A stretch of DNA of 64,000 nucleotides from Candidatus Binatia bacterium. Lineage in GTDB: Bacteria > Vulcanimicrobiota > Vulcanimicrobiia > Vulcanimicrobiales > Vulcanimicrobiaceae. The translations under genes and the position numbers were made by a program. Every line of letters starts with the position of its first letter. The stretch's first letter is position 1. The stretch is taken from the NCBI GenBank assembly GCA_035544215.1, contig DATKHY010000001.1:62001-126000 (forward strand), in the 5' to 3' direction. The notes under the pieces are model-generated. The model saw only the letters and a list, made by a program, of their open reading frames with translations. It searched no databases and was not told the origin of the DNA. Shown piece by piece: positions 1-64,000 of the stretch.

Positions 1-1204
1 CGACGCCGGCTTGCGCGAGACGCCGGTGCTGGCGGCGGAGCGTGTCTTCCACCAGCGCGGCGCCGGTGTGTTTTCCGAAGACCCAGCTCGTCGCGCCGCC
101 GACGAGCTCCGCGGGCACCGCCTCGTACATGCGGTGGTCGATCAGCATCGCCTGCGTGTGGATGCCGGACTCGTGTGCGAAGACTTTGGAGCCGACGATC
201 GGCTCGTGCTGCTGCAGCGGAATCCCGCTCATCCGCTCCATGAAGCGCGCGAGATCGCGCAGCTTGCCGTACTTGAAGCCGGGCAGCTCGATGCCGTAGA
301 GCACGCGCAGCGCCACGACGAACTCGTGCAGCTTGACGTTGCCGGCGCGCTCGCCGTAGCCGTTGGCCGTGACCGAGATCACCTTGAACCCGCACGACGT
401 CGCGACGATGGCGTTGATCGTGCCCAGGCCGTAGTCGTTATGGAGGTGGGCGACGATCGGCAATCCCTGCGGCAGCGCGGCGACGATGCGCGAGCAATAC
501 CAGCGCGCGGCTTCAGGCGTGAGCGTTCCGACCGTGTCGGGCCACGCCGGGCGCGTGCCGCCGGCGTCGAGGCCGGCCTTGAAATACTCGATGAAGTACT
601 CGACGTCGCCGCGGCTCCCGTCCTCGGCACCGAACTCGACCCGCTCGACGCCGCATTCGCGCGCGTGGTGAATCGCGTCGCACTGCAGCCGGATGTTCGC
701 GGCGCGATAGAACGACAGGGGCAAATCGAGCCATTCTCGCTGCTCCCGCCCCTCGTAGCGCAGCAGCGTCTTGCCGATCTTATACTTAAGGTGCAGATCG
801 CTGCCGCTCGTGAAGATGAAGAACGTGACGTCGCGCGGTTCGACACCCACCTCGCGCAGCGTGCGCGCGGTGACGTCGATGTCATTGCGGTTGCTGCGGC
901 ACATCACCACGATCTCGACGTCGCCGAGCCGGCCGCGGCGCTTCGCGTCCATCACGAGCTGCAGCGTTCGGCGATCTCCCTGCGACGCGGCCGGGAAACC
1001 GACGCTCATCACGTGCACGCCGATGTCGGCCAACGCGCCGGCGATTTCGAGTTTCTGCTCCGGCGTATAGCAGACGCCCGGCATCTGTTCGCCGTCGCGC
1101 AGCGTCTCGTCGTAGATCCGGATTTGCGACGGGTCGGGAAAGTTCACTCGATCGGTGAATTCCTTAGGATCCCGGATGAGGCGTTCGATCGGCTCGCGCA
1201 GCAT
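1..1204 (-). CDS. LeuA/homocitrate synthase-family acyltransferase (HMGL-like), 3' end outside window
   Basis: The reading frame runs off the window at base 1, so the C-terminus is missing (about 401 codons seen). The N-terminus reads IYDETLRDGEQMPGV, the family's metal-binding DxTLRDGxQ motif. HLHNDYGLGTINAI (metal-binding HxH) and ANGYGERAGN follow. Later GSKVFAHESGIHTQ matches the post-barrel segment of isopropylmalate/homocitrate synthases. The enzyme condenses acetyl-CoA with a 2-oxoacid, so leucine, citramalate or homocitrate synthesis are all possible and the seen part does not decide. The ATG at 1204 is chosen because the family motif begins about 30 codons later. The gene lies 25 bp downstream of the NADH dehydrogenase gene, same strand. 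Confidence 0.85.
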   Translation of the reverse strand, partial: MLREPIERLIRDPKEFTDRVNFPDPSQIRIYDETLRDGEQMPGVCYTPEQKLEIAGALADIGVHVMSVGFPAASQGDRRTLQLVMDAKRRGRLGDVEIVVMCRSNRNDIDVTARTLREVGVEPRDVTFFIFTSGSDLHLKYKIGKTLLRYEGREQREWLDLPLSFYRAANIRLQCDAIHHARECGVERVEFGAEDGSRGDVEYFIEYFKAGLDAGGTRPAWPDTVGTLTPEAARWYCSRIVAALPQGLPIVAHLHNDYGLGTINAIVATSCGFKVISVTANGYGERAGNVKLHEFVVALRVLYGIELPGFKYGKLRDLARFMERMSGIPLQQHEPIVGSKVFAHESGIHTQAMLIDHRMYEAVPAELVGGATSWVFGKHTGAALVEDTLRRQHRRLAQAGV

Positions 1205-1229
1205 GAGTCAGCGTTCTACGCAGAGCGGA

Positions 1230-2516
1230 CTATCTCTTGGTAGCCGCTTCCTCGCCTTCACGCTCGCCGAATCGGAGCTCCGCCGTGTCGCGCGGGAAAA
1301 GCAGCTCGAGCGTCCAGTCGAACGCCACGCGCAGCTTGCGGTCGAGCCCCGGAAGCCGCAGCAAGTAGTAGGTGCGCCAGAAGAACCACGCGACGAAACC
1401 GGTGATGACGACGTTCCCGGGAAGCTGCGCCACCGCTTTGCGGCCGCCGAGCGCGGCCATCATGCCTAGTGAGCGATATCGAAACGGCGTCGTGGGCTTG
1501 CCGCGGAGCACCGCGACGATGTTGTCGGCCAGACGCGGTCCTTCGCGGATCGCGTGCTGCGCGGTCATGGGATATATACCGCCTGCGCCGTCCGGGATCG
1601 CGGCGCAATCGCCGAGGGCCCACACGTCGTCGAATCCTTTCACGCGCATGTCGCGCTCGGTGCTCACCGCGCCGCGCTTCGTCGTCGGCAGCGCGATCGA
1701 CGCGAGCGTCCGCGAAGGCTTCACGCCGGCGCTCCAGACGATCGTCTCCGATTCGACGCGGCGTCCGCTCTGCAGCGTCAGGCCGCGCTCGTCCGCCCCG
1801 GCGACGCCGTCGCCGAGGAGCACCTCCACGCCGCGGCGCTCGAGCACGCGCCGGGAGTACTCACCCATCTTCGGCGGCAGCCCGGCGAGCAACGACGCGC
1901 CCGCCTCGACGAGGATCATGCGCACCTCGTCGACGCGCAGGTTCTTGTAGAAACGCAGTACGCTACGGAACATCTCGACGATCTCGCCGGCCGTCTCCAC
2001 TCCGGTGAAGCCGCCGCCCACGACGACGAGCGTCAGCAGCCGGCGGCGCCGCGCGTCGTCGGCGATCGTGTCGGCGAGTTCCAGCAGCCAGACCAAGTGG
2101 TTGCGCAGTGCATCCGCATCTTCGAGCCGCTTGAGCGGCCACGTATGCTCGGCGATCCCGGGAAGGCCGAACGTCGACGTGGACGAGCCCAGCGCCAGAA
2201 CGAGGTGATCGTAGCGTTGGACGATCCTGGTCCCCGTGAGCACGTGGTGGTACGTCACCTCGCGCCGCCCGACGTCGATCGCGTCGACGTCGGCGAGCAC
2301 GAATCGCGTGCGCGCGAGCTGCTCGCGTATCGGGGTCACGACGTGACGCACCTCGAGCTCGCCGGACGTCACCTCCGGCAGCATCGGCGTAAAGAGGCTG
2401 TAGTTGTCCCGGCTGAGCAGCACGATCTCGGCTTCGCCGGCACGCAGGCGCCGTTCGAGCCGCCGCCCGACGGCGATGCCCGCGAAGCCTCCGCCCACGA
2501 TCACGATGACCGGCAC
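1230..2516 (-). CDS. ndh: Type II NADH dehydrogenase (NDH-2-like FAD oxidoreductase)
   Basis: Two Rossmann glycine motifs are visible: VIVGGGFAG at the N-terminus for FAD and VVVGGGFTG near residue 165 for NADH. The segment WALGDCAAIPDGAGG and YPMTAQHA match the FAD/quinone-side motifs of NDH-2. The C-terminus has an aromatic amphipathic stretch (WFFWRTYYLLRLPG) typical of monotopic membrane attachment. The protein would oxidise NADH and reduce quinone without pumping protons. I chose the GTG at 2516 (428 aa), directly before the FAD motif; the longer frame from 2606 would overlap the divergent protease gene by 67 bp. Menaquinone is the likely acceptor given the mqn genes in the window. Confidence 0.85.
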   Translation of the reverse strand: MPVIVIVGGGFAGIAVGRRLERRLRAGEAEIVLLSRDNYSLFTPMLPEVTSGELEVRHVVTPIREQLARTRFVLADVDAIDVGRREVTYHHVLTGTRIVQRYDHLVLALGSSTSTFGLPGIAEHTWPLKRLEDADALRNHLVWLLELADTIADDARRRRLLTLVVVGGGFTGVETAGEIVEMFRSVLRFYKNLRVDEVRMILVEAGASLLAGLPPKMGEYSRRVLERRGVEVLLGDGVAGADERGLTLQSGRRVESETIVWSAGVKPSRTLASIALPTTKRGAVSTERDMRVKGFDDVWALGDCAAIPDGAGGIYPMTAQHAIREGPRLADNIVAVLRGKPTTPFRYRSLGMMAALGGRKAVAQLPGNVVITGFVAWFFWRTYYLLRLPGLDRKLRVAFDWTLELLFPRDTAELRFGEREGEEAATKR

Positions 2517-2539
2517 GCGACGCGGTTGAAGACAAGCGC

Positions 2540-3364
2540 GTGCAATACCTGCCCCCGTCGTCCGAGCCGGAACCCGAGTCCCCAGTTCCCGCGCGCCGCC
2601 GCGCACGTGGCGGCATCGGCGCGGTTCTCGCTGCGATGCTCGCGTTCGCCCTGAAATTCAAGTTTCTGCTGCTCTTCGGTGCCAAGCTCATCGGCGTGAG
2701 CTGGACCTTCTTGCTCTCGCTGTGGATCTACGTCGTGATCTTCGGCTGGAAGCTGGCGGTCGTCGTCATGCTGCTTTTGCTCGCGCACGAGCTCGGCCAC
2801 TACTTCGCGTTTCGCGCATACGGATTGCCGGCGCGCCTACCGGCCTTCGTTCCGATGCTGGGCGCGTTCACCGCCGGCGCGCCTCCCGAGGATCTCGAAC
2901 AGGACGCCTACATCGCGCTGGCCGGCCCGCTCACCGGACTCGGACTCGCGGCCGTGTGCTACGCCGTGGGGCAAGCAACGCAGGACCGCTTCTGGTACGC
3001 GTGCGCCGACCTGTCCGCGTTCTTGAACTTGTTCAACATGATCCCGATGCCGCCGTTCGACGGCGGACGCATCATCGGCGCGCTCTGGCCGCCGCTCTGG
3101 ATCATCGGGTTTGCGCTCTTCGTCGCGTTCGCAATCTTCTTCCACATCCCGATCCTGTTCGTCGCAATCATCGGTCTGCTGGGGCTGCCGGCGATGCTGG
3201 CCGCGTGGCGGGGCCACGTCGATCCGCGCGCGGAACGCATGACGTTCGCCGCGCGCCTGCGCGTCAGCGTGTGGTATCTGGCAACGCTGTTGGGCCTCTT
3301 CTTCGTCATGGCGCAGGCGCACCTGATCGCAACGCCGGCTGCGGGGGCAACCAGGGTGTGGTGA
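2540..3364 (+). CDS. Site-2 protease family (M50) membrane metalloprotease
   Basis: A 274-aa polytopic membrane protein. HELGH at residues 83-87 is the zinc-binding HExxH, embedded in a hydrophobic helix, and NMIPMPPFDGGRI near 166-178 is the second M50 motif supplying the aspartate ligand. The order (HExxH, then NxxPxPxxDGG) is that of site-2 proteases that cut substrates within the membrane. The first 30 residues are polar and proline/arginine rich, probably a cytosolic tail. Four-base overlap (GTGA) with the downstream GT87 gene suggests translational coupling. No substrate can be named from context. Confidence 0.85.
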   Translation: MQYLPPSSEPEPESPVPARRRARGGIGAVLAAMLAFALKFKFLLLFGAKLIGVSWTFLLSLWIYVVIFGWKLAVVVMLLLLAHELGHYFAFRAYGLPARLPAFVPMLGAFTAGAPPEDLEQDAYIALAGPLTGLGLAAVCYAVGQATQDRFWYACADLSAFLNLFNMIPMPPFDGGRIIGALWPPLWIIGFALFVAFAIFFHIPILFVAIIGLLGLPAMLAAWRGHVDPRAERMTFAARLRVSVWYLATLLGLFFVMAQAHLIATPAAGATRVW

Positions 3365-4758
3365 CGCGACGATGGCTGCTGGGCGCGGCCTGCGCGGCGA
3401 TCGCAATCGCCGTTCTGGCGACGCGGCCCGTGCGCACGCCCGGGCCGCCGGCGCGCGACTTCGAGGCGTATTGGTCCGCCGGCGTCACGCGCAACGCCGG
3501 CGCCGACCCGTACGGACGAGCGATTTGGAACGCAGAGCGGCGCGTCCCAGACGTCGATGCCGCACGCGACGAGCTGCTGCCGTTCGTCGGGCCGCCAGCG
3601 TCGCTGCTCGCGTGGGGCGTCGCGGCGCGATGGAGCTACGACGCTGCGACGCGCGCCTGGTGGGCGCTGCTCGCGATCTCGCTGCTCGGGCTGGTCGCCG
3701 CCGTCGCCGCCGGCGCGGGCGCGAGGCTCGAGCTCACAGCGTTCGTGGGCGGCGTCGTGTTGGCGATCGCCTTCGCGCCGATCTCGAGCGACTTGGCGCT
3801 CGGGCAGATCGCGTTGCCCGCGTTCGCCGGCGCCTGCGCGCTGGTCGTCCTCGCAGATCGCTCTCTTCCGGCGGCCGCCGCCTGCGCGTGCGTCGCGTTC
3901 ACGCAGCCCAACGCGGCGCTGGGACTGCTCTCGCAATTGGGCCGCAACCGCGCGACGCTCGCGCTGTTCGCGGGGTTGCTCGCGACGTACGCTCTCGGAG
4001 TCCTCGCCGCCGGCTGGGCGTGGCCGAGGGCGTATGCGCGCCTGCTGGCTGCGCACGGCGCAGCGGAACGCTTCGACGCGATCCAGTTCAGCCCGGCGTC
4101 GATCGCCTACGGTTTCGTCGCGAATCCCATCGAGGCTCGCGCCGTCGGCGTGGCGTTCGCGGCGATCGCGGTCGGGGCGGCCGTTGCGATCGCGTTGCGC
4201 TTTCGCGAGCGCTTCGCGCGCTTCGCGGCGTTTTCGGCGCTCGCGCCGTTCGTTGCCGGCTTCGTCCACGAGCACGACCTGGTCGTCACGTTTGCGGCTG
4301 CCCTGTGGTGCGCGCTGCGCACGCGCGGGATTGCACGCACCGTCGCGCTGGCCGGCACGCTACTGGTCTGCGTCGACTGGCTCGGCCTGGCGCAGCGGCC
4401 AAGCGGAATCGCGCAGTCGCTCCTCCTCGCGACCGCCGCGTTCGCAGCTTTCGTCGCGCTCGGCCAGCCGGTCGAACTGCTTCGCGCGGTGCCTGTCGGC
4501 ATCGCTATGGCGGCCGTGTTCGCAGTCGCCGCGTTCCTCGCGGTTGGCCATCCCATTCCGATATGGCCCGACGCGCTCGCGAGCTTTCACGCAGGGGCAA
4601 ACGCGTCGCCGGCGGCCGTGTGGTTCGCGGAGCAGCGCGCGAGCGGGCTGCTTGCCGCGGTGCCCGCATGGTCGCTGCTGCGCTCGCTCTCGCTCCTAGG
4701 CTGCGCCCTCTTAGCAGCCGCTATATATCGACATTCAGCATGTTGTCGAACGGCGTAA
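3361..4758 (+). CDS. GT87-like (DUF2029) polyprenol-phosphate-dependent glycosyltransferase, membrane protein
   Basis: Start GTG at 3361 overlaps the protease stop (GTGA), giving 465 aa. After an N-terminal membrane segment comes DFEAYWSAGVTRNAGADPYG, which resembles the DFxxYYxAAxxxxxGxxPY signature of GT87/DUF2029 transferases, where the aspartate is catalytic. About nine further hydrophobic helices follow, consistent with a GT-C fold. Such enzymes use lipid-linked mannose or a similar sugar on the outer face of the inner membrane. The 3' end overlaps the convergent solute-binding protein gene by 38 bp. Family assignment is good, acceptor unknown. Confidence 0.7.
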   Translation: MTRRWLLGAACAAIAIAVLATRPVRTPGPPARDFEAYWSAGVTRNAGADPYGRAIWNAERRVPDVDAARDELLPFVGPPASLLAWGVAARWSYDAATRAWWALLAISLLGLVAAVAAGAGARLELTAFVGGVVLAIAFAPISSDLALGQIALPAFAGACALVVLADRSLPAAAACACVAFTQPNAALGLLSQLGRNRATLALFAGLLATYALGVLAAGWAWPRAYARLLAAHGAAERFDAIQFSPASIAYGFVANPIEARAVGVAFAAIAVGAAVAIALRFRERFARFAAFSALAPFVAGFVHEHDLVVTFAAALWCALRTRGIARTVALAGTLLVCVDWLGLAQRPSGIAQSLLLATAAFAAFVALGQPVELLRAVPVGIAMAAVFAVAAFLAVGHPIPIWPDALASFHAGANASPAAVWFAEQRASGLLAAVPAWSLLRSLSLLGCALLAAAIYRHSACCRTA

Positions 4759-6358
4759 TCGCGTTGGGGTGGAAGTTCTTCAAGTCGCTGTTGTAAGCGA
4801 AGATGTCCTCGCGCAGGGACGTGACGATCATCGGAACGTCCTTGACCAGCTCCCGCTCGATCGTGAGAACATCGGAGTTGCGCTGCGGCTGCTCGTAGTG
4901 CGCGAACAGCGCCTCCACCGCGTTCTGGGCGCGTGGATTGCACCAGCGCGTGTTGTTCTGCCCGTTGGGCGGAAACGAACGGCATGACAGAAAGGGCGAC
5001 ATATCTCCGATCGCGTCGTTGAGCCAGGCGAAGCCGATGAGGTCCCACTTTTTGCCGTAGACGATGCCGCCTTGCTGCAGCGGCGCGAACATCAGCGCGA
5101 CCGGGTAGTGCCGCACGGTGATGTCGACACCGATTTGTTTCCACCAAGAGCGCTCCAGCTCGATCCCCTCATCCGTGTCCTGCGAACCCGCGGTCGCAGC
5201 ATACTCGAGGGACAGCCGCACGCCGTTTTTCGCCCGGACTCCGTCCGGCCCGCGCGTCCATCCGTCCTTATCGAGCAGCGCGTTGGCCTGAGCGATATCG
5301 AACGGCACATTCGGAATCGAGGTCACGGCGTACGGCGCGGTCTTCGGCGTCGTGACCTCCTGCAGAATCCCGACCCCGCGGCCGATCTTGTCGATCAGCG
5401 TCTTGCGGTCGATCGCCAGCCGCAGCGCCTGGCGCACCACAGGGTCGCTGACGGCTGGATGCTGGATGTTGAAATCGAGATGGTTGTAGAAGTAGCTTGG
5501 CTGTCGCAGAACGGAGATGCCCGGTATCGCCTGCACCCGCGAGAGATATGCGCCCGGCAATATGTGCCACATGTCGAGCTCGTGCGACTGGAGCTGAGAG
5601 AGCACGGTGTTGCGGTCCGGGATGATCTTGAAGATCACCTCCTTCAGCCGCGGCTGCCCGCGCCAGTAGAGCGGATTGGGTACGAGCACGACGTCTTGCG
5701 CGCGATCCCAGCGCAGATACTTGAAAGGCCCGATGCCCACGGGAAGCGAGTTGTACGCGATGTGATTGATGTTCGGATACTGCGCCAGCAGGTGCTTCGG
5801 GAGGATGCACGGATTCGCGCCGGCAGTCGAAAAGAACGTCTCGATGAACGGCGAGTACGGCTTCTTCAGATGATACACTACCGTGTACTTGTCGGGCTCG
5901 TCGACCTTAGTGATCTGGTCCCATCCTAGGCGGCCGACCTCGTTGTTGGCCGGATTGTTGACGACGTTCGTCGAAAAGACGACGTCGTCGGCATTGAAAG
6001 GCGCACCGTCGGACCAGCGCACGCCGTGGCGCAGATGATACGTGATCGTCAGCCCGTCCTTGCTCACGCCCCCGTTGGCCTGCGTCGGTACCTCCGTGGC
6101 GAGCTCGCCGTAGGGATTGTTGTGCTCGTCCCACTTGATCAGATAGGCCATCGTCATCGACGAGAGTACCCCGATGTCGGCGAATTGGCCGAGGTGGGGA
6201 TTGAGCGTGTTCACGTCCCCCGCATCCGAGAAGCGCAGCACGTGCGGCTGCGTCCACGAGTTCGTCCGCCCTCCGGTTGAGAGGCCGCCGGTCTTCGTGC
6301 AGGCGCAGAGCCCGCCGAGGACGACGCAAGCCGCAACGAGGACCAGTCGTGCTTTCAT
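4721..6358 (-). CDS. Peptide/nickel-type ABC solute-binding lipoprotein (SBP_bac_5)
   Basis: 545 aa. The signal peptide ends LGGLCACTKTGG with a lipobox-like LCAC, so a lipoprotein. The mature part follows the DppA/OppA pattern: LRFSDAGDVNTLNPHLGQ, ITYHLRHGVRWSDGAPFNADDVVFS (the family's GxxWSDGxPxTAxDV motif), and QALRLAIDRKTLID. It should bind a peptide or similar ligand outside the inner membrane. It is last in a minus-strand run, 13 bp behind a paralogue. No permease or ATPase gene is next to it, so its transporter must be elsewhere or it works alone. Confidence 0.85.
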   Translation of the reverse strand: MKARLVLVAACVVLGGLCACTKTGGLSTGGRTNSWTQPHVLRFSDAGDVNTLNPHLGQFADIGVLSSMTMAYLIKWDEHNNPYGELATEVPTQANGGVSKDGLTITYHLRHGVRWSDGAPFNADDVVFSTNVVNNPANNEVGRLGWDQITKVDEPDKYTVVYHLKKPYSPFIETFFSTAGANPCILPKHLLAQYPNINHIAYNSLPVGIGPFKYLRWDRAQDVVLVPNPLYWRGQPRLKEVIFKIIPDRNTVLSQLQSHELDMWHILPGAYLSRVQAIPGISVLRQPSYFYNHLDFNIQHPAVSDPVVRQALRLAIDRKTLIDKIGRGVGILQEVTTPKTAPYAVTSIPNVPFDIAQANALLDKDGWTRGPDGVRAKNGVRLSLEYAATAGSQDTDEGIELERSWWKQIGVDITVRHYPVALMFAPLQQGGIVYGKKWDLIGFAWLNDAIGDMSPFLSCRSFPPNGQNNTRWCNPRAQNAVEALFAHYEQPQRNSDVLTIERELVKDVPMIVTSLREDIFAYNSDLKNFHPNAITPFDNMLNVDI

Positions 6359-6371
6359 GTCCGATATGCTC

Positions 6372-8033
6372 CTAAATCGAGTAGTTCCATGGGTCCCAGA
6401 AGGCCGAGATCACGGGCGACGGATCGAAGCCCTTCAGGTCGCTGTTGTACACGTAGGGAACGCGGGCGAAGTCGATGATGATCGTCGGGACATCGGTCGT
6501 CAGCTGCTGTTGCACGATGACGTAGTCGCGCTTCCTGCGTGCCTGATCGACCGTCGAGAGCGCGTCGTTCATTGCGGCCGTCGCCGTGCGATTTTCCCAA
6601 AACATGGCGTTCTGGCCGTGCGGTGCGAGGTTGTCGGCAGAATAAATCGCGCTGTCGTCGGGGTCGGCGGCGGCGAACCAGCTGAATCCCGCCACGTCGT
6701 AATGGCCACCCTGAAGCGTGCCGTTAGCGGAATTGTCGAAGAACTGGCTCGTGGGGTAATTCTTTATGTCGGCCTGCGCGCCGACCTCGCGCCACTGCCG
6801 CTGGAGGACGGTTTGTAATGCCTTGCCGTAGGTCGACTCGGTCTGCGTGCTCAGCGTGAACTCCAGCCGCTGCCCGTCCTTCACGCGAATTCCGTCCGGT
6901 CCCACCTTCCATCCATCGGCATTCAGGAGCGCTCGTGCCTTCGCGGGATCGTATGAGTGGTGGGTGATGTCGTCGGTATACGCCCAGGACTGTTGCGGAG
7001 ACTGATCGGTCTCAGCCGGGATCGCGGAGCCGTGGAGGATCTTGTTGATGATCTCGTCGCGGTCGGTCGCGTACGCCAGCGCGACGCGAACATTGCGATC
7101 GCTCACGACCGGGTGCCGCAGGTTGAAGTCGATATGCGAGAACAAAAAGGAGTTCACGCGAACGGCGACCAGGCCGTTAGCGGGGTCGGCGGCGAGCGCC
7201 GCGTACTGCGGCCACTTCATCCCCGAGCCGACGGCCAGCATGTCGATCTCGTGCGTCTGCACCTGCGTCTGCATCGTGTTCTCGTCGGGGAGTATCTTAT
7301 AGATGACCTCGTTTAGCTTCGGCTTGCCGAGATAGAAGTACGGGTTCGCAACCATCCGCACGTCCTGGCCTCGGTTCCACGCGACGACCTTGAATGGACC
7401 GCTGCCGATCGGCAGCGAGTTGTAGGGCGCGCTATTGAACGAGCCTTTGTCGTCGTTGTACTTGGCGAGGATGTGCGCCGGAAGAATCGGAGCGTTCCCG
7501 TTCACGCTCCACAGCTGCTGCAGGTACGGAGCGTAGAGCTTGTTCATGTGAATGACGGCAATGGAGGGGTCGCCACAGTCGATACTGCCGATGTTCTTAT
7601 AGCCGTCGGTCGTCACGACGTTGTTGTGCGTATTCATCACGACCTGCCAGGTGAACTTGAGGTCGCTGCAGGTCAACGGCACTCCGTCTTGCCACTTGAT
7701 GTTCGGCCGCAACTTATACTTCAGCGTCAGGCCGTCTTTGCTCACGTCGCCGTTGGCGATCGTTGGGATCTCGCGCAGCGCATCGGGCACTGGGCGACCC
7801 TTCGCGTCGTAGCGGATCGTCCACGAGTAGATGAACATCGAGAGGTCCAGCGTCGGCGTCGCCGCGTTGAGCATTGGGTTGAGGTTCTTGGGATCCGCGG
7901 CCTCCGAGAACCGGAAGACGCCGCTTTGCGTCCACGCGTGCGCCGTTCCCCCGGCGCCCCCCGTCGCGGTCTTCGTACATCCAACCAGCGCGGCCATCCC
8001 GACGGCCACTGCGAACGACGCCTTGGCGTTCAC
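6372..8033 (-). CDS. Peptide/nickel-type ABC solute-binding lipoprotein (SBP_bac_5), paralogue
   Basis: 553 aa from the GTG at 8033, chosen because GGAAGGAG lies just upstream and the start overlaps the previous stop (GTGA). It gives a normal signal peptide with lipobox LVGC. The longer frame from 8096 adds an arginine-rich tail inside the upstream gene. The pattern HAWTQSGVFRFSEAADPKNLNP, LKYKLRPNIKWQDGVPLTCSDL and VALAYATDRDEI is the family's. It shares the TKTxGG-HxWTQ-VxRFSxAxD head with its downstream neighbour, so the two arose by duplication. Ligand unknown. Confidence 0.85.
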   Translation of the reverse strand: MNAKASFAVAVGMAALVGCTKTATGGAGGTAHAWTQSGVFRFSEAADPKNLNPMLNAATPTLDLSMFIYSWTIRYDAKGRPVPDALREIPTIANGDVSKDGLTLKYKLRPNIKWQDGVPLTCSDLKFTWQVVMNTHNNVVTTDGYKNIGSIDCGDPSIAVIHMNKLYAPYLQQLWSVNGNAPILPAHILAKYNDDKGSFNSAPYNSLPIGSGPFKVVAWNRGQDVRMVANPYFYLGKPKLNEVIYKILPDENTMQTQVQTHEIDMLAVGSGMKWPQYAALAADPANGLVAVRVNSFLFSHIDFNLRHPVVSDRNVRVALAYATDRDEIINKILHGSAIPAETDQSPQQSWAYTDDITHHSYDPAKARALLNADGWKVGPDGIRVKDGQRLEFTLSTQTESTYGKALQTVLQRQWREVGAQADIKNYPTSQFFDNSANGTLQGGHYDVAGFSWFAAADPDDSAIYSADNLAPHGQNAMFWENRTATAAMNDALSTVDQARRKRDYVIVQQQLTTDVPTIIIDFARVPYVYNSDLKGFDPSPVISAFWDPWNYSI

Positions 8034-9190
8034 CCAGACGCTCCTTCCCCGGGTTCGGCGCGCATCGTCTCGGGATCTATTCCGCGTGCTTCGCAAAATG
8101 CGCCGTACGCGCTCGGTGCGATCTCCGACGGCTTGATCTCGCTGCGCCCGCCCCAGAAGACGTTGGTATACGAAAACTCGATGCCAGCCTCCCGCAGGTG
8201 CTCGTCGATGGCCGCCTTGTGCTCCAGCACCGCCGCCTTTTCCATGCCATGCGCAACCGCCATGACGTTGACGTCGTGAAATTCGGGGCCGCCTTCACGC
8301 CAGTAAGCATGCGTGATCACGTAGTGGCGCGCGACCTCGCAGCCGGTGTCGATTTCGCGGCCGGCCGGCACGGCCCAATGGAACAGGGCATTGTACCGCG
8401 TGGCGCGCTCGTTGCCGGCCGTCGGCTTGACGTGTTCGAGGAACGTCGAGAACCGGCCGATGACGCGGAGCTGCTCCAGGCTCCGGGCAACGTCGACGAA
8501 CGTATCGAAATCGACGCCGGCCTCGCGAGCTCTCGCAGACCACACGTCGCGGACGATCTCTGCAGGCGCAAACTCCCGCTTGAGCGCGACGAGGACCCGC
8601 CACTGGAGGTCGTTGAGCCGAACGACGGACGCTTCGAGCGGTCGCGCCCGCCCCTGTGCCCGCGCTCCCGGTTTCAGGCCGCGCCGCCGAACGTGACCGA
8701 CGCCCAATGCAAACAGCATCTTGGCCGGCATCAGCCGATAGCGCTCTGCGCCGACCGCGTCGCTCAGCCACTCGGCGTGCTTGCGCAGAGAAAAACCCTG
8801 CGGCACTTTGAGCGTCGTCCACAAGCGATATTTGCTGGCGGCAGACACAGCGTCGGTGGTGCGTATCACGACGTGCCCGGAGAAGGGATCCTCACGGAAC
8901 ATGAAGTCGAACGCCGCGTCGAGCCGATCCGGCGCGACTTCCCACGCGCACAGCGCGCCCTGTGCCAGGCTGGTGGACAGCAGCGTCTGGCGGACCCGCC
9001 GAATGGTTCCCGCCTGCAGCATGGCGACGATGCGCTCGATTACGGTTTCCACCGGTATCCCCGTTCGGCTTGCGATCTCGCCGAACGGGTCGGTCTGGAA
9101 GCCCGTCAGCCGGTCCTCCGAGACGGCAAGGATTGCGGCGTTGACCGGATCCGAGATCGTCGCCCGCGCTTCGGAGATTCCGCTGGTCAT
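8030..9190 (-). CDS. Tandem AhbA/AhbB-like (siroheme decarboxylase / Lrp-AsnC type) protein
   Basis: 386 aa made of two copies of the Lrp/AsnC-derived fold used by siroheme decarboxylases. Half one has a winged-helix segment ending GTIRRV, then GALCAWEVAP, SGHVVIRTTD and YRLWTTLKVP. Half two starts near residue 190 (LNDLQWRVLVALKREF), then IGRFSTFLEH, NALFHWAVP and NVMAVAHGM. In the Ahb pathway separate AhbA and AhbB form a heterodimer that removes two acetate carboxylates from siroheme; here both lie on one chain. A plain transcription regulator is the alternative. It sits between a TolC gene and two solute-binding protein genes in one transcription unit, an unusual setting for a haem enzyme. 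Confidence 0.6.
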   Translation of the reverse strand: MTSGISEARATISDPVNAAILAVSEDRLTGFQTDPFGEIASRTGIPVETVIERIVAMLQAGTIRRVRQTLLSTSLAQGALCAWEVAPDRLDAAFDFMFREDPFSGHVVIRTTDAVSAASKYRLWTTLKVPQGFSLRKHAEWLSDAVGAERYRLMPAKMLFALGVGHVRRRGLKPGARAQGRARPLEASVVRLNDLQWRVLVALKREFAPAEIVRDVWSARAREAGVDFDTFVDVARSLEQLRVIGRFSTFLEHVKPTAGNERATRYNALFHWAVPAGREIDTGCEVARHYVITHAYWREGGPEFHDVNVMAVAHGMEKAAVLEHKAAIDEHLREAGIEFSYTNVFWGGRSEIKPSEIAPSAYGAFCEARGIDPETMRAEPGEGASG

Positions 9191-9201
9191 CGCGATCTCA
9201 A

Positions 9202-10809
9202 TTATATCTGAACGTCGCTGATCCCCGTCGCGTACAGGTAGTTCTGTTCCGCGTTTTGCACGCCGTACAGCGCAGTGATGTAGGCGGATTGCGCCGTCGA
9301 GAGATTGGCCTCGGCCGTGACGACGTTGAGGATCGTCGTAGCGCCGACTTTGTACTGAGCCTGCGTCGCGTCGAGCGACACCTGCGCAGACGTCAGTTCG
9401 GAGCGCGCCTGCACGAGCGACGCGCGCGCCGAGATCAGCGTGGCGAGCGCCGAGCGCACGTCGGACTCCACTGTCAGCCGCGTGCTGTTGAGCGTGGCGA
9501 CCGCCTGATCGAGCTGCGACGCGGCGATGGCGACGTTGTAGTTCGTGACGCCCTGATCGTAGATCGGGATCGTGAGATTCAATCCGAGCCCCTTGTCGTT
9601 CGTCCAGCTCGAGGGGCCGGGGCAGGCCGACACCCCAACGACTTTGGTGCTATTCGGGAGCGTCGTGGTGGTTGAAAAGCAGTTGATGAACTGCCGGCTG
9701 ATCGTGTCGCTTGCACCCGCGGAAAGCACCGGGAAGCGCGCGAGCTTCGCGAAGCGCAGGTTCTCCTTGGATGATTCCACGTTGTAGGCCGCCGATATGT
9801 AGTCCGGGCGCATGACGAGTGCGCGCGCGAGCGAGGCCGAATAGTTCGGGTTCGGCGGCGGGGGCTGCGTCGTGACCGCTTTCGGAACGACCTGCGAATC
9901 GGCGTCGAGCCCGAGCGTCGTCGCAAACGTCGCCTGGGCGCCGATCGCCGTGCCCTGCGCCGTCACGAGCTGGCCGCGCGCCTGCGCGGTTTGGAACTGC
10001 GCGGCGGCGATGTCGGATCGCGCGGCGGCGCCGTTTCGGATCTGTGCCGCGACCGAGGCCTCGTTGACCTCGAACTCGCGCACGAGCTGCGCGTCGGCGG
10101 TGACCGTCGCGTTATCTTCCAGCACGGCGTAATACGCGGTCGCGATGTTGAACGCGAGCGTCTCCAGCTGTCGCAGCAGCGTCGCGCGTCCGGCGATGTC
10201 GGCCGCCTTGGCGGCGCGAATGTTGGCGATCGTCCGGCCGCCGTCGTAGATCAGCTGCTGGATCGTGATCCCCACCGACTCGTTGGTCACCGTGGCCTGC
10301 GAGTACGCGGACGGAGTCGCTAAGCCAAAGGCCGCGTTCGGGACGATGGCAGGGCTGCTCGAGGGTCGCGCCGAGGCGCCGCCGGTGGACGCCGTCGTGC
10401 CATTACTGTACGCCTTCGCGGTCTGTGCCGTTGCGCTGAGCCCGGGATAGTAGGCCTGCACCGAGGCGGCGTACTTTGCGTGGATCGCCGCCCACTGCGC
10501 GTTTTGGAGGGCGAACGTCGGCGAAAGAGCAACCCCGATCCGAACGGCGTCCGAAAGGGAGATGGTCTGCGGGACGCCCTTTTTAGGCCGCAGCAGCACG
10601 ACATCGGGCGCCGGGGTTCCGTACGCCGGATACGGAATCGGGGTGCCGCTGACCGTCGGCTCCGGCATCGGCGACGGCATCTGCACGCCCGGAACGCCCT
10701 GGATCTGTCCTTGATCGGGCGCGTTCTGAGCCAAGGCCGCACCGGTCACGAGGGAGCCGAGCGCGAGCGCCGCGACGAGCGCTCGCGCGGGAGTTCGTCC
10801 GCGCCTCAC
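9202..10809 (-). CDS. TolC-family outer-membrane efflux channel
   Basis: 535 aa with a signal peptide ending around ALAQNA. A proline-rich linker comes first, then two repeats of long amphipathic coiled-coil segments such as LQNAQWAAIHAKYAASVQAYYPGLS and YNVESSKENLRFAKLARFPVLSAGAS, the hallmark of TolC-type channels with two structural halves. The C-terminal AQYKVGATTILNVVTAEANLSTAQSAYITALYGVQNAEQNYLYATG is the classic second helical repeat. It would form a trimeric outer-membrane and periplasmic duct. It starts 1 bp after the adaptor gene ends, so the two are cotranscribed. Confidence 0.9.
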   Translation of the reverse strand: MRRGRTPARALVAALALGSLVTGAALAQNAPDQGQIQGVPGVQMPSPMPEPTVSGTPIPYPAYGTPAPDVVLLRPKKGVPQTISLSDAVRIGVALSPTFALQNAQWAAIHAKYAASVQAYYPGLSATAQTAKAYSNGTTASTGGASARPSSSPAIVPNAAFGLATPSAYSQATVTNESVGITIQQLIYDGGRTIANIRAAKAADIAGRATLLRQLETLAFNIATAYYAVLEDNATVTADAQLVREFEVNEASVAAQIRNGAAARSDIAAAQFQTAQARGQLVTAQGTAIGAQATFATTLGLDADSQVVPKAVTTQPPPPNPNYSASLARALVMRPDYISAAYNVESSKENLRFAKLARFPVLSAGASDTISRQFINCFSTTTTLPNSTKVVGVSACPGPSSWTNDKGLGLNLTIPIYDQGVTNYNVAIAASQLDQAVATLNSTRLTVESDVRSALATLISARASLVQARSELTSAQVSLDATQAQYKVGATTILNVVTAEANLSTAQSAYITALYGVQNAEQNYLYATGISDVQI

Positions 10810-10810
10810 G

Positions 10811-12088
10811 TCAGTGCACCGAGCCGCTGGACGATGCTGAGGCGGAGCCGCTGACGGCTACGACGCTGCCGTCTTTGAGCGCGTCCGGACGCGTCGTGAT
10901 CACCATCGTGCCCGGCTGCACTCGCGGGCTGACGACCTGCGACATGGTGTCGGTTTGCACGCCGACGCGAACCGGAATCGCTTGGGCTTTGTTGTCGGCG
11001 ACGATGTAGACGACGTCTCCGTTGGGTGTCTGAGCCACCGCGCTGCGCGGAACGACGACGGCGCCGACCGCGTGCGCCTTCGTGACGGTTACGGCGACCA
11101 GCATTCCGCCGCGCAGCACGTATCCGGGATTTTGCAGCTGGATTCGCGCGAGATAGGATAGCGTGCCCGAGGTGGGCACCGAGTTGACCGTCTGGATCGG
11201 CGCGCGGAACGTCCGTCCCGGCAGTGACGTTGACTGGAACGTAACGGGCGTACCCGGATGCACGTAGGCGAGATCCTCGTCTGGTACGTTGACGTTGATC
11301 CAGACGGTGTCGATCCGCGCGACCTGTAACACGGGCTGCGACGGTGAGGCGAACGCGCCCGGGTCGACCAGGCGATTCCCGATAACCGCGTCATACGGCG
11401 AATACAGATAGGTCTGCGAGAGCTGCGTGCCGAGCACGTGCGCCTGCGCGGAGGCCGACTCGGCCTGCGCCTGTTGCGCCTTCACGTTCTGCGCGCTCAC
11501 TACGTTGTTGCGCAGTCCGACGACCGCATTGTTATATGTCTGTTCTGCTTGAACGTAGTTCGCCTGGGATTGCTGCAGCTGCGTCTCGGAGACGTACCCC
11601 TGCTTATATAATTGTTTGTTCTGATCGTAAACGAGCTTTGCGTTGGCGAGCGAAGCCTTCGCCGTCTGGAGCGTGGCCTCGTTGCCCTGCACCTGAACGG
11701 GATATCCGACGACCGCACCTTGCGCGGAGGCCGAGTATTGGGCGGCCTGCGCCTGCGCCTGCGAGAGCTGAGCCTGGAGCGTTGACGGATCGATGCGCGC
11801 CAGCAACTCACCCCGGTGCACCATGTCGCCGATGTTCACGTTGATCGCGACGATCGTGCCGCTCTGCTGGAACGCGAGCGTCGACTGCTCGAGCGGCGCG
11901 ATCTGACCGTCCAGCGTGATGTAGGTCGCCAGGTTCTGGCGTGTGGCCGCGGCGGCGTCGACCGCCAGCGGCATCTGGCCCGCCTCGGGCTTCTTTCCGC
12001 ACCCGGCTAATGCCGGGAGCGCCAGCGCGGCGGTGAGCGCCAGCAGCATCGAGTTCCCCAATGCGTGAGCGAATCTCATATGAAGCAT
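10811..12088 (-). CDS. Efflux periplasmic adaptor (RND/HlyD membrane-fusion protein)
   Basis: About 425 aa, lipoprotein-like signal ending ALPALAGC. The barrel-sandwich halves flank a long alanine/glutamine-rich coiled-coil hairpin (residues about 100-205). The first half contains LDGQIAPLEQSTLAFQQSGTIVAINVNIGDMVHRGELLARID and the second YLYSPYDAVIGNRLVDPGAFASPSQPVLQVARID, followed by beta-barrel and membrane-proximal domains (VVVPRSAVAQTPNGDVVYIVADNKA). It should bridge an inner-membrane pump to the adjacent TolC channel, but no pump gene is present. ATG codons at 12088 and 12079 are both possible starts; the region carries a tandem duplication. Confidence 0.88.
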   Translation of the reverse strand: MLHMRFAHALGNSMLLALTAALALPALAGCGKKPEAGQMPLAVDAAAATRQNLATYITLDGQIAPLEQSTLAFQQSGTIVAINVNIGDMVHRGELLARIDPSTLQAQLSQAQAQAAQYSASAQGAVVGYPVQVQGNEATLQTAKASLANAKLVYDQNKQLYKQGYVSETQLQQSQANYVQAEQTYNNAVVGLRNNVVSAQNVKAQQAQAESASAQAHVLGTQLSQTYLYSPYDAVIGNRLVDPGAFASPSQPVLQVARIDTVWINVNVPDEDLAYVHPGTPVTFQSTSLPGRTFRAPIQTVNSVPTSGTLSYLARIQLQNPGYVLRGGMLVAVTVTKAHAVGAVVVPRSAVAQTPNGDVVYIVADNKAQAIPVRVGVQTDTMSQVVSPRVQPGTMVITTRPDALKDGSVVAVSGSASASSSGSVH

Positions 12089-12102
12089 ATCTTTTGAAGC
12101 AT
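12076..12102 (-). other. Possible 8-codon upstream ORF (MLQKICFI) before the adaptor gene
   Basis: ATG at 12102 is preceded by AGGAAAG, a better ribosome site than that of either adaptor start. The frame ends at TGA 12078-12076, overlapping the second adaptor ATG (12079) in an ATGA arrangement. It exists only because the start region is duplicated. Whether it is translated is unknown. Confidence 0.3.
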
Positions 12103-12108
12103 ATCTTT
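12081..12108. repeat. Exact tandem duplication of a 14-bp unit across the adaptor start
   Basis: TGAAGCATATCTTT occurs twice head to tail. On the minus strand each copy contains ATATGCTTC, so the duplication produces two successive ATG codons in different frames. This looks like a slippage duplication of the translation-start region and may tune efflux-adaptor expression. Confidence 0.8.
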
Positions 12109-12251
12109 CCTAGAATGCCGTCCTTTATAGCCTGATATACGGCGCCCGGCGGTTTTTGATTCAAAGCGCCCCGCGGGGGTGCCTGTAGCATAATCGACAC
12201 CCAGAACCTCGGCATGAGGTAATCGGCTTCAGGGCGTATCTCCCTGGTGGC

Positions 12252-12647
12252 ATGAGCGTGAAACTCGACATTGGGCGCTCGTACAGCCTTCAGAGCCGCG
12301 TCGAGGAGTGGATGACCGCCGAGAAGGCGGGGAACAAGGGCGTCGACGTCCTCTCCACGTCGATGCTCGTTCAGCTTGTAGAGAGCGCCGCGATCCACTG
12401 CGTTGACCCGATCTTAAAGCCAGGCCAAATCACGCTCGGGACGCACATCGACCTCGAGCACAAAAAGCCCATTCCCGTCGGATTTATCGTGCGAACGGAG
12501 GTCGAAGTGGTCATGCTGGATGGTCCCCGCGTGAGCTTCGCGGTGCAAGTCTTCGACGAGCAAGAGGCTGTCGCCGAAGGAACCCACGAGCGGTACATCA
12601 TTGAGAGGGCCAAGTTCCTAGCAAAACTCAGGGAAAAGCTCGCCTAA
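12252..12647 (+). CDS. FlK-like hotdog thioesterase
   Basis: 131 aa, one hotdog domain. The fluoroacetyl-CoA thioesterase FlK uses Thr42, Glu50 and His76. This protein has Thr36, Glu44 and His70 with exactly the same spacing (8 and 26), in the contexts LSTSMLVQLVESAA and GTHIDLEHKKP. The tail GTHERYIIERAKF also matches the family. It hydrolyses an acyl-CoA or similar thioester in the cytosol. The natural substrate is probably not fluoroacetyl-CoA, since most family members in soil bacteria act on other acyl-CoAs or are uncharacterised. It is monocistronic and divergent from the efflux operon. Confidence 0.8.
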   Translation: MSVKLDIGRSYSLQSRVEEWMTAEKAGNKGVDVLSTSMLVQLVESAAIHCVDPILKPGQITLGTHIDLEHKKPIPVGFIVRTEVEVVMLDGPRVSFAVQVFDEQEAVAEGTHERYIIERAKFLAKLREKLA

Positions 12648-12650
12648 CCA

Positions 12651-12738
12651 GGCTCCTACTGCAGGGGAGCCAATCGCCCCCTCCCGAAGAGGGTGCCAAA
12701 GGATTGCCCTACGGGCCTTCGGGACCGGCTGGGGCAAG
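12651..12738 (+). ncRNA. Structured leader RNA upstream of the stalk-domain protein (class not recognised)
   Basis: Three hairpins follow each other: GGCTCC/GGAGCC (12651-12671), CCCTC/GAGGG (12679-12693), and TTGCCC/GGGCAA (12704-12737) enclosing GGCC-UUCG-GGACC with a UUCG tetraloop. Conserved-looking single strands (CAATCGCC, TGCCAAAGGA) join them. The last hairpin ends about 35 nt before the TTG start of the next gene and is not followed by a T tract, so it is not a simple terminator. I could not match it to c-di-GMP, ydaO, cobalamin, TPP, glycine or SAM riboswitch consensus patterns from memory. The first hairpin could instead end the thioesterase transcript. Confidence 0.4.
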
Positions 12739-12772
12739 CCTCAGATATCCATTACCAGCTTAGGAGGACACA

Positions 12773-14104
12773 TTGAAGCGACTGAGCACAGGAGTCCTGA
12801 CCGTGCTGCTGGCAGCCGGCCTTGGATTCAACGCAGTCGCAGCCCATCCCGCCGCATCGCATGGCAACATTGGAACCAACGCGATAGCGCAGGGGGGCGC
12901 GACGGCTGCTCCTCCGGCGAACTTCGGTTCGCCGCCGTCGGGTCAGTACCCGATTCTCTACAATGACCACCACGTCTATGCCAAGCCCGACATCCTGAAG
13001 CAGGGTCGCGTGCTCGCGGCACTGGTTCGGGGCGGAACACTTTTGATTCCGCTTCGTTCGATGTTCGAGCAAATGGGTGCGACCGTGTCATACGACGCGG
13101 GCAGCAAGACGGTGACGGTCAGCAAGGCCGGCGCCGAGGTCAAGGTGACCGTCGGTAAGCCGGAAGTTATCATCAACGGCGAGTCGCGTCCTCTGGACGT
13201 GCCGCCAATCGTCTACCAAGGCATCATTCTCGTGCCGGTGCGCGTGATCTCGGAAGGGATGGGGGCCTACGTTCAGTGGGTGCCCGATCGCCGTCTGGTC
13301 GTCGTGCGTTACATTCCGGCCACTCCGCCGCCTAGCCCGGCACCGCCGCCGCCTCCTCCGCCGCCGCCGACTCCGACACCAGTGCCGGTGACGCCGCCGT
13401 ACTACGACTTTTACGTAGCGGGCGACTACATCATCTCACCTAAGGTGTATAACGAGTTCGTCCCCGGCTCATCCAGCAACAACAACTCAGGCGGTTTCTC
13501 GTATCGTCTCCACGGAGCGCTCGAATTCCCGATCGCCAACCTCCCCTGGATGGTCGAAGTCGACTATCGTCAGTGGAACTGGCAGCATAACTGCGGTGGC
13601 TCCGGGGATCCTGAGTGCCTCGTGACGACGATCGGCGGCCTCGGCACGTCGTCCGTTCCCACGTTCACTGGTCGCGACTACGACTTCGACGCTCGGCTCG
13701 GGATTCGCGTCCTGAAGCCGCGCATCTACATCGTCGGCGGGTACATGTGGCGTGGAAACAACTACGGCTACCCGAAGGAGAACGGGGCCGGCGTCGGACT
13801 CGAAAAGCTACCCGATCTCGATCACGTCTTCTCGTGGTATGGCCACGCGATGTACTTCTTCGGGGTCAACGGTAACTATCAGAGCACGCCGGGCGGATGC
13901 GGAACCCCGGCCGCGACCTCGGGTTGCACGTTCAACGTCGGTTACAACATCCTCAAGTATGACATTGGCGTCTCCTACACGTTCCAGGGATTCCCGCTCT
14001 TCCTTGAAGCGGGATTCATGGGCGATCGTGGCTGGAACTACAATGCTGCGCCGATCGGATTCTCCGAAAGCGGCCCATACGCGGGAATCGGGTTGAAGAT
14101 CTAG
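12773..14104 (+). CDS. Stalk-domain (copper amine oxidase N-terminal-like) protein with proline linker and C-terminal beta-barrel-like domain
   Basis: 443 aa starting at TTG 12773 behind a strong TAGGAGGA ribosome site. After a signal peptide (MKRLSTGVLTVLLAAG...) comes a stalk homology domain, about residues 80-178: LIPLRSMFEQMGATVSYDAGSKTV and PVRVISEGMGAYVQWVPDRRLVVV. A run rich in proline (about 181-207) follows, then about 230 residues of alternating beta strands with aromatic girdles (YYDFYVAGDYIISPK, MVEVDYRQWNW, DFDARLGIRVLKPRIYIVGGYMW) ending in ...YAGIGLKI, as in small outer-membrane barrels. I infer an outer-membrane-anchored protein presenting the stalk domain towards the periplasm or cell wall. 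Confidence 0.75.
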   Translation: MKRLSTGVLTVLLAAGLGFNAVAAHPAASHGNIGTNAIAQGGATAAPPANFGSPPSGQYPILYNDHHVYAKPDILKQGRVLAALVRGGTLLIPLRSMFEQMGATVSYDAGSKTVTVSKAGAEVKVTVGKPEVIINGESRPLDVPPIVYQGIILVPVRVISEGMGAYVQWVPDRRLVVVRYIPATPPPSPAPPPPPPPPPTPTPVPVTPPYYDFYVAGDYIISPKVYNEFVPGSSSNNNSGGFSYRLHGALEFPIANLPWMVEVDYRQWNWQHNCGGSGDPECLVTTIGGLGTSSVPTFTGRDYDFDARLGIRVLKPRIYIVGGYMWRGNNYGYPKENGAGVGLEKLPDLDHVFSWYGHAMYFFGVNGNYQSTPGGCGTPAATSGCTFNVGYNILKYDIGVSYTFQGFPLFLEAGFMGDRGWNYNAAPIGFSESGPYAGIGLKI

Positions 14105-14125
14105 GCTTCACCCGCGACAGCAAAG

Positions 14126-14155
14126 CGAAAGCCCCTGCCGATGCGGGGGCTTTCG
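14126..14155. terminator. Bidirectional hairpin terminator
   Basis: CGAAAGCCCC and GGGGCTTTCG form a 10-bp stem with a 10-nt loop, between the stop of the stalk-domain gene and the convergent gene. Both flanks of the stem end in A/T runs (GAAA/TTTC), so it can serve both strands. Confidence 0.8.
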
Positions 14156-14181
14156 TGCATCTCCGGCGGGAGTCTCTTTAC

Positions 14182-14913
14182 TTATGCGGGCGAGGGCTGA
14201 ACGCAGGGCGGGGTGATCAGGACGACCGCGGGATGACCGGGGGCCGGCGACGGCGTCGGCGTGACGTCGGGCGTGACCTCCGGCATGACGCCGACGCCCA
14301 GCGGCAGCGGCGTCGGGCAAATCTGCGCGAGCGCGAACCAGTGTTCCGTGAACCCCTGCTTCAAGCTCGCCTTCATCGTCTTACCGAAGTACGTAGTGCC
14401 GTAGCGCGTCACCAGGATCTGCATGAACTCCCAAGCCATGTCTTGCTCGGGTTGCGTGTACACCTTTCGCAGGACTTGGATGCCGAGGAAATACGAGCGC
14501 GCCAGCTGCGGATCGTTCGGATATTTCGCCGCCCAGCGCCGGAGCGCTTCGCTTGCGAAGTCGAGCTTCGAAATGAGCCGCGGATCCGTCGTGTAGGCTC
14601 CGGCGCTGATCGACCCGTCCTTGTACGTGTTGTTGATCCCGAGATAGCTCATCTTCATGCGGCCGAAGTACTCGTCTCCCGGGGCGGAGGCGTTGAAGTC
14701 CTCGCACTGCAGGTGGGCCCATTTGCTCTTGGTCGCGCCGCAGGCGTCCTTCTTCGCACTCAACGCCGGCGCCGGCGTCGTCTTCGATGCAGCGGCCGGA
14801 GTTGCTGCGAGCGCGGATGCGGAATGACTTGGCGACATGTACAATAGAGCGGTGCTTGCAACGGCAATCGTCAGCGAAAACGTTGGTAGCGTGCGTCTCA
14901 CGTATGAAAACAT
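14182..14913 (-). CDS. Secreted hypothetical protein, helical
   Basis: I do not recognise the family. The start ATG at 14913 follows GGGAG and opens a clear signal peptide (MFSYVRRTLPTFSLTIAVAS...), so the longer frame from 15153 is not used. The 243-aa product has an Ala/Pro/Thr linker, two cysteines in CGATKSKWAHLQC, then helices such as FASEALRRWAAKYPNDPQLARSYFLGIQVLRKVY that look TPR-like, and a proline-rich tail (PEVTPDVTPTPSPAPGHP) with one more cysteine. It is probably periplasmic. It converges on the stalk-domain gene across a shared terminator. Confidence 0.65.
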   Translation of the reverse strand: MFSYVRRTLPTFSLTIAVASTALLYMSPSHSASALAATPAAASKTTPAPALSAKKDACGATKSKWAHLQCEDFNASAPGDEYFGRMKMSYLGINNTYKDGSISAGAYTTDPRLISKLDFASEALRRWAAKYPNDPQLARSYFLGIQVLRKVYTQPEQDMAWEFMQILVTRYGTTYFGKTMKASLKQGFTEHWFALAQICPTPLPLGVGVMPEVTPDVTPTPSPAPGHPAVVLITPPCVQPSPA

Positions 14914-15045
14914 CTCCCTTCGGGTACCGCTGTGGCGCGGTAAGGCCCATTGGGGAATGACTATTTCATCGAGCGCAGCCTGCCGGCCTTCCAAGTCAAC
15001 GCGGTCGAGGGGGACGTCTTTTGACGCCGCGAACAGCGGCAAGCA

Positions 15046-16344
15046 ATGACTCGCTCCATTGCCGTAGCAGCAATCCAGCTGCGTGCGCGCGACCGCGACG
15101 ATTTCGTTGCCGCAGCGGAAGCGGCGCTCGACGCCGTGCGCCGGTGCGCGCACGCGGACGTCGTCGTCTTGCCCGAGGCCACGTTTCCCGCATACGTCTT
15201 AGGCGACGCACCCCTCGACGATGCGGCGGTCGGCGATGCGATCGCACGCCTGCGCGAGATCGCTCGCTCGACGAAGACGGTGATCGTGGCCGGCGTCGCC
15301 GCGCGCGAAGAAGAGGCCACCCGTAACAGTGCCTTCGTGATCGACGTCGACGGCTCGCTCGCCGGTCGTGCCGACAAGCTGTTCTTATGGCACTTCGATC
15401 GGCGCTGGTTCTCGCGCGGAGACCGCCTGGCCCCGGTGCGAACGAGCGTCGCAACGCTCGGCGTGATGATTTGCGCCGACGGACGCCTTCCCACGGTCGC
15501 TCGCGCGCTCGTCGATCGAGGAGCGGAGCTGCTCGTCATGCCGACCGCCTGGGTCACGAGCGGGCGCGATCCGGCGGCGCTGGAAAACGTTCAGGCTGAC
15601 GTCCTTGGCCGCGTCCGCGCGTACGAGAATCGCGTCCCGTTCGTCGCCGCCAACAAATGCGGTACGGAACTCGACATGGTCGCCTACTGCGGCAAGAGTC
15701 AGATCGTGGATTCCCGCGGCGAGATCGTCGCGCTCGCGGACCAGGATCGTCCCGAGAGCCTGCACGCCTCCGTCGAGCTCAGTGCCGAGCGCCCGGCGCG
15801 CGTCCAGACGGAGCTCCTCGTGCCGCGCACTGTCAACGCGGAGCGGCCGGTGCGTATCGCCATCGCGTACGACGAGCTCCCCAGCGACATCGACCGGCGC
15901 CTCGAAATGCTCGAAGACGAGTTCGCCATATCGCGCCACGACGACGAGCGCTTCGCTGCGCTCGATCGCGTAGTCCCGGCGGCTTTTGTCGACGACGCGC
16001 GCGTGCTCGATCCGGGCGGCCTCGTGCCATACCGCCGGGCCGGCTACTGGCTGATCTGCTGGAGGGCGGGCGTCGCTCCGCCCTGGGTGGAGCGCATCGC
16101 GCGGGCGCGCGCGGTGGAACTTCGCATCCATCTCGTCGTTTTCGATCGTGCGCAGCGGCGAGCGTTCGCCGTCGACCCCGACGGTACGATCCTCGCGGGC
16201 ACGTTCGGAGACTATCGCCTGGCGACGTTCGCATTCGATCCGCGCAGGTCGATGCAGACCGCGGTCGCGCCGGGCACCGATATCGTCGAGGGCCTGCGCT
16301 GGGTGGCGGCGCTGAGCGAACGTGAAGACACAGTGGCGACGTGA
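15046..16344 (+). CDS. Carbon-nitrogen hydrolase (nitrilase superfamily)
   Basis: 432 aa. The N-terminal 250 residues are a nitrilase-fold amidase: VVLPEATFPAY gives the catalytic Glu, ADKLFLWHFDRRWF the Lys, and LGVMICADGRLPTVAR the nucleophile Cys, in the right order. ENRVPFVAANKCG and GKSQIVDSRGEIVA are typical later motifs. The last 180 residues are an extension I do not recognise. The enzyme would hydrolyse an amide or nitrile in the cytosol; substrate unknown. Its stop overlaps the next start (GTGA). Confidence 0.85.
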   Translation: MTRSIAVAAIQLRARDRDDFVAAAEAALDAVRRCAHADVVVLPEATFPAYVLGDAPLDDAAVGDAIARLREIARSTKTVIVAGVAAREEEATRNSAFVIDVDGSLAGRADKLFLWHFDRRWFSRGDRLAPVRTSVATLGVMICADGRLPTVARALVDRGAELLVMPTAWVTSGRDPAALENVQADVLGRVRAYENRVPFVAANKCGTELDMVAYCGKSQIVDSRGEIVALADQDRPESLHASVELSAERPARVQTELLVPRTVNAERPVRIAIAYDELPSDIDRRLEMLEDEFAISRHDDERFAALDRVVPAAFVDDARVLDPGGLVPYRRAGYWLICWRAGVAPPWVERIARARAVELRIHLVVFDRAQRRAFAVDPDGTILAGTFGDYRLATFAFDPRRSMQTAVAPGTDIVEGLRWVAALSEREDTVAT

Positions 16345-16877
16345 ATCCAGCCATCGATGCGAACTCGGGCAGTCGCCTGGTCTCGCTCGCCGCGGCCATC
16401 ATCGCGGTGCTGGCGGCGCTGGGCACACTTTTCGCGCATCATCGGTCGATCTCGGCGCTGTCCGCAAAGAACCAGGCCATCTTGGCGCAAGCGCGCGCGA
16501 GCGATACGTTCAACGCATATGAAGCCAAGCAGATTCGTTTCAATATCTATGGCGCGCTAATCGCGAGCGGCCTCGTCAAGGACGCGCAGACGAAGTCGCG
16601 GTTGCAGTCTTCGGCGGAATCGGAGAACGCCGCGGCGCCGGCCGTTCTCGAGCGCGCGAAGGCGTTGGAAAGCCAGGCGCGCAACGACGACGAACGCTCC
16701 GAGCGTATCTTGAAGTCTTACGAGCTGTTGCAGTTTGCGACGACGGCGTTCGAGATCTCGATCGTGCTGGTGTCGATCTCGGCGCTCTCCGGCGGGCGCC
16801 GCCTCCTCTCCGCCGGCTGCGGCTTGAGCGGCCTCGGCCTCGTGCTCTTCATCATCGGGCTCGTGCGGGGCGGCTGA
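16341..16877 (+). CDS. DUF4337-like inner-membrane protein
   Basis: 178 aa from a GTG that overlaps the nitrilase stop. A membrane helix near residues 12-32 (LVSLAAAIIAVLAALGTLFAH) is followed by a charged helical stretch (QARASDTFNAYEAKQIRFNIY, ALESQARNDDERSERILKSYELLQFATTAFEISIVLV) and two C-terminal membrane helices. This is the layout of the DUF4337 family, whose function is not known. Coupled translation with the upstream nitrilase is likely. Confidence 0.6.
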   Translation: MNPAIDANSGSRLVSLAAAIIAVLAALGTLFAHHRSISALSAKNQAILAQARASDTFNAYEAKQIRFNIYGALIASGLVKDAQTKSRLQSSAESENAAAPAVLERAKALESQARNDDERSERILKSYELLQFATTAFEISIVLVSISALSGGRRLLSAGCGLSGLGLVLFIIGLVRGG

Positions 16878-16879
16878 GC

Positions 16880-18139
16880 GTGTCGCGCGCCAAAACGCCA
16901 CATCGTATCGGCTTACTCCTGCTCGCGTGGCTCGCGCTCGCCGGAAGCATGCCGCACGCGCCAAGCCCGCATATTGCGTCGGGCAAAATCGCCGCGACCG
17001 CCTGGCCGTATCTTCCCGGAAGCAGTCTCCCGCTGCGCGTCGACGGATTCGCCGCGCCTTATCACGCAACGGTACTCGGCCCCGGGATCCTGTCGCCGGA
17101 CGGCGTGTACGAAATCCCGCAGCGCGCGCTCCCCGGCACCGCGCTGCTCGTGGCCGGAAACACGCACGGCCTCGCCGCCGCGAACCTGCGCATCGGGACT
17201 CCGCCCAAGGCCACGCGTCCATTCTTGGCGGTCGCGTCGTACGATGCTGGGATCGTGTTTCACGATGCCGACGACTTCACGGTGCTCGGCGTGCTCGCGA
17301 CCGGCGGGACGCCCAGCGACGCGGCCGTCGATTCGCTCGGCCGGATCATCGCTACCGACACCGAGGGCTCCGCGCTGACGCTTGCGACGCTCTCGCCGTG
17401 GACGGTCCTTCACGTCGGGGGCGTCGCGCTCGGCGACGATGTCGCCATCGACCCGGCGACGCATGCGATCTTCGTTACGAATCGCGATATCGACGGAACC
17501 GGCGCGCTGACGCGTGTGAGTCTCGATGGAAGCGTCTCGCACGTGCCGACCGGCGCGACCCCAGAAGGCCTCGCCATCGACGCCGGCCGCCACGTCGTCT
17601 ACGTTGCAAACACTAACGACGGAACGGTCGCGGCCGTCGACACGCGTTCGCTGCGCATCCTCCGCCGCTTCGCTGCGGTGCCGCGGGTCTTCTCGCTCGC
17701 GCTTTCGGCCGACGGAACGCGTCTCTACGCGATCTCCAACCAAAGCGAGGGTTCGCCGTTCGCGGCGCCCGGCGCCGCCGTCGCGATCGAGCTCCGCACG
17801 CCGGTGCCGCGCGTCGTCGCGAGCAGCGCGCGCCTCGCGTTTCCGGTCGGCGTGGCGCTCGATCCGGCGACGAGCACGCTCTTCGTCACGGACGAGCAAC
17901 TCGGCGAAGTCTACGTGCTCGACGCCTCAACGCTGCGTGCGAAGCACGCTCCGCTGACCACCTGCGGCATCCCGTGGAAGCCGTTCTACGACGCTCCCAG
18001 CGCGCGGCTGTACGTGCCGTGCGCGGGCGCCGACGCCGTCGACGCCTTCGACACGCGCACGCTCCGACGCACAGCGCGCGCGCCGTTCGCGACCGGGGGC
18101 TATCCGCTCGCCGTAGCCGTCTGGCACCCGCAGGCATGA
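16880..18139 (+). CDS. Secreted YVTN/YncE-like beta-propeller protein
   Basis: 419 aa, start GTG 16880, with a hydrophobic signal (IGLLLLAWLALAGSMPHA). Repeating blades carry the pattern VAxDxxxxxIFVTNRD, GLAIDAGRHVVYVANTNDGTVAAVDTRSLRI, LALSADGTRLYAISNQ and GVALDPATSTLFVTDEQLGEVYVLD, typical of YVTN propellers. Such proteins act as periplasmic binding platforms; ligand unknown. Two bases separate it from the DUF4337 gene, so it is in the same operon, which continues to the glycosidase. Confidence 0.75.
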   Translation: MSRAKTPHRIGLLLLAWLALAGSMPHAPSPHIASGKIAATAWPYLPGSSLPLRVDGFAAPYHATVLGPGILSPDGVYEIPQRALPGTALLVAGNTHGLAAANLRIGTPPKATRPFLAVASYDAGIVFHDADDFTVLGVLATGGTPSDAAVDSLGRIIATDTEGSALTLATLSPWTVLHVGGVALGDDVAIDPATHAIFVTNRDIDGTGALTRVSLDGSVSHVPTGATPEGLAIDAGRHVVYVANTNDGTVAAVDTRSLRILRRFAAVPRVFSLALSADGTRLYAISNQSEGSPFAAPGAAVAIELRTPVPRVVASSARLAFPVGVALDPATSTLFVTDEQLGEVYVLDASTLRAKHAPLTTCGIPWKPFYDAPSARLYVPCAGADAVDAFDTRTLRRTARAPFATGGYPLAVAVWHPQA

Positions 18140-18170
18140 CTGCCAAACTCGCGATTCGAGAGTTGCGATC

Positions 18171-20282
18171 GTGAAATCTTTGTTGCTGATCCTGATCTTC
18201 GCGCTGGCTGCGGGGGCGAGCGCTGCGGCGCGCGAGGATGCGCTGCCGGCGCGCGTCGCGCCGGATGCGCCCTTTCCGCGCATCCTGCAAGAGGCGCCGA
18301 CGATCGAAAGCGTCGCGCCCGGCGTCATGTACGCGGACTACCAGCTGCTCACCGCGGTGGGCCCGCTGTCGGTGCACGTCGTGTCGGTGGAACCGCACCG
18401 CGGCGACGTCCGTCTCGGGGCGGTGCTGGCCGGCGATTCGCTCGAATCGCGCGGCGAAACGGTCGGGTCGATGGCGCGGCGTACGCGGGCGGTCGCGGGC
18501 ATCAACGGCGACTTCTTCGACATCGGACAAACGAACCGGCCGATCAGCATCGTCGTTCGCTCGGGCGTGCTCGTGCAGCCCCCCTACAAGCGCTATGCGC
18601 TCGCGATCACACACGACGGAACGCCGCATATCGCGGAGTTCAGCTTCTCGGGACAGATCGAGATCGATCAGCGCACGATGCCGCTCGACGCCATCGACGA
18701 GATGCCACCCGGCGGCGGACTCTCGCTGCTGACGCCGTTATACGGTCGCGTGCGCCCGCAAGACGACGTAACGCTCGTAAAAGTCGAGCCCTTGAGCGAC
18801 GCGCCACCGCTCACGCGATATCGTGTGACCGGCGTCGCAAATAATCTCGAGCCGCAGCCGCCCGGCTACTACGTCGTCATCGGCCCGAACGACTACAGCT
18901 TCATCAACGTTCCAGACGAGGATGCGGTACTCTCGGTCACCGGAGATCTGTCGCCGCTGGGCCTCGACGCGATCAGCGCCGCCGTCGGCGGCGGCGCGCT
19001 CATCCTCCACGACGGCGCGTGGTACGACGACGGCGACGCACCGTACCGCGTGGAAAACGCGCGGCGCATGCCATGCTCCGGCGGCGCGATCGCGCCCAAC
19101 GGGCGGCTGTTTCTCGTCGAAGTCGACGGGCGGCAGCCGGAGCTCAGCGTCGGCGTCACGCGGCCCGAGTTCGCCGCACTCATGCGCGCTCTGGGCGCGA
19201 CGGAGGGACTGCTCTTCGACGGCGGCGGATCGTCCACGATCGTCGCGCGGCGTCTTGGCGACAGCGAAGCCGACGTCATGAACTCGCCCTCTGACGGGCG
19301 CGAGCGTCCAGTCGCCGACGGCATCTTCGTGTACAGCACGGCGCCCACCGGCCCACCCATTAGGCTCGTGTCGCGTCCCGGCGCCGTTCGCGCGCTGACC
19401 GGTGCCGAGGTGCCGCTGCGCGTCGCGTCCGTAGACGCAGCCAACCACGTCACGGCGGGCGGTGCGGCTCGCGCCGAAGTGGAGCCGCCGGCACTGGGCG
19501 AGTACCGCGACGGCGTGTTCGTCGCACTCCATCCCGGCAGCGGCCGGATCGCACTGCGCGACGGCAATCTTCGCGGCAGCGTACCGGTCGAAGTCGCGGC
19601 AGCGCCGGCGAGCACGCGCATCATGCCCGCGCGCCCCAACGTGGATCCGAATGCGACGATCGCGCTGACCGCGCGAGCGTACGATCGCGACGGCTACGCG
19701 CTCGCTCTTCCTTCCGTCCTGCGCTGGACGGCCAGCTCGGGATCGATCGACGCCCGCGGACAATATCGCGCCGCCTCGCGCGATGCGCAGGTCTCGGTCC
19801 GCATCGGCGCGGCCGTGGCGGACACGCGCGTCACGGTCGGATCGCACGAAGTGGCGCTGGCCTTTGCCGATCACGCCCGCTTTACGACGCTGCCGCACGG
19901 AGGGGCGGGCTCCCTAGTCAAAGATGCCGGCTGCCGCAGCTGCGTCTCGCTGTCGTTCTCGTTCGCCGCGGCGGAGCGGGCGGCATACGCCACGGCCGAC
20001 CTTCCGCTTCCCGCCGACACCATCGGCCTCGCCTTCGATCTGCGCGACGACGGAAGCGACGCCAGCGTGCGCGTCAACGTCCGCAACGCGATCAACGAGG
20101 ACACGCTCGTCAAAGCCGCCGATCTCGGCCAGCCGGGCTGGCGAAGCGTCGTCGTGCGCTTTCCGCCCGACACCGGCGCGGCGCGCCTGATTTCGATCTA
20201 CGTGCTGCGCCCGAAGGACATTGAGCTTTCGGAGGGGACGATTGTGCTGCGCAACGTGCGAGCTATCGTCGCAGGCCAATAG
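18171..20282 (+). CDS. Phosphodiester glycosidase (NAGPA-domain) secreted protein
   Basis: 703 aa from GTG 18171 with a signal peptide. Residues about 60-400 form the NAGPA domain: VAGINGDFFDIGQTNRPISIVVRSG, SAAVGGGALILHDG, GRLFLVEVDGRQPELSVGVT and GLLFDGGGSSTIVARR followed by RPVADGIFVYS. The NGxFF and DGGGSxT motifs are the family's conserved set, as in the uncovering enzyme that releases N-acetylglucosamine from phosphodiesters. C-terminal beta-rich domains of about 300 residues look Ig-like and carbohydrate-binding. Role here is probably envelope or exopolymer glycan processing. The 3' end overlaps the convergent gene by 20 bp. Confidence 0.85.
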   Translation: MKSLLLILIFALAAGASAAAREDALPARVAPDAPFPRILQEAPTIESVAPGVMYADYQLLTAVGPLSVHVVSVEPHRGDVRLGAVLAGDSLESRGETVGSMARRTRAVAGINGDFFDIGQTNRPISIVVRSGVLVQPPYKRYALAITHDGTPHIAEFSFSGQIEIDQRTMPLDAIDEMPPGGGLSLLTPLYGRVRPQDDVTLVKVEPLSDAPPLTRYRVTGVANNLEPQPPGYYVVIGPNDYSFINVPDEDAVLSVTGDLSPLGLDAISAAVGGGALILHDGAWYDDGDAPYRVENARRMPCSGGAIAPNGRLFLVEVDGRQPELSVGVTRPEFAALMRALGATEGLLFDGGGSSTIVARRLGDSEADVMNSPSDGRERPVADGIFVYSTAPTGPPIRLVSRPGAVRALTGAEVPLRVASVDAANHVTAGGAARAEVEPPALGEYRDGVFVALHPGSGRIALRDGNLRGSVPVEVAAAPASTRIMPARPNVDPNATIALTARAYDRDGYALALPSVLRWTASSGSIDARGQYRAASRDAQVSVRIGAAVADTRVTVGSHEVALAFADHARFTTLPHGGAGSLVKDAGCRSCVSLSFSFAAAERAAYATADLPLPADTIGLAFDLRDDGSDASVRVNVRNAINEDTLVKAADLGQPGWRSVVVRFPPDTGAARLISIYVLRPKDIELSEGTIVLRNVRAIVAGQ

Positions 20283-21174
20283 GCGCGACGATCGCACAGA
20301 ACACGAGAAGCGTCCCGAGCGCGGTCGCAATCAGGTTGGGCGCGGACACGACCTCGACCGCCGGATAGGACTGCGCCATCGCGCTCAGCAGCAGGCCGCC
20401 GGCCCGAACGGGCCTGCCGCCGTCGCTCAATGCGATGGCGTGCGGAAGCAGCCGCTCGTTCTCGTCGTCGACCGCGAACAATATGGCCGCTTCGCCCGCT
20501 CGAGCGCGGCCGTGGAGCAGCATCGCCGCCTGAGCCGGTGAGAACAGGACCGCCTTCACTACGCGTCGCGCGGCGGGGACGTTGAAAGAATCGAAAGGCA
20601 AATCCAATCCCGCGATGTTTTGCCGATGCTGCATCAAGAGCACGGGCGAAAGAAACACCGCGCCCAACGGTTGCGTGACGGTGAGCCTACCGCCGCGCGG
20701 ATCGCGCGCCTCGACGTACGCGACATCGCGAGGAACGCCGCGCAGAATGAAACTCCCCGCGTCGCGCGGGCGCGTGCCGATCGGCAGCGCGGGGCGGAGC
20801 GGACGCTCGAGCGTGACCTCCACGCCGCTCGCAGGCGATGCGGTAAGCGGAAACGACAGCACGCCGAGGCCTTCGACGCGAACCCGTTGGCCAGGCGCCC
20901 CGACGATGGTCTGATCGTCGGGTCCAAACAACCCGCTCGCCACGCCGGCGATCGCGACGATGGCCGTCCCCATCGTAATCCCGACAACGGCGGCGCGCGC
21001 ACGCGGAGTCGTAGCGGCGCGAAATCGCCTGCGCGCCGCGACCAGCGCGAGAATTGCGAGCGCGACCAGCGCGACGTTGTACCAACCCGCGTGGTAAACG
21101 CCGCGTCCGGGGATTGCGATCTCCGCGGCGACGCCTGCCACGACCGCGAGCGCGACGATGGCGAATGCGTTCAC
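20263..21174 (-). CDS. Membrane protein of unknown family, coupled to TlpA
   Basis: 303 aa with N-terminal membrane helices (FAIVALAVVAGVAAEIAIPG, WYNVALVALAILALVAARRRF, AAVVGITMGTAIVAIAGVASGLF), a periplasmic beta-rich middle, and a C-terminal anchor (LIATALGTLLVFCAIVAPIGLRR). Its ATG overlaps the TlpA stop (ATGA), so the two are translated together. A role in cytochrome c maturation like ResB is possible because ResA/TlpA and ResB genes often pair, but no ResB motif is visible, so this is only context. Confidence 0.6.
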   Translation of the reverse strand: MNAFAIVALAVVAGVAAEIAIPGRGVYHAGWYNVALVALAILALVAARRRFRAATTPRARAAVVGITMGTAIVAIAGVASGLFGPDDQTIVGAPGQRVRVEGLGVLSFPLTASPASGVEVTLERPLRPALPIGTRPRDAGSFILRGVPRDVAYVEARDPRGGRLTVTQPLGAVFLSPVLLMQHRQNIAGLDLPFDSFNVPAARRVVKAVLFSPAQAAMLLHGRARAGEAAILFAVDDENERLLPHAIALSDGGRPVRAGGLLLSAMAQSYPAVEVVSAPNLIATALGTLLVFCAIVAPIGLRR

Positions 21175-21740
21175 CGGTTCGCCATCAACGGACTGACCGC
21201 GGCGCGCATCTGATCGAACGTGAGCGGGCCATCGAATGCGCGCGCGACCGTTCCACTCCGATCGACGATCATCGTCGTCGGAAGACCCAGAGCAGTGTAC
21301 GTGCGGCCGTACTGTTCGGCGGAGTCGATCCAGATCGGAAAGCGAATCCCGAGTGAGCTCGCGAAAGCGCCCGCGCGCTGCGGCGACTCGCCCTCGTTAA
21401 CCCCGATGATGGCGAGATCGCGACCGGCATAGAGCGCGGCAAGGCGCTGCAGATCCGGCATCTCCGCTCGACACGGCGGGCACCACGAAGCCCAGAGGTT
21501 CATAACCACGACGCGGCCTCGATAGCGCTCGAGCGATACCGGCAGACCGCGATCGTCGCGCAGCGCAAAAGTCGGCGCGGGTTGCCCGACGAGCCCGGCG
21601 GGCCCCGCCGTTTTAGCGTGGCGCAAGACGAAGAACGGTTCAAAAACCAAGACGGTCACCGCCAGCGCGGCCAGGACGATTAGCCAGACGATGTAGCGGT
21701 ACGTTGCCGAGCTCTGTAGCGTAGGTGCCCCTCCTTCCAC
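21171..21740 (-). CDS. TlpA/ResA-type membrane-anchored thiol-disulfide oxidoreductase
   Basis: 189 aa: one N-terminal membrane helix (YIVWLIVLAALAVTVLVF), then a redoxin domain with the active site WASWCPPCRAEMPDL and a cis-proline segment ALGLPTTMIVDRSG. It faces the periplasm and reduces disulfides, commonly apocytochrome c cysteines before haem attachment. The gene is divergent from folD with 18 bp between the coding regions, so both promoters must overlap or lie within coding sequence. Confidence 0.88.
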   Translation of the reverse strand: MEGGAPTLQSSATYRYIVWLIVLAALAVTVLVFEPFFVLRHAKTAGPAGLVGQPAPTFALRDDRGLPVSLERYRGRVVVMNLWASWCPPCRAEMPDLQRLAALYAGRDLAIIGVNEGESPQRAGAFASSLGIRFPIWIDSAEQYGRTYTALGLPTTMIVDRSGTVARAFDGPLTFDQMRAAVSPLMANR

Positions 21741-21758
21741 GGACGAAACGCCGACGGC

Positions 21759-22640
21759 GTGCCTGCCTTGATCCTAGATGGACGAAGCCTCGCCGCCGAC
21801 TTGCGTACGGAGCTCGTCGCACGTACGAGTGCGCTGCGCGACCGGGGGATTCATCCCCGCCTCGTCATCGTCTTCGTGGGAGAGAACGACTCGAGCGTCG
21901 CGTACGTGCGCAATCTCGCGCGAACGGGCGAACGGGTCGGCATCGACGTCGTCGTGGACCGGCTGCCCGAGAGTGCGACCCCGCGAGACCTTCGGTTTCG
22001 TCTCGAGCGTCTCCACGCGGATCCCGCGACGCACGGCGTGATGTTGCAGCAGCCGCTGCCGGGGCATCTCCCGATCCGCGATATCGCCGACGCGATTCCT
22101 CCACATAAGGACGTCGACGGCACGCACCCGATGAATCAAGGACACCTGGCGTTCGGCAGTGGGACCGAGTACGTCCCCGCGACTCCCGCCGCCGTGATGC
22201 TCCTGCTGGAGCGCAGCCCGCACTGGCCGCTGCGTGGGCGCCGCGCCGTGATGATCGGGCGCTCGATCGTCGTGGGTGCGCCGGTCGCCTGGCTCATGAT
22301 CGCGCAGGACGCGACGGTGACGATACTGCATCGGGAGTCGCGTGGGCTGCAGCCGTACCTGAAGATGGCCGAGGTCGTCGTCGTCGCGGCCGGCTCGCCC
22401 GGTCTCATACGCGGCGACGACCTAATGCCGGGCGCAACCGTCATCGACGTCGGCACGACGCTCGTCGACGGCACATTGAAAGGCGACGTCGACTTCGAAA
22501 GCGCGGCGCGCGTCGCGGGCGCCATCACGCCTGTGCCGGGCGGCGTCGGACCGGTAACCAACGTAGCGTTGCTGCGCAACGTCGTAAAGGCCGCGGAGCG
22601 TTCGCAGGTCGCTCGTTACGCCGCGCCCAAGGCGACGTGA
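21759..22640 (+). CDS. folD: FolD-like methylenetetrahydrofolate dehydrogenase/cyclohydrolase with the catalytic Lys replaced by Leu
   Basis: 293 aa from GTG 21759. Domain order and motifs are those of FolD: VGENDSSVAYV, VMLQQPLPGHL, HKDVDGTHPMN, GRSIVVGAPVAWLM (NADP site) and TPVPGGVGPVT. The key tyrosine is present (Tyr49), but the lysine four residues on in the usual YVxxK motif, essential for cyclohydrolase chemistry, is Leu53 here (codon CTC at 21915). The Gln and Asp that normally assist (QQPLP, KDVDG) remain. It should still bind NADP and folate and may act only as dehydrogenase. Neighbours are a methyltransferase and a flavin reductase. Confidence 0.85.
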   Translation: MPALILDGRSLAADLRTELVARTSALRDRGIHPRLVIVFVGENDSSVAYVRNLARTGERVGIDVVVDRLPESATPRDLRFRLERLHADPATHGVMLQQPLPGHLPIRDIADAIPPHKDVDGTHPMNQGHLAFGSGTEYVPATPAAVMLLLERSPHWPLRGRRAVMIGRSIVVGAPVAWLMIAQDATVTILHRESRGLQPYLKMAEVVVVAAGSPGLIRGDDLMPGATVIDVGTTLVDGTLKGDVDFESAARVAGAITPVPGGVGPVTNVALLRNVVKAAERSQVARYAAPKAT

Positions 22641-23180
22641 GTGGAACCTAATCCGATTTTGCTCGAGCTGGAGCAGCGCGCGCACAAGGACGGGGTTTCG
22701 ATCGTTTCACGCGAGACCGGCCGGTTTCTCTCGGTCATCGTCACGGCGATGCAGGCCAGTCGAATCCTCGAAGTCGGTACTTCGTACGGATACTCGACGC
22801 TATCGATGGCGCTCGCGCAGCCGCGCATGGGCCGAATATGGACGATAGAGCGCGACGCCGCGCACGCCGCTGTCGCGCTCCAGTATTTCCGCCGCGCCGG
22901 CGAGGACGACTACATCGAGCTCTTCAACACGCCCGCTGCCGAGATGCTCGAGAACTTCCCCCACCGCAACCTCGACATCGTCTTCATCGCGACCGCCCCG
23001 CGCGAATACGGCCGCTACCTCGAGCTCGTGATCCCGATGCTGAAGCTCTCGGGGCTGGCCATCTTCTACGGCTGCGCGCTCGCCGAGGGTTTCGTGCGGC
23101 TCTTTCTCGCGCACCCCGCGCTCGACGCGACGATTCTACCGCTGGGCGAGGGGACGGGAATCGGCGCGCGGCGGCAATGA
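22641..23180 (+). CDS. SAM-dependent O-methyltransferase-like protein (short)
   Basis: 179 aa from GTG 22641, directly abutting the folD stop. Motif I ILEVGTSYGYSTLSMA and the acidic end of strand two (IWTIERD) match family-3 O-methyltransferases; the catalytic metal-site aspartates of COMT-like enzymes are not clear, since NLDIVFIATAP replaces the usual DxxFIDxxK. About 40 residues shorter than typical. Methyl acceptor unknown and activity doubtful without those residues. Confidence 0.7.
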   Translation: MEPNPILLELEQRAHKDGVSIVSRETGRFLSVIVTAMQASRILEVGTSYGYSTLSMALAQPRMGRIWTIERDAAHAAVALQYFRRAGEDDYIELFNTPAAEMLENFPHRNLDIVFIATAPREYGRYLELVIPMLKLSGLAIFYGCALAEGFVRLFLAHPALDATILPLGEGTGIGARRQ

Positions 23181-23659
23181 CGAGCGCTGCGGCCTTTCGG
23201 CACGCAATGCGCCACGTGCCCACCGGCGTCACCGTCGTAACCACGCTGAAAGACGGGGAGCCGCGCGGCATCACCGTCAACGCCTTCGCCAGTGTATCGC
23301 TCGAGCCGCCGTCGCTGCTGATCTGCATCAACCGCGAAGCTCGTAGCTATCTCTTCATCTCCACCTCGCGCGTCTTCTGCGTCAACGTGCTCGCCGGCGA
23401 TCAGCGCCGACTCGCCGAGCATTTCTCTGGGAAGGTCCGCGATCGGCAATTCGCAGCGATCGACTACGCCGTCGACGCGACCGGCGCGCCCGTCTTGGCC
23501 GATGCGATCGCGCATTTCGATTGCGAGGTATCGCACGAGTACCAGATCGGCTCGCACTCGATCCTGATCGGACGGGTTCTGTCATGCGGCGCCCGCCCCG
23601 GCTCACCGCTCGGATATTTCAACGGCGGCTTCCACGATTTCGGCATCCACGTGGATTGA
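23177..23659 (+). CDS. Flavin reductase family protein
   Basis: 160 aa; ATG 23177 overlaps the methyltransferase stop (ATGA). The segments FRHAMRHVPTGVTVVTTL, GITVNAFASVSLEPPSLLICINREARSY and FCVNVLAGDQRRLAEHFSGK are those of the HpaC/flavin reductase family, which uses NAD(P)H to supply reduced FMN or FAD to a monooxygenase. Its C-terminus GYFNGGFHDFG is also typical. No partner monooxygenase is in the window. Confidence 0.88.
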   Translation: MTSAAAFRHAMRHVPTGVTVVTTLKDGEPRGITVNAFASVSLEPPSLLICINREARSYLFISTSRVFCVNVLAGDQRRLAEHFSGKVRDRQFAAIDYAVDATGAPVLADAIAHFDCEVSHEYQIGSHSILIGRVLSCGARPGSPLGYFNGGFHDFGIHVD

Positions 23660-23670
23660 GGAACGTCTGA

Positions 23671-24306
23671 ATGATCGTCCGAACGTTTCCGGTCGGTCCG
23701 CTCGCGTGCAACTGTACGGTCATCGTCGACGAGAAATCCGCCGAGGCAATCGTCGTCGACGGCGGCGACGGCGTGGACGAGGTCGCCGCGCTGCTCGAAC
23801 GCAACGGCTGGAGCGCCAAGCTGCTCGTGCACACTCACGCGCACATCGACCACATCGGCGACCTCGGGAAGTTGCGCGAACGGACCGGCGGTGCAGGCCT
23901 GCTGCATCCGGCCGATCTGCCGCTCTATCAGACGCTCGCGTGGCAGGCGCAGTGGCTCGGATTGCATCGGGCTCCGCCGATCGTCGCGCTCGACGGCGAG
24001 TTGAGCGACGGTCAGCTCCTCGAACTCGGGCCGATACGCCTCGACGTGCTGCACACTCCGGGGCACACACCCGGCAGCGTCTGTTTCGCCGTGCACGACA
24101 AACAAGACACGATGCTGCTCACCGGCGACACGCTCTTCGCAGGCTCGATCGGCCGGTGGGATCTCGGCGGCACCTCGATGGAAGACATCGTGCACTCCAT
24201 CCAAACCAGGTTGATGCCGTACGCGGACGCTACCCCGGTCGTGCCGGGCCACGGACCGTTCACGACGGTTGGCGTCGAGCGCCGGGCTAACCCATACTTG
24301 CAGTGA
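23671..24306 (+). CDS. MBL-fold hydrolase, glyoxalase II-like
   Basis: 211 aa. The metal motif is LVHTHAHIDHIGD (HxHxDH), with later ligands in LHTPGHTPGS, LTGDTLFAGSIGR and VVPGHGPFT. The arrangement follows the small GloB-like hydrolases common in bacteria, which split thioesters such as lactoylglutathione or related acyl thiols. It is followed by thpR with GTGA overlap, and sits in the folD operon. Confidence 0.88.
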   Translation: MIVRTFPVGPLACNCTVIVDEKSAEAIVVDGGDGVDEVAALLERNGWSAKLLVHTHAHIDHIGDLGKLRERTGGAGLLHPADLPLYQTLAWQAQWLGLHRAPPIVALDGELSDGQLLELGPIRLDVLHTPGHTPGSVCFAVHDKQDTMLLTGDTLFAGSIGRWDLGGTSMEDIVHSIQTRLMPYADATPVVPGHGPFTTVGVERRANPYLQ

Positions 24307-24857
24307 GCGAGCGCAAGCGGCGCCTTTTCGTCGGAATCGACCTCGACGCTTCCACTCGCGCCGCGTGCGCGGCCGTTGCGGAGCGGCTGACGCGCGCTGG
24401 TTTCGCGGCGCGCTACGAAGCTCCCGAAAAGCTGCACGTCACGCTGGCGTTCCTCGGCTACGTCGCGCCGGAGCAGTACGGTGACGTCGTTTCCGCGCTA
24501 GCAGCGGCCGCGAAGGGCGCGCCCTTCACCGTCACGCTCGACAAGCTCGGCGGTTTTCCGCACGAACGCCGACCGCGCATCGCATACGTCGGCGCGCGCG
24601 AGCAGGGTCCGCCGTTTCGCGAGCTCGCCGGCAGCGTTCGCCGCGAGTACGCCGCGCTCGGTTTCGAGTTCAAAAACGACTCGGTGGCACACGTCACGGT
24701 TGCGCGCGTCAAGGCGCCGATCCGTCCGCTCCCGTTGATTGAGTTCCTGCCTATTTCACTGCCCATGGAACGCCTGACTCTGTTCGAATCCTTGCCCGAC
24801 CGCGCGAACAACACATCTCGCTACGAACGCGTGGAATCCATCGCGCTGACGTCGTGA
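24303..24857 (+). CDS. thpR: RNA 2',3'-cyclic phosphodiesterase (2H family)
   Basis: 184 aa from GTG 24303, overlapping the MBL stop. Both 2H tetrapeptide motifs are present: HVTLAFLG near residue 45 and HVTVARVK near 130, and the N-terminus RRLFVGIDLDASTR is typical of the 2'-5' RNA ligase/ThpR family. The enzyme opens 2',3'-cyclic phosphates on RNA to 2'-phosphates. Last gene of the plus-strand operon starting at folD. Confidence 0.88.
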   Translation: MSERKRRLFVGIDLDASTRAACAAVAERLTRAGFAARYEAPEKLHVTLAFLGYVAPEQYGDVVSALAAAAKGAPFTVTLDKLGGFPHERRPRIAYVGAREQGPPFRELAGSVRREYAALGFEFKNDSVAHVTVARVKAPIRPLPLIEFLPISLPMERLTLFESLPDRANNTSRYERVESIALTS

Positions 24858-24876
24858 GCTCCCGGTGTCGAGAGGG

Positions 24877-25368
24877 CTAACGCAGTTTGATGAGGAGTCT
24901 TTCGGGTTCGCCGTTGGGTGAAGGTTGCGCCGCAGCTGGTTCAGGCTGCGTTGGCGCCGCGGTGCGCGGCATCGCGGCGTAGTCGGGAACGGAGCCGCCC
25001 GCGACCTTACCGCGATAGTCGTCGAGCGCGACGTGCAGCGCCTCGAGCGCGCGCTCCGGATAATCCTTCTTCTTGTCGGGATAACCGTCGAGTTGTTGCT
25101 CGATCTCCGCGGTCGTGATGGCCAACGCCTCGTCGATGGTCTTGCCCTGCGCGAGCTCGACCACGAGACTGCACGTGGCGGTGCCGAAGCCGCATCCGGT
25201 TGTGAAGTAGGAGATGTCCTCGATCACCGCGCCCGGGCCGATCTTCAAGAAGAAGTTGTACATGTCGCCACAGGAGTCGCTGAAGTACTCACCGCTCGCC
25301 GTGGGGTTCTCCATCGTGCGAAATCCGCTGCGCTCCTCGACGAGGCGCTGAAACTTCGGAAAATCCAT
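24877..25368 (-). CDS. NifU/IscU-like scaffold protein lacking the third ligand cysteine
   Basis: 163 aa. The IscU-fold motifs are YFSDSCGDMYNFFLKI (Cys33) and YFTTGCGFGTATCSL (Cys59, extra Cys65), then AQGKTIDEAL and LDGYPDKKKDY. At the position where IscU/NifU has His-Cys (LPPxKxHC) this protein has Asp102-Tyr103, so the third cluster ligand is missing. A proline/alanine tail of about 40 residues follows. It lies beside sufR on the same strand, so the two are likely coregulated. It may transfer or hold clusters with other ligands; the suf operon has its own SufU. Confidence 0.75.
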   Translation of the reverse strand: MDFPKFQRLVEERSGFRTMENPTASGEYFSDSCGDMYNFFLKIGPGAVIEDISYFTTGCGFGTATCSLVVELAQGKTIDEALAITTAEIEQQLDGYPDKKKDYPERALEALHVALDDYRGKVAGGSVPDYAAMPRTAAPTQPEPAAAQPSPNGEPERLLIKLR

Positions 25369-25384
25369 CTAACCTACCATCTCC

Positions 25385-26050
25385 TTACGCCCCACGCCGA
25401 CTGTCGTCGATTGGGGGCGCCGTGTTGGGATGCAATTCGAAGCGGCACTCTTTTCCGCCGTGGGCCAGCGATTCCGTCTGCTCGTGTTCGCCGCCGAGCG
25501 TCTCGTCGATCACGTGGTGGATCACCTGACAGACCTCGGGGTTCTCCTTCGCGGCGCTCGAGTAGGGGCACGTGTGCTCGTGCAGGACGAATCCGCCGTC
25601 GATCAGGTTGTATTCGGCCACCACGCCAGTCTTGCGCAGCATCTCGGTCAGCTGGGCGACGCGCTGTTCGGGGTCTTGCGCCGTGACCTCGAGGCGCGCG
25701 CGCTCGATCGCACGCTTGGAGAGACCGTCGAAGATGCGCTCGACGCCCTGCGAGCCGAACTGATTGCGGAGCTCGCGTAGCACCGCGCTCAGCATCTTGT
25801 CGTAACCCTGGGGGAAAAGCTTGTCCGCTTCGGGAGTCAGCGAGAACTCGTAGGTGGGTTTCGTCGGGCCGCGTCGGACCGACCGTTCGGCCACCAGGCC
25901 GTCGCGCTCGAGCACCGTCATCTGTTGGCGGACGGCGTTGGGAGAAAGCCCGAACGAGCGTGCCAGGTCCGCCGCCGAGGCGGAGCCGCGCCGGCGGAGC
26001 TCGCTGACGATCTTTCCACGGGTCGTTTCAAAGAAGCGGTCGACGTGCAT
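25385..26050 (-). CDS. sufR: SufR-like iron-sulfur-sensing winged-helix repressor
   Basis: 221 aa from ATG 26050, chosen because it keeps the intergenic promoter region free; the longer frame from 26137 covers the whole divergent promoter and reaches the sufC ATG. The N-terminal winged helix reads GKIVSELRRRGSASAADLARSFGLSPNAVRQQMTVLERDGLV. The C-terminal half has the SufR cysteine set HEHTCPYSSAAKENPEVCQVIHHV ... GGKECRFEL, the [4Fe-4S] ligands in characterised SufR. It should repress the divergent suf operon when clusters are sufficient. Confidence 0.88.
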   Translation of the reverse strand: MHVDRFFETTRGKIVSELRRRGSASAADLARSFGLSPNAVRQQMTVLERDGLVAERSVRRGPTKPTYEFSLTPEADKLFPQGYDKMLSAVLRELRNQFGSQGVERIFDGLSKRAIERARLEVTAQDPEQRVAQLTEMLRKTGVVAEYNLIDGGFVLHEHTCPYSSAAKENPEVCQVIHHVIDETLGGEHEQTESLAHGGKECRFELHPNTAPPIDDSRRGA

Positions 26051-26060
26051 CTTCGGCGCT

Positions 26061-26090
26061 ATCCTAGCACGAATAGCGTCAGATAGTAAA
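26061..26090 (-). promoter_or_regulatory. Candidate sufR promoter
   Basis: On the minus strand TTTACT (26090-26085) and TAGGAT (26066-26061) are separated by 18 bp, and TAGGAT is 10 bp before the sufR ATG. An imperfect inverted repeat CTATC/GATAG spans this region (26060-26084), a possible operator for SufR acting on both genes. Confidence 0.45.
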
Positions 26091-26098
26091 GTTTTTCC

Positions 26099-26128
26099 TT
26101 GACTTTCTAAGAGAGGCTCGGCTACGAT
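26099..26128 (+). promoter_or_regulatory. Candidate sufC operon promoter, giving a leaderless mRNA
   Basis: TTGACT (26099-26104), an 18-bp spacer and TACGAT (26123-26128). Only 7 bp separate the -10 box from the ATG at 26136, so transcription would start at or next to the start codon. No ribosome site is present, in agreement with leaderless translation. Confidence 0.55.
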
Positions 26129-26135
26129 AAATCGC

Positions 26136-26903
26136 ATGCTTCAGCCAGGTCTCCACATCAACGATTTACGCTGCCGCGTGGCCGGAAACGAGATCCTCAA
26201 GGGAATCGACCTGACGGTCGAGCCGGGCCGCGTCCAAGCTCTCATGGGCCCCAACGGCAGCGGCAAGTCCACGCTTGCCTTTTCCCTCACCGGCCACCCG
26301 CTGTACGAGGTGACCGGCAGCGTCGACTTGGACGGCGAGGATCTGCTCGCATTGGCGCCGGACAAACGCGCGCGCGCCGGCCTGTTCCTCTCGTTTCAAT
26401 ATCCGGCCGCGATACCGGGTGTCAAGGTCGCCAACTTCCTCCACGCCGCGCGCCAGGCGGAGCGTCCCGGCGATCTTCCGCCGGCGAAGTTCCGCGCGCT
26501 CCTGCTCGAAAAGATGGAACAGCTCGGCATCGATCCTTCATTCATGGGGCGTTACCTCAACGACGGGTTCTCCGGCGGCGAGAAAAAGCGCCTGGAGATG
26601 CTGCAGCTCGCGGTGCTCGCGCCGAAATACGCGATCCTCGATGAGACCGACTCCGGTCTCGACATTGATGCGCTCAAAGCGGTCGGAAGTTCCATCGCGG
26701 CGCTCCGCGCGAGCGACGAAGGAGCCAACACAGGCTTCCTCATCATCACGCACTATCCGCGCATCCTGCAATACGTCGTTCCGGACCGCGTTCACGTAAT
26801 GATCGACGGCCGGATCGTCAAGACGGGCGGGCACGACCTCGCGCATCGGATCGAGCGCGAAGGCTACGACAAGGTTCGCGAGGAGTCCACGGCAATTGCC
26901 TAG
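26136..26903 (+). CDS. sufC: SufC, ATPase of the Suf Fe-S assembly complex
   Basis: 255 aa. Walker A is GPNGSGKST (residues 38-46), the ABC signature FSGGEKKRLEMLQL near 145, Walker B AILDETDSGLDID, and LIITHYPRILQYV supplies the switch histidine. The ETDSGLD after Walker B is diagnostic for SufC. It drives conformational change in the SufB/D scaffold. First gene of sufC-sufD-sufS-sufU, divergent from sufR; normally sufB accompanies it. Confidence 0.93.
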   Translation: MLQPGLHINDLRCRVAGNEILKGIDLTVEPGRVQALMGPNGSGKSTLAFSLTGHPLYEVTGSVDLDGEDLLALAPDKRARAGLFLSFQYPAAIPGVKVANFLHAARQAERPGDLPPAKFRALLLEKMEQLGIDPSFMGRYLNDGFSGGEKKRLEMLQLAVLAPKYAILDETDSGLDIDALKAVGSSIAALRASDEGANTGFLIITHYPRILQYVVPDRVHVMIDGRIVKTGGHDLAHRIEREGYDKVREESTAIA

Positions 26904-28086
26904 CACGCTGACCGTTCCCGGCCACGAGCTCTACGAGAGGATTTCGTCCCTAGAGCACCCGCCGCTCGATCGCAGCGCGCGCCGAGCCGCGCTCGAACGC
27001 TTCTTCTCGCTGCGCAGCGGACGCGAAAAGCCAGGACGCTTTTGGCGCCTAGATTTCGAGGCGATCCTGCCGCCGGCCGGCGCGATCGATCTGAGCGGCG
27101 GCGGCTTTCGCGTCGATAACGCCGGCGACGGCGTGCTCGTGTGCGACCTGGGGACCGCGGTGCGCGAGCACCCGGACCTCCTCGCCCGGGCGTTCGGGAC
27201 GACCGGCATCGCGAACACCAAGTTCGGCGCGCTCGCCGAGGCGTTCGCCGGGCTCGGCGCGTTCATCTATCTTCCCGCGGATCGAGCGTACGACGAACCG
27301 ATCCTGATCCGGTGCGACGCGGCGCCCGGCGCGGCGATCTTTCCCTGGAACGTCGTCCTGGCCGAACGCGGTGCGAGCGCGACCATCGTCGAACGCATTA
27401 CTGGCAGCGGCGACGCGTTCGTCTGCGGTGCCGCGGAAATCGTCACCGAGGAGAATGCCGACGTGACGTACGCGGTTCTGCAACGTGCCTCCGAAAGTGC
27501 GCGCATTATCACGACCCGCTCGGCTCGGCCCGGCCGCGACGCGACGGTTTCTTGGGCATGTGCGGAGCTCGGCGGCCGGCTCGCGGCCGGAGATCTCTCG
27601 GTTGAGTTCGATCATCCCGGAGCGCGCGCCGACGTCACCGGAATCTTCTTCCCGCGATCAACGCAGCACGTGGACGTCGTCAGTACGGTCGACCATCGCG
27701 CCGGCGAGGCGACCTCCGAGACGATGATCAAGTCGGCCGCGAGCGAGCGCGGACAGGCGCGCTTTCTCGGCAACATCCGCATCGCACCCCACGCGCAGGG
27801 CAGCGACGCGCGGCTGCGCGACGACGCACTCCTGCTCTCGACGACCGCCCACATCGACTCCGTTCCCGCGCTGGAGATCGGCGCGAACGACGTCAAAGCC
27901 TATCACGGCGCGACCGTCGGTGCCATCGACGTGGATCAGATCTTTTACATGGAATCGCGCGGCATCGAGCGCTACGCGGCGGAGCGCATGATCGCGCTCG
28001 GATTCTTTGAACCCGCAATCGAGCGATTTCCCACCGCGCGGCTCCGCGACGAGATCCGCGCCGCCCTCGCAGAGAAACTATCATGA
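26896..28086 (+). CDS. sufD: SufD-type SufB/SufD family scaffold protein
   Basis: 396 aa, start TTG 26896 overlapping the end of sufC. The C-terminal core has GANDVKAYHGATVGAIDVDQIFYMESRGIERYAAERMI. The HGATVG motif with its histidine is the SufD hallmark (SufB has EHEATTSK), and the usual Cys of DVKCSHGA is Ala here. The middle beta-helix region (LVSTVDHRAGEATSETMIKSAASERGQARFLGNI) is typical. In known Suf systems SufD pairs with SufB and two SufC. No second family member is present in the window, so either sufB is elsewhere or this acts as a homodimer. Confidence 0.88.
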   Translation: MPSTLTVPGHELYERISSLEHPPLDRSARRAALERFFSLRSGREKPGRFWRLDFEAILPPAGAIDLSGGGFRVDNAGDGVLVCDLGTAVREHPDLLARAFGTTGIANTKFGALAEAFAGLGAFIYLPADRAYDEPILIRCDAAPGAAIFPWNVVLAERGASATIVERITGSGDAFVCGAAEIVTEENADVTYAVLQRASESARIITTRSARPGRDATVSWACAELGGRLAAGDLSVEFDHPGARADVTGIFFPRSTQHVDVVSTVDHRAGEATSETMIKSAASERGQARFLGNIRIAPHAQGSDARLRDDALLLSTTAHIDSVPALEIGANDVKAYHGATVGAIDVDQIFYMESRGIERYAAERMIALGFFEPAIERFPTARLRDEIRAALAEKLS

Positions 28087-29330
28087 GCGTGACGGCTACT
28101 CCGCAAAAGGTCGACGCGATCGTCGCGGATTTTCCGATTCTAGCGCGGCCAACCTCGCGCGGTAAGCGTCTCGTCTATCTCGACTCGGCGGCGACATCAC
28201 AGAAGCCTAAAGCGGTTATCCAGGCGCTCGTGGATTATTACGAACAATACAACGCAAACATTCACCGCGGCGTGTACGAGATCGCCGCGCGGGCGACCGC
28301 GGAATTCGAGCGCGCCCGAGTCAAGCTCGCGCGATTCATCGGCGCGGACACCGCGGAGATCGTATGGGTGCGCAACACGACGGAAGCGATCAATCTGGTC
28401 GCCTATTCCTGGGGTGGCGCAAACCTGCGCCCCGGGGACGCGCTCCTGTTGACCGAGCTCGAGCATCATTCCGACCTCGTGCCGTGGCAGCTGCTGGCGC
28501 AGCGCTCGGGCGCGGAGCTACGTTTCATTCCGGTCGACAATCGCGGACTGCTCGTGCTCGACGACCTGGATCGACTGCTCGACGGCTGTAAGCTCGTCGC
28601 GATCGCGCACGTCAGTAACACGCTAGGCACGATCGCGCCGCTCGAGACGATCGTCCCGCGTGCCCACGCCGCGGGCGCGGTCGTCATGGTGGACGGGGCC
28701 CAAGGCGCGCCGCATCTGCCGGTCGACGTCAAGGCCCTCGACGCCGACTTCTATACGTTCAGCGGGCACAAGATGCTCGGGCCCACCGGAATCGGCGTCC
28801 TGTACGGCAAGCATGAGTTGCTCCGAGCGATGCCGCCCTTCTTCTCCGGCGGTGACATGATCCGCAAGGTCGAGTACGCGCACACGACGTTCAACGATCC
28901 GCCGCGCAAATTCGAGGCCGGTACCAGCAACATCGCCGACGCCATCGCCTTCGGCGTGGCGGTCGAATATCTGCAGGCGCTCGGAATGGGATGGGTGCGC
29001 GAGCACGAGCGGCTCCTCACGGGGTACGCGCTCGAGCGGCTCGCGGAGTTCGAGCCGCGCGGCTTGGCCATCTATGGCCCGCGCGATCCGGCGCTCGTCT
29101 CCGGCGTGATCTCCTTCAATTTCGCCGACGTTCACGCCCACGATCTCGCATCGATCCTCGACACCGAGGGAGTATGCGTGCGCGCCGGGCATCACTGCAC
29201 CATGCCGCTGATGGACAAGATGGGATGGGCCGCAACCGCTCGCGCCTCGTTCTACATCTACAATACCGAGGCGGACGTCGACGCGCTGTGCGCCGGAATC
29301 GAGAAGGCCGCGCGCGTCTTCGGGATCTAG
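28083..29330 (+). CDS. sufS: SufS cysteine desulfurase (class II)
   Basis: 415 aa; ATG 28083 overlaps the sufD stop. PLP features: TEAINLVAYSWG, LTELEHHSDLVPWQ, VDGAQGAPHLPVDVKALDADFYTFSGHKMLGPTGIGVLYG with the PLP lysine in SGHK. The catalytic cysteine is in VRAGHHCTMPLM, and the short loop around it defines SufS-type enzymes. It removes sulfur from cysteine and hands it as persulfide to SufU. Confidence 0.93.
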   Translation: MSVTATPQKVDAIVADFPILARPTSRGKRLVYLDSAATSQKPKAVIQALVDYYEQYNANIHRGVYEIAARATAEFERARVKLARFIGADTAEIVWVRNTTEAINLVAYSWGGANLRPGDALLLTELEHHSDLVPWQLLAQRSGAELRFIPVDNRGLLVLDDLDRLLDGCKLVAIAHVSNTLGTIAPLETIVPRAHAAGAVVMVDGAQGAPHLPVDVKALDADFYTFSGHKMLGPTGIGVLYGKHELLRAMPPFFSGGDMIRKVEYAHTTFNDPPRKFEAGTSNIADAIAFGVAVEYLQALGMGWVREHERLLTGYALERLAEFEPRGLAIYGPRDPALVSGVISFNFADVHAHDLASILDTEGVCVRAGHHCTMPLMDKMGWAATARASFYIYNTEADVDALCAGIEKAARVFGI

Positions 29331-29341
29331 GGGAACCTCAA

Positions 29342-29731
29342 CTGGACGACTTTTATCGCGATTACATCCTGGACCACTATCGGAACCCGCGGAACTTCGG
29401 CATGCTCGAGCACTCGGACGCCGAAGCCGAGGACCTCAACCCGCTCTGCGGCGATCAGATTCGCATGCAGCTTAAGCTCGACGACGGGGTGGTCGAGGAC
29501 GTCCGGTTCTCCGGCAAGGGCTGCGCCATCAGCCAAGCCTCGGCCTCGATGCTGACGGAGACGGTGAAGGGCATGAAGCTGGCGGACGTCGCGAAGCTGT
29601 CGAAGGACGCGGTCTTGGAGAACGTCGGCATCGGCATAAGCCCGACGCGCATGAAATGCGCGATGTTGGGGCTGCGCGTACTCAAGAGCGCCGCGATCGG
29701 CGAGCTCGCCGGCTGGCCGGACGAGGAGTGA
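29342..29731 (+). CDS. sufU: SufU-type sulfur-transfer/scaffold protein, probable CTG start
   Basis: 129 aa. LDDFYRDYILDHYRNPRNFG is the conserved SufU N-terminus, then NPLCGDQIRMQLKL, FSGKGCAISQASASMLTE and SPTRMKCAMLGLRVL give three cysteine ligands with the intervening Asp. No ATG, GTG or TTG lies in frame between the sufS stop and the conserved N-terminus; the only plausible initiator is CTG at 29342, 11 bp after the sufS stop and 7 bp after an AGGGGAA-like site. The next in-frame ATG would remove the first helix. The stop overlaps the DUF485 start. Confidence 0.85.
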   Translation: MDDFYRDYILDHYRNPRNFGMLEHSDAEAEDLNPLCGDQIRMQLKLDDGVVEDVRFSGKGCAISQASASMLTETVKGMKLADVAKLSKDAVLENVGIGISPTRMKCAMLGLRVLKSAAIGELAGWPDEE

Positions 29732-30063
29732 TGCATCATCTACCGACGAGCAACTGGTCGGCGTTAGCCGCGCAACCCGAATTTCGCGCGCTCGTGCGAG
29801 CGCGGCGCCGGTTCGTCACGCCGGCGACGTTCTTCTTCATCGCCTACTATCTCGCGCTGCCCGTCGCCGTGGGATTCTGGCCGGCGGTCATGAGCCGGCC
29901 ACTCTGGGGTCCGCTCACGATAGCTTACGCCTTCGCCCTGTCGCAGTTCGCGATGGCATGGATCCTGCTCGCGCTCTATCTACGGCGCGCGCGCAAATTC
30001 GATCTGCAGGCTGCCCTGATCCGAAGGCACGAAACCCGCGAGCTGTTCGACGCGCGCCTCTGA
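29731..30063 (+). CDS. DUF485 membrane protein (symporter partner)
   Basis: 110 aa. Two membrane helices (VTPATFFFIAYYLALPVAVGF and PLTIAYAFALSQFAMAWILLALYL) with short polar ends match DUF485 (YjcH). Such proteins are found next to ActP-type acetate/solute symporters, and the next gene is one. ATG 29731 overlaps the sufU stop, linking it to the suf operon transcript. Confidence 0.85.
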   Translation: MHHLPTSNWSALAAQPEFRALVRARRRFVTPATFFFIAYYLALPVAVGFWPAVMSRPLWGPLTIAYAFALSQFAMAWILLALYLRRARKFDLQAALIRRHETRELFDARL

Positions 30064-30066
30064 ACG

Positions 30067-31695
30067 ATGAGAACGGAGCAGACGCTCGTGCTGTTCGCGA
30101 TCTTCGTCGGCATCACGCTGATCGTAACCTACTGGGCATCCGGCCAGAGCACGACGCGGCGCGGCTTCTACGCCGCGAACCGGCGCATCGGCGGACTCCA
30201 GAACGGCTGGGCTATCGCCGGAGAGTACTTCTCGGCCGCCTCCTTCCTAGGGATCACCGGGCTGATCGCGTTCTACGGCTTCGACGGTTTCATGTACGCG
30301 GTAGGATGGCTGGTCGCGTACCTGGCGGTGCTGTTCCTCGTCGCCGAACCGCTGCGCAACACCGGCAAGTACACCGTCGCCGATCTCGTGTCGTTCCGGT
30401 TGCGCGGCCGCGGCGTCCGCGCGACGGCGGCGCTCTCCACGCTCGCGATCACGCTGTTCTTCCTGATCGCCCAGATGGTCGGCGTCAGCGCGCTGGCAAA
30501 GTTGCTGCTACCGCGGCTGGGCGACGTCGCAGCGATCATCGCCGTCGGCGTGCTGATGCTGACCTACGTTCTATTCGGCGGCATGCTCGCGACCACGTGG
30601 GTCCAGATCATCACCGCCGCGCTCTTGCTGTCGGCGGCGCTCGGCCTCTCGTTTCTGGTGCTGGCGCACTATCACTTCTCGTTCGCCAATTTCCTCGCAG
30701 CGGCGTCGCACGTCAACGCCGGCGGTCACGCCGTCAATCTGCTTCAACCCGGCCTGCTCTTCCACGGCGCGCCGGGCGCCTGGAATCTCGTGTCGCTCGG
30801 CCTGGCGCTTGTGCTCGGCACCGCCGGCCTGCCGCACATCCTGATGCGCTTCTTCACGGTGCCGTCGGCGCAGGCCGCCCGCACGTCGGTAGCCTGGGCG
30901 ATGGTGCTGATCGGCGCGTTCTACCTGTCGACGTCGTTCATGGGTCTGGGCGCCGCAACGATCGTCGGCAAGGAGCGCATCGGCCCGCGCATGTACGCGG
31001 GCCAAGCGATTGCGTACATCGCACATCACCCCACGCAGCAAAACCAACTCGACGAACAGCTGACGAAGCAGGGCTACATCGTCCCGGAGCCCGACAGCAA
31101 CCTCGCAGCTCCGCTGCTGGCCACCGGACTCGAGGGTTCGCTGCTGACGGCGTTTGTCGCGGCGGTCGCGTTCGCCACGATCCTTGCCGTCGTATCGGGC
31201 CTCACGATCACCGCGTCCTCCGCCTTCGCGCACGACATCTGGTTCAGTCTCGTGCGAAATGGCCGCGGTGACGAGAGCGAGCATCTCTTCGTCGCGCGTA
31301 TCGCGGCGTTCGGCGTAGGTGTCCTCGCGATCGTGTTGTCGATTGCGCTGCGCGGGTTCAACGTGGCGTTTCTCGTCGGGCTCGCGTTCGCGGTCGCGGC
31401 AAGCGCGAACGTTCCCGTTATTTTGCTGGCGTTGTCGTGGCGCCGCTTCTCGCGCTCGGGGGCGATGGTCGGCATGCTCTCGGGCCTCGGAGCGTCCCTT
31501 GCGCTGATCGCCGCGAGTCCGGTGTTCATGGGAAATCGCGCGAGCTTTCCGCTCGAAAACCCGGGCATCGTCTCGATTCCCATCGGCTTCGTCGGCGCGA
31601 TTCTCGGCACGTTATTGTGGCGCGACCGCGAGTCAGAGCAGATGTTCGACCAGCTCGAGGTTCGCGCCAATACCGGTCTCGGCGCCGAGATCTAG
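30067..31695 (+). CDS. Sodium/solute symporter (SSS family), ActP-like
   Basis: 542 aa with about 13 hydrophobic helices. The N-terminal YYFASGQST-type loop appears as TYWASGQSTTRRGFYAANRRIGGLQNGWAIAGEYFSAASFLGITGLIAFYGFDG, the cation-binding SSS signature. GTAGLPHILMRFFTVPSAQAARTSVAWAM is the other conserved SSS segment. With the DUF485 partner this fits uptake of acetate or another short monocarboxylate driven by sodium or proton flow. Confidence 0.88.
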   Translation: MRTEQTLVLFAIFVGITLIVTYWASGQSTTRRGFYAANRRIGGLQNGWAIAGEYFSAASFLGITGLIAFYGFDGFMYAVGWLVAYLAVLFLVAEPLRNTGKYTVADLVSFRLRGRGVRATAALSTLAITLFFLIAQMVGVSALAKLLLPRLGDVAAIIAVGVLMLTYVLFGGMLATTWVQIITAALLLSAALGLSFLVLAHYHFSFANFLAAASHVNAGGHAVNLLQPGLLFHGAPGAWNLVSLGLALVLGTAGLPHILMRFFTVPSAQAARTSVAWAMVLIGAFYLSTSFMGLGAATIVGKERIGPRMYAGQAIAYIAHHPTQQNQLDEQLTKQGYIVPEPDSNLAAPLLATGLEGSLLTAFVAAVAFATILAVVSGLTITASSAFAHDIWFSLVRNGRGDESEHLFVARIAAFGVGVLAIVLSIALRGFNVAFLVGLAFAVAASANVPVILLALSWRRFSRSGAMVGMLSGLGASLALIAASPVFMGNRASFPLENPGIVSIPIGFVGAILGTLLWRDRESEQMFDQLEVRANTGLGAEI

Positions 31696-31713
31696 GGAAC
31701 CACTGAGCGGCCG

Positions 31714-32532
31714 TTATTGCGTCTTAATGGCGTAGTGGTCGGTGATTTCCAAACCGGCGGGGCCCGGCTCCAAAGTAAACGTCACGTAATATTCGCCGCT
31801 CGCCGTTTCGACGTCGGCGGTCACCTTGTACGTATCCGGACCGACGCTCGCCGAGCGTATGGATGAGATGTGCGAGCCGGAGCTCATGAACGTCTCGCTG
31901 GGAGCGCCGTGTGCGAGATATGCCGCCGCACCCGGGCGGTCTCCGCGGCTCAACGCCTGTAAGTAGGAGCGCACGACGGCGGTGGCGCGATCGTCGCCCG
32001 CCGCAGCAACTGCAGCGGGTGTCGGCGGCGGCGCTTTCGGCGTCGCCGCTAGCGCTTTCGGCGTCGCCGCCGGCGGTTTCGGCGTCGCCGCCGGCGGTTT
32101 CTGAGTCGCCGCCGTGCGCGGCACGGTGGTCGGCGTAGGACTCGCCGCGGGCGAGCGCGCGGGCGACCCACTCGCTTGCGGCGTCACGCCAGCGACGCGC
32201 TTCGACGTGGGCAGCGGCTTCGGTGAGGCGGACGTGTTCGCCGACGGCGCAAGCGTCGGAGTGAGCGACGGCGCCGGCGTGGGAGTGCGCAGCGGCATGC
32301 GCGTCGCGCTCGGGGATGGAAGCGGGAGTGAAGGCAACGGCGTGACAGTCGGTATCGGCGCGACCGCGACGCTCTTCGGCGGCGCGGCACCACCGCTCGA
32401 GCCGCCAAAGAAGTGCGCGAGCACGCCGCCGAGCAAGAGCCCTGCCAACACCACGACCAAAATGAGCGGGAAGAGCGGCAGTCCTCCGCTCGGCTCGTCG
32501 CCTAATCGGCGCCGGCGCGGAGGCTCTCTCAT
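31714..32532 (-). CDS. Single-pass membrane protein with Ala/Pro/Thr linker and NTF2-like C-terminal domain
   Basis: 272 aa, not a family I can name. A basic cytosolic tail (PPRRRRLGDEPSG) precedes one membrane helix (LFPLILVVVLAGLLLGGVLAHFF). About 150 residues of Pro/Thr/Ser/Ala linker follow, including tandem ATPKPPA-type heptads (32030-32110). The C-terminal 95 residues (AVVRSYLQALSRGDRPGAAAYLAHG ... EYYVTFTLEPG) resemble the NTF2-like/DUF4878 fold. It would hang in the periplasm. Located 4 bp downstream of another hypothetical gene. Confidence 0.6.
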   Translation of the reverse strand: MREPPRRRRLGDEPSGGLPLFPLILVVVLAGLLLGGVLAHFFGGSSGGAAPPKSVAVAPIPTVTPLPSLPLPSPSATRMPLRTPTPAPSLTPTLAPSANTSASPKPLPTSKRVAGVTPQASGSPARSPAASPTPTTVPRTAATQKPPAATPKPPAATPKALAATPKAPPPTPAAVAAAGDDRATAVVRSYLQALSRGDRPGAAAYLAHGAPSETFMSSGSHISSIRSASVGPDTYKVTADVETASGEYYVTFTLEPGPAGLEITDHYAIKTQ

Positions 32533-32536
32533 CTGC

Positions 32537-32962
32537 TCACAGAGCCTGCCCTGAGCGTAGTCGAAGGGTCAGGCGTTCGGCGAGCGCTTCGCGCAGTATC
32601 GCCGGCAAGACCGCGACGAAGTCCGGACGGCGTTGTACGAACAGCGCCGTCGATTCCTTGAGCAGCTCCGGGTTGGCGCGCGCATACGCGATGAGCGCCT
32701 CAGGGGCACCGCTTTCGCGACGCGCGATGCTCTCGAGCGTCGTGCCCGCACCCTCGGCCGCATCTTCGGAGGATTCGCCCCGCTCGCGAAACGCGGCAAA
32801 CACCGCTTCGATGAACGCGTGAAACGCGTCTGACGGCATTGCGGCGAGCTCGCGCTCATACGAGACGGCGAGGTCGGACTCATCCATCTTCGTGAGAAGC
32901 TTTTCGAGTGCGCCGGCCAGCTCGTCCGCCGGCACTTTCCCGAAGGACATTGGTCGAATCAT
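32537..32962 (-). CDS. Small acidic helical hypothetical protein with a repeat-derived C-terminus
   Basis: 141 aa (or 137 from the second Met at 32950). Helices such as PADELAGALEKLLTKMDESDLAVSYERELAAMPSDAFHAFIEAVFAAF suggest a soluble helical bundle; no family recognised. The last nine residues (LRLRSGQAL) are encoded by a dispersed repeat sequence that also supplies the stop codon, so the native C-terminus has probably been replaced. It is probably cotranscribed with the following membrane protein gene. Confidence 0.5.
   Translation of the reverse strand: MIRPMSFGKVPADELAGALEKLLTKMDESDLAVSYERELAAMPSDAFHAFIEAVFAAFRERGESSEDAAEGAGTTLESIARRESGAPEALIAYARANPELLKESTALFVQRRPDFVAVLPAILREALAERLTLRLRSGQAL
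32540..32568. repeat. Single copy of a widespread dispersed intergenic repeat
   Basis: The core CCTGAGCGTAGTCGAAGGG belongs to a repeat I know from many environmental bacterial genomes, where it appears in many copies between and at the ends of genes. Here it forms the 3' end of the hypothetical gene. Only one copy was noticed in this window. Identification is from memory. Confidence 0.5.
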
Positions 32963-33011
32963 TTATCCCCGGCAGCAGGCAGCTCCTCGATACGGCAGAA
33001 AATGACGGCTG

Positions 33012-33329
33012 ATGATCCGCGTGAAGGTTCCGCTCGATCTCCACGCAGTCGCCGTCGGCGGCTCAGGCGCCTTCGCGCTCGCCACGCCCGTGCGCATCCG
33101 CGACTTACTCCGGTTCGCCGTCCGCGAGGCGATCGGCACGCATGCGCCCCCTGATAAATTCTCGCGCAGCCTGCATCGGACGCTCGCCGGGCTCGCGGCA
33201 GGCGATTTCACGATCAACGTGAACGGCCGCAGCTTCAGCGACGCAGACACGATCGTCGTCTGCGAACGCACGGCGGACGTCCGCTTCTTCCTGAGTCAGC
33301 GGCGCCGGACTGCAATCCATCGAGCGTAG
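33012..33329 (+). CDS. Small hypothetical protein
   Basis: 105 aa from ATG 33012. Beta-rich with one helix (PVRIRDLLRFAVREAIG); the end FTINVNGRSFSDADTIVVCERTADVRFFL could be a ubiquitin-like roll, but no ThiS/MoaD diglycine exists. No family recognised. It stands alone between oppositely oriented genes, with codon usage like its neighbours. Confidence 0.45.
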   Translation: MIRVKVPLDLHAVAVGGSGAFALATPVRIRDLLRFAVREAIGTHAPPDKFSRSLHRTLAGLAAGDFTINVNGRSFSDADTIVVCERTADVRFFLSQRRRTAIHRA

Positions 33330-33404
33330 AGAGCCGCGGCTTACTCTTGCATCGGGTGATACTGTAAAGAGGAAAGAACCACTCGCAAGAAACGGAGCTC
33401 CACA

Positions 33405-34121
33405 ATCAAACTTGGCGTTGCCCTGCTTGCCGCGCTGTTGTCGCAGGCGGCACCGGCGCATGCCGACCTGCAATACCAGACCGTCGGCGACGACGTCTAT
33501 CAGGGGGAGCCGACCGCCACGGCATCCCGCGTCGCGTACGTGGGCTCGGAACGTCTCTCGATCCAGCGCCAGGGAGGGTCGCTTCGCTTCGAGGCGCGGG
33601 CCCGGTACACACGCACGGGACCCGAAGGGAAAAGCAGCGCCGAGGCTCGGTTCGTCCAGGTGCTGCGACCCGACGGCTCGTTCGAAGACGCCGTCGATGA
33701 CGATCCCGATTTCCTGACCATCCTCAATCAACCGTTCGCGGTGCGATTGGACCTCGTCACACTCCGGGACGTGCGAGAGCTCCACCGTCCGGTGCCGTTT
33801 GCGGCGAGCTCGCCTCTCGAGGGGCACACGCTGCTCAACGGCTTCCTACGGCCCGCCGCCAATGGGCCGATCGAAGGTCGCCCGACGGTGGCCGTACGAT
33901 TCGAAGCGGATGGGCCAATGGACGGCACGCTGCCCGGCCACGCGGACGCCGCCGTCGCGGGCCGCATGCGGATGGACGGCACCGCGTACTATGCGCTGGA
34001 CGACGGATTGCTACTGGCGCTCGACGTCACGCTGACGATCGACGCGCGCCTGCGCGAACGGCGCGCGTCCCTATCGTTCCCGGTGAGGATCGTCTACCGC
34101 CGCTGGATTCGGGCGCGTTAG
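33405..34121 (+). CDS. Secreted hypothetical protein, probable ATC start
   Basis: 238 aa if initiated at ATC 33405, which lies 7 bp after GGAG and gives an ideal signal peptide (M)KLGVALLAALLSQAAPAHA. No ATG, GTG, TTG or CTG in frame would preserve the signal; the TTG at 33438 is in its middle. The mature part is beta-rich (RLSIQRQGGSLRFEARARYTR, FVQVLRPDGSFEDAVDDD, TVAVRFEADGPMDG) and I do not recognise the family. Probably periplasmic. The next gene converges 5 bp downstream. Confidence 0.6.
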   Translation: MKLGVALLAALLSQAAPAHADLQYQTVGDDVYQGEPTATASRVAYVGSERLSIQRQGGSLRFEARARYTRTGPEGKSSAEARFVQVLRPDGSFEDAVDDDPDFLTILNQPFAVRLDLVTLRDVRELHRPVPFAASSPLEGHTLLNGFLRPAANGPIEGRPTVAVRFEADGPMDGTLPGHADAAVAGRMRMDGTAYYALDDGLLLALDVTLTIDARLRERRASLSFPVRIVYRRWIRAR

Positions 34122-34126
34122 GGAAC

Positions 34127-34519
34127 CTAGAACGCTTCGACCAGTTCGACTTGGAGCGGATGGCGGAAGGGGTGCTCGCGCAACTCCGTTAGCGGCGTAA
34201 GCGCCAAGTGATTCTGGTGACAGTCGATGAGCATCTCGATGCCGCGCCTCACGGAGCCGGTCTCCTCGACGTATTTGGCGAGCTTCTTGGTGAAGTACGC
34301 GCGCGGATCGTTAAGCACTTTCGCATAGTACGGATCGTCGGTAAGGCCTTCTGGATCCACGCCTTCCTTTGGAACGAGCCACACGAACCAGGGATCCTCG
34401 CTCTGGCGATAACCGATGAGCACGAGCGGCAGCGCGCGGGCCGAATCGATTTTCGGCAGAAAGCTGCACAGCGTGTAGGCGTCTAGCGAGATCTCCGTTG
34501 GCTCGATGGCTTGCGTCAT
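34127..34519 (-). CDS. Hypothetical protein
   Basis: 130 aa from ATG 34519, preceded by GAGAGG; a second ATG at 34537 has no ribosome site. Mixed alpha/beta soluble protein: LDAYTLCSFLPKIDSARALPLVLIGYRQSEDPWFVWLVPKEG, then FTKKLAKYVEETGSVRRGIEMLIDCHQNH. No family recognised. It sits downstream of a strong minus-strand terminator hairpin, so its expression may depend on readthrough. Confidence 0.55.
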   Translation of the reverse strand: MTQAIEPTEISLDAYTLCSFLPKIDSARALPLVLIGYRQSEDPWFVWLVPKEGVDPEGLTDDPYYAKVLNDPRAYFTKKLAKYVEETGSVRRGIEMLIDCHQNHLALTPLTELREHPFRHPLQVELVEAF

Positions 34520-34550
34520 GGATTGTGCACCTCTCATTCATCAACGAACC

Positions 34551-34590
34551 AAAAACAAAAGCCGCTTGCTCTTTGCGAGCGAAGCGGCTT
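34551..34590 (-). terminator. Intrinsic terminator on the minus strand
   Basis: AAGCCGCTT and AAGCGGCTT form a 9-bp stem continued by GCTC/GAGC, followed on the minus strand by TTTTGTTTTT. It lies 32 bp before the ATG of the hypothetical gene, so it ends an upstream RNA or acts as an attenuator. Confidence 0.85.
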
Positions 34591-34757
34591 GGTATCAGGC
34601 CCGGGCCCGGCGGCCCAGCAAAAGCGCCATGGCGATGCTTTAGGAACGGGACGGCAAACCCCTGCGCGGGCGGGCGCGAGGTCGCCGTTTCGCCCGCTTC
34701 AGGAGTTTTTGCCGCGAGCGTGAAACCACGACCCTAGCAGTGGTGGTCCGGGGCACT
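34559..34757 (-). ncRNA. Highly structured candidate RNA ending in a terminator (class unknown)
   Basis: The 240-bp gap between two divergent genes codes for nothing convincing. Read on the minus strand, CGGCAAA...CTCCTG pairs with CAGGGG-TTTGCCG (13 bp with a two-base bulge), enclosing GCGGGCG/CGCCCGC. Then come an AAAGC/GCTTT hairpin with a GCCATGGC core, a GGGCC/GGCCC stem and the terminator. This could be a small RNA or a cis-acting leader of the hypothetical gene. I could not match 6S, tmRNA, SRP RNA, RNase P or a known riboswitch. The sigma-factor promoter must also lie here on the plus strand. Confidence 0.45.
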
Positions 34758-34759
34758 GT

Positions 34760-35428
34760 ATGAGCGCGCTCGCACCACTCCTTACGGGAGTTTACGTGCC
34801 ATCAGCGACAACGGCCGGGCGGCCCCTCAGGGCGCGGCCCCGAGGCGACTCCGCTCCGACCGTGGCAAAGTTCGAATCGATCGTGGACGACTATCAGCGC
34901 CGGCTGTATGGTTTCGCCCTGCGCATGACAGGCAACCGCGAGGATGCCGAGGAGATCGTGCAAGACGCATTCGTGCGTGCCTATCGTGCTCTGGGGAAGA
35001 TGTCGCCCGAGCAGCGGGCAGACCTACGCCTGCAGCCGTGGCTGTACACGATCACGCTTAACGTCACGCGCAACAGGCTGCGCGGCAAGCGGCCGACGAA
35101 CGTTGCCCTGGACGCCCTGGCCGACCCCGATGCGATCCTGCGCGAATCCAACGAAGGGCCGCCACAGCCTGAGACGATCGTCGAGCAAAATACCGAGATC
35201 GCACTCGTCGAACGCGCCCTCCTGCAGTTGCCGATGCACCTCCGCGCGGCCGCGACACTCCGGTTTATCGAAGGGCGAAGCCATCCGGAGATCGCCGAAA
35301 TACTTCATCAGCCGATCGGCACGGTAAAATCCCACGTCCATCGAGCGGTGCGAATACTTCGGCGCATCCTTGGGCCGCAGATCGGTCGATTTTCCCCGGA
35401 AGGAGTCCCAATGCATGCGTTGTCGTGA
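34760..35428 (+). CDS. ECF-type RNA polymerase sigma factor
   Basis: 222 aa. Region 2 is FESIVDDYQRRLYGFALRMTGNREDAEEIVQDAFVRAYRAL with the usual DAEEIVQDAFVRAY polymerase-binding helix. Region 4 is LVERALLQLPMHLRAAATLRFIEGRSHPEIAEILHQPIGTVKSHVHRAVRIL, the promoter-recognition helix-turn-helix. The linker (PTNVALDALADPDAILRESNEGPPQPET) is long and acidic. Its last 14 bp overlap a gene for a zinc-finger anti-sigma fused to an alkyltransferase, and the ribosome site of that gene (GGAAGGAG) lies inside this one, so the two are translationally coupled and are probably a cognate pair. Confidence 0.93.
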   Translation: MSALAPLLTGVYVPSATTAGRPLRARPRGDSAPTVAKFESIVDDYQRRLYGFALRMTGNREDAEEIVQDAFVRAYRALGKMSPEQRADLRLQPWLYTITLNVTRNRLRGKRPTNVALDALADPDAILRESNEGPPQPETIVEQNTEIALVERALLQLPMHLRAAATLRFIEGRSHPEIAEILHQPIGTVKSHVHRAVRILRRILGPQIGRFSPEGVPMHALS

Positions 35429-36146
35429 CGTCGAGGCGTTGTGGGACGAGCTCCGCGGCGAGTGTCAGGCCTCGCTCAAGGAGACCGTCCATACCCACCT
35501 GCGCGCCTGTCCCTCGTGCCAGGACATGTACGAACAGTACGAGGGCGTGGCGTATTGCCTCTCCTCTCTGCCCCGCCCCGAGCCGTCCTGCGACCTTGCC
35601 AAAAAGATAGTTCAGCACATTGGCGCGCTCAAAGGCAAGATACACTCGCCGATCGTCCTGTCCGCAATCGCGACGCCGCTCGGCCGAGTCTACGTTGGGT
35701 TCACGCATCATCGGATCGCGTACGTCAGCCTCGACGCCGGCGAGCCGTTCGACGACGTGGTCGCGCGAGCGGGCCACCGTCTGCGGCGCGACGTCGTTCC
35801 GGGCGAGGCACCGGTCTGGCTCGTGCGCGCTCTCGAGAAGTTCTTCAGCACCTGGACCGTCGACGACGCGATCGTGGACATCAGCGACCTGACGCCGTTC
35901 GAGCAGGCCGCGCTGCGCGCCGCGGCGCGCATTCCACGCGGCGAGGTGCGCTCGTACGCGTGGGTCGCAACGCAGATCGGTCGGCCGCGTGCCGCGCGCG
36001 CCGTCGGCCGCGTGATGGCGCGCAATCCGCTGCCGCTCCTCTTTCCATGCCATCGCGTCGTGGATTCGTCCGGCGAACTCCACGACTACTACTACGGCGT
36101 AGAAATGAAGGCTCGTCTTCTCGAAATGGAGGGCTACCGGCGTTAG
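35415..36146 (+). CDS. Fusion of anti-sigma zinc-finger domain and O6-alkylguanine-DNA alkyltransferase
   Basis: 243 aa from ATG 35415, 10 bp after GGAAGGAG. Residues 1-40 are a zf-HC2 anti-sigma domain: Cys3 and the block HTHLRACPSC giving His28, Cys32 and Cys35 (HxxxCxxC). Residues 77-150 resemble the N-terminal domain of Ada/Ogt proteins (VLSAIATPLGRVYVGFTHHRIAYVSL). Residues 159-241 are a complete alkyltransferase: TPFEQAALRAAARIPRGEVRSYAWVA, an RAVGRVMARNP helix, the acceptor site FPCHRVV (Cys212) and KARLLEMEG. No membrane helix is present. I infer a cytosolic anti-sigma that binds the overlapping sigma factor and releases it on alkylation of Cys212 or of DNA, like Ada but through a sigma factor. 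Confidence 0.85.
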   Translation: MRCRDVEALWDELRGECQASLKETVHTHLRACPSCQDMYEQYEGVAYCLSSLPRPEPSCDLAKKIVQHIGALKGKIHSPIVLSAIATPLGRVYVGFTHHRIAYVSLDAGEPFDDVVARAGHRLRRDVVPGEAPVWLVRALEKFFSTWTVDDAIVDISDLTPFEQAALRAAARIPRGEVRSYAWVATQIGRPRAARAVGRVMARNPLPLLFPCHRVVDSSGELHDYYYGVEMKARLLEMEGYRR

Positions 36147-36170
36147 ACGCCAACCTTAGCCACTCCTAAA

Positions 36171-37712
36171 ATGAGCGATCCTCGGATAGCGGCCATGCCG
36201 GACGTTCACGGTCATGCCAAGGGTGAGCATCGGCCCTACACCGAGGAGCGTCCCATCGCGTACTCGGCGCGGATGCTCTTCCTCTGGTTTTATCACGCGT
36301 GCCGGCGGTTTTCGCCGCGGTTCCTGATGGTGGCAGACCACGCGAACTACTTGACGTTCGAGGATCCGGGGGCCGTCAACACCGTGCGCCGCGCGCTCAA
36401 GCTCGCCCAAGCCGGCGATCTGCTCGGCGCCGCTGAGACGGCCGGCGTCGACGTCGCTCACGCCGCACTCGTATCCGAGGGGCTGCGACGAGGAATGCGG
36501 TTTTCGATCGGCGCGGAGATGGACAACGATCCGCGGGCGCGGCCCGACGCGCAGAACATCATCGACGCGATGCGCCCCGACGGCATTATCCGTTCGGTCC
36601 ACTTCGTCCCGATTCAGCATCCGGAGAAGGGGACGGACTGGCTGTGGCCGTTCGACAACGAGGAGTTCGCGGGACTCTACGAAGTCGTGAGCACCGATCA
36701 GCTCTGGGACCTCTACGTCGCGAAGCTCGTCGACGACCTCGAGAAACTGCCCACGCACGTCGTCGGCCACTTCTACGTGCCCGCGACGCTCGGCCGGTGG
36801 CCGGCCCAGAAGAAACTCGAAGAGTACGAGGATCGCATGCTGGACGTCGCCCATAGGCGGCGCCTGGCCGTCGAAATCAACACGCGATTCCTCTATCGCG
36901 ACGTCCCGGAAGATCGTAAGAAGAAGTATCTCGACGCCAATGCCCGGCTGATTCGCAAGGCGAGGGCGCGCGGCGTCGGCATCGCGATCGGCTCCGACGC
37001 ACACAGCCCGCGGGACCAGGGCAACGCCTTCGACATCGTGCTCAAGCTGCTCGACGACGCCAGGGTCAACGAGGTGGTATTCCCGGTCGCCGGCCGATTG
37101 GCGCGCGTCGCCCTGCGCGCCACGCGCGAACACCTCGAGGCTCAGGCTCAGGCGGGGCGCCAGCCGATCGCGCCGGGGAGCAGCATCACCGGCTACGGCA
37201 GAGCCGAGCTCGGATTGCCGGAGGACGTGGAAGGCGTCGCGGGACGGCGCGAGGGCGCGCGCACGATGCGCGACGCCGGGCCGAAGAAACGCGCTGCAGC
37301 TTCGTCGACACCGAGCACGTCGCGACGATCGGCTGAATCCTCCTCGTCCGCGTCTAGAGCGAAAGCCGCCCGCGTCGGTAAGCCCGCACCTCCCAAGAGG
37401 AAGGAAGTAAAGAGCGGTCCGGCCGGCCACAAGAAACGACCCTCCGCCGGGCCTGCGAAGAAGACTACAAAGCGCCCCGCAAAGCCGGCGACGGCGCGGC
37501 GCAAGAAGACCTCGCCTGTCCGCGCCGGCAAGAAGAAATCCGTGGGCAAGCCGCCGACGAAGAGACCTGCTGCTAAGAAACCGCCCGGCAAGAAGGCGAC
37601 GGCCAAGAAGCCCGCGCCTCGGCGGCCGGCGAAGCCCAAGCCCAAGCGGCTTCTGACCGGTTACGCGAAGAAGACGGCGAAAAAGAAGAAACCGGCGGCG
37701 AAGCGCCGCTGA
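36171..37712 (+). CDS. PHP-domain phosphoesterase with histone H1-like basic tail
   Basis: 513 aa. The first 340 residues contain the PHP metal ligands in order: DVHGHA (HxH), VADHANYL, IGAEMD, VHFVPIQHP, VVGHFYVP and GSDAHSP (DxH). From about residue 365 to the end the chain is Lys/Ala/Pro/Arg rich in the style of bacterial histone H1-like proteins (PAKKTTKRPAKPATARRKK, KKPPGKKATAKKPAPRRPAK). The PHP part hydrolyses phosphoesters; the tail should bind DNA or RNA. It starts 25 bp after the alkyltransferase fusion and is likely in that transcription unit. A DNA-repair or nucleic-acid processing role is inference. Start at ATG 36171 has no clear ribosome site. Confidence 0.75.
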   Translation: MSDPRIAAMPDVHGHAKGEHRPYTEERPIAYSARMLFLWFYHACRRFSPRFLMVADHANYLTFEDPGAVNTVRRALKLAQAGDLLGAAETAGVDVAHAALVSEGLRRGMRFSIGAEMDNDPRARPDAQNIIDAMRPDGIIRSVHFVPIQHPEKGTDWLWPFDNEEFAGLYEVVSTDQLWDLYVAKLVDDLEKLPTHVVGHFYVPATLGRWPAQKKLEEYEDRMLDVAHRRRLAVEINTRFLYRDVPEDRKKKYLDANARLIRKARARGVGIAIGSDAHSPRDQGNAFDIVLKLLDDARVNEVVFPVAGRLARVALRATREHLEAQAQAGRQPIAPGSSITGYGRAELGLPEDVEGVAGRREGARTMRDAGPKKRAAASSTPSTSRRSAESSSSASRAKAARVGKPAPPKRKEVKSGPAGHKKRPSAGPAKKTTKRPAKPATARRKKTSPVRAGKKKSVGKPPTKRPAAKKPPGKKATAKKPAPRRPAKPKPKRLLTGYAKKTAKKKKPAAKRR

Positions 37713-37738
37713 CGCTCGATTCGAGGAGGACCCAGGCA

Positions 37739-39766
37739 TTGGCGGATACCGTGCGCCTTAGGAATGTCGCATTCGTCGGACCCCACCACACCGGCAAGAC
37801 CACGCTGGTCGAGGCGATCCTGGCCCACACCGGCGCAATCGGACGGCGCGGATCGATCGCCGACGGAACGACCGTGACGGATCACGAGCCCGAGGACGCG
37901 GCTCACCTCCAATCCACGACCGTCGGCTTCGCTCATACCGCCGCCGACGGCATCGACATCACGATCGTCGATACGCCCGGATTCATCGACTTTTTCGAAG
38001 AGACCAAACAGGCGCTGGCGGGCGTAGACGCCGCCGTCGTCGTCGTCGAGGCCGATCCGGCTCGCGTAGTCCAGACCCAAGCTATCGTCGACCATCTCGA
38101 ATCGACGCAGATGCCGCATGTCTTCGTGGTTAACAAAATGGACCGGCCCGGAGCCGACTTCCCCGCGACGCTCGCCGCACTGCAGGACGCCTACGGACGG
38201 CACGTCGTCGCCGAGCAGTGGCCGCTCGGAAGCGCCGAACACTTTTCAGGTCACATCGACCTCGCGCATATGAAGGCGTACCGGTTCGAAGGCGGCGAGG
38301 AAAACGTCCCGGCCGAGCTGAGCGACCTCGCCCAGAGCAAACACGTGGAGCTGCTCGAGGCGATGGCCGACTTCGACGATCACCTCATGGAGGAATTACT
38401 CGAAGGCGTGGAGCCGCCGCTCGATGAGATCGACCGCGATCTCTGCACCGAGTGTGCACACGACCAGGTCGTTCCGGTTCTCGTCGCCGCGGGCATATCG
38501 GGCGCCGGGGTCGACGCGCTCGTGCGCGCGATCGAGCACTGGTTTCCGTCGCCCGCCGACGCGCCGTTCACCGACGCGGAGGGCCGTCCCATCGCGCCTG
38601 ACGCGGCGGCACCCGCGATCGCGCGGGTCATCAAGACCGCCATCCATCCCCAGAGCGGCAAACTCTCGATCGCTCGCGTCCTGTCGGGAACGATCAAGTC
38701 CGACGCGACACTCTCCAACATCACCAAGCAGGACGAGAAGGTGCGTCTTGGCGGCCTTTACCGTCTGCAAGGCAAGAAGCAAGAGCCGATCCCCGAGGCC
38801 GGCCCGGGTTCGATCGTGGCGTTCGCGCGGCTCGATTCAGTCGCGACCGGCGACACGCTGACGTCGAACGGCCACAAGGTTCTCCTTCCGCGCGTTCCCG
38901 TCGCAGAGCCCGTCTTCGCCGTCGCGATCAAGCCCAAGGAGCGCATCGACGAGGCCAAGATCTCGCAGATGCTCGCGCGCATCGTGGACGAGGATCCCGC
39001 GCTGCGACTCGGGCGCGCCGACGTGACGCACGAAATGCTCCTGCTCGGCAGAGGCGAGCAGCACGTCGCCATTGCCGTCGAACGCCTCGCTCGCAAGTAC
39101 AAGGTCGAGGTCGCCACAGCCGCCCCGACCATTCCCTATTTGGAGACCATCACCGGCGGAACCGAGGTCCACTCGCGCTACAAGCATCAGACCGGAGGTC
39201 ACGGCCAATTCGGCGACGTGTGGCTGCGCTTCGAGCCGCGCGAACGCGGCGCGGGCGTGACGTTCGACGAAAAGATCGTTGGCGGCGTGGTTCCGCGACA
39301 GTTCATCCCGGCCGTCGAAAAAGGCGTGCGCGAAGCCCTCGCTCACGGCCCCAGCGGCTATCCAGTGACGGACCTGCACGTCACGCTTTTCGACGGTCAG
39401 TACCACGACGTCGATTCCAGCGAGCAATCCTTCAAGACCGCGGCGGGGATGGGCGTGCGCGACGCGCTTCCCAAGTGCAATCCCGTCGTGCTCGAGCCCA
39501 TCGCGCACGTGCAGGTGATCGTGCCGACCAGCCACACCTCGACCGTAATTCAGCAGCTCACCGGAAAACGCGGGCAGATCCTCGGCATGAACCCGACGGA
39601 TCGCCCCGGCCTCGACATCGTCGAAGCTTACGTCCCCGCGGTCGAGCTCTCGCGCTATATCACCGAGCTGCGCACGGGGACGCAAGGGCTGGGCACGTAC
39701 TCCTGGCGTCACGAGCGGTACGATCCCGTCCCGGGGAACCGCGTGGCGCCCAAGGCTGCGGTGTAG
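37739..39766 (+). CDS. Elongation factor G-like GTPase (EF-G2 type)
   Basis: 675 aa from TTG 37739 after GAGGAGGA. Walker A is GPHHTGKTT (14-22) and the NKMD motif is VVNKMDRPG. The G3 motif reads VDTPGFIDF, so the catalytic His of DTPGHVDF is Phe82, and switch I lacks the RGITI motif. Domains III-V follow (LLGRGEQHVAIAVERL, YRHQTGGHGQF-like YKHQTGGHGQFGDVW, SYLATHING-like end). These changes define the EF-G2 paralogues of many bacteria, with low GTPase activity and unclear role. 27 bp downstream of the PHP gene. Confidence 0.88.
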   Translation: MADTVRLRNVAFVGPHHTGKTTLVEAILAHTGAIGRRGSIADGTTVTDHEPEDAAHLQSTTVGFAHTAADGIDITIVDTPGFIDFFEETKQALAGVDAAVVVVEADPARVVQTQAIVDHLESTQMPHVFVVNKMDRPGADFPATLAALQDAYGRHVVAEQWPLGSAEHFSGHIDLAHMKAYRFEGGEENVPAELSDLAQSKHVELLEAMADFDDHLMEELLEGVEPPLDEIDRDLCTECAHDQVVPVLVAAGISGAGVDALVRAIEHWFPSPADAPFTDAEGRPIAPDAAAPAIARVIKTAIHPQSGKLSIARVLSGTIKSDATLSNITKQDEKVRLGGLYRLQGKKQEPIPEAGPGSIVAFARLDSVATGDTLTSNGHKVLLPRVPVAEPVFAVAIKPKERIDEAKISQMLARIVDEDPALRLGRADVTHEMLLLGRGEQHVAIAVERLARKYKVEVATAAPTIPYLETITGGTEVHSRYKHQTGGHGQFGDVWLRFEPRERGAGVTFDEKIVGGVVPRQFIPAVEKGVREALAHGPSGYPVTDLHVTLFDGQYHDVDSSEQSFKTAAGMGVRDALPKCNPVVLEPIAHVQVIVPTSHTSTVIQQLTGKRGQILGMNPTDRPGLDIVEAYVPAVELSRYITELRTGTQGLGTYSWRHERYDPVPGNRVAPKAAV

Positions 39767-39881
39767 GTTTTCGAAATGGCCTTTCGGTGACGCTTCGAAC
39801 GCGCTACATGATGATTCGAAGACGCTCGTCGCTCGCATCCGGCTCGCTCCTGCTCGCCGACTTTTTCGGGAGAACGAAGTT

Positions 39882-41603
39882 TTGAAACAGCCATCCGTGG
39901 CTGGCCCGAAAAAGCTCGACGCTTCTCATCACCACGTAGCGCGTTCTCGCGACCTTCAGGCCGCTTTAAAGGTTGGGGGAAGGGTTTGCGCATCCGCGCT
40001 TTTGACGCTGGCCGTTGTGGGGTGCTCGAAGGTGGGGAACGGTGTGGCCGGCGAGCGGCATCCCTGGACGCATCCGGGGGTGCTGCGCGTAGCGGTGCAA
40101 TCGGATCTCAAGAATTTGAATCCGCTGCTCAACTCGAACACGACCGACGTCTTCGTCGATCGGCTGATGTTCGAGCCGCTGCTGACGGCCGATCCAAAGG
40201 GAAACCCGCTGCCGATGCTGGCGGTGCAGGTGCCGACGCTCGAAAACGGCGGCATCAGCCGCGACGGCATGACGATCACCTACCATCTGCGGAGAAACGC
40301 GCGCTGGACGGACGGCGTCGCCGTCACAGCCGCCGATGTAAAATGGTCGTGGCAGGCCATCATGAATCCCGATAACAACGTCGTCTCCCGGCACGGCTAC
40401 GACTACATCGCGAGCATCGACACGCCGGACGCGTACACGGCCACCGTCCATCTCAAGCGGCCGTTTTCACCCTTCGTGAACACGTTCTTCGCCGAGAGCG
40501 ACCAGCCGTACATGCTCGGGCCGGCGCACGTGCTGGCGCAGTATCCGAACATAAACAACCTCCCCTTCAACAGTCGGCCGATCGTGAGTGACGGTCCGTT
40601 CAAGTTCGCGCAGTGGGCTCGCGGCGACCACATCACCGTCGTTCGCAACGACAAGTTTTTCATGGGCAGGCCGGGGTTGAACCAGATCGAGATCAAGATC
40701 GTTCCTGACGAGGACACCTCAGTCAACCTGTTGCGGACGCACGGGATCGATTATATGTTCCAGGCGTCGCAACAGACCTATCAATCGGTGCGCGGCATGC
40801 CCGACACGAAGATCGTCTGGGTCAACGTCAACGGCTACGAAAGCATTCAGCTGAACTGCTCGCATCCGGATCTGCAAGATCCGCGCGTGCGCCTGGCAAT
40901 CGCCTACGCGCTGGACAAGGTCGAGTTCGTTCGCACTCTAACATACGACACGCAAACGGTCGCGACCGAAGACATTCCGGACTGGATGTGGGCCTACAAC
41001 CCCGCGCTGCGGCCGTACCCGCACGACCCGGCCATGGCGCGCCGGCTCCTTCGTGAGGCGGGTTGGTTTCCCGGGCCCGACGGCGTCATGCGCAAGGGCA
41101 GCGAGCGGCTCGTGCTGGTCGTGGTCTCCAACAACTCCAACGCGACGCGGCGGCGAATGAGCGTAGAGATGCAAGCGATGCTGCGAGAAGTCGGCATCGA
41201 CACCGAGATCAAGTACTACCCTGGCGACGTGCTGTTCGCGCCTGCCGGCATGGGCGGGATCCTGCAGCTCGGCAAGTTCGACATCTCGGTGGCGGGATGG
41301 TATGCCGGAATCGATCCGGACGACAGCACGCAGCTGATGTGCGAGAATTTACCGCCCGGGGGCTACAACTACTCGCGGTACTGCAGCCCGGAGATGCAGC
41401 GCTTGCAGCGCATTGCGTTGACGCGCTACGACCGCCCGTCACGGCAGGCGGCATACTTCGCGATCCAGGAGCAGCTCGCCAAGGACAACCCATTGATCTT
41501 CTTCTACTGGCTGAAACAGATGGAGCCGATCAGCGTCGACTTCAAAGGCTTCGATCCCAATCCGGTGGTCGAGGCGTGGAACGCGTGGCAGTGGACCATA
41601 TAA
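39882..41603 (+). CDS. Peptide/nickel-type ABC solute-binding lipoprotein, third paralogue
   Basis: 573 aa from TTG 39882. An unusually long basic n-region precedes the hydrophobic core and lipobox VVGC. The mature part repeats the SBP_bac_5 pattern of the pair at 4.7-8.0 kb: GERHPWTHPGVLRVAVQSDLKNLNP, ITYHLRRNARWTDGVAVTAADV and LAIAYALDKVEFV. No transport genes adjoin. It overlaps the next gene by 13 bp. Three such orphan binding proteins within 37 kb suggest lineage-specific expansion. Confidence 0.85.
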   Translation: MKQPSVAGPKKLDASHHHVARSRDLQAALKVGGRVCASALLTLAVVGCSKVGNGVAGERHPWTHPGVLRVAVQSDLKNLNPLLNSNTTDVFVDRLMFEPLLTADPKGNPLPMLAVQVPTLENGGISRDGMTITYHLRRNARWTDGVAVTAADVKWSWQAIMNPDNNVVSRHGYDYIASIDTPDAYTATVHLKRPFSPFVNTFFAESDQPYMLGPAHVLAQYPNINNLPFNSRPIVSDGPFKFAQWARGDHITVVRNDKFFMGRPGLNQIEIKIVPDEDTSVNLLRTHGIDYMFQASQQTYQSVRGMPDTKIVWVNVNGYESIQLNCSHPDLQDPRVRLAIAYALDKVEFVRTLTYDTQTVATEDIPDWMWAYNPALRPYPHDPAMARRLLREAGWFPGPDGVMRKGSERLVLVVVSNNSNATRRRMSVEMQAMLREVGIDTEIKYYPGDVLFAPAGMGGILQLGKFDISVAGWYAGIDPDDSTQLMCENLPPGGYNYSRYCSPEMQRLQRIALTRYDRPSRQAAYFAIQEQLAKDNPLIFFYWLKQMEPISVDFKGFDPNPVVEAWNAWQWTI

Positions 41604-42121
41604 GCCTGCCGGAGCTCGCGTGGCTGCGTAAGATCATCGTCGAGCGAGCGCTGACCCGCGGCGACTACGTGTTGGCCGGCGGCGCCCGCAGCGATTACTA
41701 CATCGACAAGTTCAGCCTCTTCTCCGATCCTCTCGTGCTCCGGCGCATCGCGCGTCTTTTTACACCCGTCATCGCCGAAATCAATCCCGATCTCATCGCC
41801 GGAACCGAGCTCGGCGGCGTCGTCATCGCCACCGTGGTGTCGCAGATGTCGGGACTCCCAATGCTGGCCGTGCGCAAGAAGCCCAAGGCGTACGGCGCTT
41901 TTGCGAACGATTACGTCGAGGGCCCGTGCGTCGCGGGACAGCATGCATTGCTGCTCGAGGACGTGGTCTCCAACGCCGGGGACCTCTTGGCGGCCGCCGC
42001 GCGTTTGCGCGAACTCGGCCTGAACGTCACGCCTTATGCGGTGATCAGCCGCGGCCTCGCACCCGTGCGCGCGCTGATCCAGTTCTCACTGCCGCGCAGC
42101 GCTCCTAAAACGCAGAACTAG
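41591..42121 (+). CDS. pyrE: Orotate phosphoribosyltransferase-like protein
   Basis: 176 aa from GTG 41591, inside the 3' end of the binding-protein gene. VERALTRGDYVLAGGARSDYYIDKFSLFSDP is the PyrE N-terminal signature. GTELGGVVIATVVSQMSGLPMLAVRKKPKAYG gives the flexible loop, and HALLLEDVVSNAGDLLAAAARL the PRPP-binding motif with the acidic pair. It would make orotidine 5'-phosphate. No other pyr gene is nearby, so another phosphoribosyltransferase role is possible. Converges on an MBL gene with 4-bp overlap. Confidence 0.8.
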   Translation: MDHISLPELAWLRKIIVERALTRGDYVLAGGARSDYYIDKFSLFSDPLVLRRIARLFTPVIAEINPDLIAGTELGGVVIATVVSQMSGLPMLAVRKKPKAYGAFANDYVEGPCVAGQHALLLEDVVSNAGDLLAAAARLRELGLNVTPYAVISRGLAPVRALIQFSLPRSAPKTQN

Positions 42122-42888
42122 ATTACCAGCTCGAGCCCGTCGACCGCGCACGCTACCGGGCCAGAAAACGCTCTCTTGGCCGCCGCGACCAGCGCTTCGG
42201 GCGTCGACGCCGCGGGGTAGTGAGTCAGCACCAGCTGGCCGGCGCCGGCGCGGCTCGCCATCTCGCCCGCCTCGCTCGCGGACATGTGACCGCGCGGCTC
42301 CTTTTCCGTCCTCAGTCCCAGCGACGTTTCGCAGAGGAAGAGCGCGCTGCCGCGTGCGTGCTCCGCGACGGCATCCGACGGCGCGGTGTCTGCGGAATAT
42401 GTGAAAATGCGTCCGTCGTAGTCGGCGCGAATCGAGAACGCGTCGACGTAGTGGCGTGTGGCGCAGAAGCGCAACCGCATGCCGCCGATATCCAGCGGCT
42501 CCGCCGGGTCGTATTCGCGAATGGCGAAGATGGCTTCGAAGAAGTCGAGGTCGTCGTCGCGCCCGATGACCCGGCGCAGCTCCTCGAGCGTCGCGCGGCC
42601 TCCGGGCGGCAGCCAGAGCGCCATCCGCTCAGCCGGCTTCGCGCCGTACTTCAGCCCGTAGCGCAACGGCACGAGATCGAAGAAGTGATCTGCGTGCATA
42701 TGCGAGACGACGATCGCGTCTAGCTCCGCGTAATCCATCGCCAGCTGCAGCTTACCGAGCGCGCCGCAGCCGAGATCCAGCAGAATTGCCGCATCATCGG
42801 TCCGTAGCAGGTAGCAGCTGCACGCACCTCCCGGCCGCTGCGTCGCGGGGCTCGAGCCGATGATGCGAAGTTGCAGGGCGGCGCTCAG
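42118..42888 (-). CDS. MBL-fold hydrolase (RNase Z/ElaC-like), probable CTG start
   Basis: 256 aa starting at CTG 42888, which overlaps the peroxiredoxin stop as CTGA, the same geometry as the ATGA and GTGA overlaps throughout the window. No ATG/GTG/TTG in frame precedes LRIIGSSPATQRPGGACSCYLL, the start of the domain. Metal ligands: VVSHMHADHFFDL (HxHxDH), then CATRHYVDAF, TYSADTAPS and VLTHYPA. This is the layout of the RNase Z-like/arylsulfatase branch. Substrate unknown. Confidence 0.8.
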   Translation of the reverse strand: MSAALQLRIIGSSPATQRPGGACSCYLLRTDDAAILLDLGCGALGKLQLAMDYAELDAIVVSHMHADHFFDLVPLRYGLKYGAKPAERMALWLPPGGRATLEELRRVIGRDDDLDFFEAIFAIREYDPAEPLDIGGMRLRFCATRHYVDAFSIRADYDGRIFTYSADTAPSDAVAEHARGSALFLCETSLGLRTEKEPRGHMSASEAGEMASRAGAGQLVLTHYPAASTPEALVAAAKRAFSGPVACAVDGLELVI

Positions 42889-43301
42889 GGAAGCGACGCG
42901 AGCACGTCCTCGGCGTGCTCGTCGACGTTTACCTTCGGCCAGATCTTTGCGATCCTGCCGTCGGCATCGATCAGGAAGGTCGTACGCGCGTTCACCCCGA
43001 GCGCCTTGTACAGCTTCGAGTCGGTGTCGGCCAGCAAGGCGAACGGAATCGCGAACTTCTTCTTGAAGCGCTGATGCGACTCGACCGAGTCGCGGCTCAC
43101 TCCGACGATCCGCGCGTTCTTTTCCTGAAACTGGCGGTAGCTGTCGCGAAACTGCGACGCCTGGCTGGTGCAGCCCGGCGTATCGTCCTTTGGATAGAAG
43201 TAGAGGATAAGAGGACCTCCGAGCAAGTCGGTGGTCATCACGGAGTTGCCCTCGTCGTCGAGCACGGTTACCGCCGGAAGTTGGTCGCCTTCGCGAAGCA
43301 T
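42885..43301 (-). CDS. bcp: Thioredoxin-dependent peroxiredoxin (BCP type)
   Basis: 138 aa from ATG 43301; a longer frame lacks family similarity. Peroxidatic Cys is in FYPKDDTPGCTSQASQFRD, followed by VGVSRDSVESHQRFKKKFAIPFALLADTD and ARTTFLIDADG. There is no Cys five residues after the first, so resolution is by another thiol (1-Cys type). It reduces peroxides with thioredoxin. Operon with the MBL gene. Confidence 0.92.
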   Translation of the reverse strand: MLREGDQLPAVTVLDDEGNSVMTTDLLGGPLILYFYPKDDTPGCTSQASQFRDSYRQFQEKNARIVGVSRDSVESHQRFKKKFAIPFALLADTDSKLYKALGVNARTTFLIDADGRIAKIWPKVNVDEHAEDVLASLP

Positions 43302-43331
43302 CGTGTCGCCCTTTCTCGAAGTGTAGTCGCT

Positions 43332-43934
43332 GTGCGCAAACCGCCTGCTTCGCCACAAGCCCAAGACACCATTGCGGCCGCGCACCCTCTGGCTCGGGCG
43401 CTGATCGCGCAACTCGGCTCGCGCACCGACGGTCCGGTGCTGGACTTCGCCGCCGGAAGCGGCCGCAACACGCGGGCGTTACGCGCTGCCGGGCTGCGCG
43501 TCGTGTCCGTGGCCGACGCCGTTGCGGAATCCCCTACGCCGCTGGCGGGCATAACGGCGCGGTTCGCCGCGGCGCTTTCGTCGCATGGGCTGCTTCACGG
43601 CACGCCGGCGGCGATCGCGCATAAGGTGGGCACGATCGCGCGGCGCTTCGAGCCGGGCGGACTGCTGTACGCGACGTTCGGATCGTCGCGCGACGCCCGA
43701 TTCGGAGAGGGAGAGCGCGTCGATGCCTGGACGTTTGCGCCCATAGACGGCGACGAGCGCGGCGTCTCCCACGGCTACTTCGATCGCGAGCGTTTGACCG
43801 CGTTGCTCGAGCGGTGCTTCGCTATCGAATCGCTCGAAGAGCGCGCCGTCGACGACGTGGTCGGCGCCTGGGCGCATCCCGAATCGCCGCTGCGCGGGGC
43901 CGTGCACTGGTTGGCGATAGCGGCTAAGCGATGA
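43332..43934 (+). CDS. Class I SAM-dependent methyltransferase
   Basis: 200 aa from GTG 43332. VLDFAAGSGRNTRALRAAGLRVVSVADA is motif I with the glycine-rich loop. GGLLYATFGSSRDARFGEGERVDAW and GYFDRERLTALLERCFAIESLEE follow the usual order of class I methyltransferases. Acceptor unknown. Divergent from the peroxiredoxin, convergent with the propeller lipoprotein. Confidence 0.8.
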   Translation: MRKPPASPQAQDTIAAAHPLARALIAQLGSRTDGPVLDFAAGSGRNTRALRAAGLRVVSVADAVAESPTPLAGITARFAAALSSHGLLHGTPAAIAHKVGTIARRFEPGGLLYATFGSSRDARFGEGERVDAWTFAPIDGDERGVSHGYFDRERLTALLERCFAIESLEERAVDDVVGAWAHPESPLRGAVHWLAIAAKR

Positions 43935-43941
43935 CGTCGAG

Positions 43942-44934
43942 CTAGTGAGTGACAGCGATCCCGTTTGAGAAAATGGGGACTCTCTCATATTCGGTCGGCT
44001 TCGTACTCGGCGTGAGCGGATAGGGCATCGAGTACACGTCTCCCCCTTCCGTGGAAAGCCACAGAGTCGTCTCGCTATTCTGCATCGTCAACTGCGCGAG
44101 ATTTGGAGTGCTCCCCGGGAACGATACTGTCACCGACGGCGTCGTCGCTCCCGGCGGAAACACGTCGATACGATCGAGCGCAGACTCGACGACAACGATA
44201 TTCCCGGCATTATCGACGACCAACCCTTGAGGCTGATCGATCGTCATACGCAGACGCCGCGCATTCCTGAGACCCGGTCCGAACTCCGCGATAGAGCTAG
44301 GACCTGTCCTCCGCCGGAAAGCCGCGTAGAGATTGCCTTTCCCGTCCTCGGCGATTCCGTCTGTTTCGTAGCCCAGTCGCGCGCGCGCGATCGGAATGTT
44401 GGTGCCGGTGTTGTACTCGAAGACATACCCCCGACTGTGGTTGCTGATCACCGAGAAACCCGATACGAAGACGTGTCCCGCCGAATCGGCCAATGGGTAT
44501 AACGGTTCGTGCACTCCCTTCGAGTACGTCATCGACGGGCTTGAGGAGCCATACGGGTACACGGTGACGGTACCGTTTCCTGAGTTAGCGACGTAGAGCG
44601 AATTGTTGGCGTCGACGCTCAATCCCCACGGGCCGGGGCCGGTGGAGATCGTGCCTATCTGTTTCTGATTCGGCCCGGTGAGAGGAAAGATGTCGACGGC
44701 ATTTTCGGCGTCGTTACCGACATACAACAGAGGCTGACCGCTTGGAGCGTAGCGCGAAAGCGGCCGCGACGCACGGTGCGATAGAGCGCCGCCTGGCAAA
44801 GGCGTTGGAGCCGCATCCTGTTGCAGCCGCGGGAACGCTGTTTGCCCGCTTTGCTGCGGCCCGCCGCAACCGGCGTACGCTACCCCAATCGCAACAGCGA
44901 ATAGGAAGCTCAGGCGCTTAGAGATTGCAGCCAG
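43942..44934 (-). CDS. NHL/YVTN-type beta-propeller lipoprotein, non-ATG start
   Basis: 330 aa. The signal peptide SKRLSFLFAVAIGVAYAGC ends in a lipobox-like site. No ATG, GTG or TTG lies before it; CTG 44934 stands 6 bp after AGGGGAG, and an ATC 12 bp later would give MSKRLSFLF. Blade repeats: LLYVGNDAENAVDIFPL, GPWGLSVDANNSLYVANSGNGTVTVYPYGSSSP, GIAEDGKGNLYAAF and GLVVDNAGNIVVVESALDRIDVF. Likely an outer- or inner-membrane anchored binding protein. 11 bp downstream of thiG but function appears unrelated. Confidence 0.75.
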   Translation of the reverse strand: MAAISKRLSFLFAVAIGVAYAGCGGPQQSGQTAFPRLQQDAAPTPLPGGALSHRASRPLSRYAPSGQPLLYVGNDAENAVDIFPLTGPNQKQIGTISTGPGPWGLSVDANNSLYVANSGNGTVTVYPYGSSSPSMTYSKGVHEPLYPLADSAGHVFVSGFSVISNHSRGYVFEYNTGTNIPIARARLGYETDGIAEDGKGNLYAAFRRRTGPSSIAEFGPGLRNARRLRMTIDQPQGLVVDNAGNIVVVESALDRIDVFPPGATTPSVTVSFPGSTPNLAQLTMQNSETTLWLSTEGGDVYSMPYPLTPSTKPTEYERVPIFSNGIAVTH

Positions 44935-44945
44935 TGTTCTCTCCC

Positions 44946-45734
44946 CTAACGTCGCGCGGCCGCGATGAGGTTCTCCATCGGGCTCGACGCGGTCGCGTAG
45001 AGCCGCTTCTCCATGCGGCCGGCCAAGAATGCTTGCCGGCCAGCGATCGTCGCGTGTTTCATCGCCGTGGCCATCCGCACCGGGTCGCGCGCACGCGCGA
45101 TGCCCGTGTTCATGAGCAGCGCGTCGACGCCGAGCTCCATGGCGATGGCCGCATCCGACGCGGTGCCCACGCCGGCGTCCACGATCACCGGGACCTTCGC
45201 ACGCTCCTTGATGATGGCGATCGAGTACGGATTGCAAACGCCGAGCCCGCTGCCGATCGGCGCCGCCAGCGGCATCACCGCCACGCAGCCCAGCTCTTCG
45301 AGCTGACGGCACGCGATCGGGTCGTCGCCGACGTAGGGCAGCACGGTGAACCCGTCGGCCACGAGCCGTTCCGCCGCCGCGAGCGTCTCGCGCGTGTCCG
45401 GGTGCAGGGTCTGCGCGTCGCCGATGACCTCCAGCTTGATCAGATCCGTGGAGAGCAGCTCGCGCGCGAGCTGAGCGGTGAGCACGGCATCGTTCGCCGA
45501 ATAGCAGCCCGCGGTGTTCGGCAGAATCATGTAGCGGTCGCGGTCGATGTAGTCGAGCAGCGTCCGGCCGCCAGCGTTATCCAAATTGATCCGCCGTATC
45601 GCTACGGTCACGATCTCCGCGCCGCTGGCGTCGTGCGCCGCCTGCATCACGTCCGGCGACGGATACTTGCCGGTGCCGACGATCAGCCGCGAGACGAACT
45701 CATAGCGCCCAAGACGCAGCGTATCGGTGCTCAT
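44946..45734 (-). CDS. thiG: Thiazole synthase
   Basis: 262 aa. [95 protein letters not shown] and [32 protein letters not shown] are all conserved ThiG segments; the Schiff-base lysine is in IKLEVI. It forms the thiazole of thiamine from DXP, ThiS thiocarboxylate and dehydroglycine. ATG overlaps the thiS stop. Confidence 0.95.
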
Positions 45735-45931
45735 CCGCCCGCCACCGCCTGGATGATCTCGACGCGGTCGCCCTCGCGCACGACGTCGCTATGATATTCG
45801 CTGCGCCGGACGACGCGATCGTTGCGCGCCACGGCGACGCCGGTCGGCGGCGAACCAAGCAGCTCGAGCAGCGCCCCGACGGTCACCTCGGCGGGCAGCT
45901 CATGCGTGCGCCCGTTGATCGTTGCCTTCAC
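45731..45931 (-). CDS. thiS: Sulfur carrier protein ThiS
   Basis: 66 aa from GTG 45931, overlapping the thiO stop (GTGA). [46 protein letters not shown] is ThiS-like, and the chain ends ...AVAGG, the diglycine that is adenylated and thiocarboxylated. Lies between thiO and thiG with 4-bp overlaps on both sides. Confidence 0.92.
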
Positions 45932-47043
45932 GCGTGAGTGATTCGGCCCTCGAGCGTAAACGGCTTCAATCCCGATGCGTCGCCGCTTTCGACGGCATCG
46001 GCGATCAGCCGCGCGGTCGCCGGCGCCATCAGGATGCCGTTGCGGTAGTGGCCGGTCGCGAGCAGCAGACCGTCGATCGGTGTAGGCCCTAGAAACGGCA
46101 ATCCGTCGGGCGTCCCCGGCCGCAGTCCGGCCCAGCTTTCGGTTATCGTAAAGTCGCCGAGCGATGGGGCCGCCGCGAGCGCGGCAGCTAGCAGTTCGCG
46201 GACGCCGTGCGCCGTGACGCGCTCGTCGAAACCGGCCGACTCCACGGTCGCACCGATCAGGAGACGGCCGTCCTCGCGCGGGACCAGATACGCACCCGGA
46301 AGCCACGTCGATCGCCGCACGAGGCCGATCGGCGCGGCCAGCGCGATCATCTGCCCCTTGATCGGAGCGATCGGCGGCGCGCATTGTGGCGGAACCCCAC
46401 TCAGCGCGCCCGCCCACGCGCCGCAAGCGTTGACGATGGCACCCGCGGCGACGAATCCGAGCTGCGTATGGACGCCAAGCACGCGCCTGCCGTCGCACTC
46501 AACGCGAACTACGGCGCTGCGTTCCACGCGCGCGCCGCGCGCCGTGCATGCAGCGACGAGCGCGCGGCCGAGCCGGCGGTTATCGATGCATCCCTCGCCG
46601 ACGACCTTGAGCCCGCCGACCGCCGCCGTGCCGAGCCACGGCTCCGCGGAGAGCAGCGCGTCACGATCGAGCAGTTCGTGCTCCACGCCTTCCTCATCGA
46701 GCGATCGCGTGTGGCGGTGCAGAGCGTCGAGCTGCGGCGCGTCGAAAGCCGCGTGGATCACGCCGTCGAGGCGCAAGTGCGGATCGATGCCGCCCGCCGC
46801 CGCGACGCGCGCGCTAAACGCGGGATACTCCTGGAGCGACGCCGCGCAGAGACGCACGAGCGCGGCGTCACGCACGCGCTCGGTGTACGGCGCCAGCATG
46901 CCCGCGGCCGCCCACGACGCCGCGCCCGCCGGTTCGCCGCGATCGACGACGCGCACCATCGCGCCGCGTTCCGCCAGCTCGAAGGCGATCGCGAGGCCGA
47001 TCACGCCCGCGCCGACGATTACGACATCCCCGGTGCGGCTCAC
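45928..47043 (-). CDS. thiO: Glycine oxidase ThiO
   Basis: 371 aa FAD amine oxidase. GDVVIVGAGVIGLAIAFELAERGAMVRVVD is the FAD-binding N-terminus, followed by GAASWAAAGMLAPYTE typical of ThiO. Near the C-terminus WAGLRPGTPDGLPFLGPTPIDGLLLATGHYRNGILMAPATARLIAD matches the family. It oxidises glycine to dehydroglycine for ThiG, the oxygen-dependent branch, so the organism probably sees oxygen. Two bp after the ETF-QO gene. No TPP riboswitch was seen in the upstream region. Confidence 0.93.
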   Translation of the reverse strand: MSRTGDVVIVGAGVIGLAIAFELAERGAMVRVVDRGEPAGAASWAAAGMLAPYTERVRDAALVRLCAASLQEYPAFSARVAAAGGIDPHLRLDGVIHAAFDAPQLDALHRHTRSLDEEGVEHELLDRDALLSAEPWLGTAAVGGLKVVGEGCIDNRRLGRALVAACTARGARVERSAVVRVECDGRRVLGVHTQLGFVAAGAIVNACGAWAGALSGVPPQCAPPIAPIKGQMIALAAPIGLVRRSTWLPGAYLVPREDGRLLIGATVESAGFDERVTAHGVRELLAAALAAAPSLGDFTITESWAGLRPGTPDGLPFLGPTPIDGLLLATGHYRNGILMAPATARLIADAVESGDASGLKPFTLEGRITHA

Positions 47044-47044
47044 C

Positions 47045-48697
47045 CTACATTCCTATGTAGACCGGGCCTTCACCGCCCTGCGGCGGCACCCACGTGATGA
47101 TCTGATAAGGATCCGCGATGTCGCACGTCTTGCAGTGGACGCAGTTGGTGAAGTTGATTTGCAATCGGCCCTGGAATTTGCCGTCGGCAGGCTCGAACAG
47201 CGGCTCGTACACCGCCGCGGGACAAAAATAGCGGCAGGGGTTTCCGTACTCGACCGTGCAGCGGTCGCGGCAGATGTCCGTGTCGGAGACGATCAGGTGA
47301 CACGGCTGGTTCTCTTCGTGCATCGTGCCGCTGTTGTAGACGTCGGTCAGCTTGTCGAATGTCAGCACGTTGTCGATCGGCGCGCGCGGCGTCTCCTTGG
47401 GCGCCCAGCCCAGCTTGGCCATGCGCGCGTAGCCCGGCTCTCCCGGAAGCTTGTCGATGTAGCCGAATCCGGCGCCGCCGGTAAGAGTAGACAGCCCGGC
47501 GTTGATCAGTCCGGAGAGCATGCCCTTGGCGAATCCCTGATGGAAGTTGCGCGCAGTGCGCAACTCGGCGTACGCCCACGAGTCCCTGAAGCGCCGCTCG
47601 TAGGAAGAGAGCGACCCGGCGTCGCTCGTGCGGGCTTGCAGCGCCTCCCAGATCGTCTCCGCCGCCAGCATCCCGGATTTCATGCCGAGATGAATGCCCT
47701 TGAGGCGCATACCGTTCAAAAACCCGGCCGAATCACCGACGATCAACAGTCCGTCTGCGTACGGGCGCGGCATCGCGAAGAGGCCGCCCTCGGGAATGGC
47801 CTTCGCGCCGTACCGAATCAGCTTTGCGCCCTCGAGCATCTTACGAACCGCCGGATGCAGCTTCATGCGCTGCAGCTCGTTGTGAGGATCCGTCGTCGGG
47901 TTCGCGTAATCAAGGCCCGTGACGAATCCTATGTCGAGCACGTTGCCGCTCATCCCGTAGATGAACCCGCCGCCGAACGTCTCCGGCGGCAGCGGATAAC
48001 CGAGCGTGTGGATCACGGCGCCCGCCTTGAACCGATCGTCGGGCAACTGCCACAGCTCCTTGACGCCCGCGGCGTACACCTGCGGTTCGCGGCCGGCCTC
48101 GAGAGCCAGGCGCGCCGCGGCTTGCTTTGCGAGCGTGCCGCGCGGGCCTTCGCCGAGCACGACGATCTTCGCCAGGATGTCGGCCCCCGGCTCGTAGTTG
48201 GACTTCGGTTGTCCGTTGTGATCGAGTCCCTTGTCGCCCGTGCGCACGCCGATCGCACGATTCTCATGCCACAGCAGCTCTTGCCCTGGGAATGCCGGGA
48301 AGACTTGCGCGCCCAGGTCCTCGGCGCGATCGCCCAGCCATTTGCACAGCTTCTGCAGCGACGTGACGTACTTGCCGCGATTGCGCAGCGGCGGCGGAAC
48401 CAATGGTGCCTTGATCTTGCGGCGCTCCGTCAAGAACCAGAGCTCGTCGCTCGTGACCGGCGACTCCACCGGCGCGCTCTCGCGCCAGGCAGGCAGCAAC
48501 TCGTCGAGTGCGCGCGGATCCATGACCGCGCCGGAGAGCCCATGATGGCCGACCTCGCCGCCCTTCTCGATCACCATCACTTCGAGCGCCCGTCCCGCTT
48601 CCTGCGCGAGCTGGCCCAGCCGGATCGCCCCGGCGAGACTCGCCGGGCCCGCGCCCACGAAAAGAACGTCTACTTCGAGCCGGTCGCGCTCAGGCAT
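47045..48697 (-). CDS. Electron transfer flavoprotein-ubiquinone oxidoreductase
   Basis: 550 aa. DVLFVGAGPASLAGAIRLGQLA binds FAD, and LSGAVMDPRALDELLP, GVRTGDKGLDHNGQPKSNYEPGADILAKIVVLGEGPRGTLAKQ and GDSAGFLNGMRLKGIHLGMKSGMLAAETIW are ETF-QO motifs. The C-terminus holds the 4Fe-4S ligands in NPCRYFCPAAVYE and NFTNCVHCKTCDIADPYQIITWVPPQGGEGPVY. It passes electrons from ETF-linked dehydrogenases (fatty and amino acid oxidation) to quinone. Heads the thiO-thiS-thiG unit, divergent from ltaE. Confidence 0.95.
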   Translation of the reverse strand: MPERDRLEVDVLFVGAGPASLAGAIRLGQLAQEAGRALEVMVIEKGGEVGHHGLSGAVMDPRALDELLPAWRESAPVESPVTSDELWFLTERRKIKAPLVPPPLRNRGKYVTSLQKLCKWLGDRAEDLGAQVFPAFPGQELLWHENRAIGVRTGDKGLDHNGQPKSNYEPGADILAKIVVLGEGPRGTLAKQAAARLALEAGREPQVYAAGVKELWQLPDDRFKAGAVIHTLGYPLPPETFGGGFIYGMSGNVLDIGFVTGLDYANPTTDPHNELQRMKLHPAVRKMLEGAKLIRYGAKAIPEGGLFAMPRPYADGLLIVGDSAGFLNGMRLKGIHLGMKSGMLAAETIWEALQARTSDAGSLSSYERRFRDSWAYAELRTARNFHQGFAKGMLSGLINAGLSTLTGGAGFGYIDKLPGEPGYARMAKLGWAPKETPRAPIDNVLTFDKLTDVYNSGTMHEENQPCHLIVSDTDICRDRCTVEYGNPCRYFCPAAVYEPLFEPADGKFQGRLQINFTNCVHCKTCDIADPYQIITWVPPQGGEGPVYIGM

Positions 48698-48743
48698 AGG
48701 GTGAGGCTAGTTAAACAGCCTTGAGGCAGAATCCTCAAAACCC

Positions 48744-49850
48744 ATGAGTGCATCAGCGCGCCGAAGTTTCGGCAGCGACAACAACGCCCCGGTTGCACCC
48801 GAGATCCTCGCGGCGATCGTCGCGGCCAACGCCGGCGACGCCGTCGGGTACGGCGAGGACGCTTGGACAGCCCACGCGATCGATCGGCTCCGGGAACATT
48901 TCGGCGCGGGCACGGACGTCTATTTCACCTTCAACGGGACCGGCGCTAACGTCGCCGCCCTCGCCTCGCTGCTGCGGCCGTGGGAGGCCGTGCTGGCGCC
49001 CGCCAGCGCGCATCTTCAGACGGACGAATGCGGTGCGCTCGAGCGGTTTTCCGGCTCGAAGGTAATCCCGGTCGCGACGAGCGACGGTAAGCTGCGGGCC
49101 GCCGACGTCGAGCCTTATCTGAAGGCGGGACACGACGTCCATTTCCCGCAGCCGCGCGCGCTCTCGATCTCGCAGGCCACGGAGTTCGGCGGCGTGTACG
49201 AGCTGGCGGAGCTGCGCCAGCTCTGCAGCTTCGCGCACGAGCGCGGGCTTTTCGTTCATCTCGACGGAGCGCGCCTCTCCAACGCGGCCGTAGCGCTGGG
49301 CGTCATGCTGCGCGAAACCTCGGTCGACGCCGGCGTCGACGTGCTCACCTTGGGCGGCACGAAGAACGGGCTGATGCTGGGCGAAGCGATCTGCTTCTTC
49401 GAGCCGGCGCTGCATACACAGGCAGCACCGTTCGTGCAGAAGCAGGCGATGCAGCTCGCCTCCAAGATGCGCTACATCGCCGCACAGTTCGAGGCGTTGC
49501 TCACCGAAGATCGATGGGCGCGGTACGCCGCGCATGCCAACGCGATGGCGGCTCGCCTACACGAGCGCGTCCGCGACGTTCCGGGCGTGCGGGTCACGAG
49601 ACCGGTCCGCTGCAACGCGGTGTTCGCAACGCTTGAGCGCGAGGCGATCGAGCGCATCCGCGAGCAATTCTTCTTCTATGTGTTCGACGAAGCGCTGCCC
49701 GAGGCGCGCTGGATGACGCACTGGGCGACGACGCCGCAAGACGTCGACGACTTTGCGGACTGCGTCAGAGCGGCGGCGGCGGATCCTCGCCGTGGAAATA
49801 GTCGAGTTCCGGACTCGCCGCGACCATCAGCGAGCGGCGGTCGTCCTTGA
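48744..49850 (+). CDS. ltaE: Low-specificity threonine aldolase
   Basis: 368 aa, PLP aspartate-aminotransferase fold. RSFGSDNNAPVAPEILAAIVAANAGDAVGYGEDAWT, FTFNGTGANVAALASLL, LFVHLDGARLSNAA and the PLP lysine in LTLGGTKNGLMLGEA match LtaE. It cleaves threonine to glycine and acetaldehyde; glycine could feed ThiO just upstream. The last 30 residues are Pro/Arg/Ser rich and overlap the convergent gene by 86 bp, so the true end may be a drifted extension. Confidence 0.9.
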   Translation: MSASARRSFGSDNNAPVAPEILAAIVAANAGDAVGYGEDAWTAHAIDRLREHFGAGTDVYFTFNGTGANVAALASLLRPWEAVLAPASAHLQTDECGALERFSGSKVIPVATSDGKLRAADVEPYLKAGHDVHFPQPRALSISQATEFGGVYELAELRQLCSFAHERGLFVHLDGARLSNAAVALGVMLRETSVDAGVDVLTLGGTKNGLMLGEAICFFEPALHTQAAPFVQKQAMQLASKMRYIAAQFEALLTEDRWARYAAHANAMAARLHERVRDVPGVRVTRPVRCNAVFATLEREAIERIREQFFFYVFDEALPEARWMTHWATTPQDVDDFADCVRAAAADPRRGNSRVPDSPRPSASGGRP

Positions 49851-50841
49851 GCGGCACGTCCGTGTCCATCAGCAGCTTGTCGGAGTCGGGATAGTAACAG
49901 GCCTCGACGTCCTCGTTGCGCGCAAGCAGGATCACGGTGGCGGGAGCGTCGCTCTCGTTGATGAGCTGATGCGTCCCGCTCTCGCCCACCGGCAGCGCCA
50001 CGAAGTCGCCCTTGCGGCAGCGGATTGTCCCGGCCAACGTGCGCACGCTCGGCTCGCCCTCGAGGACGAAGAACAGCTCCTCCTCGCGCGCGTGGGCGTG
50101 GAGCGGGCAGAACCGCTGTCCCGGTCCGACCGTGCTCACCCGGTAGCCCAACCTACGCGCGCCGATTGCGAAGCCGACTTCGGCGTCGCGAATGTGATAG
50201 ATTCTCGGCTGTTCGACGCGCTCGGCTCGTTCGTCGCGGACGTCCAACTCGTCGACGTTGATACGATGGACCTCGGCGCCCGCTCGCGCATACAGCAGAC
50301 GGTACAGCGCCGCATAGGCGCCGGTGAAAATCGGCTGTCCGAACGAGAGGAACAGCGTGTCGGGATTCTCGCGCAGGATCGCTCGCAGTCCCAGCGCGGC
50401 CTTGCGTGCGTCAGGGTACTCGCTATCCGGAGGCATCGAGAGCGCGCCCGCCGGAGAGCCGAAAAGCGAGTCGCCCGCCACGACAATCCCGTCGTCGGCG
50501 ACGCTGACCGCGAACTCGTTCGGCCTGCGCTGGTGTTCGAGCCGGATGGCGCGCGCGCCCGCGAAGAGCGCCTCGCGATGCGCCGGCGCCGCGATGACCT
50601 CCGCCCCGTAGCGCGCCGCGATCTCGTCCCCAGTTCTCCGGCGGCTCGGCGTCATCACGACGACCCGGGCGATTCCGCCCAGCTCGGCGATCTGGCCATG
50701 CGCCGCACCGTCGAGCGGCAGCGGATCGATCAGCGCGTTGCCGGCGCCGGCGACAAACAGGTACGCGTGGACGGCGAACGGATCACCGGGAAGCAGCTGC
50801 GACAGCGCGTATGCGTTCGGTAAACTCAGCGGTTGCAGCAT
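49765..50841 (-). CDS. Degenerate MBL-like domain fused to a cupin
   Basis: 358 aa. The N-terminal half looks like an MBL fold (AYLFVAGAGNALIDPLPL, VADDGIVVAGDSLFGSPAG), but the HxHxDH position reads MTPSRRRTGDEI, so the metal ligands are lost. The C-terminal half is a cupin: PLHAHAREEELFFVLEGEPSVRTLAGTIRCRKGDFVALPVGESGTHQLIN gives both cupin motifs with two His, Glu and a distal His. Probable dioxygenase-like or sugar/ligand-binding role; function unknown. Ends 86 bp inside ltaE; 9 bp separate its start from the FAD gene stop. Confidence 0.75.
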   Translation of the reverse strand: MLQPLSLPNAYALSQLLPGDPFAVHAYLFVAGAGNALIDPLPLDGAAHGQIAELGGIARVVVMTPSRRRTGDEIAARYGAEVIAAPAHREALFAGARAIRLEHQRRPNEFAVSVADDGIVVAGDSLFGSPAGALSMPPDSEYPDARKAALGLRAILRENPDTLFLSFGQPIFTGAYAALYRLLYARAGAEVHRINVDELDVRDERAERVEQPRIYHIRDAEVGFAIGARRLGYRVSTVGPGQRFCPLHAHAREEELFFVLEGEPSVRTLAGTIRCRKGDFVALPVGESGTHQLINESDAPATVILLARNEDVEACYYPDSDKLLMDTDVPLKDDRRSLMVAASPELDYFHGEDPPPPL

Positions 50842-50850
50842 GAAAGCGAC

Positions 50851-52089
50851 CTACGCCGTCCACTCCAGCATCGCTTCCCATTCGGGCTTCGGGAAGCGCT
50901 GTTTGGACTTGATGGCCTCGACGTACTTGCGCTTGCCGGCGCGATTCCCCTTACCGAGCATCAGGCCGCCGACGAGCCGGTCCTCCCAGAAAAACAGCGC
51001 GCGATACCACTTCTTCTCGCGATCGATCTTGCGCCGGATCTCCAGATCTTGACGAAGGTCGGTCCCCAGGCCGAACTGCGTGATCGTTTGTCCCTTGAAG
51101 AGCAGCGACGAGTACTCGGGCACGTCGTGATACTTCTCGCTGCCGCCCATCATGTTCTGCGCGGCGACCTTGCCGTGGGCGCCGGCATTGTTCCACGTTC
51201 CCATGCGATAGCGTATCTCGAGGATGGGATCGTAGAAATCCGCCACGTCCCCGGCTGCGAAGATGCCTGCGACGTTGGTCTCGAGATGGTCGTCGCACAG
51301 GATGCCGTTCTTGCTCGTCTCGATCTCGGTGCCGTCGCAGATCTCCGTGTTCATTGCGAGGCCGAAGCCGTAGGCGTAGCACTCCGCCGCGATCTCGGCG
51401 CCCGTGCTGGTCTTGACCTTGGTGATGACGCCGTTGGAGCGCACGAACTCCGCGACCTCCTCGCCGTAGTGCATGTGTACGCCGTCGGCCGCGGCCGCCT
51501 CGTGTAGCAGCGCACCGGCCTCCTCGTCGATGATGCGGTGCAGGCCGCGCGGACCGCGCATCAGCCAATGCGTCTCCATGCCGCGCGACGCGAAGGCCTC
51601 GGCGAGCTCGTAGGCGATGAACGACCCGCCGATGGCGACGGCGGCGCGGCTTTGGTCGATCTGCTCGGAGATCGCACGGGTGTCGTCCAGGTATTGAAAC
51701 GGAAAGAGATTTGCCGCGCCGTCGGCACCAGGCTTGCCGGTCGGATTCGGCCGTCCTCCGGTCGCGATCAGCAGGGCGTCGTACAGGTATGCCTTGCCGT
51801 CCACCTCGACGATGCGCTCCTGCGGAACGACGCGCGCCACGTGCGTGCACAGGCGCAAGTCGATGCGATGCTCCTCGTGCCATGCGACGCTACGGATCAT
51901 CACGTTCGCCTCGGGTATCTGCCGGCGCAGCATCGGGGGCAGCGAGATGCGGTTGTAGAGCGAGTACGGCTCGTCCCCGAACAGCGTGATCTCGCACGCC
52001 GGATCGTGTTTGCGCAGCTGCTCGGCCGCCGTGGTCCCGGCGAATCCGTTGCCGACGATCACGTAGCGCCGAAACTCCGAGTTCGTCAC
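50851..52089 (-). CDS. NAD(P)/FAD-dependent oxidoreductase (NirB/rubredoxin-reductase-like)
   Basis: 412 aa from GTG 52089, overlapping the amidohydrolase stop (GTGA). RYVIVGNGFAGTTAAEQLRKHDPACEITLFGDEPYSLYNRISLPPML is the FAD-binding head, AVAIGGSFIAYELAEAFASRGMETHWLMR the NADH site, and NVAGIFAAGDVADFYDP the C-terminal FAD motif. Sequence style follows nitrite reductase large-subunit N-terminal domains and ferredoxin/rubredoxin reductases. Electron partner unknown. Confidence 0.85.
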   Translation of the reverse strand: MTNSEFRRYVIVGNGFAGTTAAEQLRKHDPACEITLFGDEPYSLYNRISLPPMLRRQIPEANVMIRSVAWHEEHRIDLRLCTHVARVVPQERIVEVDGKAYLYDALLIATGGRPNPTGKPGADGAANLFPFQYLDDTRAISEQIDQSRAAVAIGGSFIAYELAEAFASRGMETHWLMRGPRGLHRIIDEEAGALLHEAAAADGVHMHYGEEVAEFVRSNGVITKVKTSTGAEIAAECYAYGFGLAMNTEICDGTEIETSKNGILCDDHLETNVAGIFAAGDVADFYDPILEIRYRMGTWNNAGAHGKVAAQNMMGGSEKYHDVPEYSSLLFKGQTITQFGLGTDLRQDLEIRRKIDREKKWYRALFFWEDRLVGGLMLGKGNRAGKRKYVEAIKSKQRFPKPEWEAMLEWTA

Positions 52090-53228
52090 GGCGCGCGCAG
52101 GGCGAGTCCGAGCATCATCTCGCGGCCGATCTCGAGCGCCCGCTCGTCGATGTCGAAGCGGGCGCTGTGCTGCGGCTCCGCACCCAGGACCGGCCCGCGC
52201 GACCCTATGAGGAAATACGCGCCCGGGCGCTGCTGCTGCATGAAGGCCATGTCTTCCGACCACATGACGATCTCGTGCGGGTCCACGAGCTTCTCGGCGC
52301 CGACCACGCGCCGCGCGACATCGCGCACCGCCGCGTTGGCCGCGGCGTCGTTGACGGTCGGCGGATAGACCCAATGATAGTCGAAGCGATATTCGAGCCG
52401 CATCGCCTCGCACACGCCGCGCAACAGCCGCTCGATGCGCTCCGGCAGCTCCTTGCGCACGCCGTCGTCGAACGCGCGGACCGTCCCCTGCAAATACGCC
52501 CGCTCGGGAATGACGTTGAACGTCGTGCCGGCATGCAGTGACCCGACCGTGACGACGGCGGGATGCCGCGGCGAGATCTCGCGGCTCGCAACGGTCTGCA
52601 GCATCGTCACCAGCTGCGCCGCCCCCACCACCGGGTCTACGGCCGCGTGCGGCATGGCCCCGTGGCCGCCCTTGCCGATCAGCTCGATGTCGAAGCGATC
52701 CGACGACGCGAAGAACGGGCCTTCGCGAATGCCGACCTTGCCCGCATCGAGCCCGCTGTAGACGTGCAGCGCGAAGGTGCGATCGACGTGCGGATTCTCG
52801 AGCGCACCGTCCTCGATCATGAGCTTGTTGCCCGCGTATCCTTCCTCGCCCGGCTGGAAGCAGAAAACCAGCGTTCCGGAGACCTCGTCCCTCCGGTCGA
52901 GGAGCGTGCGCGCCGCGCTCAAGAGAATCGCCATGTGCGCGTCGTGACCGCACGCGTGCATGACGCCTGCGTTGCACGACCGGTACGTCACGTCGTTGAG
53001 CTCTTCGACAGGCAGCGCGTCCATGTCGGCGCGGAGCAGAGTCACCGGTCCCGGGCGGCGGCCCTGAAGCGTCGCGAGAACGCCGGTCTTGCCGACCCCG
53101 CTGCGAATCGCGGCGAAGCCGAACCCGCGCAGCTCGCGCTCGATGAAGGCGGCGGTCTCGTGCTCCTCCAGCGACAGCTCCGGGTGAGCGTGAAAGTGGC
53201 GCCGGTAGCGGACGAGCTCAGTTGTCAT
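52086..53228 (-). CDS. M20-family amidohydrolase (aminoacylase/hippurate hydrolase type)
   Basis: 380 aa. Metal ligands are seen in RADMDALPVEE, NAGVMHACGHDAHMAIL and FCFQPGEEGYAGN, and later MWSEDMAFMQQQRPGAYFLIGSRG. RRHFHAHPELSLEEHETAAF is the family's N-terminal signature. It removes acyl groups from amino acids or related amides in the cytosol. Cotranscribed with the downstream FAD oxidoreductase. Confidence 0.9.
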   Translation of the reverse strand: MTTELVRYRRHFHAHPELSLEEHETAAFIERELRGFGFAAIRSGVGKTGVLATLQGRRPGPVTLLRADMDALPVEELNDVTYRSCNAGVMHACGHDAHMAILLSAARTLLDRRDEVSGTLVFCFQPGEEGYAGNKLMIEDGALENPHVDRTFALHVYSGLDAGKVGIREGPFFASSDRFDIELIGKGGHGAMPHAAVDPVVGAAQLVTMLQTVASREISPRHPAVVTVGSLHAGTTFNVIPERAYLQGTVRAFDDGVRKELPERIERLLRGVCEAMRLEYRFDYHWVYPPTVNDAAANAAVRDVARRVVGAEKLVDPHEIVMWSEDMAFMQQQRPGAYFLIGSRGPVLGAEPQHSARFDIDERALEIGREMMLGLALRAP

Positions 53229-53250
53229 TTATCGCGAGAAGGATACGCAT

Positions 53251-53589
53251 TTACGGAAAGTACTTCAACTCGACATCGATGGTGCCGACGACAGGCACAC
53301 AGACGAAGCGCTGCCGACTGTGCAGCGGACCGTTCAACGCCAGCACGCCGCTGTGGGCATCGTAGGCGTCGGTGTCGCTCGCCAACGTCACGTACGCGTC
53401 AAGCGCCATTCCTTCCGCCGCAAACAGCGCCGGCGCATAGCCCGAGCCGCCGGGCGTCGGGCCGACGCGCGCGAGGGCCTGACAGAATGGGTTGTCGCAC
53501 TTCCAGTGCGCCGCGGGCGCGTCGGCGGCTCGCGCCGGCGCGACAAGCGATCCGAGCGCCATGAGAAACGCTGCCGCCCTGCGAAGCAT
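53251..53589 (-). CDS. Small secreted hypothetical protein
   Basis: 112 aa from ATG 53589 (an ATG 21 bp earlier is possible). The signal peptide MLRRAAAFLMALGSLVAPARA is clear. The mature part has three cysteines (KCDNPFC and FVCVP) and is beta-rich, ending VGTIDVELKYFP. No family recognised. It lies between the amidohydrolase operon and the divergent 2-oxoacid dehydrogenase operon. Confidence 0.6.
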   Translation of the reverse strand: MLRRAAAFLMALGSLVAPARAADAPAAHWKCDNPFCQALARVGPTPGGSGYAPALFAAEGMALDAYVTLASDTDAYDAHSGVLALNGPLHSRQRFVCVPVVGTIDVELKYFP

Positions 53590-53669
53590 CGCCTGGCCTT
53601 TTGGGCGCATGCCTCGTCGCCACCTTCGGCGCAGGATTTCGGCCCGAAACGCGCGACTAGTGGCCTGGA

Positions 53670-54710
53670 ATGGCCCTCGAGCATAAGCCGGAATCGAAGA
53701 CGCGCCCCGTCTTCGAGCGGCATGGATTGAGCGACGAGCAGCTCGTGGCGATGTTTCGCACGATGCTGATGCAGCGCACGCTCGAGAATCGCGGCTTCCA
53801 ACTCAACCGGCAAGGTAAGATTCCATTCGCGTCGGCGAGCGAAGGGCACGAGGCCGTTCAGGCCGGCGCCGCGATGGCATTCGACCGCGGCAAGGACATC
53901 TTGGTCCCGTACTATCGCGACTTGGGGCTGGAGCTGGGAATCGGACTCACGCCGTATGAGGTGCTGCTGTCGCTCTTCGCGCGAGCGGCCGACCACTCGG
54001 CGGGACGCCAATTCCCCCACCATTACGCGAGGCGTTCGCTCGGGCTGCAGACGATCAGCTCCGTGATCGCGGCGCAGCTGCCGCACGCTGTCGGCGCGGC
54101 GTATGCGCTGCAGTATCGGGGCGCGCGAGGCCGCGCGGTTCTGACGACGTTCGGCGACGGCGCAACGAGCGAAGGCGAGTGGCACGAGTCGGTCAACTTC
54201 GCCGCGGTGCACCGGCTGCCGATCGTCTTTCTATGCGAGAACAACGAGTGGGCAATCTCGACGCCGCTCCGGTTGCAGATGGCACAGCCCAACGTCTACG
54301 AGCGCGCGGTCGGGTACGGCCTACCCGGAGCCGTGGTGAACGGGATGGATCCCATTGCGTGCTACGCGGTCGTAAAGGAAGCCCTCCAGCGCGCGCGGTC
54401 GGGCGGCGGGCCGACGCTCGTCGAAGCCAAGTGCTATCGCTTCCTGTCCCATACGACCGACGACGATGACCGCACCTATCGCTCGCGCGAAGAGGTCGAG
54501 GCGCGCCGCAAGCACGACCCCGTTCCGGGTTTCGAGCGCCTGTTGATCGAGCGCTCGATCCTGACCGACCAGGGTGCGGAAGCATTGAAGCGTTCCGTGC
54601 TCGAAGAAGCCAACGACGCGACCGACCGCGCCGAGGCGATGGCCTACCCGGCGGTGACGACCCTCTACGAACTGGTCTACGCCGATAGCTGGCAGCCGTG
54701 GCGCGAATGA
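53670..54710 (+). CDS. 2-oxoacid dehydrogenase E1 component, alpha subunit (copy 1)
   Basis: 346 aa. The ThDP motif GDGATSEGEWHESVNFAAVHRLPIVFLCENNEWAIST (GDG...NN) and RSGGGPTLVEAKCYRF, HTTDDDDRTYRSREE are those of branched-chain/pyruvate E1-alpha. HYARRSLGLQTISSVIAAQLPHAVGAAYAL is the usual middle. First gene of a four-gene operon E1a-E1a-E1b-E2. Acceptor could be pyruvate or branched-chain oxoacids. The next gene is a close paralogue, so this copy may have a different substrate preference. Confidence 0.9.
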   Translation: MALEHKPESKTRPVFERHGLSDEQLVAMFRTMLMQRTLENRGFQLNRQGKIPFASASEGHEAVQAGAAMAFDRGKDILVPYYRDLGLELGIGLTPYEVLLSLFARAADHSAGRQFPHHYARRSLGLQTISSVIAAQLPHAVGAAYALQYRGARGRAVLTTFGDGATSEGEWHESVNFAAVHRLPIVFLCENNEWAISTPLRLQMAQPNVYERAVGYGLPGAVVNGMDPIACYAVVKEALQRARSGGGPTLVEAKCYRFLSHTTDDDDRTYRSREEVEARRKHDPVPGFERLLIERSILTDQGAEALKRSVLEEANDATDRAEAMAYPAVTTLYELVYADSWQPWRE

Positions 54711-54731
54711 GGAAGCAGAACGTGGAGAACC

Positions 54732-55760
54732 ATGGCTAGCACCGACATCGCGAGCGGCACGCTCGAACGTCACGGCTTGAGCGACGATCAGCTGCGCGAG
54801 ATCTTCCGCAATATGCTGCTACAGCGCCAGCTCGACAATCGAGGTTTCCAGCTCAACCGTCAGGGCAAAGTTCCGTTCGCGTTGGGCAGCGAGGGCCACG
54901 AGGCGCTGCAGGCGGGCGCGGCGATGGCCTTCAATCGCGGCAAGGACGTTCTCGCGCCGTACTATCGCGATCTCGGACTGTGCCTCGGCATCGGGCTCTC
55001 GCCGTACGAAATTATGCTCTCGATCTTCGCGCGCGCCGAGGACCACAACGGCGGCCGGCAATTTCCGAATCACTACTCGTCTAAGCGCGCCGGCCTGATG
55101 TCGTTCTCCTCTATCTTGGCCGCGCATCTGCCGCACGCCGTAGGCGCGGCGTATGCCCTCAAGTATCGCGGCGAATCCGGACGCGCCGTCTTGGCCACCT
55201 GTGGCGACGGGACGACGAGCGAGGGCGAATGGCACGAGTCGATGAATTTCGCGGCCGTCCACAGGCTGCCGTTCGTGATGCTGGTCGAGAATAACGAGTG
55301 GGCGATCTCGACGCCGCTCGACAAACAGATGGCCCAGCCCGAGATCTGGAAGCGCGCCGCGGGTTACGGCATGCCCGGCGCGCGCTTCAACGGTTTCGAT
55401 CCCATAGCGACTTACGCCGCGGTGAAGGCGGCGATGGATCGCGCGCGTAGCGGAGGCGGACCGACGCTCGTGGAGGGCACCTGTTACCGGTATCTGGCGC
55501 ATTCCACCGACGACAACGACATGACCTATCGCACCCGCGACGAGGTGCTGGAACGCCGCAAGCACGATCCCGTGCCCTCGTTCGAGGCGTTGCTGCTCGA
55601 GCACGGAATCATGAACGCGGAGGACGTCGCGGCGATGCGCAAGGACGTCCTGCGCGAGACGAATGAGGCCACCGACGCGGCTGAGGCGCTGCCGTATCCG
55701 GAGGCCGCCGACCTCTACACGCACGTCTATGAAGGAGCCTGGCAACCGTGGCAGTCGTGA
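54732..55760 (+). CDS. 2-oxoacid dehydrogenase E1 component, alpha subunit (copy 2)
   Basis: 342 aa, similar along its whole length to the preceding gene. ThDP motif GDGTTSEGEWHESMNFAAVHRLPFVMLVENNEWAIST; then RSGGGPTLVEGTCYRYLAHSTDDNDMTYRTRDE. Both copies keep all ThDP residues, so neither looks decayed. Only one beta subunit follows, so the two alpha chains probably share it. Spacing 21 bp from copy 1 and 13-bp overlap with E1-beta. Confidence 0.9.
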   Translation: MASTDIASGTLERHGLSDDQLREIFRNMLLQRQLDNRGFQLNRQGKVPFALGSEGHEALQAGAAMAFNRGKDVLAPYYRDLGLCLGIGLSPYEIMLSIFARAEDHNGGRQFPNHYSSKRAGLMSFSSILAAHLPHAVGAAYALKYRGESGRAVLATCGDGTTSEGEWHESMNFAAVHRLPFVMLVENNEWAISTPLDKQMAQPEIWKRAAGYGMPGARFNGFDPIATYAAVKAAMDRARSGGGPTLVEGTCYRYLAHSTDDNDMTYRTRDEVLERRKHDPVPSFEALLLEHGIMNAEDVAAMRKDVLRETNEATDAAEALPYPEAADLYTHVYEGAWQPWQS

Positions 55761-56755
55761 GCAGCACGAACTCGACCGTGATGAACAACGTCGAGGCGGT
55801 CCGCGCGACCCTTTACGAGGCGATGAAGAGCGACGATCGGACATTGATCCTGGGCGAGGACGTCGGCGCCCGCGGCAACGTCTTCCTGATCACCAAGGAC
55901 TTCATCAACGAGTTCGGGCCGGAGCGCGTCATCGACACGCCGATCGCTGAGGCGTCGATCGTCGGCATCGCCGTCGGTATGGCGATGGAAGGACTGCGGC
56001 CGATCGCCGAGATCCAGTTCGCCGATTTCATCTACCCGTCATACAACCAGATCGTGGGCGAGGCAGCGAAGATACGCTACCGCTCGAACGGCGAGTACAC
56101 GTGCCCGCTCGTTATCCGCACGCCCTACGGAGGCGGCGTGCGCGGCGCGCTCTCGCACTCCGTCTCTGTCGAGGCGCTCTTCTATCACGTTCCCGGGCTC
56201 AAGATCGTGGCGCCGGCCTTCCCGGCGGACGTCAAGGGGCTGCTCAACGCTTCGATCGACGATCCGGATCCCGTGTTGTTTCTCGAACACAAAAAGACGT
56301 ATCGCCTGATCAAAGGAGAGGTGCCGAATGGCCACTACACGATCCCGCTCGGTAAGGCGAACGTGCTGAAGGAGGGCACGCAGCTCAGCGTCGTTTCTTA
56401 CGGACTCTACGTCCACTGGGCGCTCGAAGCGGCGCAGCAGCTCCAGCAAGACGGCATCTCGGTCGAGGTCATCGACCTGCGCTCGATCCGGCCGATGGAC
56501 AAGACGACGATTTTGCAAAGCGTCGAGAAGACACGCAAGCTGCTGATCGTTCACGAGGACAACAAGTTCGGCGGCATCGGCGCGGAGATCAGCGCGATGG
56601 TGGCTGAGGAGGCGCTGTTCAATCTCGACGCGCCGATTCGCCGCCTGTGCGGGCCGGACGTTCCGGCGATGGGTTACGCGATGCCGCTCGAGGAAGCGTT
56701 CATGTCTTCGCCGTCGGAGATGGCCGACGCGATGCGAGAGATGGTGAAATTCTGA
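55748..56755 (+). CDS. 2-oxoacid dehydrogenase E1 component, beta subunit
   Basis: 335 aa from GTG 55748 (AAGGAG 10 bp upstream); GTG 55757 is an alternative with a GTGA overlap. LILGEDVGARGNVFLITKDFINEFGPERVIDTPIAEASIVGIAVGMAMEGLRPIAEIQFADF, TPYGGGVRGALSHSVSVEALF and the C-terminal transketolase domain (SVEVIDLRSIRPMDKTTILQSVEKTRKLLIVHED) are standard E1-beta motifs. Forms the heterotetramer with an alpha chain. Confidence 0.93.
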   Translation: MAVVSSTNSTVMNNVEAVRATLYEAMKSDDRTLILGEDVGARGNVFLITKDFINEFGPERVIDTPIAEASIVGIAVGMAMEGLRPIAEIQFADFIYPSYNQIVGEAAKIRYRSNGEYTCPLVIRTPYGGGVRGALSHSVSVEALFYHVPGLKIVAPAFPADVKGLLNASIDDPDPVLFLEHKKTYRLIKGEVPNGHYTIPLGKANVLKEGTQLSVVSYGLYVHWALEAAQQLQQDGISVEVIDLRSIRPMDKTTILQSVEKTRKLLIVHEDNKFGGIGAEISAMVAEEALFNLDAPIRRLCGPDVPAMGYAMPLEEAFMSSPSEMADAMREMVKF

Positions 56756-58026
56756 TGGCTACCACGATTACGATGCCGCAGCTCGGCGAGACGGTAACCG
56801 AAGGCACCGTTGCGCAGTGGCTGAAAAAGATCGGCGACGCGGTCGACAAGTACGAAGACTTCGTCGAGGTATCCACCGACAAGGTCAACGCCGGCGTTCC
56901 CTCACCAGTCACTGGAACGATCCGCGAGCTGCTCGTCAAGGAGGGCGAGACGGTCGCGACCGGCACCCCGATCGCCGTGATCGAGGAGCTTGGCGCCGCA
57001 CCCGTCGCGACGCAGGCAGCCCCGGCTCCCGCGCGTGAAGAGCCCGCGCAGGCCGCGCCCGCGAGCGCCTCGCCGTCCGGAAACGGCGCGGCCGCGGCTG
57101 CAGCTGCCAACGCCGCCGCGTCGCCCGCCGTCCGCCGTCTCGCGCGCGAACATCACGTCGACATCCGCACGCTGCGCGGCAGCGGCACGAACGGGCGCGT
57201 GACCGCCGACGACGTGCTCACCGCGGCGCGCAGCGTTGTTTCGGCAACGGCCCCGCCTACCGCGCCGCCGATCCCGAGCCCAGGGCGAACGTCGACTTAT
57301 GCGCAGCCCGCTCGAGGAACGCTGATCCCGCTGACGCAGGCACGCCGCATCATCGCGGAGCGCATGGTCGAGAGCAAACACACCGCGCCGCACGCCTGGT
57401 CAATGGTCGAAATCGACGTCACCGACGTCTGGGAGTGGCGCGTTCGCGAGAAAGACCGCTTCGAGCGCGAGACCGGCCATCGGCTCACGCTCCTGCCGTT
57501 TTTCATCCGGGCGGTAGTTGAATCGCTCAATCTTTTCCCGCTAATGAACGCCAAGTTCGTTCCGGCGGCGGAAGGCAGTGCGGCGGCGATCTACGTCAAT
57601 GAGGCCGTCAACATCGGGATCGCCATCGGCCTGCCGACCAATCTGGTCGTCCCCGTTATCAAGAACGCCGACCAGCTCTCGATCAAAGGTATCGCAATCG
57701 CGGCCGGCGAGCTGATCGACAAAGCGCGCAAGGGTAAACTCGGCGTGGACGATCTGGCCGGCGGCACCTTTACCGTCAACAACAACGGCGCCAACGGGTC
57801 GTGGGCGTCAGCGCCGATCATCAATGCGGGCCAGGCCGGCATCGTGACGATGGAGGCCGTCATCAAGAAGCTGGTCGTGCGCGACGACGACACGATCGCC
57901 ATCCGCCGGATGATGAACGCGTGCCTCTCGCTCGACCACCGCGTCGTGGACGGGTACGTCGCGAGCGGCTTCTTGGCGGAGCTCAAGCGCCGCCTTGAAG
58001 CGATGAAACCACAAGGGGAATTGTAG
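56755..58026 (+). CDS. Dihydrolipoamide acyltransferase E2
   Basis: 423 aa; ATG 56755 overlaps the E1-beta stop. Lipoyl domain residues 1-77 with Lys43 in EVSTDKVNAGVPSP; an Ala/Pro linker; peripheral-subunit-binding domain about 120-160 (ASPAVRRLAREHHVDIRTLRGSGTNGRVTADDV); catalytic domain ending LSLDHRVVDGYVASGFLAEL with the HxxxDG active site. It carries acyl groups from E1 to CoA. No E3 gene follows in the window. Confidence 0.93.
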   Translation: MATTITMPQLGETVTEGTVAQWLKKIGDAVDKYEDFVEVSTDKVNAGVPSPVTGTIRELLVKEGETVATGTPIAVIEELGAAPVATQAAPAPAREEPAQAAPASASPSGNGAAAAAAANAAASPAVRRLAREHHVDIRTLRGSGTNGRVTADDVLTAARSVVSATAPPTAPPIPSPGRTSTYAQPARGTLIPLTQARRIIAERMVESKHTAPHAWSMVEIDVTDVWEWRVREKDRFERETGHRLTLLPFFIRAVVESLNLFPLMNAKFVPAAEGSAAAIYVNEAVNIGIAIGLPTNLVVPVIKNADQLSIKGIAIAAGELIDKARKGKLGVDDLAGGTFTVNNNGANGSWASAPIINAGQAGIVTMEAVIKKLVVRDDDTIAIRRMMNACLSLDHRVVDGYVASGFLAELKRRLEAMKPQGEL

Positions 58027-58033
58027 CTCGCAG

Positions 58034-58393
58034 ATCCGCAAGCATTTTCGCTTTGAGGCGGCGCACGTACTTCCGTTTCATCCCGGCAAGTGCGCGCGAA
58101 TGCACGGCCACTCGTATCGCCTCGAGGTCGCGGTGCGCGGGCGGTTGCGCTCGCGCGGCCCCGCGCGCGGAATGATCGAGGACTTCGACAAAATCGAGCG
58201 CATCGTCGGCGAACGCGTCATCCAAGCGCTCGATCATCACAACCTCAACGACGAGATCGAGAACCCGACGGTCGAAAACATCGTGCTGTGGATCTGGAAG
58301 CGCCTCGAACGCCACCTGCTCAACTTGGACGAACTTGTGCTCTGGGAGACTCAGACGGCTTGCGCGGTCCTGCGCCGCAGCGATTTAGCGTGA
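58034..58393 (+). CDS. queD: 6-carboxytetrahydropterin synthase family, QueD-like; probable ATC start
   Basis: 119 aa if initiated at ATC 58034. The zinc site needs FEAAH plus HGHSY: KHFRFEAAHVLPFHPGKCARMHGHSYRLEV. The first ATG in frame (58100) lies between them and would remove the first His and the cysteine, so initiation must be upstream, where only ATC 58034 stands 7 bp after the E2 stop. NPTVENIVLWIWKRL is the family's later motif. It makes 6-carboxytetrahydropterin for queuosine. Followed by queE. Confidence 0.85.
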   Translation: MRKHFRFEAAHVLPFHPGKCARMHGHSYRLEVAVRGRLRSRGPARGMIEDFDKIERIVGERVIQALDHHNLNDEIENPTVENIVLWIWKRLERHLLNLDELVLWETQTACAVLRRSDLA

Positions 58394-58968
58394 TGCTGCA
58401 GCTCTCCGAAATCTTCTACAGCATTCAGGGCGAGGGCACGTGGACCGGCACGCCCGCCGTGTTCGTGCGGCTCGCGGGCTGTAACCTGGCCTGCGATTTC
58501 TGCGATACGGATTACTCGACGAAGTTCTTCGCCGACGTGGACCGGATCGTCGCGACCGTCCGCGAGACCGGCCCGGATTGTCCGATGGTCGTGCTGACCG
58601 GCGGCGAGCCGTTCGCCCAGGCTGAAACGCCGGCGCTGATCGATGCGCTGCGCGCGGACGGACGGCGCGTGCACGTCGAGTCCAACGGCACGATCTTCGC
58701 CGACTTGCCGGACGACGTCTGGCTCTGCGTCTCTCCGAAGGAGCGCGTCGACCGCCGGATGGCGGTGCGCGCAAACGAGGCGAAGCTGATCGTGGACGCC
58801 CGCGTGCCCGAGGAGCATCTCGCGCTTTTCGAGGGCAAACCGACGATATTGCTGCAGCCCGAGGGGAACAAGCCGGCCAACGTCGCGCTCGCGCTGGACT
58901 ACGCGAAGACGCATCCGCGCCGCTTCCGCCTGTCGCTGCAGACGCACAAGTTCATCGGCGCGCCGTGA
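58393..58968 (+). CDS. queE: 7-carboxy-7-deazaguanine synthase
   Basis: 191 aa radical SAM enzyme; ATG 58393 (or GTG 58390) overlaps the queD stop. LSEIFYSIQGEGTWTGTPAVFVRLAGCNLACDFCDTDYSTKF gives the Cys-x3-Cys-x2-Cys cluster motif, VVLTGGEPFAQ the GGEP motif, and ...LQTHKFIGAP the typical QueE end. It converts 6-carboxytetrahydropterin to CDG in queuosine or deazaguanine synthesis. queC/queF not seen. Confidence 0.93.
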   Translation: MLQLSEIFYSIQGEGTWTGTPAVFVRLAGCNLACDFCDTDYSTKFFADVDRIVATVRETGPDCPMVVLTGGEPFAQAETPALIDALRADGRRVHVESNGTIFADLPDDVWLCVSPKERVDRRMAVRANEAKLIVDARVPEEHLALFEGKPTILLQPEGNKPANVALALDYAKTHPRRFRLSLQTHKFIGAP

Positions 58969-59561
58969 TCCTGCTCGCCTGTGCGGTCGATGCGGAGCTG
59001 GCCTTCTGGGAGCCGCGCGACGGCGTCGCAACGCTCGTCACCGGCGTCGGACCCGTCGAGGTGTCCTGCGCCCTCACCGCCGAGCTCTGCCGGTATCCGT
59101 ACCGGCTCGTCGTCAACGCGGGCCTGGCAGGCGCATTCGACGGCGCCGCGAGCATCGGCGACGGCGTTGTCGTCGAAGACGACGCGATGGAGATCGCGCT
59201 GGAGAGCGGTGCGCCGCTGAAGCTTCCCCGCGGCGAGCGCACCGTCGAGCGAGCGCACTCGGACTCCGAGCTCGTCGCGCGCCTGCGCGACGCGAGCTTT
59301 CCGATAGTACGCGGCATCACCGTCGCGCGCGTGACGTCGTCGGAGCAAACGGCGCGGCGCCTGGCGACCCAGTTTCGGGCGCAGGTGGAATCGATGGAGG
59401 GGTTTGCGGCGCTGCGCGCCGCCGAGCGCATGGGGGTTCGGGCCATCGAGGTGCGCGGCATCTCGAACCGCTGCGGCGAGCGCGAGTCCAGCGGCTGGGA
59501 CTTCGACGCCGGAATGAACGGCTTGCGCCGCATCGCGCGCGCGTTGTTCGAGCTCGTGTGA
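58965..59561 (+). CDS. mqnB: Futalosine hydrolase
   Basis: 198 aa from GTG 58965, overlapping the queE stop. Nucleoside-phosphorylase/hydrolase fold: TGVGPVEVSCALTAELC, VVNAGLAGAFDGAASIGDGVVVEDDAMEIALE and VESMEGFAALRAAERMGVRAIEVRGISNRCGERESSGWDFDAGMNGL. The last segment is diagnostic for MqnB, with MESMEG-like and RGISN motifs. It releases hypoxanthine from futalosine in the alternative menaquinone pathway. mqnD follows directly. Confidence 0.9.
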   Translation: MILLACAVDAELAFWEPRDGVATLVTGVGPVEVSCALTAELCRYPYRLVVNAGLAGAFDGAASIGDGVVVEDDAMEIALESGAPLKLPRGERTVERAHSDSELVARLRDASFPIVRGITVARVTSSEQTARRLATQFRAQVESMEGFAALRAAERMGVRAIEVRGISNRCGERESSGWDFDAGMNGLRRIARALFELV

Positions 59562-60394
59562 TGGCCTTCACGCTCGCGTATTCGCCCTGCCCCAACGACA
59601 CGTATATCTTCGCGGCACTGACGAACGGGCTGCTGGACGACGCGCCGGACGTACGCGTCCATCTGGCCGACATCGAGGAGCTCAACAACGCCGCGGCGCG
59701 CTCGCAGTTCGACCTGACTAAAGTGAGTTACGGTGCCATCCCATTCCTTATGGACCGCTATCGCATTCTGCCGTCCGGCGGCGCGGTGGGGCGCGGGTGC
59801 GGTCCTCTGCTGGTGGCCCGTCCCGCGGACTCGCCGCCGCTCTTCGCCGACTTCGCTCGGCGGCGGATCGCCATCCCCGGCGAGCGCACCACCGCGTTCA
59901 TGCTGCTGCAGCTCGCGCTGGGCGCAAGGCCCAAGACCGCGCAGATGCGCTTCGACCGGATCATCGGAGCCGTGGCGAGCGGCGAGGTCGACGCCGGGCT
60001 GATCATCCACGAGTCGCGCTTCACGTATCGCGACGCGGGACTCATCGCAATAGTCGATCTGGGAGAGTGGTGGGAGAACATGACGCTCTTGCCGATCCCG
60101 CTCGGCGCGGTCGTCGCGCGCGACGACGTCGACCCGGAACAGGCGCGGCGCATCGACATGGCGATTCGGAGGAGCCTCGCGTTCGCGCGCGCGAACGAAG
60201 CTGCGGTGATGCCGTACGTTCGCGAGCATGCCGCCGAGATGAGCGACGACGTCATGCGCGCGCATATCGAGCTGTACGTGAACGAGTTTACCGACGATCT
60301 CGGCGAAACCGGACGCGACGCCGTCCGCGCGCTCTTCGCGCGGGCGCGCACCGCGCGGATCCTAAAAGGAGACGCCGAGCCGTGCTTCGCGTGA
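59561..60394 (+). CDS. mqnD: 1,4-dihydroxy-6-naphthoate synthase
   Basis: 277 aa; ATG 59561 (GTG 59558 also possible). LAYSPCPNDTYIFAALTNGLLDDAPDVRVHLADIEELNNAA and FDLTKVSYGAIPFLMDRYRILPSGGAVGRGCGPLLVA are MqnD signatures; AGLIIHESRFTYRDAGL contains the catalytic His. It forms the naphthoate ring from cyclic dehypoxanthinyl futalosine. Stop/start overlap with mqnB. mqnA and mqnC are not in the window. Confidence 0.93.
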   Translation: MAFTLAYSPCPNDTYIFAALTNGLLDDAPDVRVHLADIEELNNAAARSQFDLTKVSYGAIPFLMDRYRILPSGGAVGRGCGPLLVARPADSPPLFADFARRRIAIPGERTTAFMLLQLALGARPKTAQMRFDRIIGAVASGEVDAGLIIHESRFTYRDAGLIAIVDLGEWWENMTLLPIPLGAVVARDDVDPEQARRIDMAIRRSLAFARANEAAVMPYVREHAAEMSDDVMRAHIELYVNEFTDDLGETGRDAVRALFARARTARILKGDAEPCFA

Positions 60395-60407
60395 ACGGCG
60401 CGCAGGG

Positions 60408-61631
60408 ATGAATCGCGGGAGTTTCATCGCCGGTACCGCCGCACTCGGTGTCGCGACGGCGGCCGCGGCCTCGGCGCAACCGGACGGGGCGCCAATCGAG
60501 CTCGGTGACGACGTCTTTTTGCGCTCGGCGTGGCGCGATCTGCGCGGCCGCACGGTCGGCGTGATCGCCAACCAAAGCGGCGTCACGTCGGGGCTCGAGT
60601 CGATCGTCGACGCGATCCTGCGCCACGGGGGAGTTCGCGTCAAGGCCATCTACGCGCCCGAGCACGGCTTCCGTGGCGATCAGGCTGCGGGTGCGACCAT
60701 CGCGTCGTATGTCGACGCGCGCAGCGGATTGCCCGTCTATAGCCTGTACGGCGCGTCGCGCCATCCCAGCGCGGCGATGCTCGAGGGTGTAGACGTCTTG
60801 CTCTTCGATATCCAAGATGTCGGCTCGCGCGCGTACACCTATATCTCGACAATGGCGTACGCGATGCAGAGCGCGGCGCAATACGGTAAGGAGTTTTGGG
60901 TGCTCGACCGCCCGAATCCGACTGGCGGAAGCGTCGTCGAGGGACCGGTGCTCGAGCCGGCCTACGAATCGTTTATCGGGCTGTACCCGATTGCGATGCG
61001 CCATGGGATGACGGTCGGTGAGCTCGCCGCACTTTTCAACGACCACTTCGGCATCGGCGCCAAGCTGCGCGTGGTGCGGATGGACGGATGGCGCCGATCG
61101 ATGATCTGGCCGGACACAGGCTTGCGGTGGGTTCAGACGTCGCCGAACATCCCGCGCTGGGAGACGACGATCGTCTACCCGGGCATGGGCCTGGTCGACA
61201 CGGTTGGCGTCAACAACGGCAGCGGCTTCACCAACCCGTTCTTCCTAGCCGGCATGCTCGGCATCGACGGTGCGAAGCTGGCGGAGCGCTTGAACGCGCG
61301 CGCGCTGCCGGGCGTCGCGTTTGCACCGACGCGGTGGTCCCCGACGTCGGGGTTCTGGCTGGGCCGGGAGCTCACGGGCGTCGAGCTGCAGCTGCTCGAC
61401 CCGCGGCGCGTGCTCGCCGTGCGCACCGCGGTCGAAATCCTCGTCGGCGTGCGCGACCTCTTCCCCGAGGTCATCCGGATCAAGAGCGTTGCCGGCCTCG
61501 ATCGCGACTGGGGTACGGATTCGTTTCGCCGAGCCTTCCTCGCCGGCGCGGGGGCCGAAGCGATTCTGGGACAGTGGACGGCGCGGGTCGCAGCGTTCAA
61601 AGCGCTGCGCGAACGTTACTTCCTGTACTAA
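60408..61631 (+). CDS. Exo-beta-N-acetylmuramidase NamZ-like (DUF1343)
   Basis: 407 aa with a signal peptide (MNRGSFIAGTAALGVATAAAASAQ). GRTVGVIANQSGVTSG, IYAPEHGFRGDQAAG, LEGVDVLLFDIQDVGSRAYTYISTMAYAM, FWVLDRPNPTGG and LYPIAMRHGMTVGELAALFN are conserved through DUF1343, whose characterised member NamZ removes terminal MurNAc from muropeptide chains. So periplasmic peptidoglycan recycling is likely. Its end overlaps tyrA by 35 bp. Confidence 0.88.
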   Translation: MNRGSFIAGTAALGVATAAAASAQPDGAPIELGDDVFLRSAWRDLRGRTVGVIANQSGVTSGLESIVDAILRHGGVRVKAIYAPEHGFRGDQAAGATIASYVDARSGLPVYSLYGASRHPSAAMLEGVDVLLFDIQDVGSRAYTYISTMAYAMQSAAQYGKEFWVLDRPNPTGGSVVEGPVLEPAYESFIGLYPIAMRHGMTVGELAALFNDHFGIGAKLRVVRMDGWRRSMIWPDTGLRWVQTSPNIPRWETTIVYPGMGLVDTVGVNNGSGFTNPFFLAGMLGIDGAKLAERLNARALPGVAFAPTRWSPTSGFWLGRELTGVELQLLDPRRVLAVRTAVEILVGVRDLFPEVIRIKSVAGLDRDWGTDSFRRAFLAGAGAEAILGQWTARVAAFKALRERYFLY

Positions 61632-62385
61632 CCTCCAGCGCATCGGCTGCCGAAATCAGCGCGCCCGCGAGCCGGCGCAGCTGCGGCTCGACGTTGTGTG
61701 CGTTGGCGCGCAAGATGTCGCGCCACATCGGGGCGTTCATGTCGGAGATACGCAACAGCTCGCGCGCCACTGGTCCGCTGAGCTGCTGCGCTTCCGACTC
61801 GCTCTCCCCCAACAAAGCTGCGTAGCACGAAGCGACGATCTGAGGCAGGTGCGACGTTAGCGCAACGATGCGGTCGTGCGCCTCGGCGCTCGTGGCCATA
61901 GGAAACCCGCCGCACCACCGGATGAACTCGCGAGCGAGCGCATCCAAATCAGCGTCGCCGCTCGGCACGTAGGCCCACGAGCAGCCGTCGAAGAGGTCCG
62001 CGCGGGCGGCGCCGGACCCGTTGCGCTCGCCGCCCGCCATCGGATGCGTGGCGACGAAGTTCGCGACGCCGGCGGCGGCCGCGACGAGCGGCGCCTTCAC
62101 GGACGCGACGTCCAGCACGAGCGCCGGCGCGCGGGGCCGGCCGGCCAGCCGCTCGAGCTCGCGCAGCGTCGGCTCGAGGTGCGTCGCCAGCACCAGCGTG
62201 TCGGCTTCCCTGGCGAGCGTCTCGGGCGCCACGGCGGCGTCGATCGCACCGACTTCGGAGGCCGCGTCCAGCGCCGCGGGATCGACGTCGTAGCCGATCA
62301 CGTAGACGCCGTTGCCTCGAGCGTGAAGGCCGATGGATCCGCCCATCAGGCCGACGCCGAAGATACCGAGCACCCGGCCGATCAC
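61597..62385 (-). CDS. tyrA: Prephenate/arogenate dehydrogenase
   Basis: 262 aa. VLGIFGVGLMGGSIGLHARGNGVYVIGYD is the NAD-binding N-terminus, ADTLVLATHLEPTLRELERLAG and VLDVASVKAPLV are family motifs, NFVATHPMAGGERNGSGAARADLFDG contains the catalytic His, and VALTSHLPQIVASCYAALL the dimerisation helix. It oxidises prephenate or arogenate towards tyrosine. ATG overlaps the aroH stop. Controlled by the attenuator upstream of aroH. Confidence 0.93.
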   Translation of the reverse strand: MIGRVLGIFGVGLMGGSIGLHARGNGVYVIGYDVDPAALDAASEVGAIDAAVAPETLAREADTLVLATHLEPTLRELERLAGRPRAPALVLDVASVKAPLVAAAAGVANFVATHPMAGGERNGSGAARADLFDGCSWAYVPSGDADLDALAREFIRWCGGFPMATSAEAHDRIVALTSHLPQIVASCYAALLGESESEAQQLSGPVARELLRISDMNAPMWRDILRANAHNVEPQLRRLAGALISAADALEVSTGSNVRAAL

Positions 62386-62828
62386 GACGCGCGCACCAGA
62401 TCGGGCCGAAGCGTCGCCGCGCCATCGAGATAGACGTGCTCGATTTCATGCGCGTTCCGCGCGGTGTTCACGTGCATCAGCACGCGGATGCAGCGGCCGA
62501 GCGCTCCGGGCACGTCGACCTCGGAAAAATGCAACATCGGAATGTGGATCCATCCCATTTCGCGCGCCGCGAGCGCGGGGAAGCACGCGCGCAGGTCGGG
62601 CGTCAGGCTGAAGAGCACGGAGGCGATGTCGTCGAGATCTATCGCGTTGCGCTGCGTCATCTCGCTCAGGAGCCGCTTCGTGGCGCGCGCGATCGCAGGC
62701 GTGCTGTCGGCGTCCGCCGTGATGGCGCCCCGGATGCCTCGGAAAACACGAACCCCCGCCGGGTCGGCGGGGGTTTGCGTTGTCGATTGCTGTTTCTTGC
62801 CAGTACCGTGCAAAACGCTTTCCCTCAC
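62382..62828 (-). CDS. aroH: Chorismate mutase, AroH class; start uncertain
   Basis: FRGIRGAITADADSTPAIARATKRLL matches the AroH N-terminus with the active-site Arg (RGIRG), then SVLFSLTPDLRACFPALAARE, CIRVLMHVNT and IEHVYLDGAATLRPDL. 148 aa if started at GTG 62828, whose TGA/GTG overlap with the leader peptide stop suggests coupling; TTG 62813 is another option. Both add about 25-30 residues before RGIRG and place the terminator hairpin inside the coding region. No standard start codon exists between the hairpin and RGIRG. It converts chorismate to prephenate. Confidence 0.85.
   Translation of the reverse strand: MRESVLHGTGKKQQSTTQTPADPAGVRVFRGIRGAITADADSTPAIARATKRLLSEMTQRNAIDLDDIASVLFSLTPDLRACFPALAAREMGWIHIPMLHFSEVDVPGALGRCIRVLMHVNTARNAHEIEHVYLDGAATLRPDLVRAS
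62743..62773 (-). terminator. Attenuator terminator before aroH
   Basis: CCCCCGCC and GGCGGGGG form an 8-bp GC stem with loop GACCC, followed by TTCGTGTTTT. It lies 52 nt downstream of the leader peptide stop. The 5' arm plus loop can instead pair with the antiterminator arm at 62822-62833. Confidence 0.85.
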
Positions 62829-62833
62829 CAACC
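62822..62833 (-). promoter_or_regulatory. Antiterminator arm overlapping the leader stop codon
   Basis: GGTTGGTGAGGG can pair with CCCCCGCCGACC of the terminator (62773-62762): 11 of 12 positions pair, two as G-U, with one A/C mismatch. It contains the last leader codon TGG and the TGA. A ribosome at the stop covers it; one stalled at the Tyr codons leaves it free. Confidence 0.7.
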
Positions 62834-62884
62834 TCGAAGGCGGCAATAGTAGAACGAATACCCGTACGAGCCCAACGTCCACAT
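62825..62884 (-). CDS. Aromatic-rich leader peptide of the aroH-tyrA attenuator
   Basis: ATG 62884 opens the 19-residue frame MWTLGSYGYSFYYCRLRGW. Seven of 19 residues are aromatic: Trp2, Tyr7, Tyr9, Phe11, Tyr12, Tyr13, Trp19. Its stop TGA overlaps the aroH frame GTG. The peptide lies just downstream of a promoter, with no ribosome site, so it may be translated from a near-leaderless mRNA. The position of the FYY cluster upstream of the antiterminator arm indicates sensing of charged tRNA-Tyr (and perhaps tRNA-Phe). Confidence 0.8.
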   Translation of the reverse strand: MWTLGSYGYSFYYCRLRGW

Positions 62885-62892
62885 GATGTTCA

Positions 62893-62924
62893 ATTATGCA
62901 ACCACACCTAGTGGTGCTTGTCAA
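62893..62924 (-). promoter_or_regulatory. Candidate promoter of the aroH-tyrA attenuator transcript
   Basis: Minus-strand TTGACA (62924-62919) and CATAAT (62898-62893), spacer 20 bp (longer than usual). The spacer has the inverted repeat ACCAC-TAGGT-GTGGT, a possible operator. CATAAT ends 8 bp before the leader ATG. Confidence 0.55.
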
Positions 62925-62953
62925 GGACGCGCCGCTCTTGTCCAGCGAAGTTC

Positions 62954-64000
62954 ATGGAGATGCTGCGAGAGCGCTTGATCGACGCCCTAGGCGTCGAGGC
63001 GGTGAAGACGGCCCACGAGGACCTGGCGGTCTACGCGTTCGACGCCTACACGGAGGGCGGGGCACCTTCGGCGGTCGTCCTGCCCGCCTCGAGCCGCGAC
63101 GTCAGCGCCGTGGTGAAGGTCGCGCGGGAGTTCGGGGAGCCGATCGTCGCGCGAGGAGCCGGCACCGGGCTCTGCGGCGGCGCCGTGCCGACCGCCGGCG
63201 GAATCGTCCTCTCGTTCGCTCGGATGAACCGGATCCTCGAGCTCGACGAGCGCAATCGCCGCGCCCGCGTGCAGTCGGGCGTCATCAACCTCGACCTGTC
63301 GCGCCACGTCGCGCCTAGCGGCCTGTTCTACGCCCCCGACCCGTCCTCGCAGCTGATCTCGACGATCGGCGGCAACATCGCCACGAACGCCGGCGGGCCG
63401 CACTGTCTCTCTTACGGCACGACCGTGAACCACGTGCTCGCGCTCGAGGTCGTAGACGATTGCGGTGAGGTGTTCGCGACGAGCGTCGACGACGCCGGTT
63501 ACGATCTCACGGCCGCACTCGTCGGCAGCGAAGGCACGCTCGGCATCGTGACGTCGGCCTGGCTGCGCCTGCTCGCCTTTCCCGAGGCCGTGCGGGTCTG
63601 GGTCGCCGCGTTCGGCGACATAGATTCGGCGTCGGAGACAGTCTCTTCGATCATCGGCGCCGGCATCGTTCCGACGGCTCTCGAGATGATGGACGCCGTG
63701 ATCACGCAGGCGGTCGAGGCCGCATTCGGAGCGGGATATCCGACCGATGCTGGAGCGGTGTTGCTCGTCGAACATGCCGGCCTGGAAGAGGACGTCGAGG
63801 CAGTGGAGGCGGCGATCCACGCGATCGTCGCGCACCACGGTGCGCGCTCGTGGCGCAGCGCGCGCACCTCGGCGGAGCGCGCCGCGCTGTGGGCGGGGCG
63901 AAAGGGTGCGGCGGGCGCCACGGGACGCATCGCGCCCAACTACTACACGCAGGACGTCTGCGTTCCGCGGAGCCGGTTACCGCAGGCGCTGCGCGCCGTC
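62954..64000 (+). CDS. glcD: FAD-linked glycolate/lactate oxidase (GlcD family), 3' end outside window
   Basis: 349 codons seen from ATG 62954 (another ATG at 62960). The PCMH FAD domain contains PSAVVLPASSRDVSAVVKVAREFGEPIVARGAGTGLCGGAVPTAGGIVLSFARMNRILELD, then GLFYAPDPSSQLISTIGGNIATNAGGPHCLSYGTTVNHVLALEVV and LVGSEGTLGIVTSAWLRLL. These are GlcD/D-lactate dehydrogenase motifs. It would oxidise a 2-hydroxyacid with an electron carrier. Divergent from the aroH leader; the C-terminal cap domain is cut by the window end. Confidence 0.9.
   Translation, partial: MEMLRERLIDALGVEAVKTAHEDLAVYAFDAYTEGGAPSAVVLPASSRDVSAVVKVAREFGEPIVARGAGTGLCGGAVPTAGGIVLSFARMNRILELDERNRRARVQSGVINLDLSRHVAPSGLFYAPDPSSQLISTIGGNIATNAGGPHCLSYGTTVNHVLALEVVDDCGEVFATSVDDAGYDLTAALVGSEGTLGIVTSAWLRLLAFPEAVRVWVAAFGDIDSASETVSSIIGAGIVPTALEMMDAVITQAVEAAFGAGYPTDAGAVLLVEHAGLEEDVEAVEAAIHAIVAHHGARSWRSARTSAERAALWAGRKGAAGATGRIAPNYYTQDVCVPRSRLPQALRAV

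Follow-up and report, generated by a model that had tools for sequence, protein, structure and literature searches.

The window, the whole 64,000-nucleotide stretch of Candidatus Binatia bacterium DNA analyzed here, encodes an ECF sigma factor and, overlapping it, a single protein in which a class I zinc anti-sigma domain is followed by an O6-alkylguanine-DNA alkyltransferase (MGMT). From this architecture and its conservation we infer, as somewhat likelier right than wrong, that the alkyltransferase anti-sigma is the sensor and the ECF sigma factor the output of an autoregulated restocking circuit, in which the fusion protein would bind and inhibit the sigma factor, alkylation would trigger its release, and the operon itself would be the main target. 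When damaged DNA uses up the repair protein, the sigma factor is probably switched on.

The overlap of 14 bp between the two genes spans positions 35415-35428, and the coordinates, frames and overlap given in the initial annotation proved exact (Table 1). The sigma protein matches sigma region 2 (1.7e-16) and region 4 (1.1e-13) in Pfam. An artefactual gene fusion was ruled out: the frame is continuous, the length is conserved, the gene occurs in 93 genomes, and it has its own Shine-Dalgarno sequence. Of the 20 sigma-70 region 2 genes in the window's genome, only the one in this pair lies next to any of the genome's four MGMT domains. The fusion is not the only alkylation defense of this organism, since the genome also encodes an ordinary Ogt and an AraC-type helix-turn-helix MGMT protein. 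The latter (L052; G000:C7, around 1519602) is Ada-like but lacks Ada_Zn, the domain with which Ada accepts methyl groups from phosphotriesters, and may be a second, sensor-less regulator. Ada_Zn is absent from the fusion protein and from the whole genome, and Pfam detected no AraC-type helix-turn-helix in the fusion protein.

Table 1. Features of the sigma/fusion operon, with positions counted from the first nucleotide of the window
Feature	Position	Strand	Basis
ECF-type promoter: -35 TGAAACC (34721-34727), 18-nt spacer, -10 GTC (34746-34748)	34721..34748	+	conserved motif
ECF sigma factor gene, 222 aa	34760..35428	+	Pfam Sigma70_r2 and r4_2, TIGR02937
Shine-Dalgarno AAGGAG for fusion gene, within sigma gene	35400..35405	+	sequence
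Anti-sigma/O6-alkylguanine-DNA alkyltransferase fusion gene, 243 aa	35415..36146	+	domains, conservation, model
Class I zinc anti-sigma domain, residues 1-72	35415..35630	+	RsiW/3HUG sequence matches, zf-HC2, model
Zinc-ligand codons C3 (35421-35423), H28 (35496-35498), C32 (35508-35510), C35 (35517-35519)	35421..35519	+	invariant 39/39 plus 10/10
O6-alkylguanine-DNA alkyltransferase, residues 80-240	35652..36134	+	PF01035, TIGR00589, fold
Acceptor Cys212 in FPCHRVV	36048..36050	+	invariant in 39/39

The initial annotation had described a zf-HC2-type anti-sigma N-terminus joined to a complete alkyltransferase with acceptor Cys212, and domain searches, PDB profile matches and a structural model all agree with that description. 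The zf-HC2 score itself is borderline: the whole protein reaches 18.1 bits (E 0.0029), slightly below the Pfam cut-off of 22.2, and the N-terminus alone reaches 22.1 bits, at the cut-off. For this reason, a profile of the first ~73 residues, built from 17 homologues, was searched against the PDB as an independent test. Only two plausible structures emerged, B. subtilis RsiW (E 0.0011) and 3HUG (E 0.0014), which we take to be M. tuberculosis RslA, and the next match had an E-value of 0.59. Both are zinc anti-sigma factors, and the RsiW alignment spans residues 17-68. The predicted structure (mean pLDDT 86.5) places helices at residues 3-15, 19-31, 33-51 and 59-72, ahead of the MGMT fold; these form the three-helix bundle plus helix 4 that characterizes class I anti-sigma domains, with residues 40-75 modeled at lower confidence. 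The Hx3Cx2C signature with an upstream zinc ligand is present as well (C3, H28-x3-C32-x2-C35; 39/39), and a cognate ECF sigma factor is co-encoded, as for other members of the class.

The alkyltransferase domain is recognizable as well. Residues 161-240 match the MGMT DNA_binding_1 family in Pfam (1e-28), and the closest fold is the C-terminal domain of E. coli Ada by TM-score (1SFE; TM 0.81 over the target) and M. tuberculosis Ogt by E-value (4BHB). The MGMT signatures are present, namely the PCHR acceptor cysteine, the Asn hinge, the Glu of the catalytic triad, the arginine finger and the recognition helix, and the residues of the last two are invariant (RAVG...ARNP). Since all catalytic residues are retained, selection for repair chemistry seems likely, and we predict that the domain is active.

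Conservation within the window's order is nearly complete. The fusion was searched for in 149 genomes of the phylum, 103 of them from this order (families f1 and f2), and was found at full length in 93 of the 103. None of the other ten order genomes exceeds 88% completeness, and every order member that is at least 90% complete has a full-length copy; in the remaining genomes of the phylum, matches are confined to the alkyltransferase part. Ten residues (C3, H28, C32, C35, Y181, R195, N204, C212, H213 and E239) are invariant in 39/39 full-length homologues sharing 45-100% identity, and the match is therefore not due to chance. A sigma gene lies directly upstream in 40/40 of the loci first examined, overlapping the fusion gene by exactly 14 bp in 34 and by 11 bp in 4, with the genes 0 or +5 bp apart in the remaining 2. 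Ten further order genomes agree in sigma adjacency and in the zinc ligands (10/10), and none of the 49 order genomes inspected lacks the sigma gene, the zinc ligands or the active site; the sigma factors themselves are 70-95% identical across the order. The initial annotation had asked whether the fusion always neighbors an ECF sigma gene, whether its zinc finger is ever degenerate, and whether the architecture recurs in other genomes. Among the order genomes inspected the sigma neighbor is constant and the zinc finger is intact throughout (39/39 plus 10/10), and the architecture is no one-off, given its near-ubiquity in the order and its relatives in further phyla.

No alkylation-repair genes adjoin the operon in the window's order. 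The downstream genes are syntenic (a PHP-domain protein, an EF-G-like protein and sometimes a pyroglutamyl peptidase), but they have no alkylation link and were dropped as candidate functional partners. In the window, the PHP-domain protein (36171-37712) carries a long, histone-like C-terminal tail rich in Lys, Arg, Pro and Ala, and the gene is found near the operon across the order.

Upstream of the sigma gene, a search with the pattern [CT]GAAAC[CT]-N16-19-GT[CT] recovered a promoter motif in 32 of 37 order sigma regions, against 0.055 expected from base shuffles, and in 10/10 further order genomes (42/47 overall). The motif, YGAAACY-N17/18-GTY, usually lies 8-15 nt from the sigma start codon, and in the window its -10 element ends 11 nt before it. 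This ECF-type layout suggests autoregulation, and the position of the motif suggests an almost leaderless transcript. When exact matches with a close downstream ATG were compared across seven genomes, only the sigma operon recurred, apart from a match upstream of soxR that was shared by two genomes and looks incidental, and no other repair gene was recovered. In the window's own genome, the motif gave 16 matches versus 6 in controls, mostly non-genic. Because the motif recurs only at the sigma operon, a narrow regulon consisting mainly of the operon itself is the simplest reading of an exact-pattern search that can miss targets. The shared promoter motif anticipated in the initial annotation was thus found before the sigma operon but did not recur before repair genes in those seven genomes. 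Among relatives elsewhere, it precedes the sigma genes of three Rubrobacter loci (L086, L088 and L089), with four scattered GGAAC-type matches, and is absent from the rest.

A wider search, started from plasmid-collection matches and one genome-wide scan, showed that sigma-linked alkyltransferases extend well beyond the order. All 80 nearest relatives of a Rubrobacter protein have an ECF sigma gene immediately upstream, 60 of them with a 4-bp overlap, and all 80 consist of an alkyltransferase followed by Ada_Zn. As these relatives were picked by similarity, even draws of whole genomes were added as a check, and in Chloroflexota and Actinomycetota a sigma gene was present at 39/40 top loci. The proteins of these two phyla have the form short helix-alkyltransferase-Ada_Zn and are encoded beside ECF sigma genes, but without a zinc finger. 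Most relatives outside the order carry instead a segment of ~30 residues (L..L....P..L...v...) that often aligns with the helix 4 end of the order's anti-sigma domain. The design can thus do without the zinc finger, since a short N-terminal helix is all that most of these relatives have. Acidobacteriota encode a three-part form, zinc finger-alkyltransferase-Ada_Zn, in 11 of 396 genomes, with the sigma gene upstream at 11/11 loci; in one of these proteins (L109) zf-HC2 scores above the Pfam cut-off (28.8 versus 22.2 bits). Six Acidobacteriota MGMTs without the zinc-finger or Ada_Zn extensions have no adjacent sigma gene. Viral contigs were also searched for relatives, and none were found there. 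The sigma partnership is conserved across at least four phylum-level groups.

Gene neighborhoods in the wider family point to alkylation, with alkB, ogt or alkA sometimes lying beside the Acidobacteriota genes as well as those of Actinomycetota and Chloroflexota. At about 15 of the 80 loci, an alkB-type dioxygenase, a second ogt or alkA is encoded in the same orientation no more than about 1.2 kb away, and Tsukamurella and Arthrobacter plasmids carry ogt-sigma-ogt followed by AlkB-type genes. Because alkB, ogt and alkA are classical alkylation-repair genes, alkylation is the best-supported signal for the family as a whole. The plasmid loci (L056 in Arthrobacter and L058 in Tsukamurella) resemble a mobile, sigma-controlled alkylation-repair cluster that is probably ECF122-like. 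On a plasmid of Streptomyces sp. NBC_00464 (L057, 1563-3582), a sigma-linked MGMT-Ada_Zn protein with a diverged MGMT (PCHRAT, long branch) is followed by a separate, normal Ogt, which suggests that the former may be a sensor-only paralogue. In a Thermoanaerobaculia genome (L136, 1567-2380), what reads as an RsbU-like phosphatase gene lies directly 3' of the zinc finger-alkyltransferase-Ada_Zn gene.

A 100/99 branch of the MGMT tree separates ordinary Ogts from a sigma-linked side, which holds the proteins of the order, the zinc-finger forms of Acidobacteriota and the Ada_Zn proteins, with three stand-alone Acidobacteriota MGMTs nested among them. The ordinary-Ogt side holds the ECF122-like MGMTs (L056/L058) and a second Acidobacteriota fusion set (L227; L228/L231). 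With these two further lineages beyond the 100/99 branch, the tree rejects one common origin for all the sigma-linked MGMTs, and sigma factor and MGMT were therefore paired more than once. Proteins of the second Acidobacteriota set have other anti-sigma-like N-termini, one without zinc ligands and one with a different zinc motif, and an ECF sigma gene directly upstream. Sigma factors of the order and of the Ada_Zn systems cluster together in the sigma tree, with modest support (90/88). The design is wider than first thought, including Acidobacteriota, Actinomycetota and Chloroflexota forms and two further MGMT lineages that were paired separately.

The alkyltransferase reaction is irreversible (PMC4437013), so one molecule is consumed per repair event, and if the consumed molecule is an inhibitor, sigma factor is released in proportion to damage. 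In undamaged cells, the N-terminal zinc domain of a cytoplasmic fusion protein would, with helix 4, hold the ECF sigma factor inactive. Upon meeting O6-alkylguanine, the alkyltransferase domain would move the alkyl group irreversibly to Cys212, and the spent protein would lose its grip on the sigma factor, through either a conformational change or unfolding and degradation. Several MGMT structures change little on alkylation, and release may thus need degradation. The freed sigma factor would then transcribe its own operon from the YGAAACY-N17/18-GTY promoter, producing fresh anti-sigma/repair protein in proportion to the amount used, and the loop would close once unalkylated protein again outnumbered the sigma factor. 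The anti-sigma domain, alkyltransferase sensor and sigma output proposed in the initial annotation are consistent with the sigma adjacency, the intact zinc finger and a sigma factor kept in other phyla, usually with Ada_Zn, but the zinc finger is no essential part of the scheme.

Since the zinc domain resembles those of redox anti-sigmas, a thiol or electrophile signal is possible. The zinc finger itself could then be the sensor, as in RsrA or ChrR, with oxidants or electrophiles, perhaps including alkylating agents acting on zinc-bound thiolates, ejecting the zinc and the alkyltransferase serving only as an effector. Ada Cys38 provides a precedent for alkylation of a zinc-bound thiolate, the C3/H28/C32/C35 arrangement is that of zinc anti-sigmas, with a weak RsrA-family match, and the ligands are invariant in the order, where many members carry additional cysteines at positions 17, 48 and 59. 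However, these additional cysteines are not conserved, and in Actinomycetota and Chloroflexota the sigma factor, alkyltransferase and Ada_Zn occur together without any zinc finger, leaving the alkyltransferase as the constant part. Zinc is also known to play a structural role in RsiW (PMC7406223), and a zinc-based sensor seems unlikely.

Alternatively, the signal may be engagement of DNA or of the lesion rather than alkyl transfer, with DNA binding and sigma binding mutually exclusive. The invariant recognition-helix and arginine-finger residues would fit such a scheme, but so strict a conservation of the acceptor cysteine would be needless for pure damage binding, a role that ATL proteins fill while lacking this cysteine, and we regard engagement alone as improbable. 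There is a similarly small chance, if very slightly larger, that the protein does not actually work as an anti-sigma factor, and that an alkyltransferase under sigma control is docked by its N-terminal domain on the sigma factor or RNA polymerase to direct repair. Docking is in line with the lack of a complete anti-sigma domain in most relatives and with a published listing of ECF122 that gives no recognized anti-sigma factor (PMC8999054). It sits poorly with the order's N-terminus, a complete four-helix zinc anti-sigma domain, and with the short N-terminal helix kept by zinc-less forms, which often aligns with helix 4, the contact to sigma region 2 in class I anti-sigma domains (PMC7406223).

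The proposed alkyltransferase-sensing circuit shares features with several known systems. Like E. coli Ada, the fusion protein is a suicide alkyltransferase that would double as a regulator and raise its own expression; its alkyltransferase fold is nearest that of Ada by TM-score, and the Ada_Zn methyl-acceptor domain is found in many relatives outside the order. Unlike Ada, it contains neither the AraC helix-turn-helix nor Ada_Zn, and its output would be a dedicated ECF sigma factor, whereas Ada, acting with the housekeeping sigma factor, switches promoters on by binding them with its methylated N-terminal domain (PMC4437013). With ChrR, RsrA, RsiW and RslA it shares an N-terminal zinc anti-sigma domain encoded with an ECF sigma factor. 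Fusions of class I anti-sigma factors to sensor domains have precedents, and in ChrR the sensor likewise lies behind the anti-sigma domain, but the domain fused in the window's protein is a DNA-repair alkyltransferase.

The initial annotation knew of no described system of this design. No description of an anti-sigma/alkyltransferase protein was found in a literature search that reached few subscription papers and not the primary ECF classification, but the neighborhood itself has been listed: the entry for ECF122 in a 2022 review (PMC8999054, citing Casas-Pastor 2021) gives a conserved 6-O-methylguanine DNA methyltransferase neighbor, no anti-sigma factor and an "unknown mechanism." The conserved MGMT neighbor is a feature that the window's sigma factor shares with ECF122 as listed there, and the ECF122-like actinobacterial ogt-sigma-ogt-alkB loci (L056, L058) carry a different MGMT lineage from that of the window. 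We see an even chance that these systems amount to a second kind of adaptive response to DNA alkylation in bacteria, based on a sigma factor, in which a suicide alkyltransferase is the anti-sigma factor and each repair uses up one inhibitor and thereby meters sigma release; it would be present in several phyla and of more than one origin.

The idea lends itself to direct testing, since benzylguanine-type substrates allow alkyltransferases to be titrated. If it is true, bacteria possess a parallel to Ada that repairs and senses in a single chemical step and responds through a dedicated sigma factor, each lesion spending one inhibitor and freeing one sigma. The association of ECF sigma factors with methylguanine methyltransferases, already published but unexplained, would then have a mechanism, and a large set of uncharacterized sigma factors from Actinomycetota, Chloroflexota, Acidobacteriota and the lineage of the window would have a signal.
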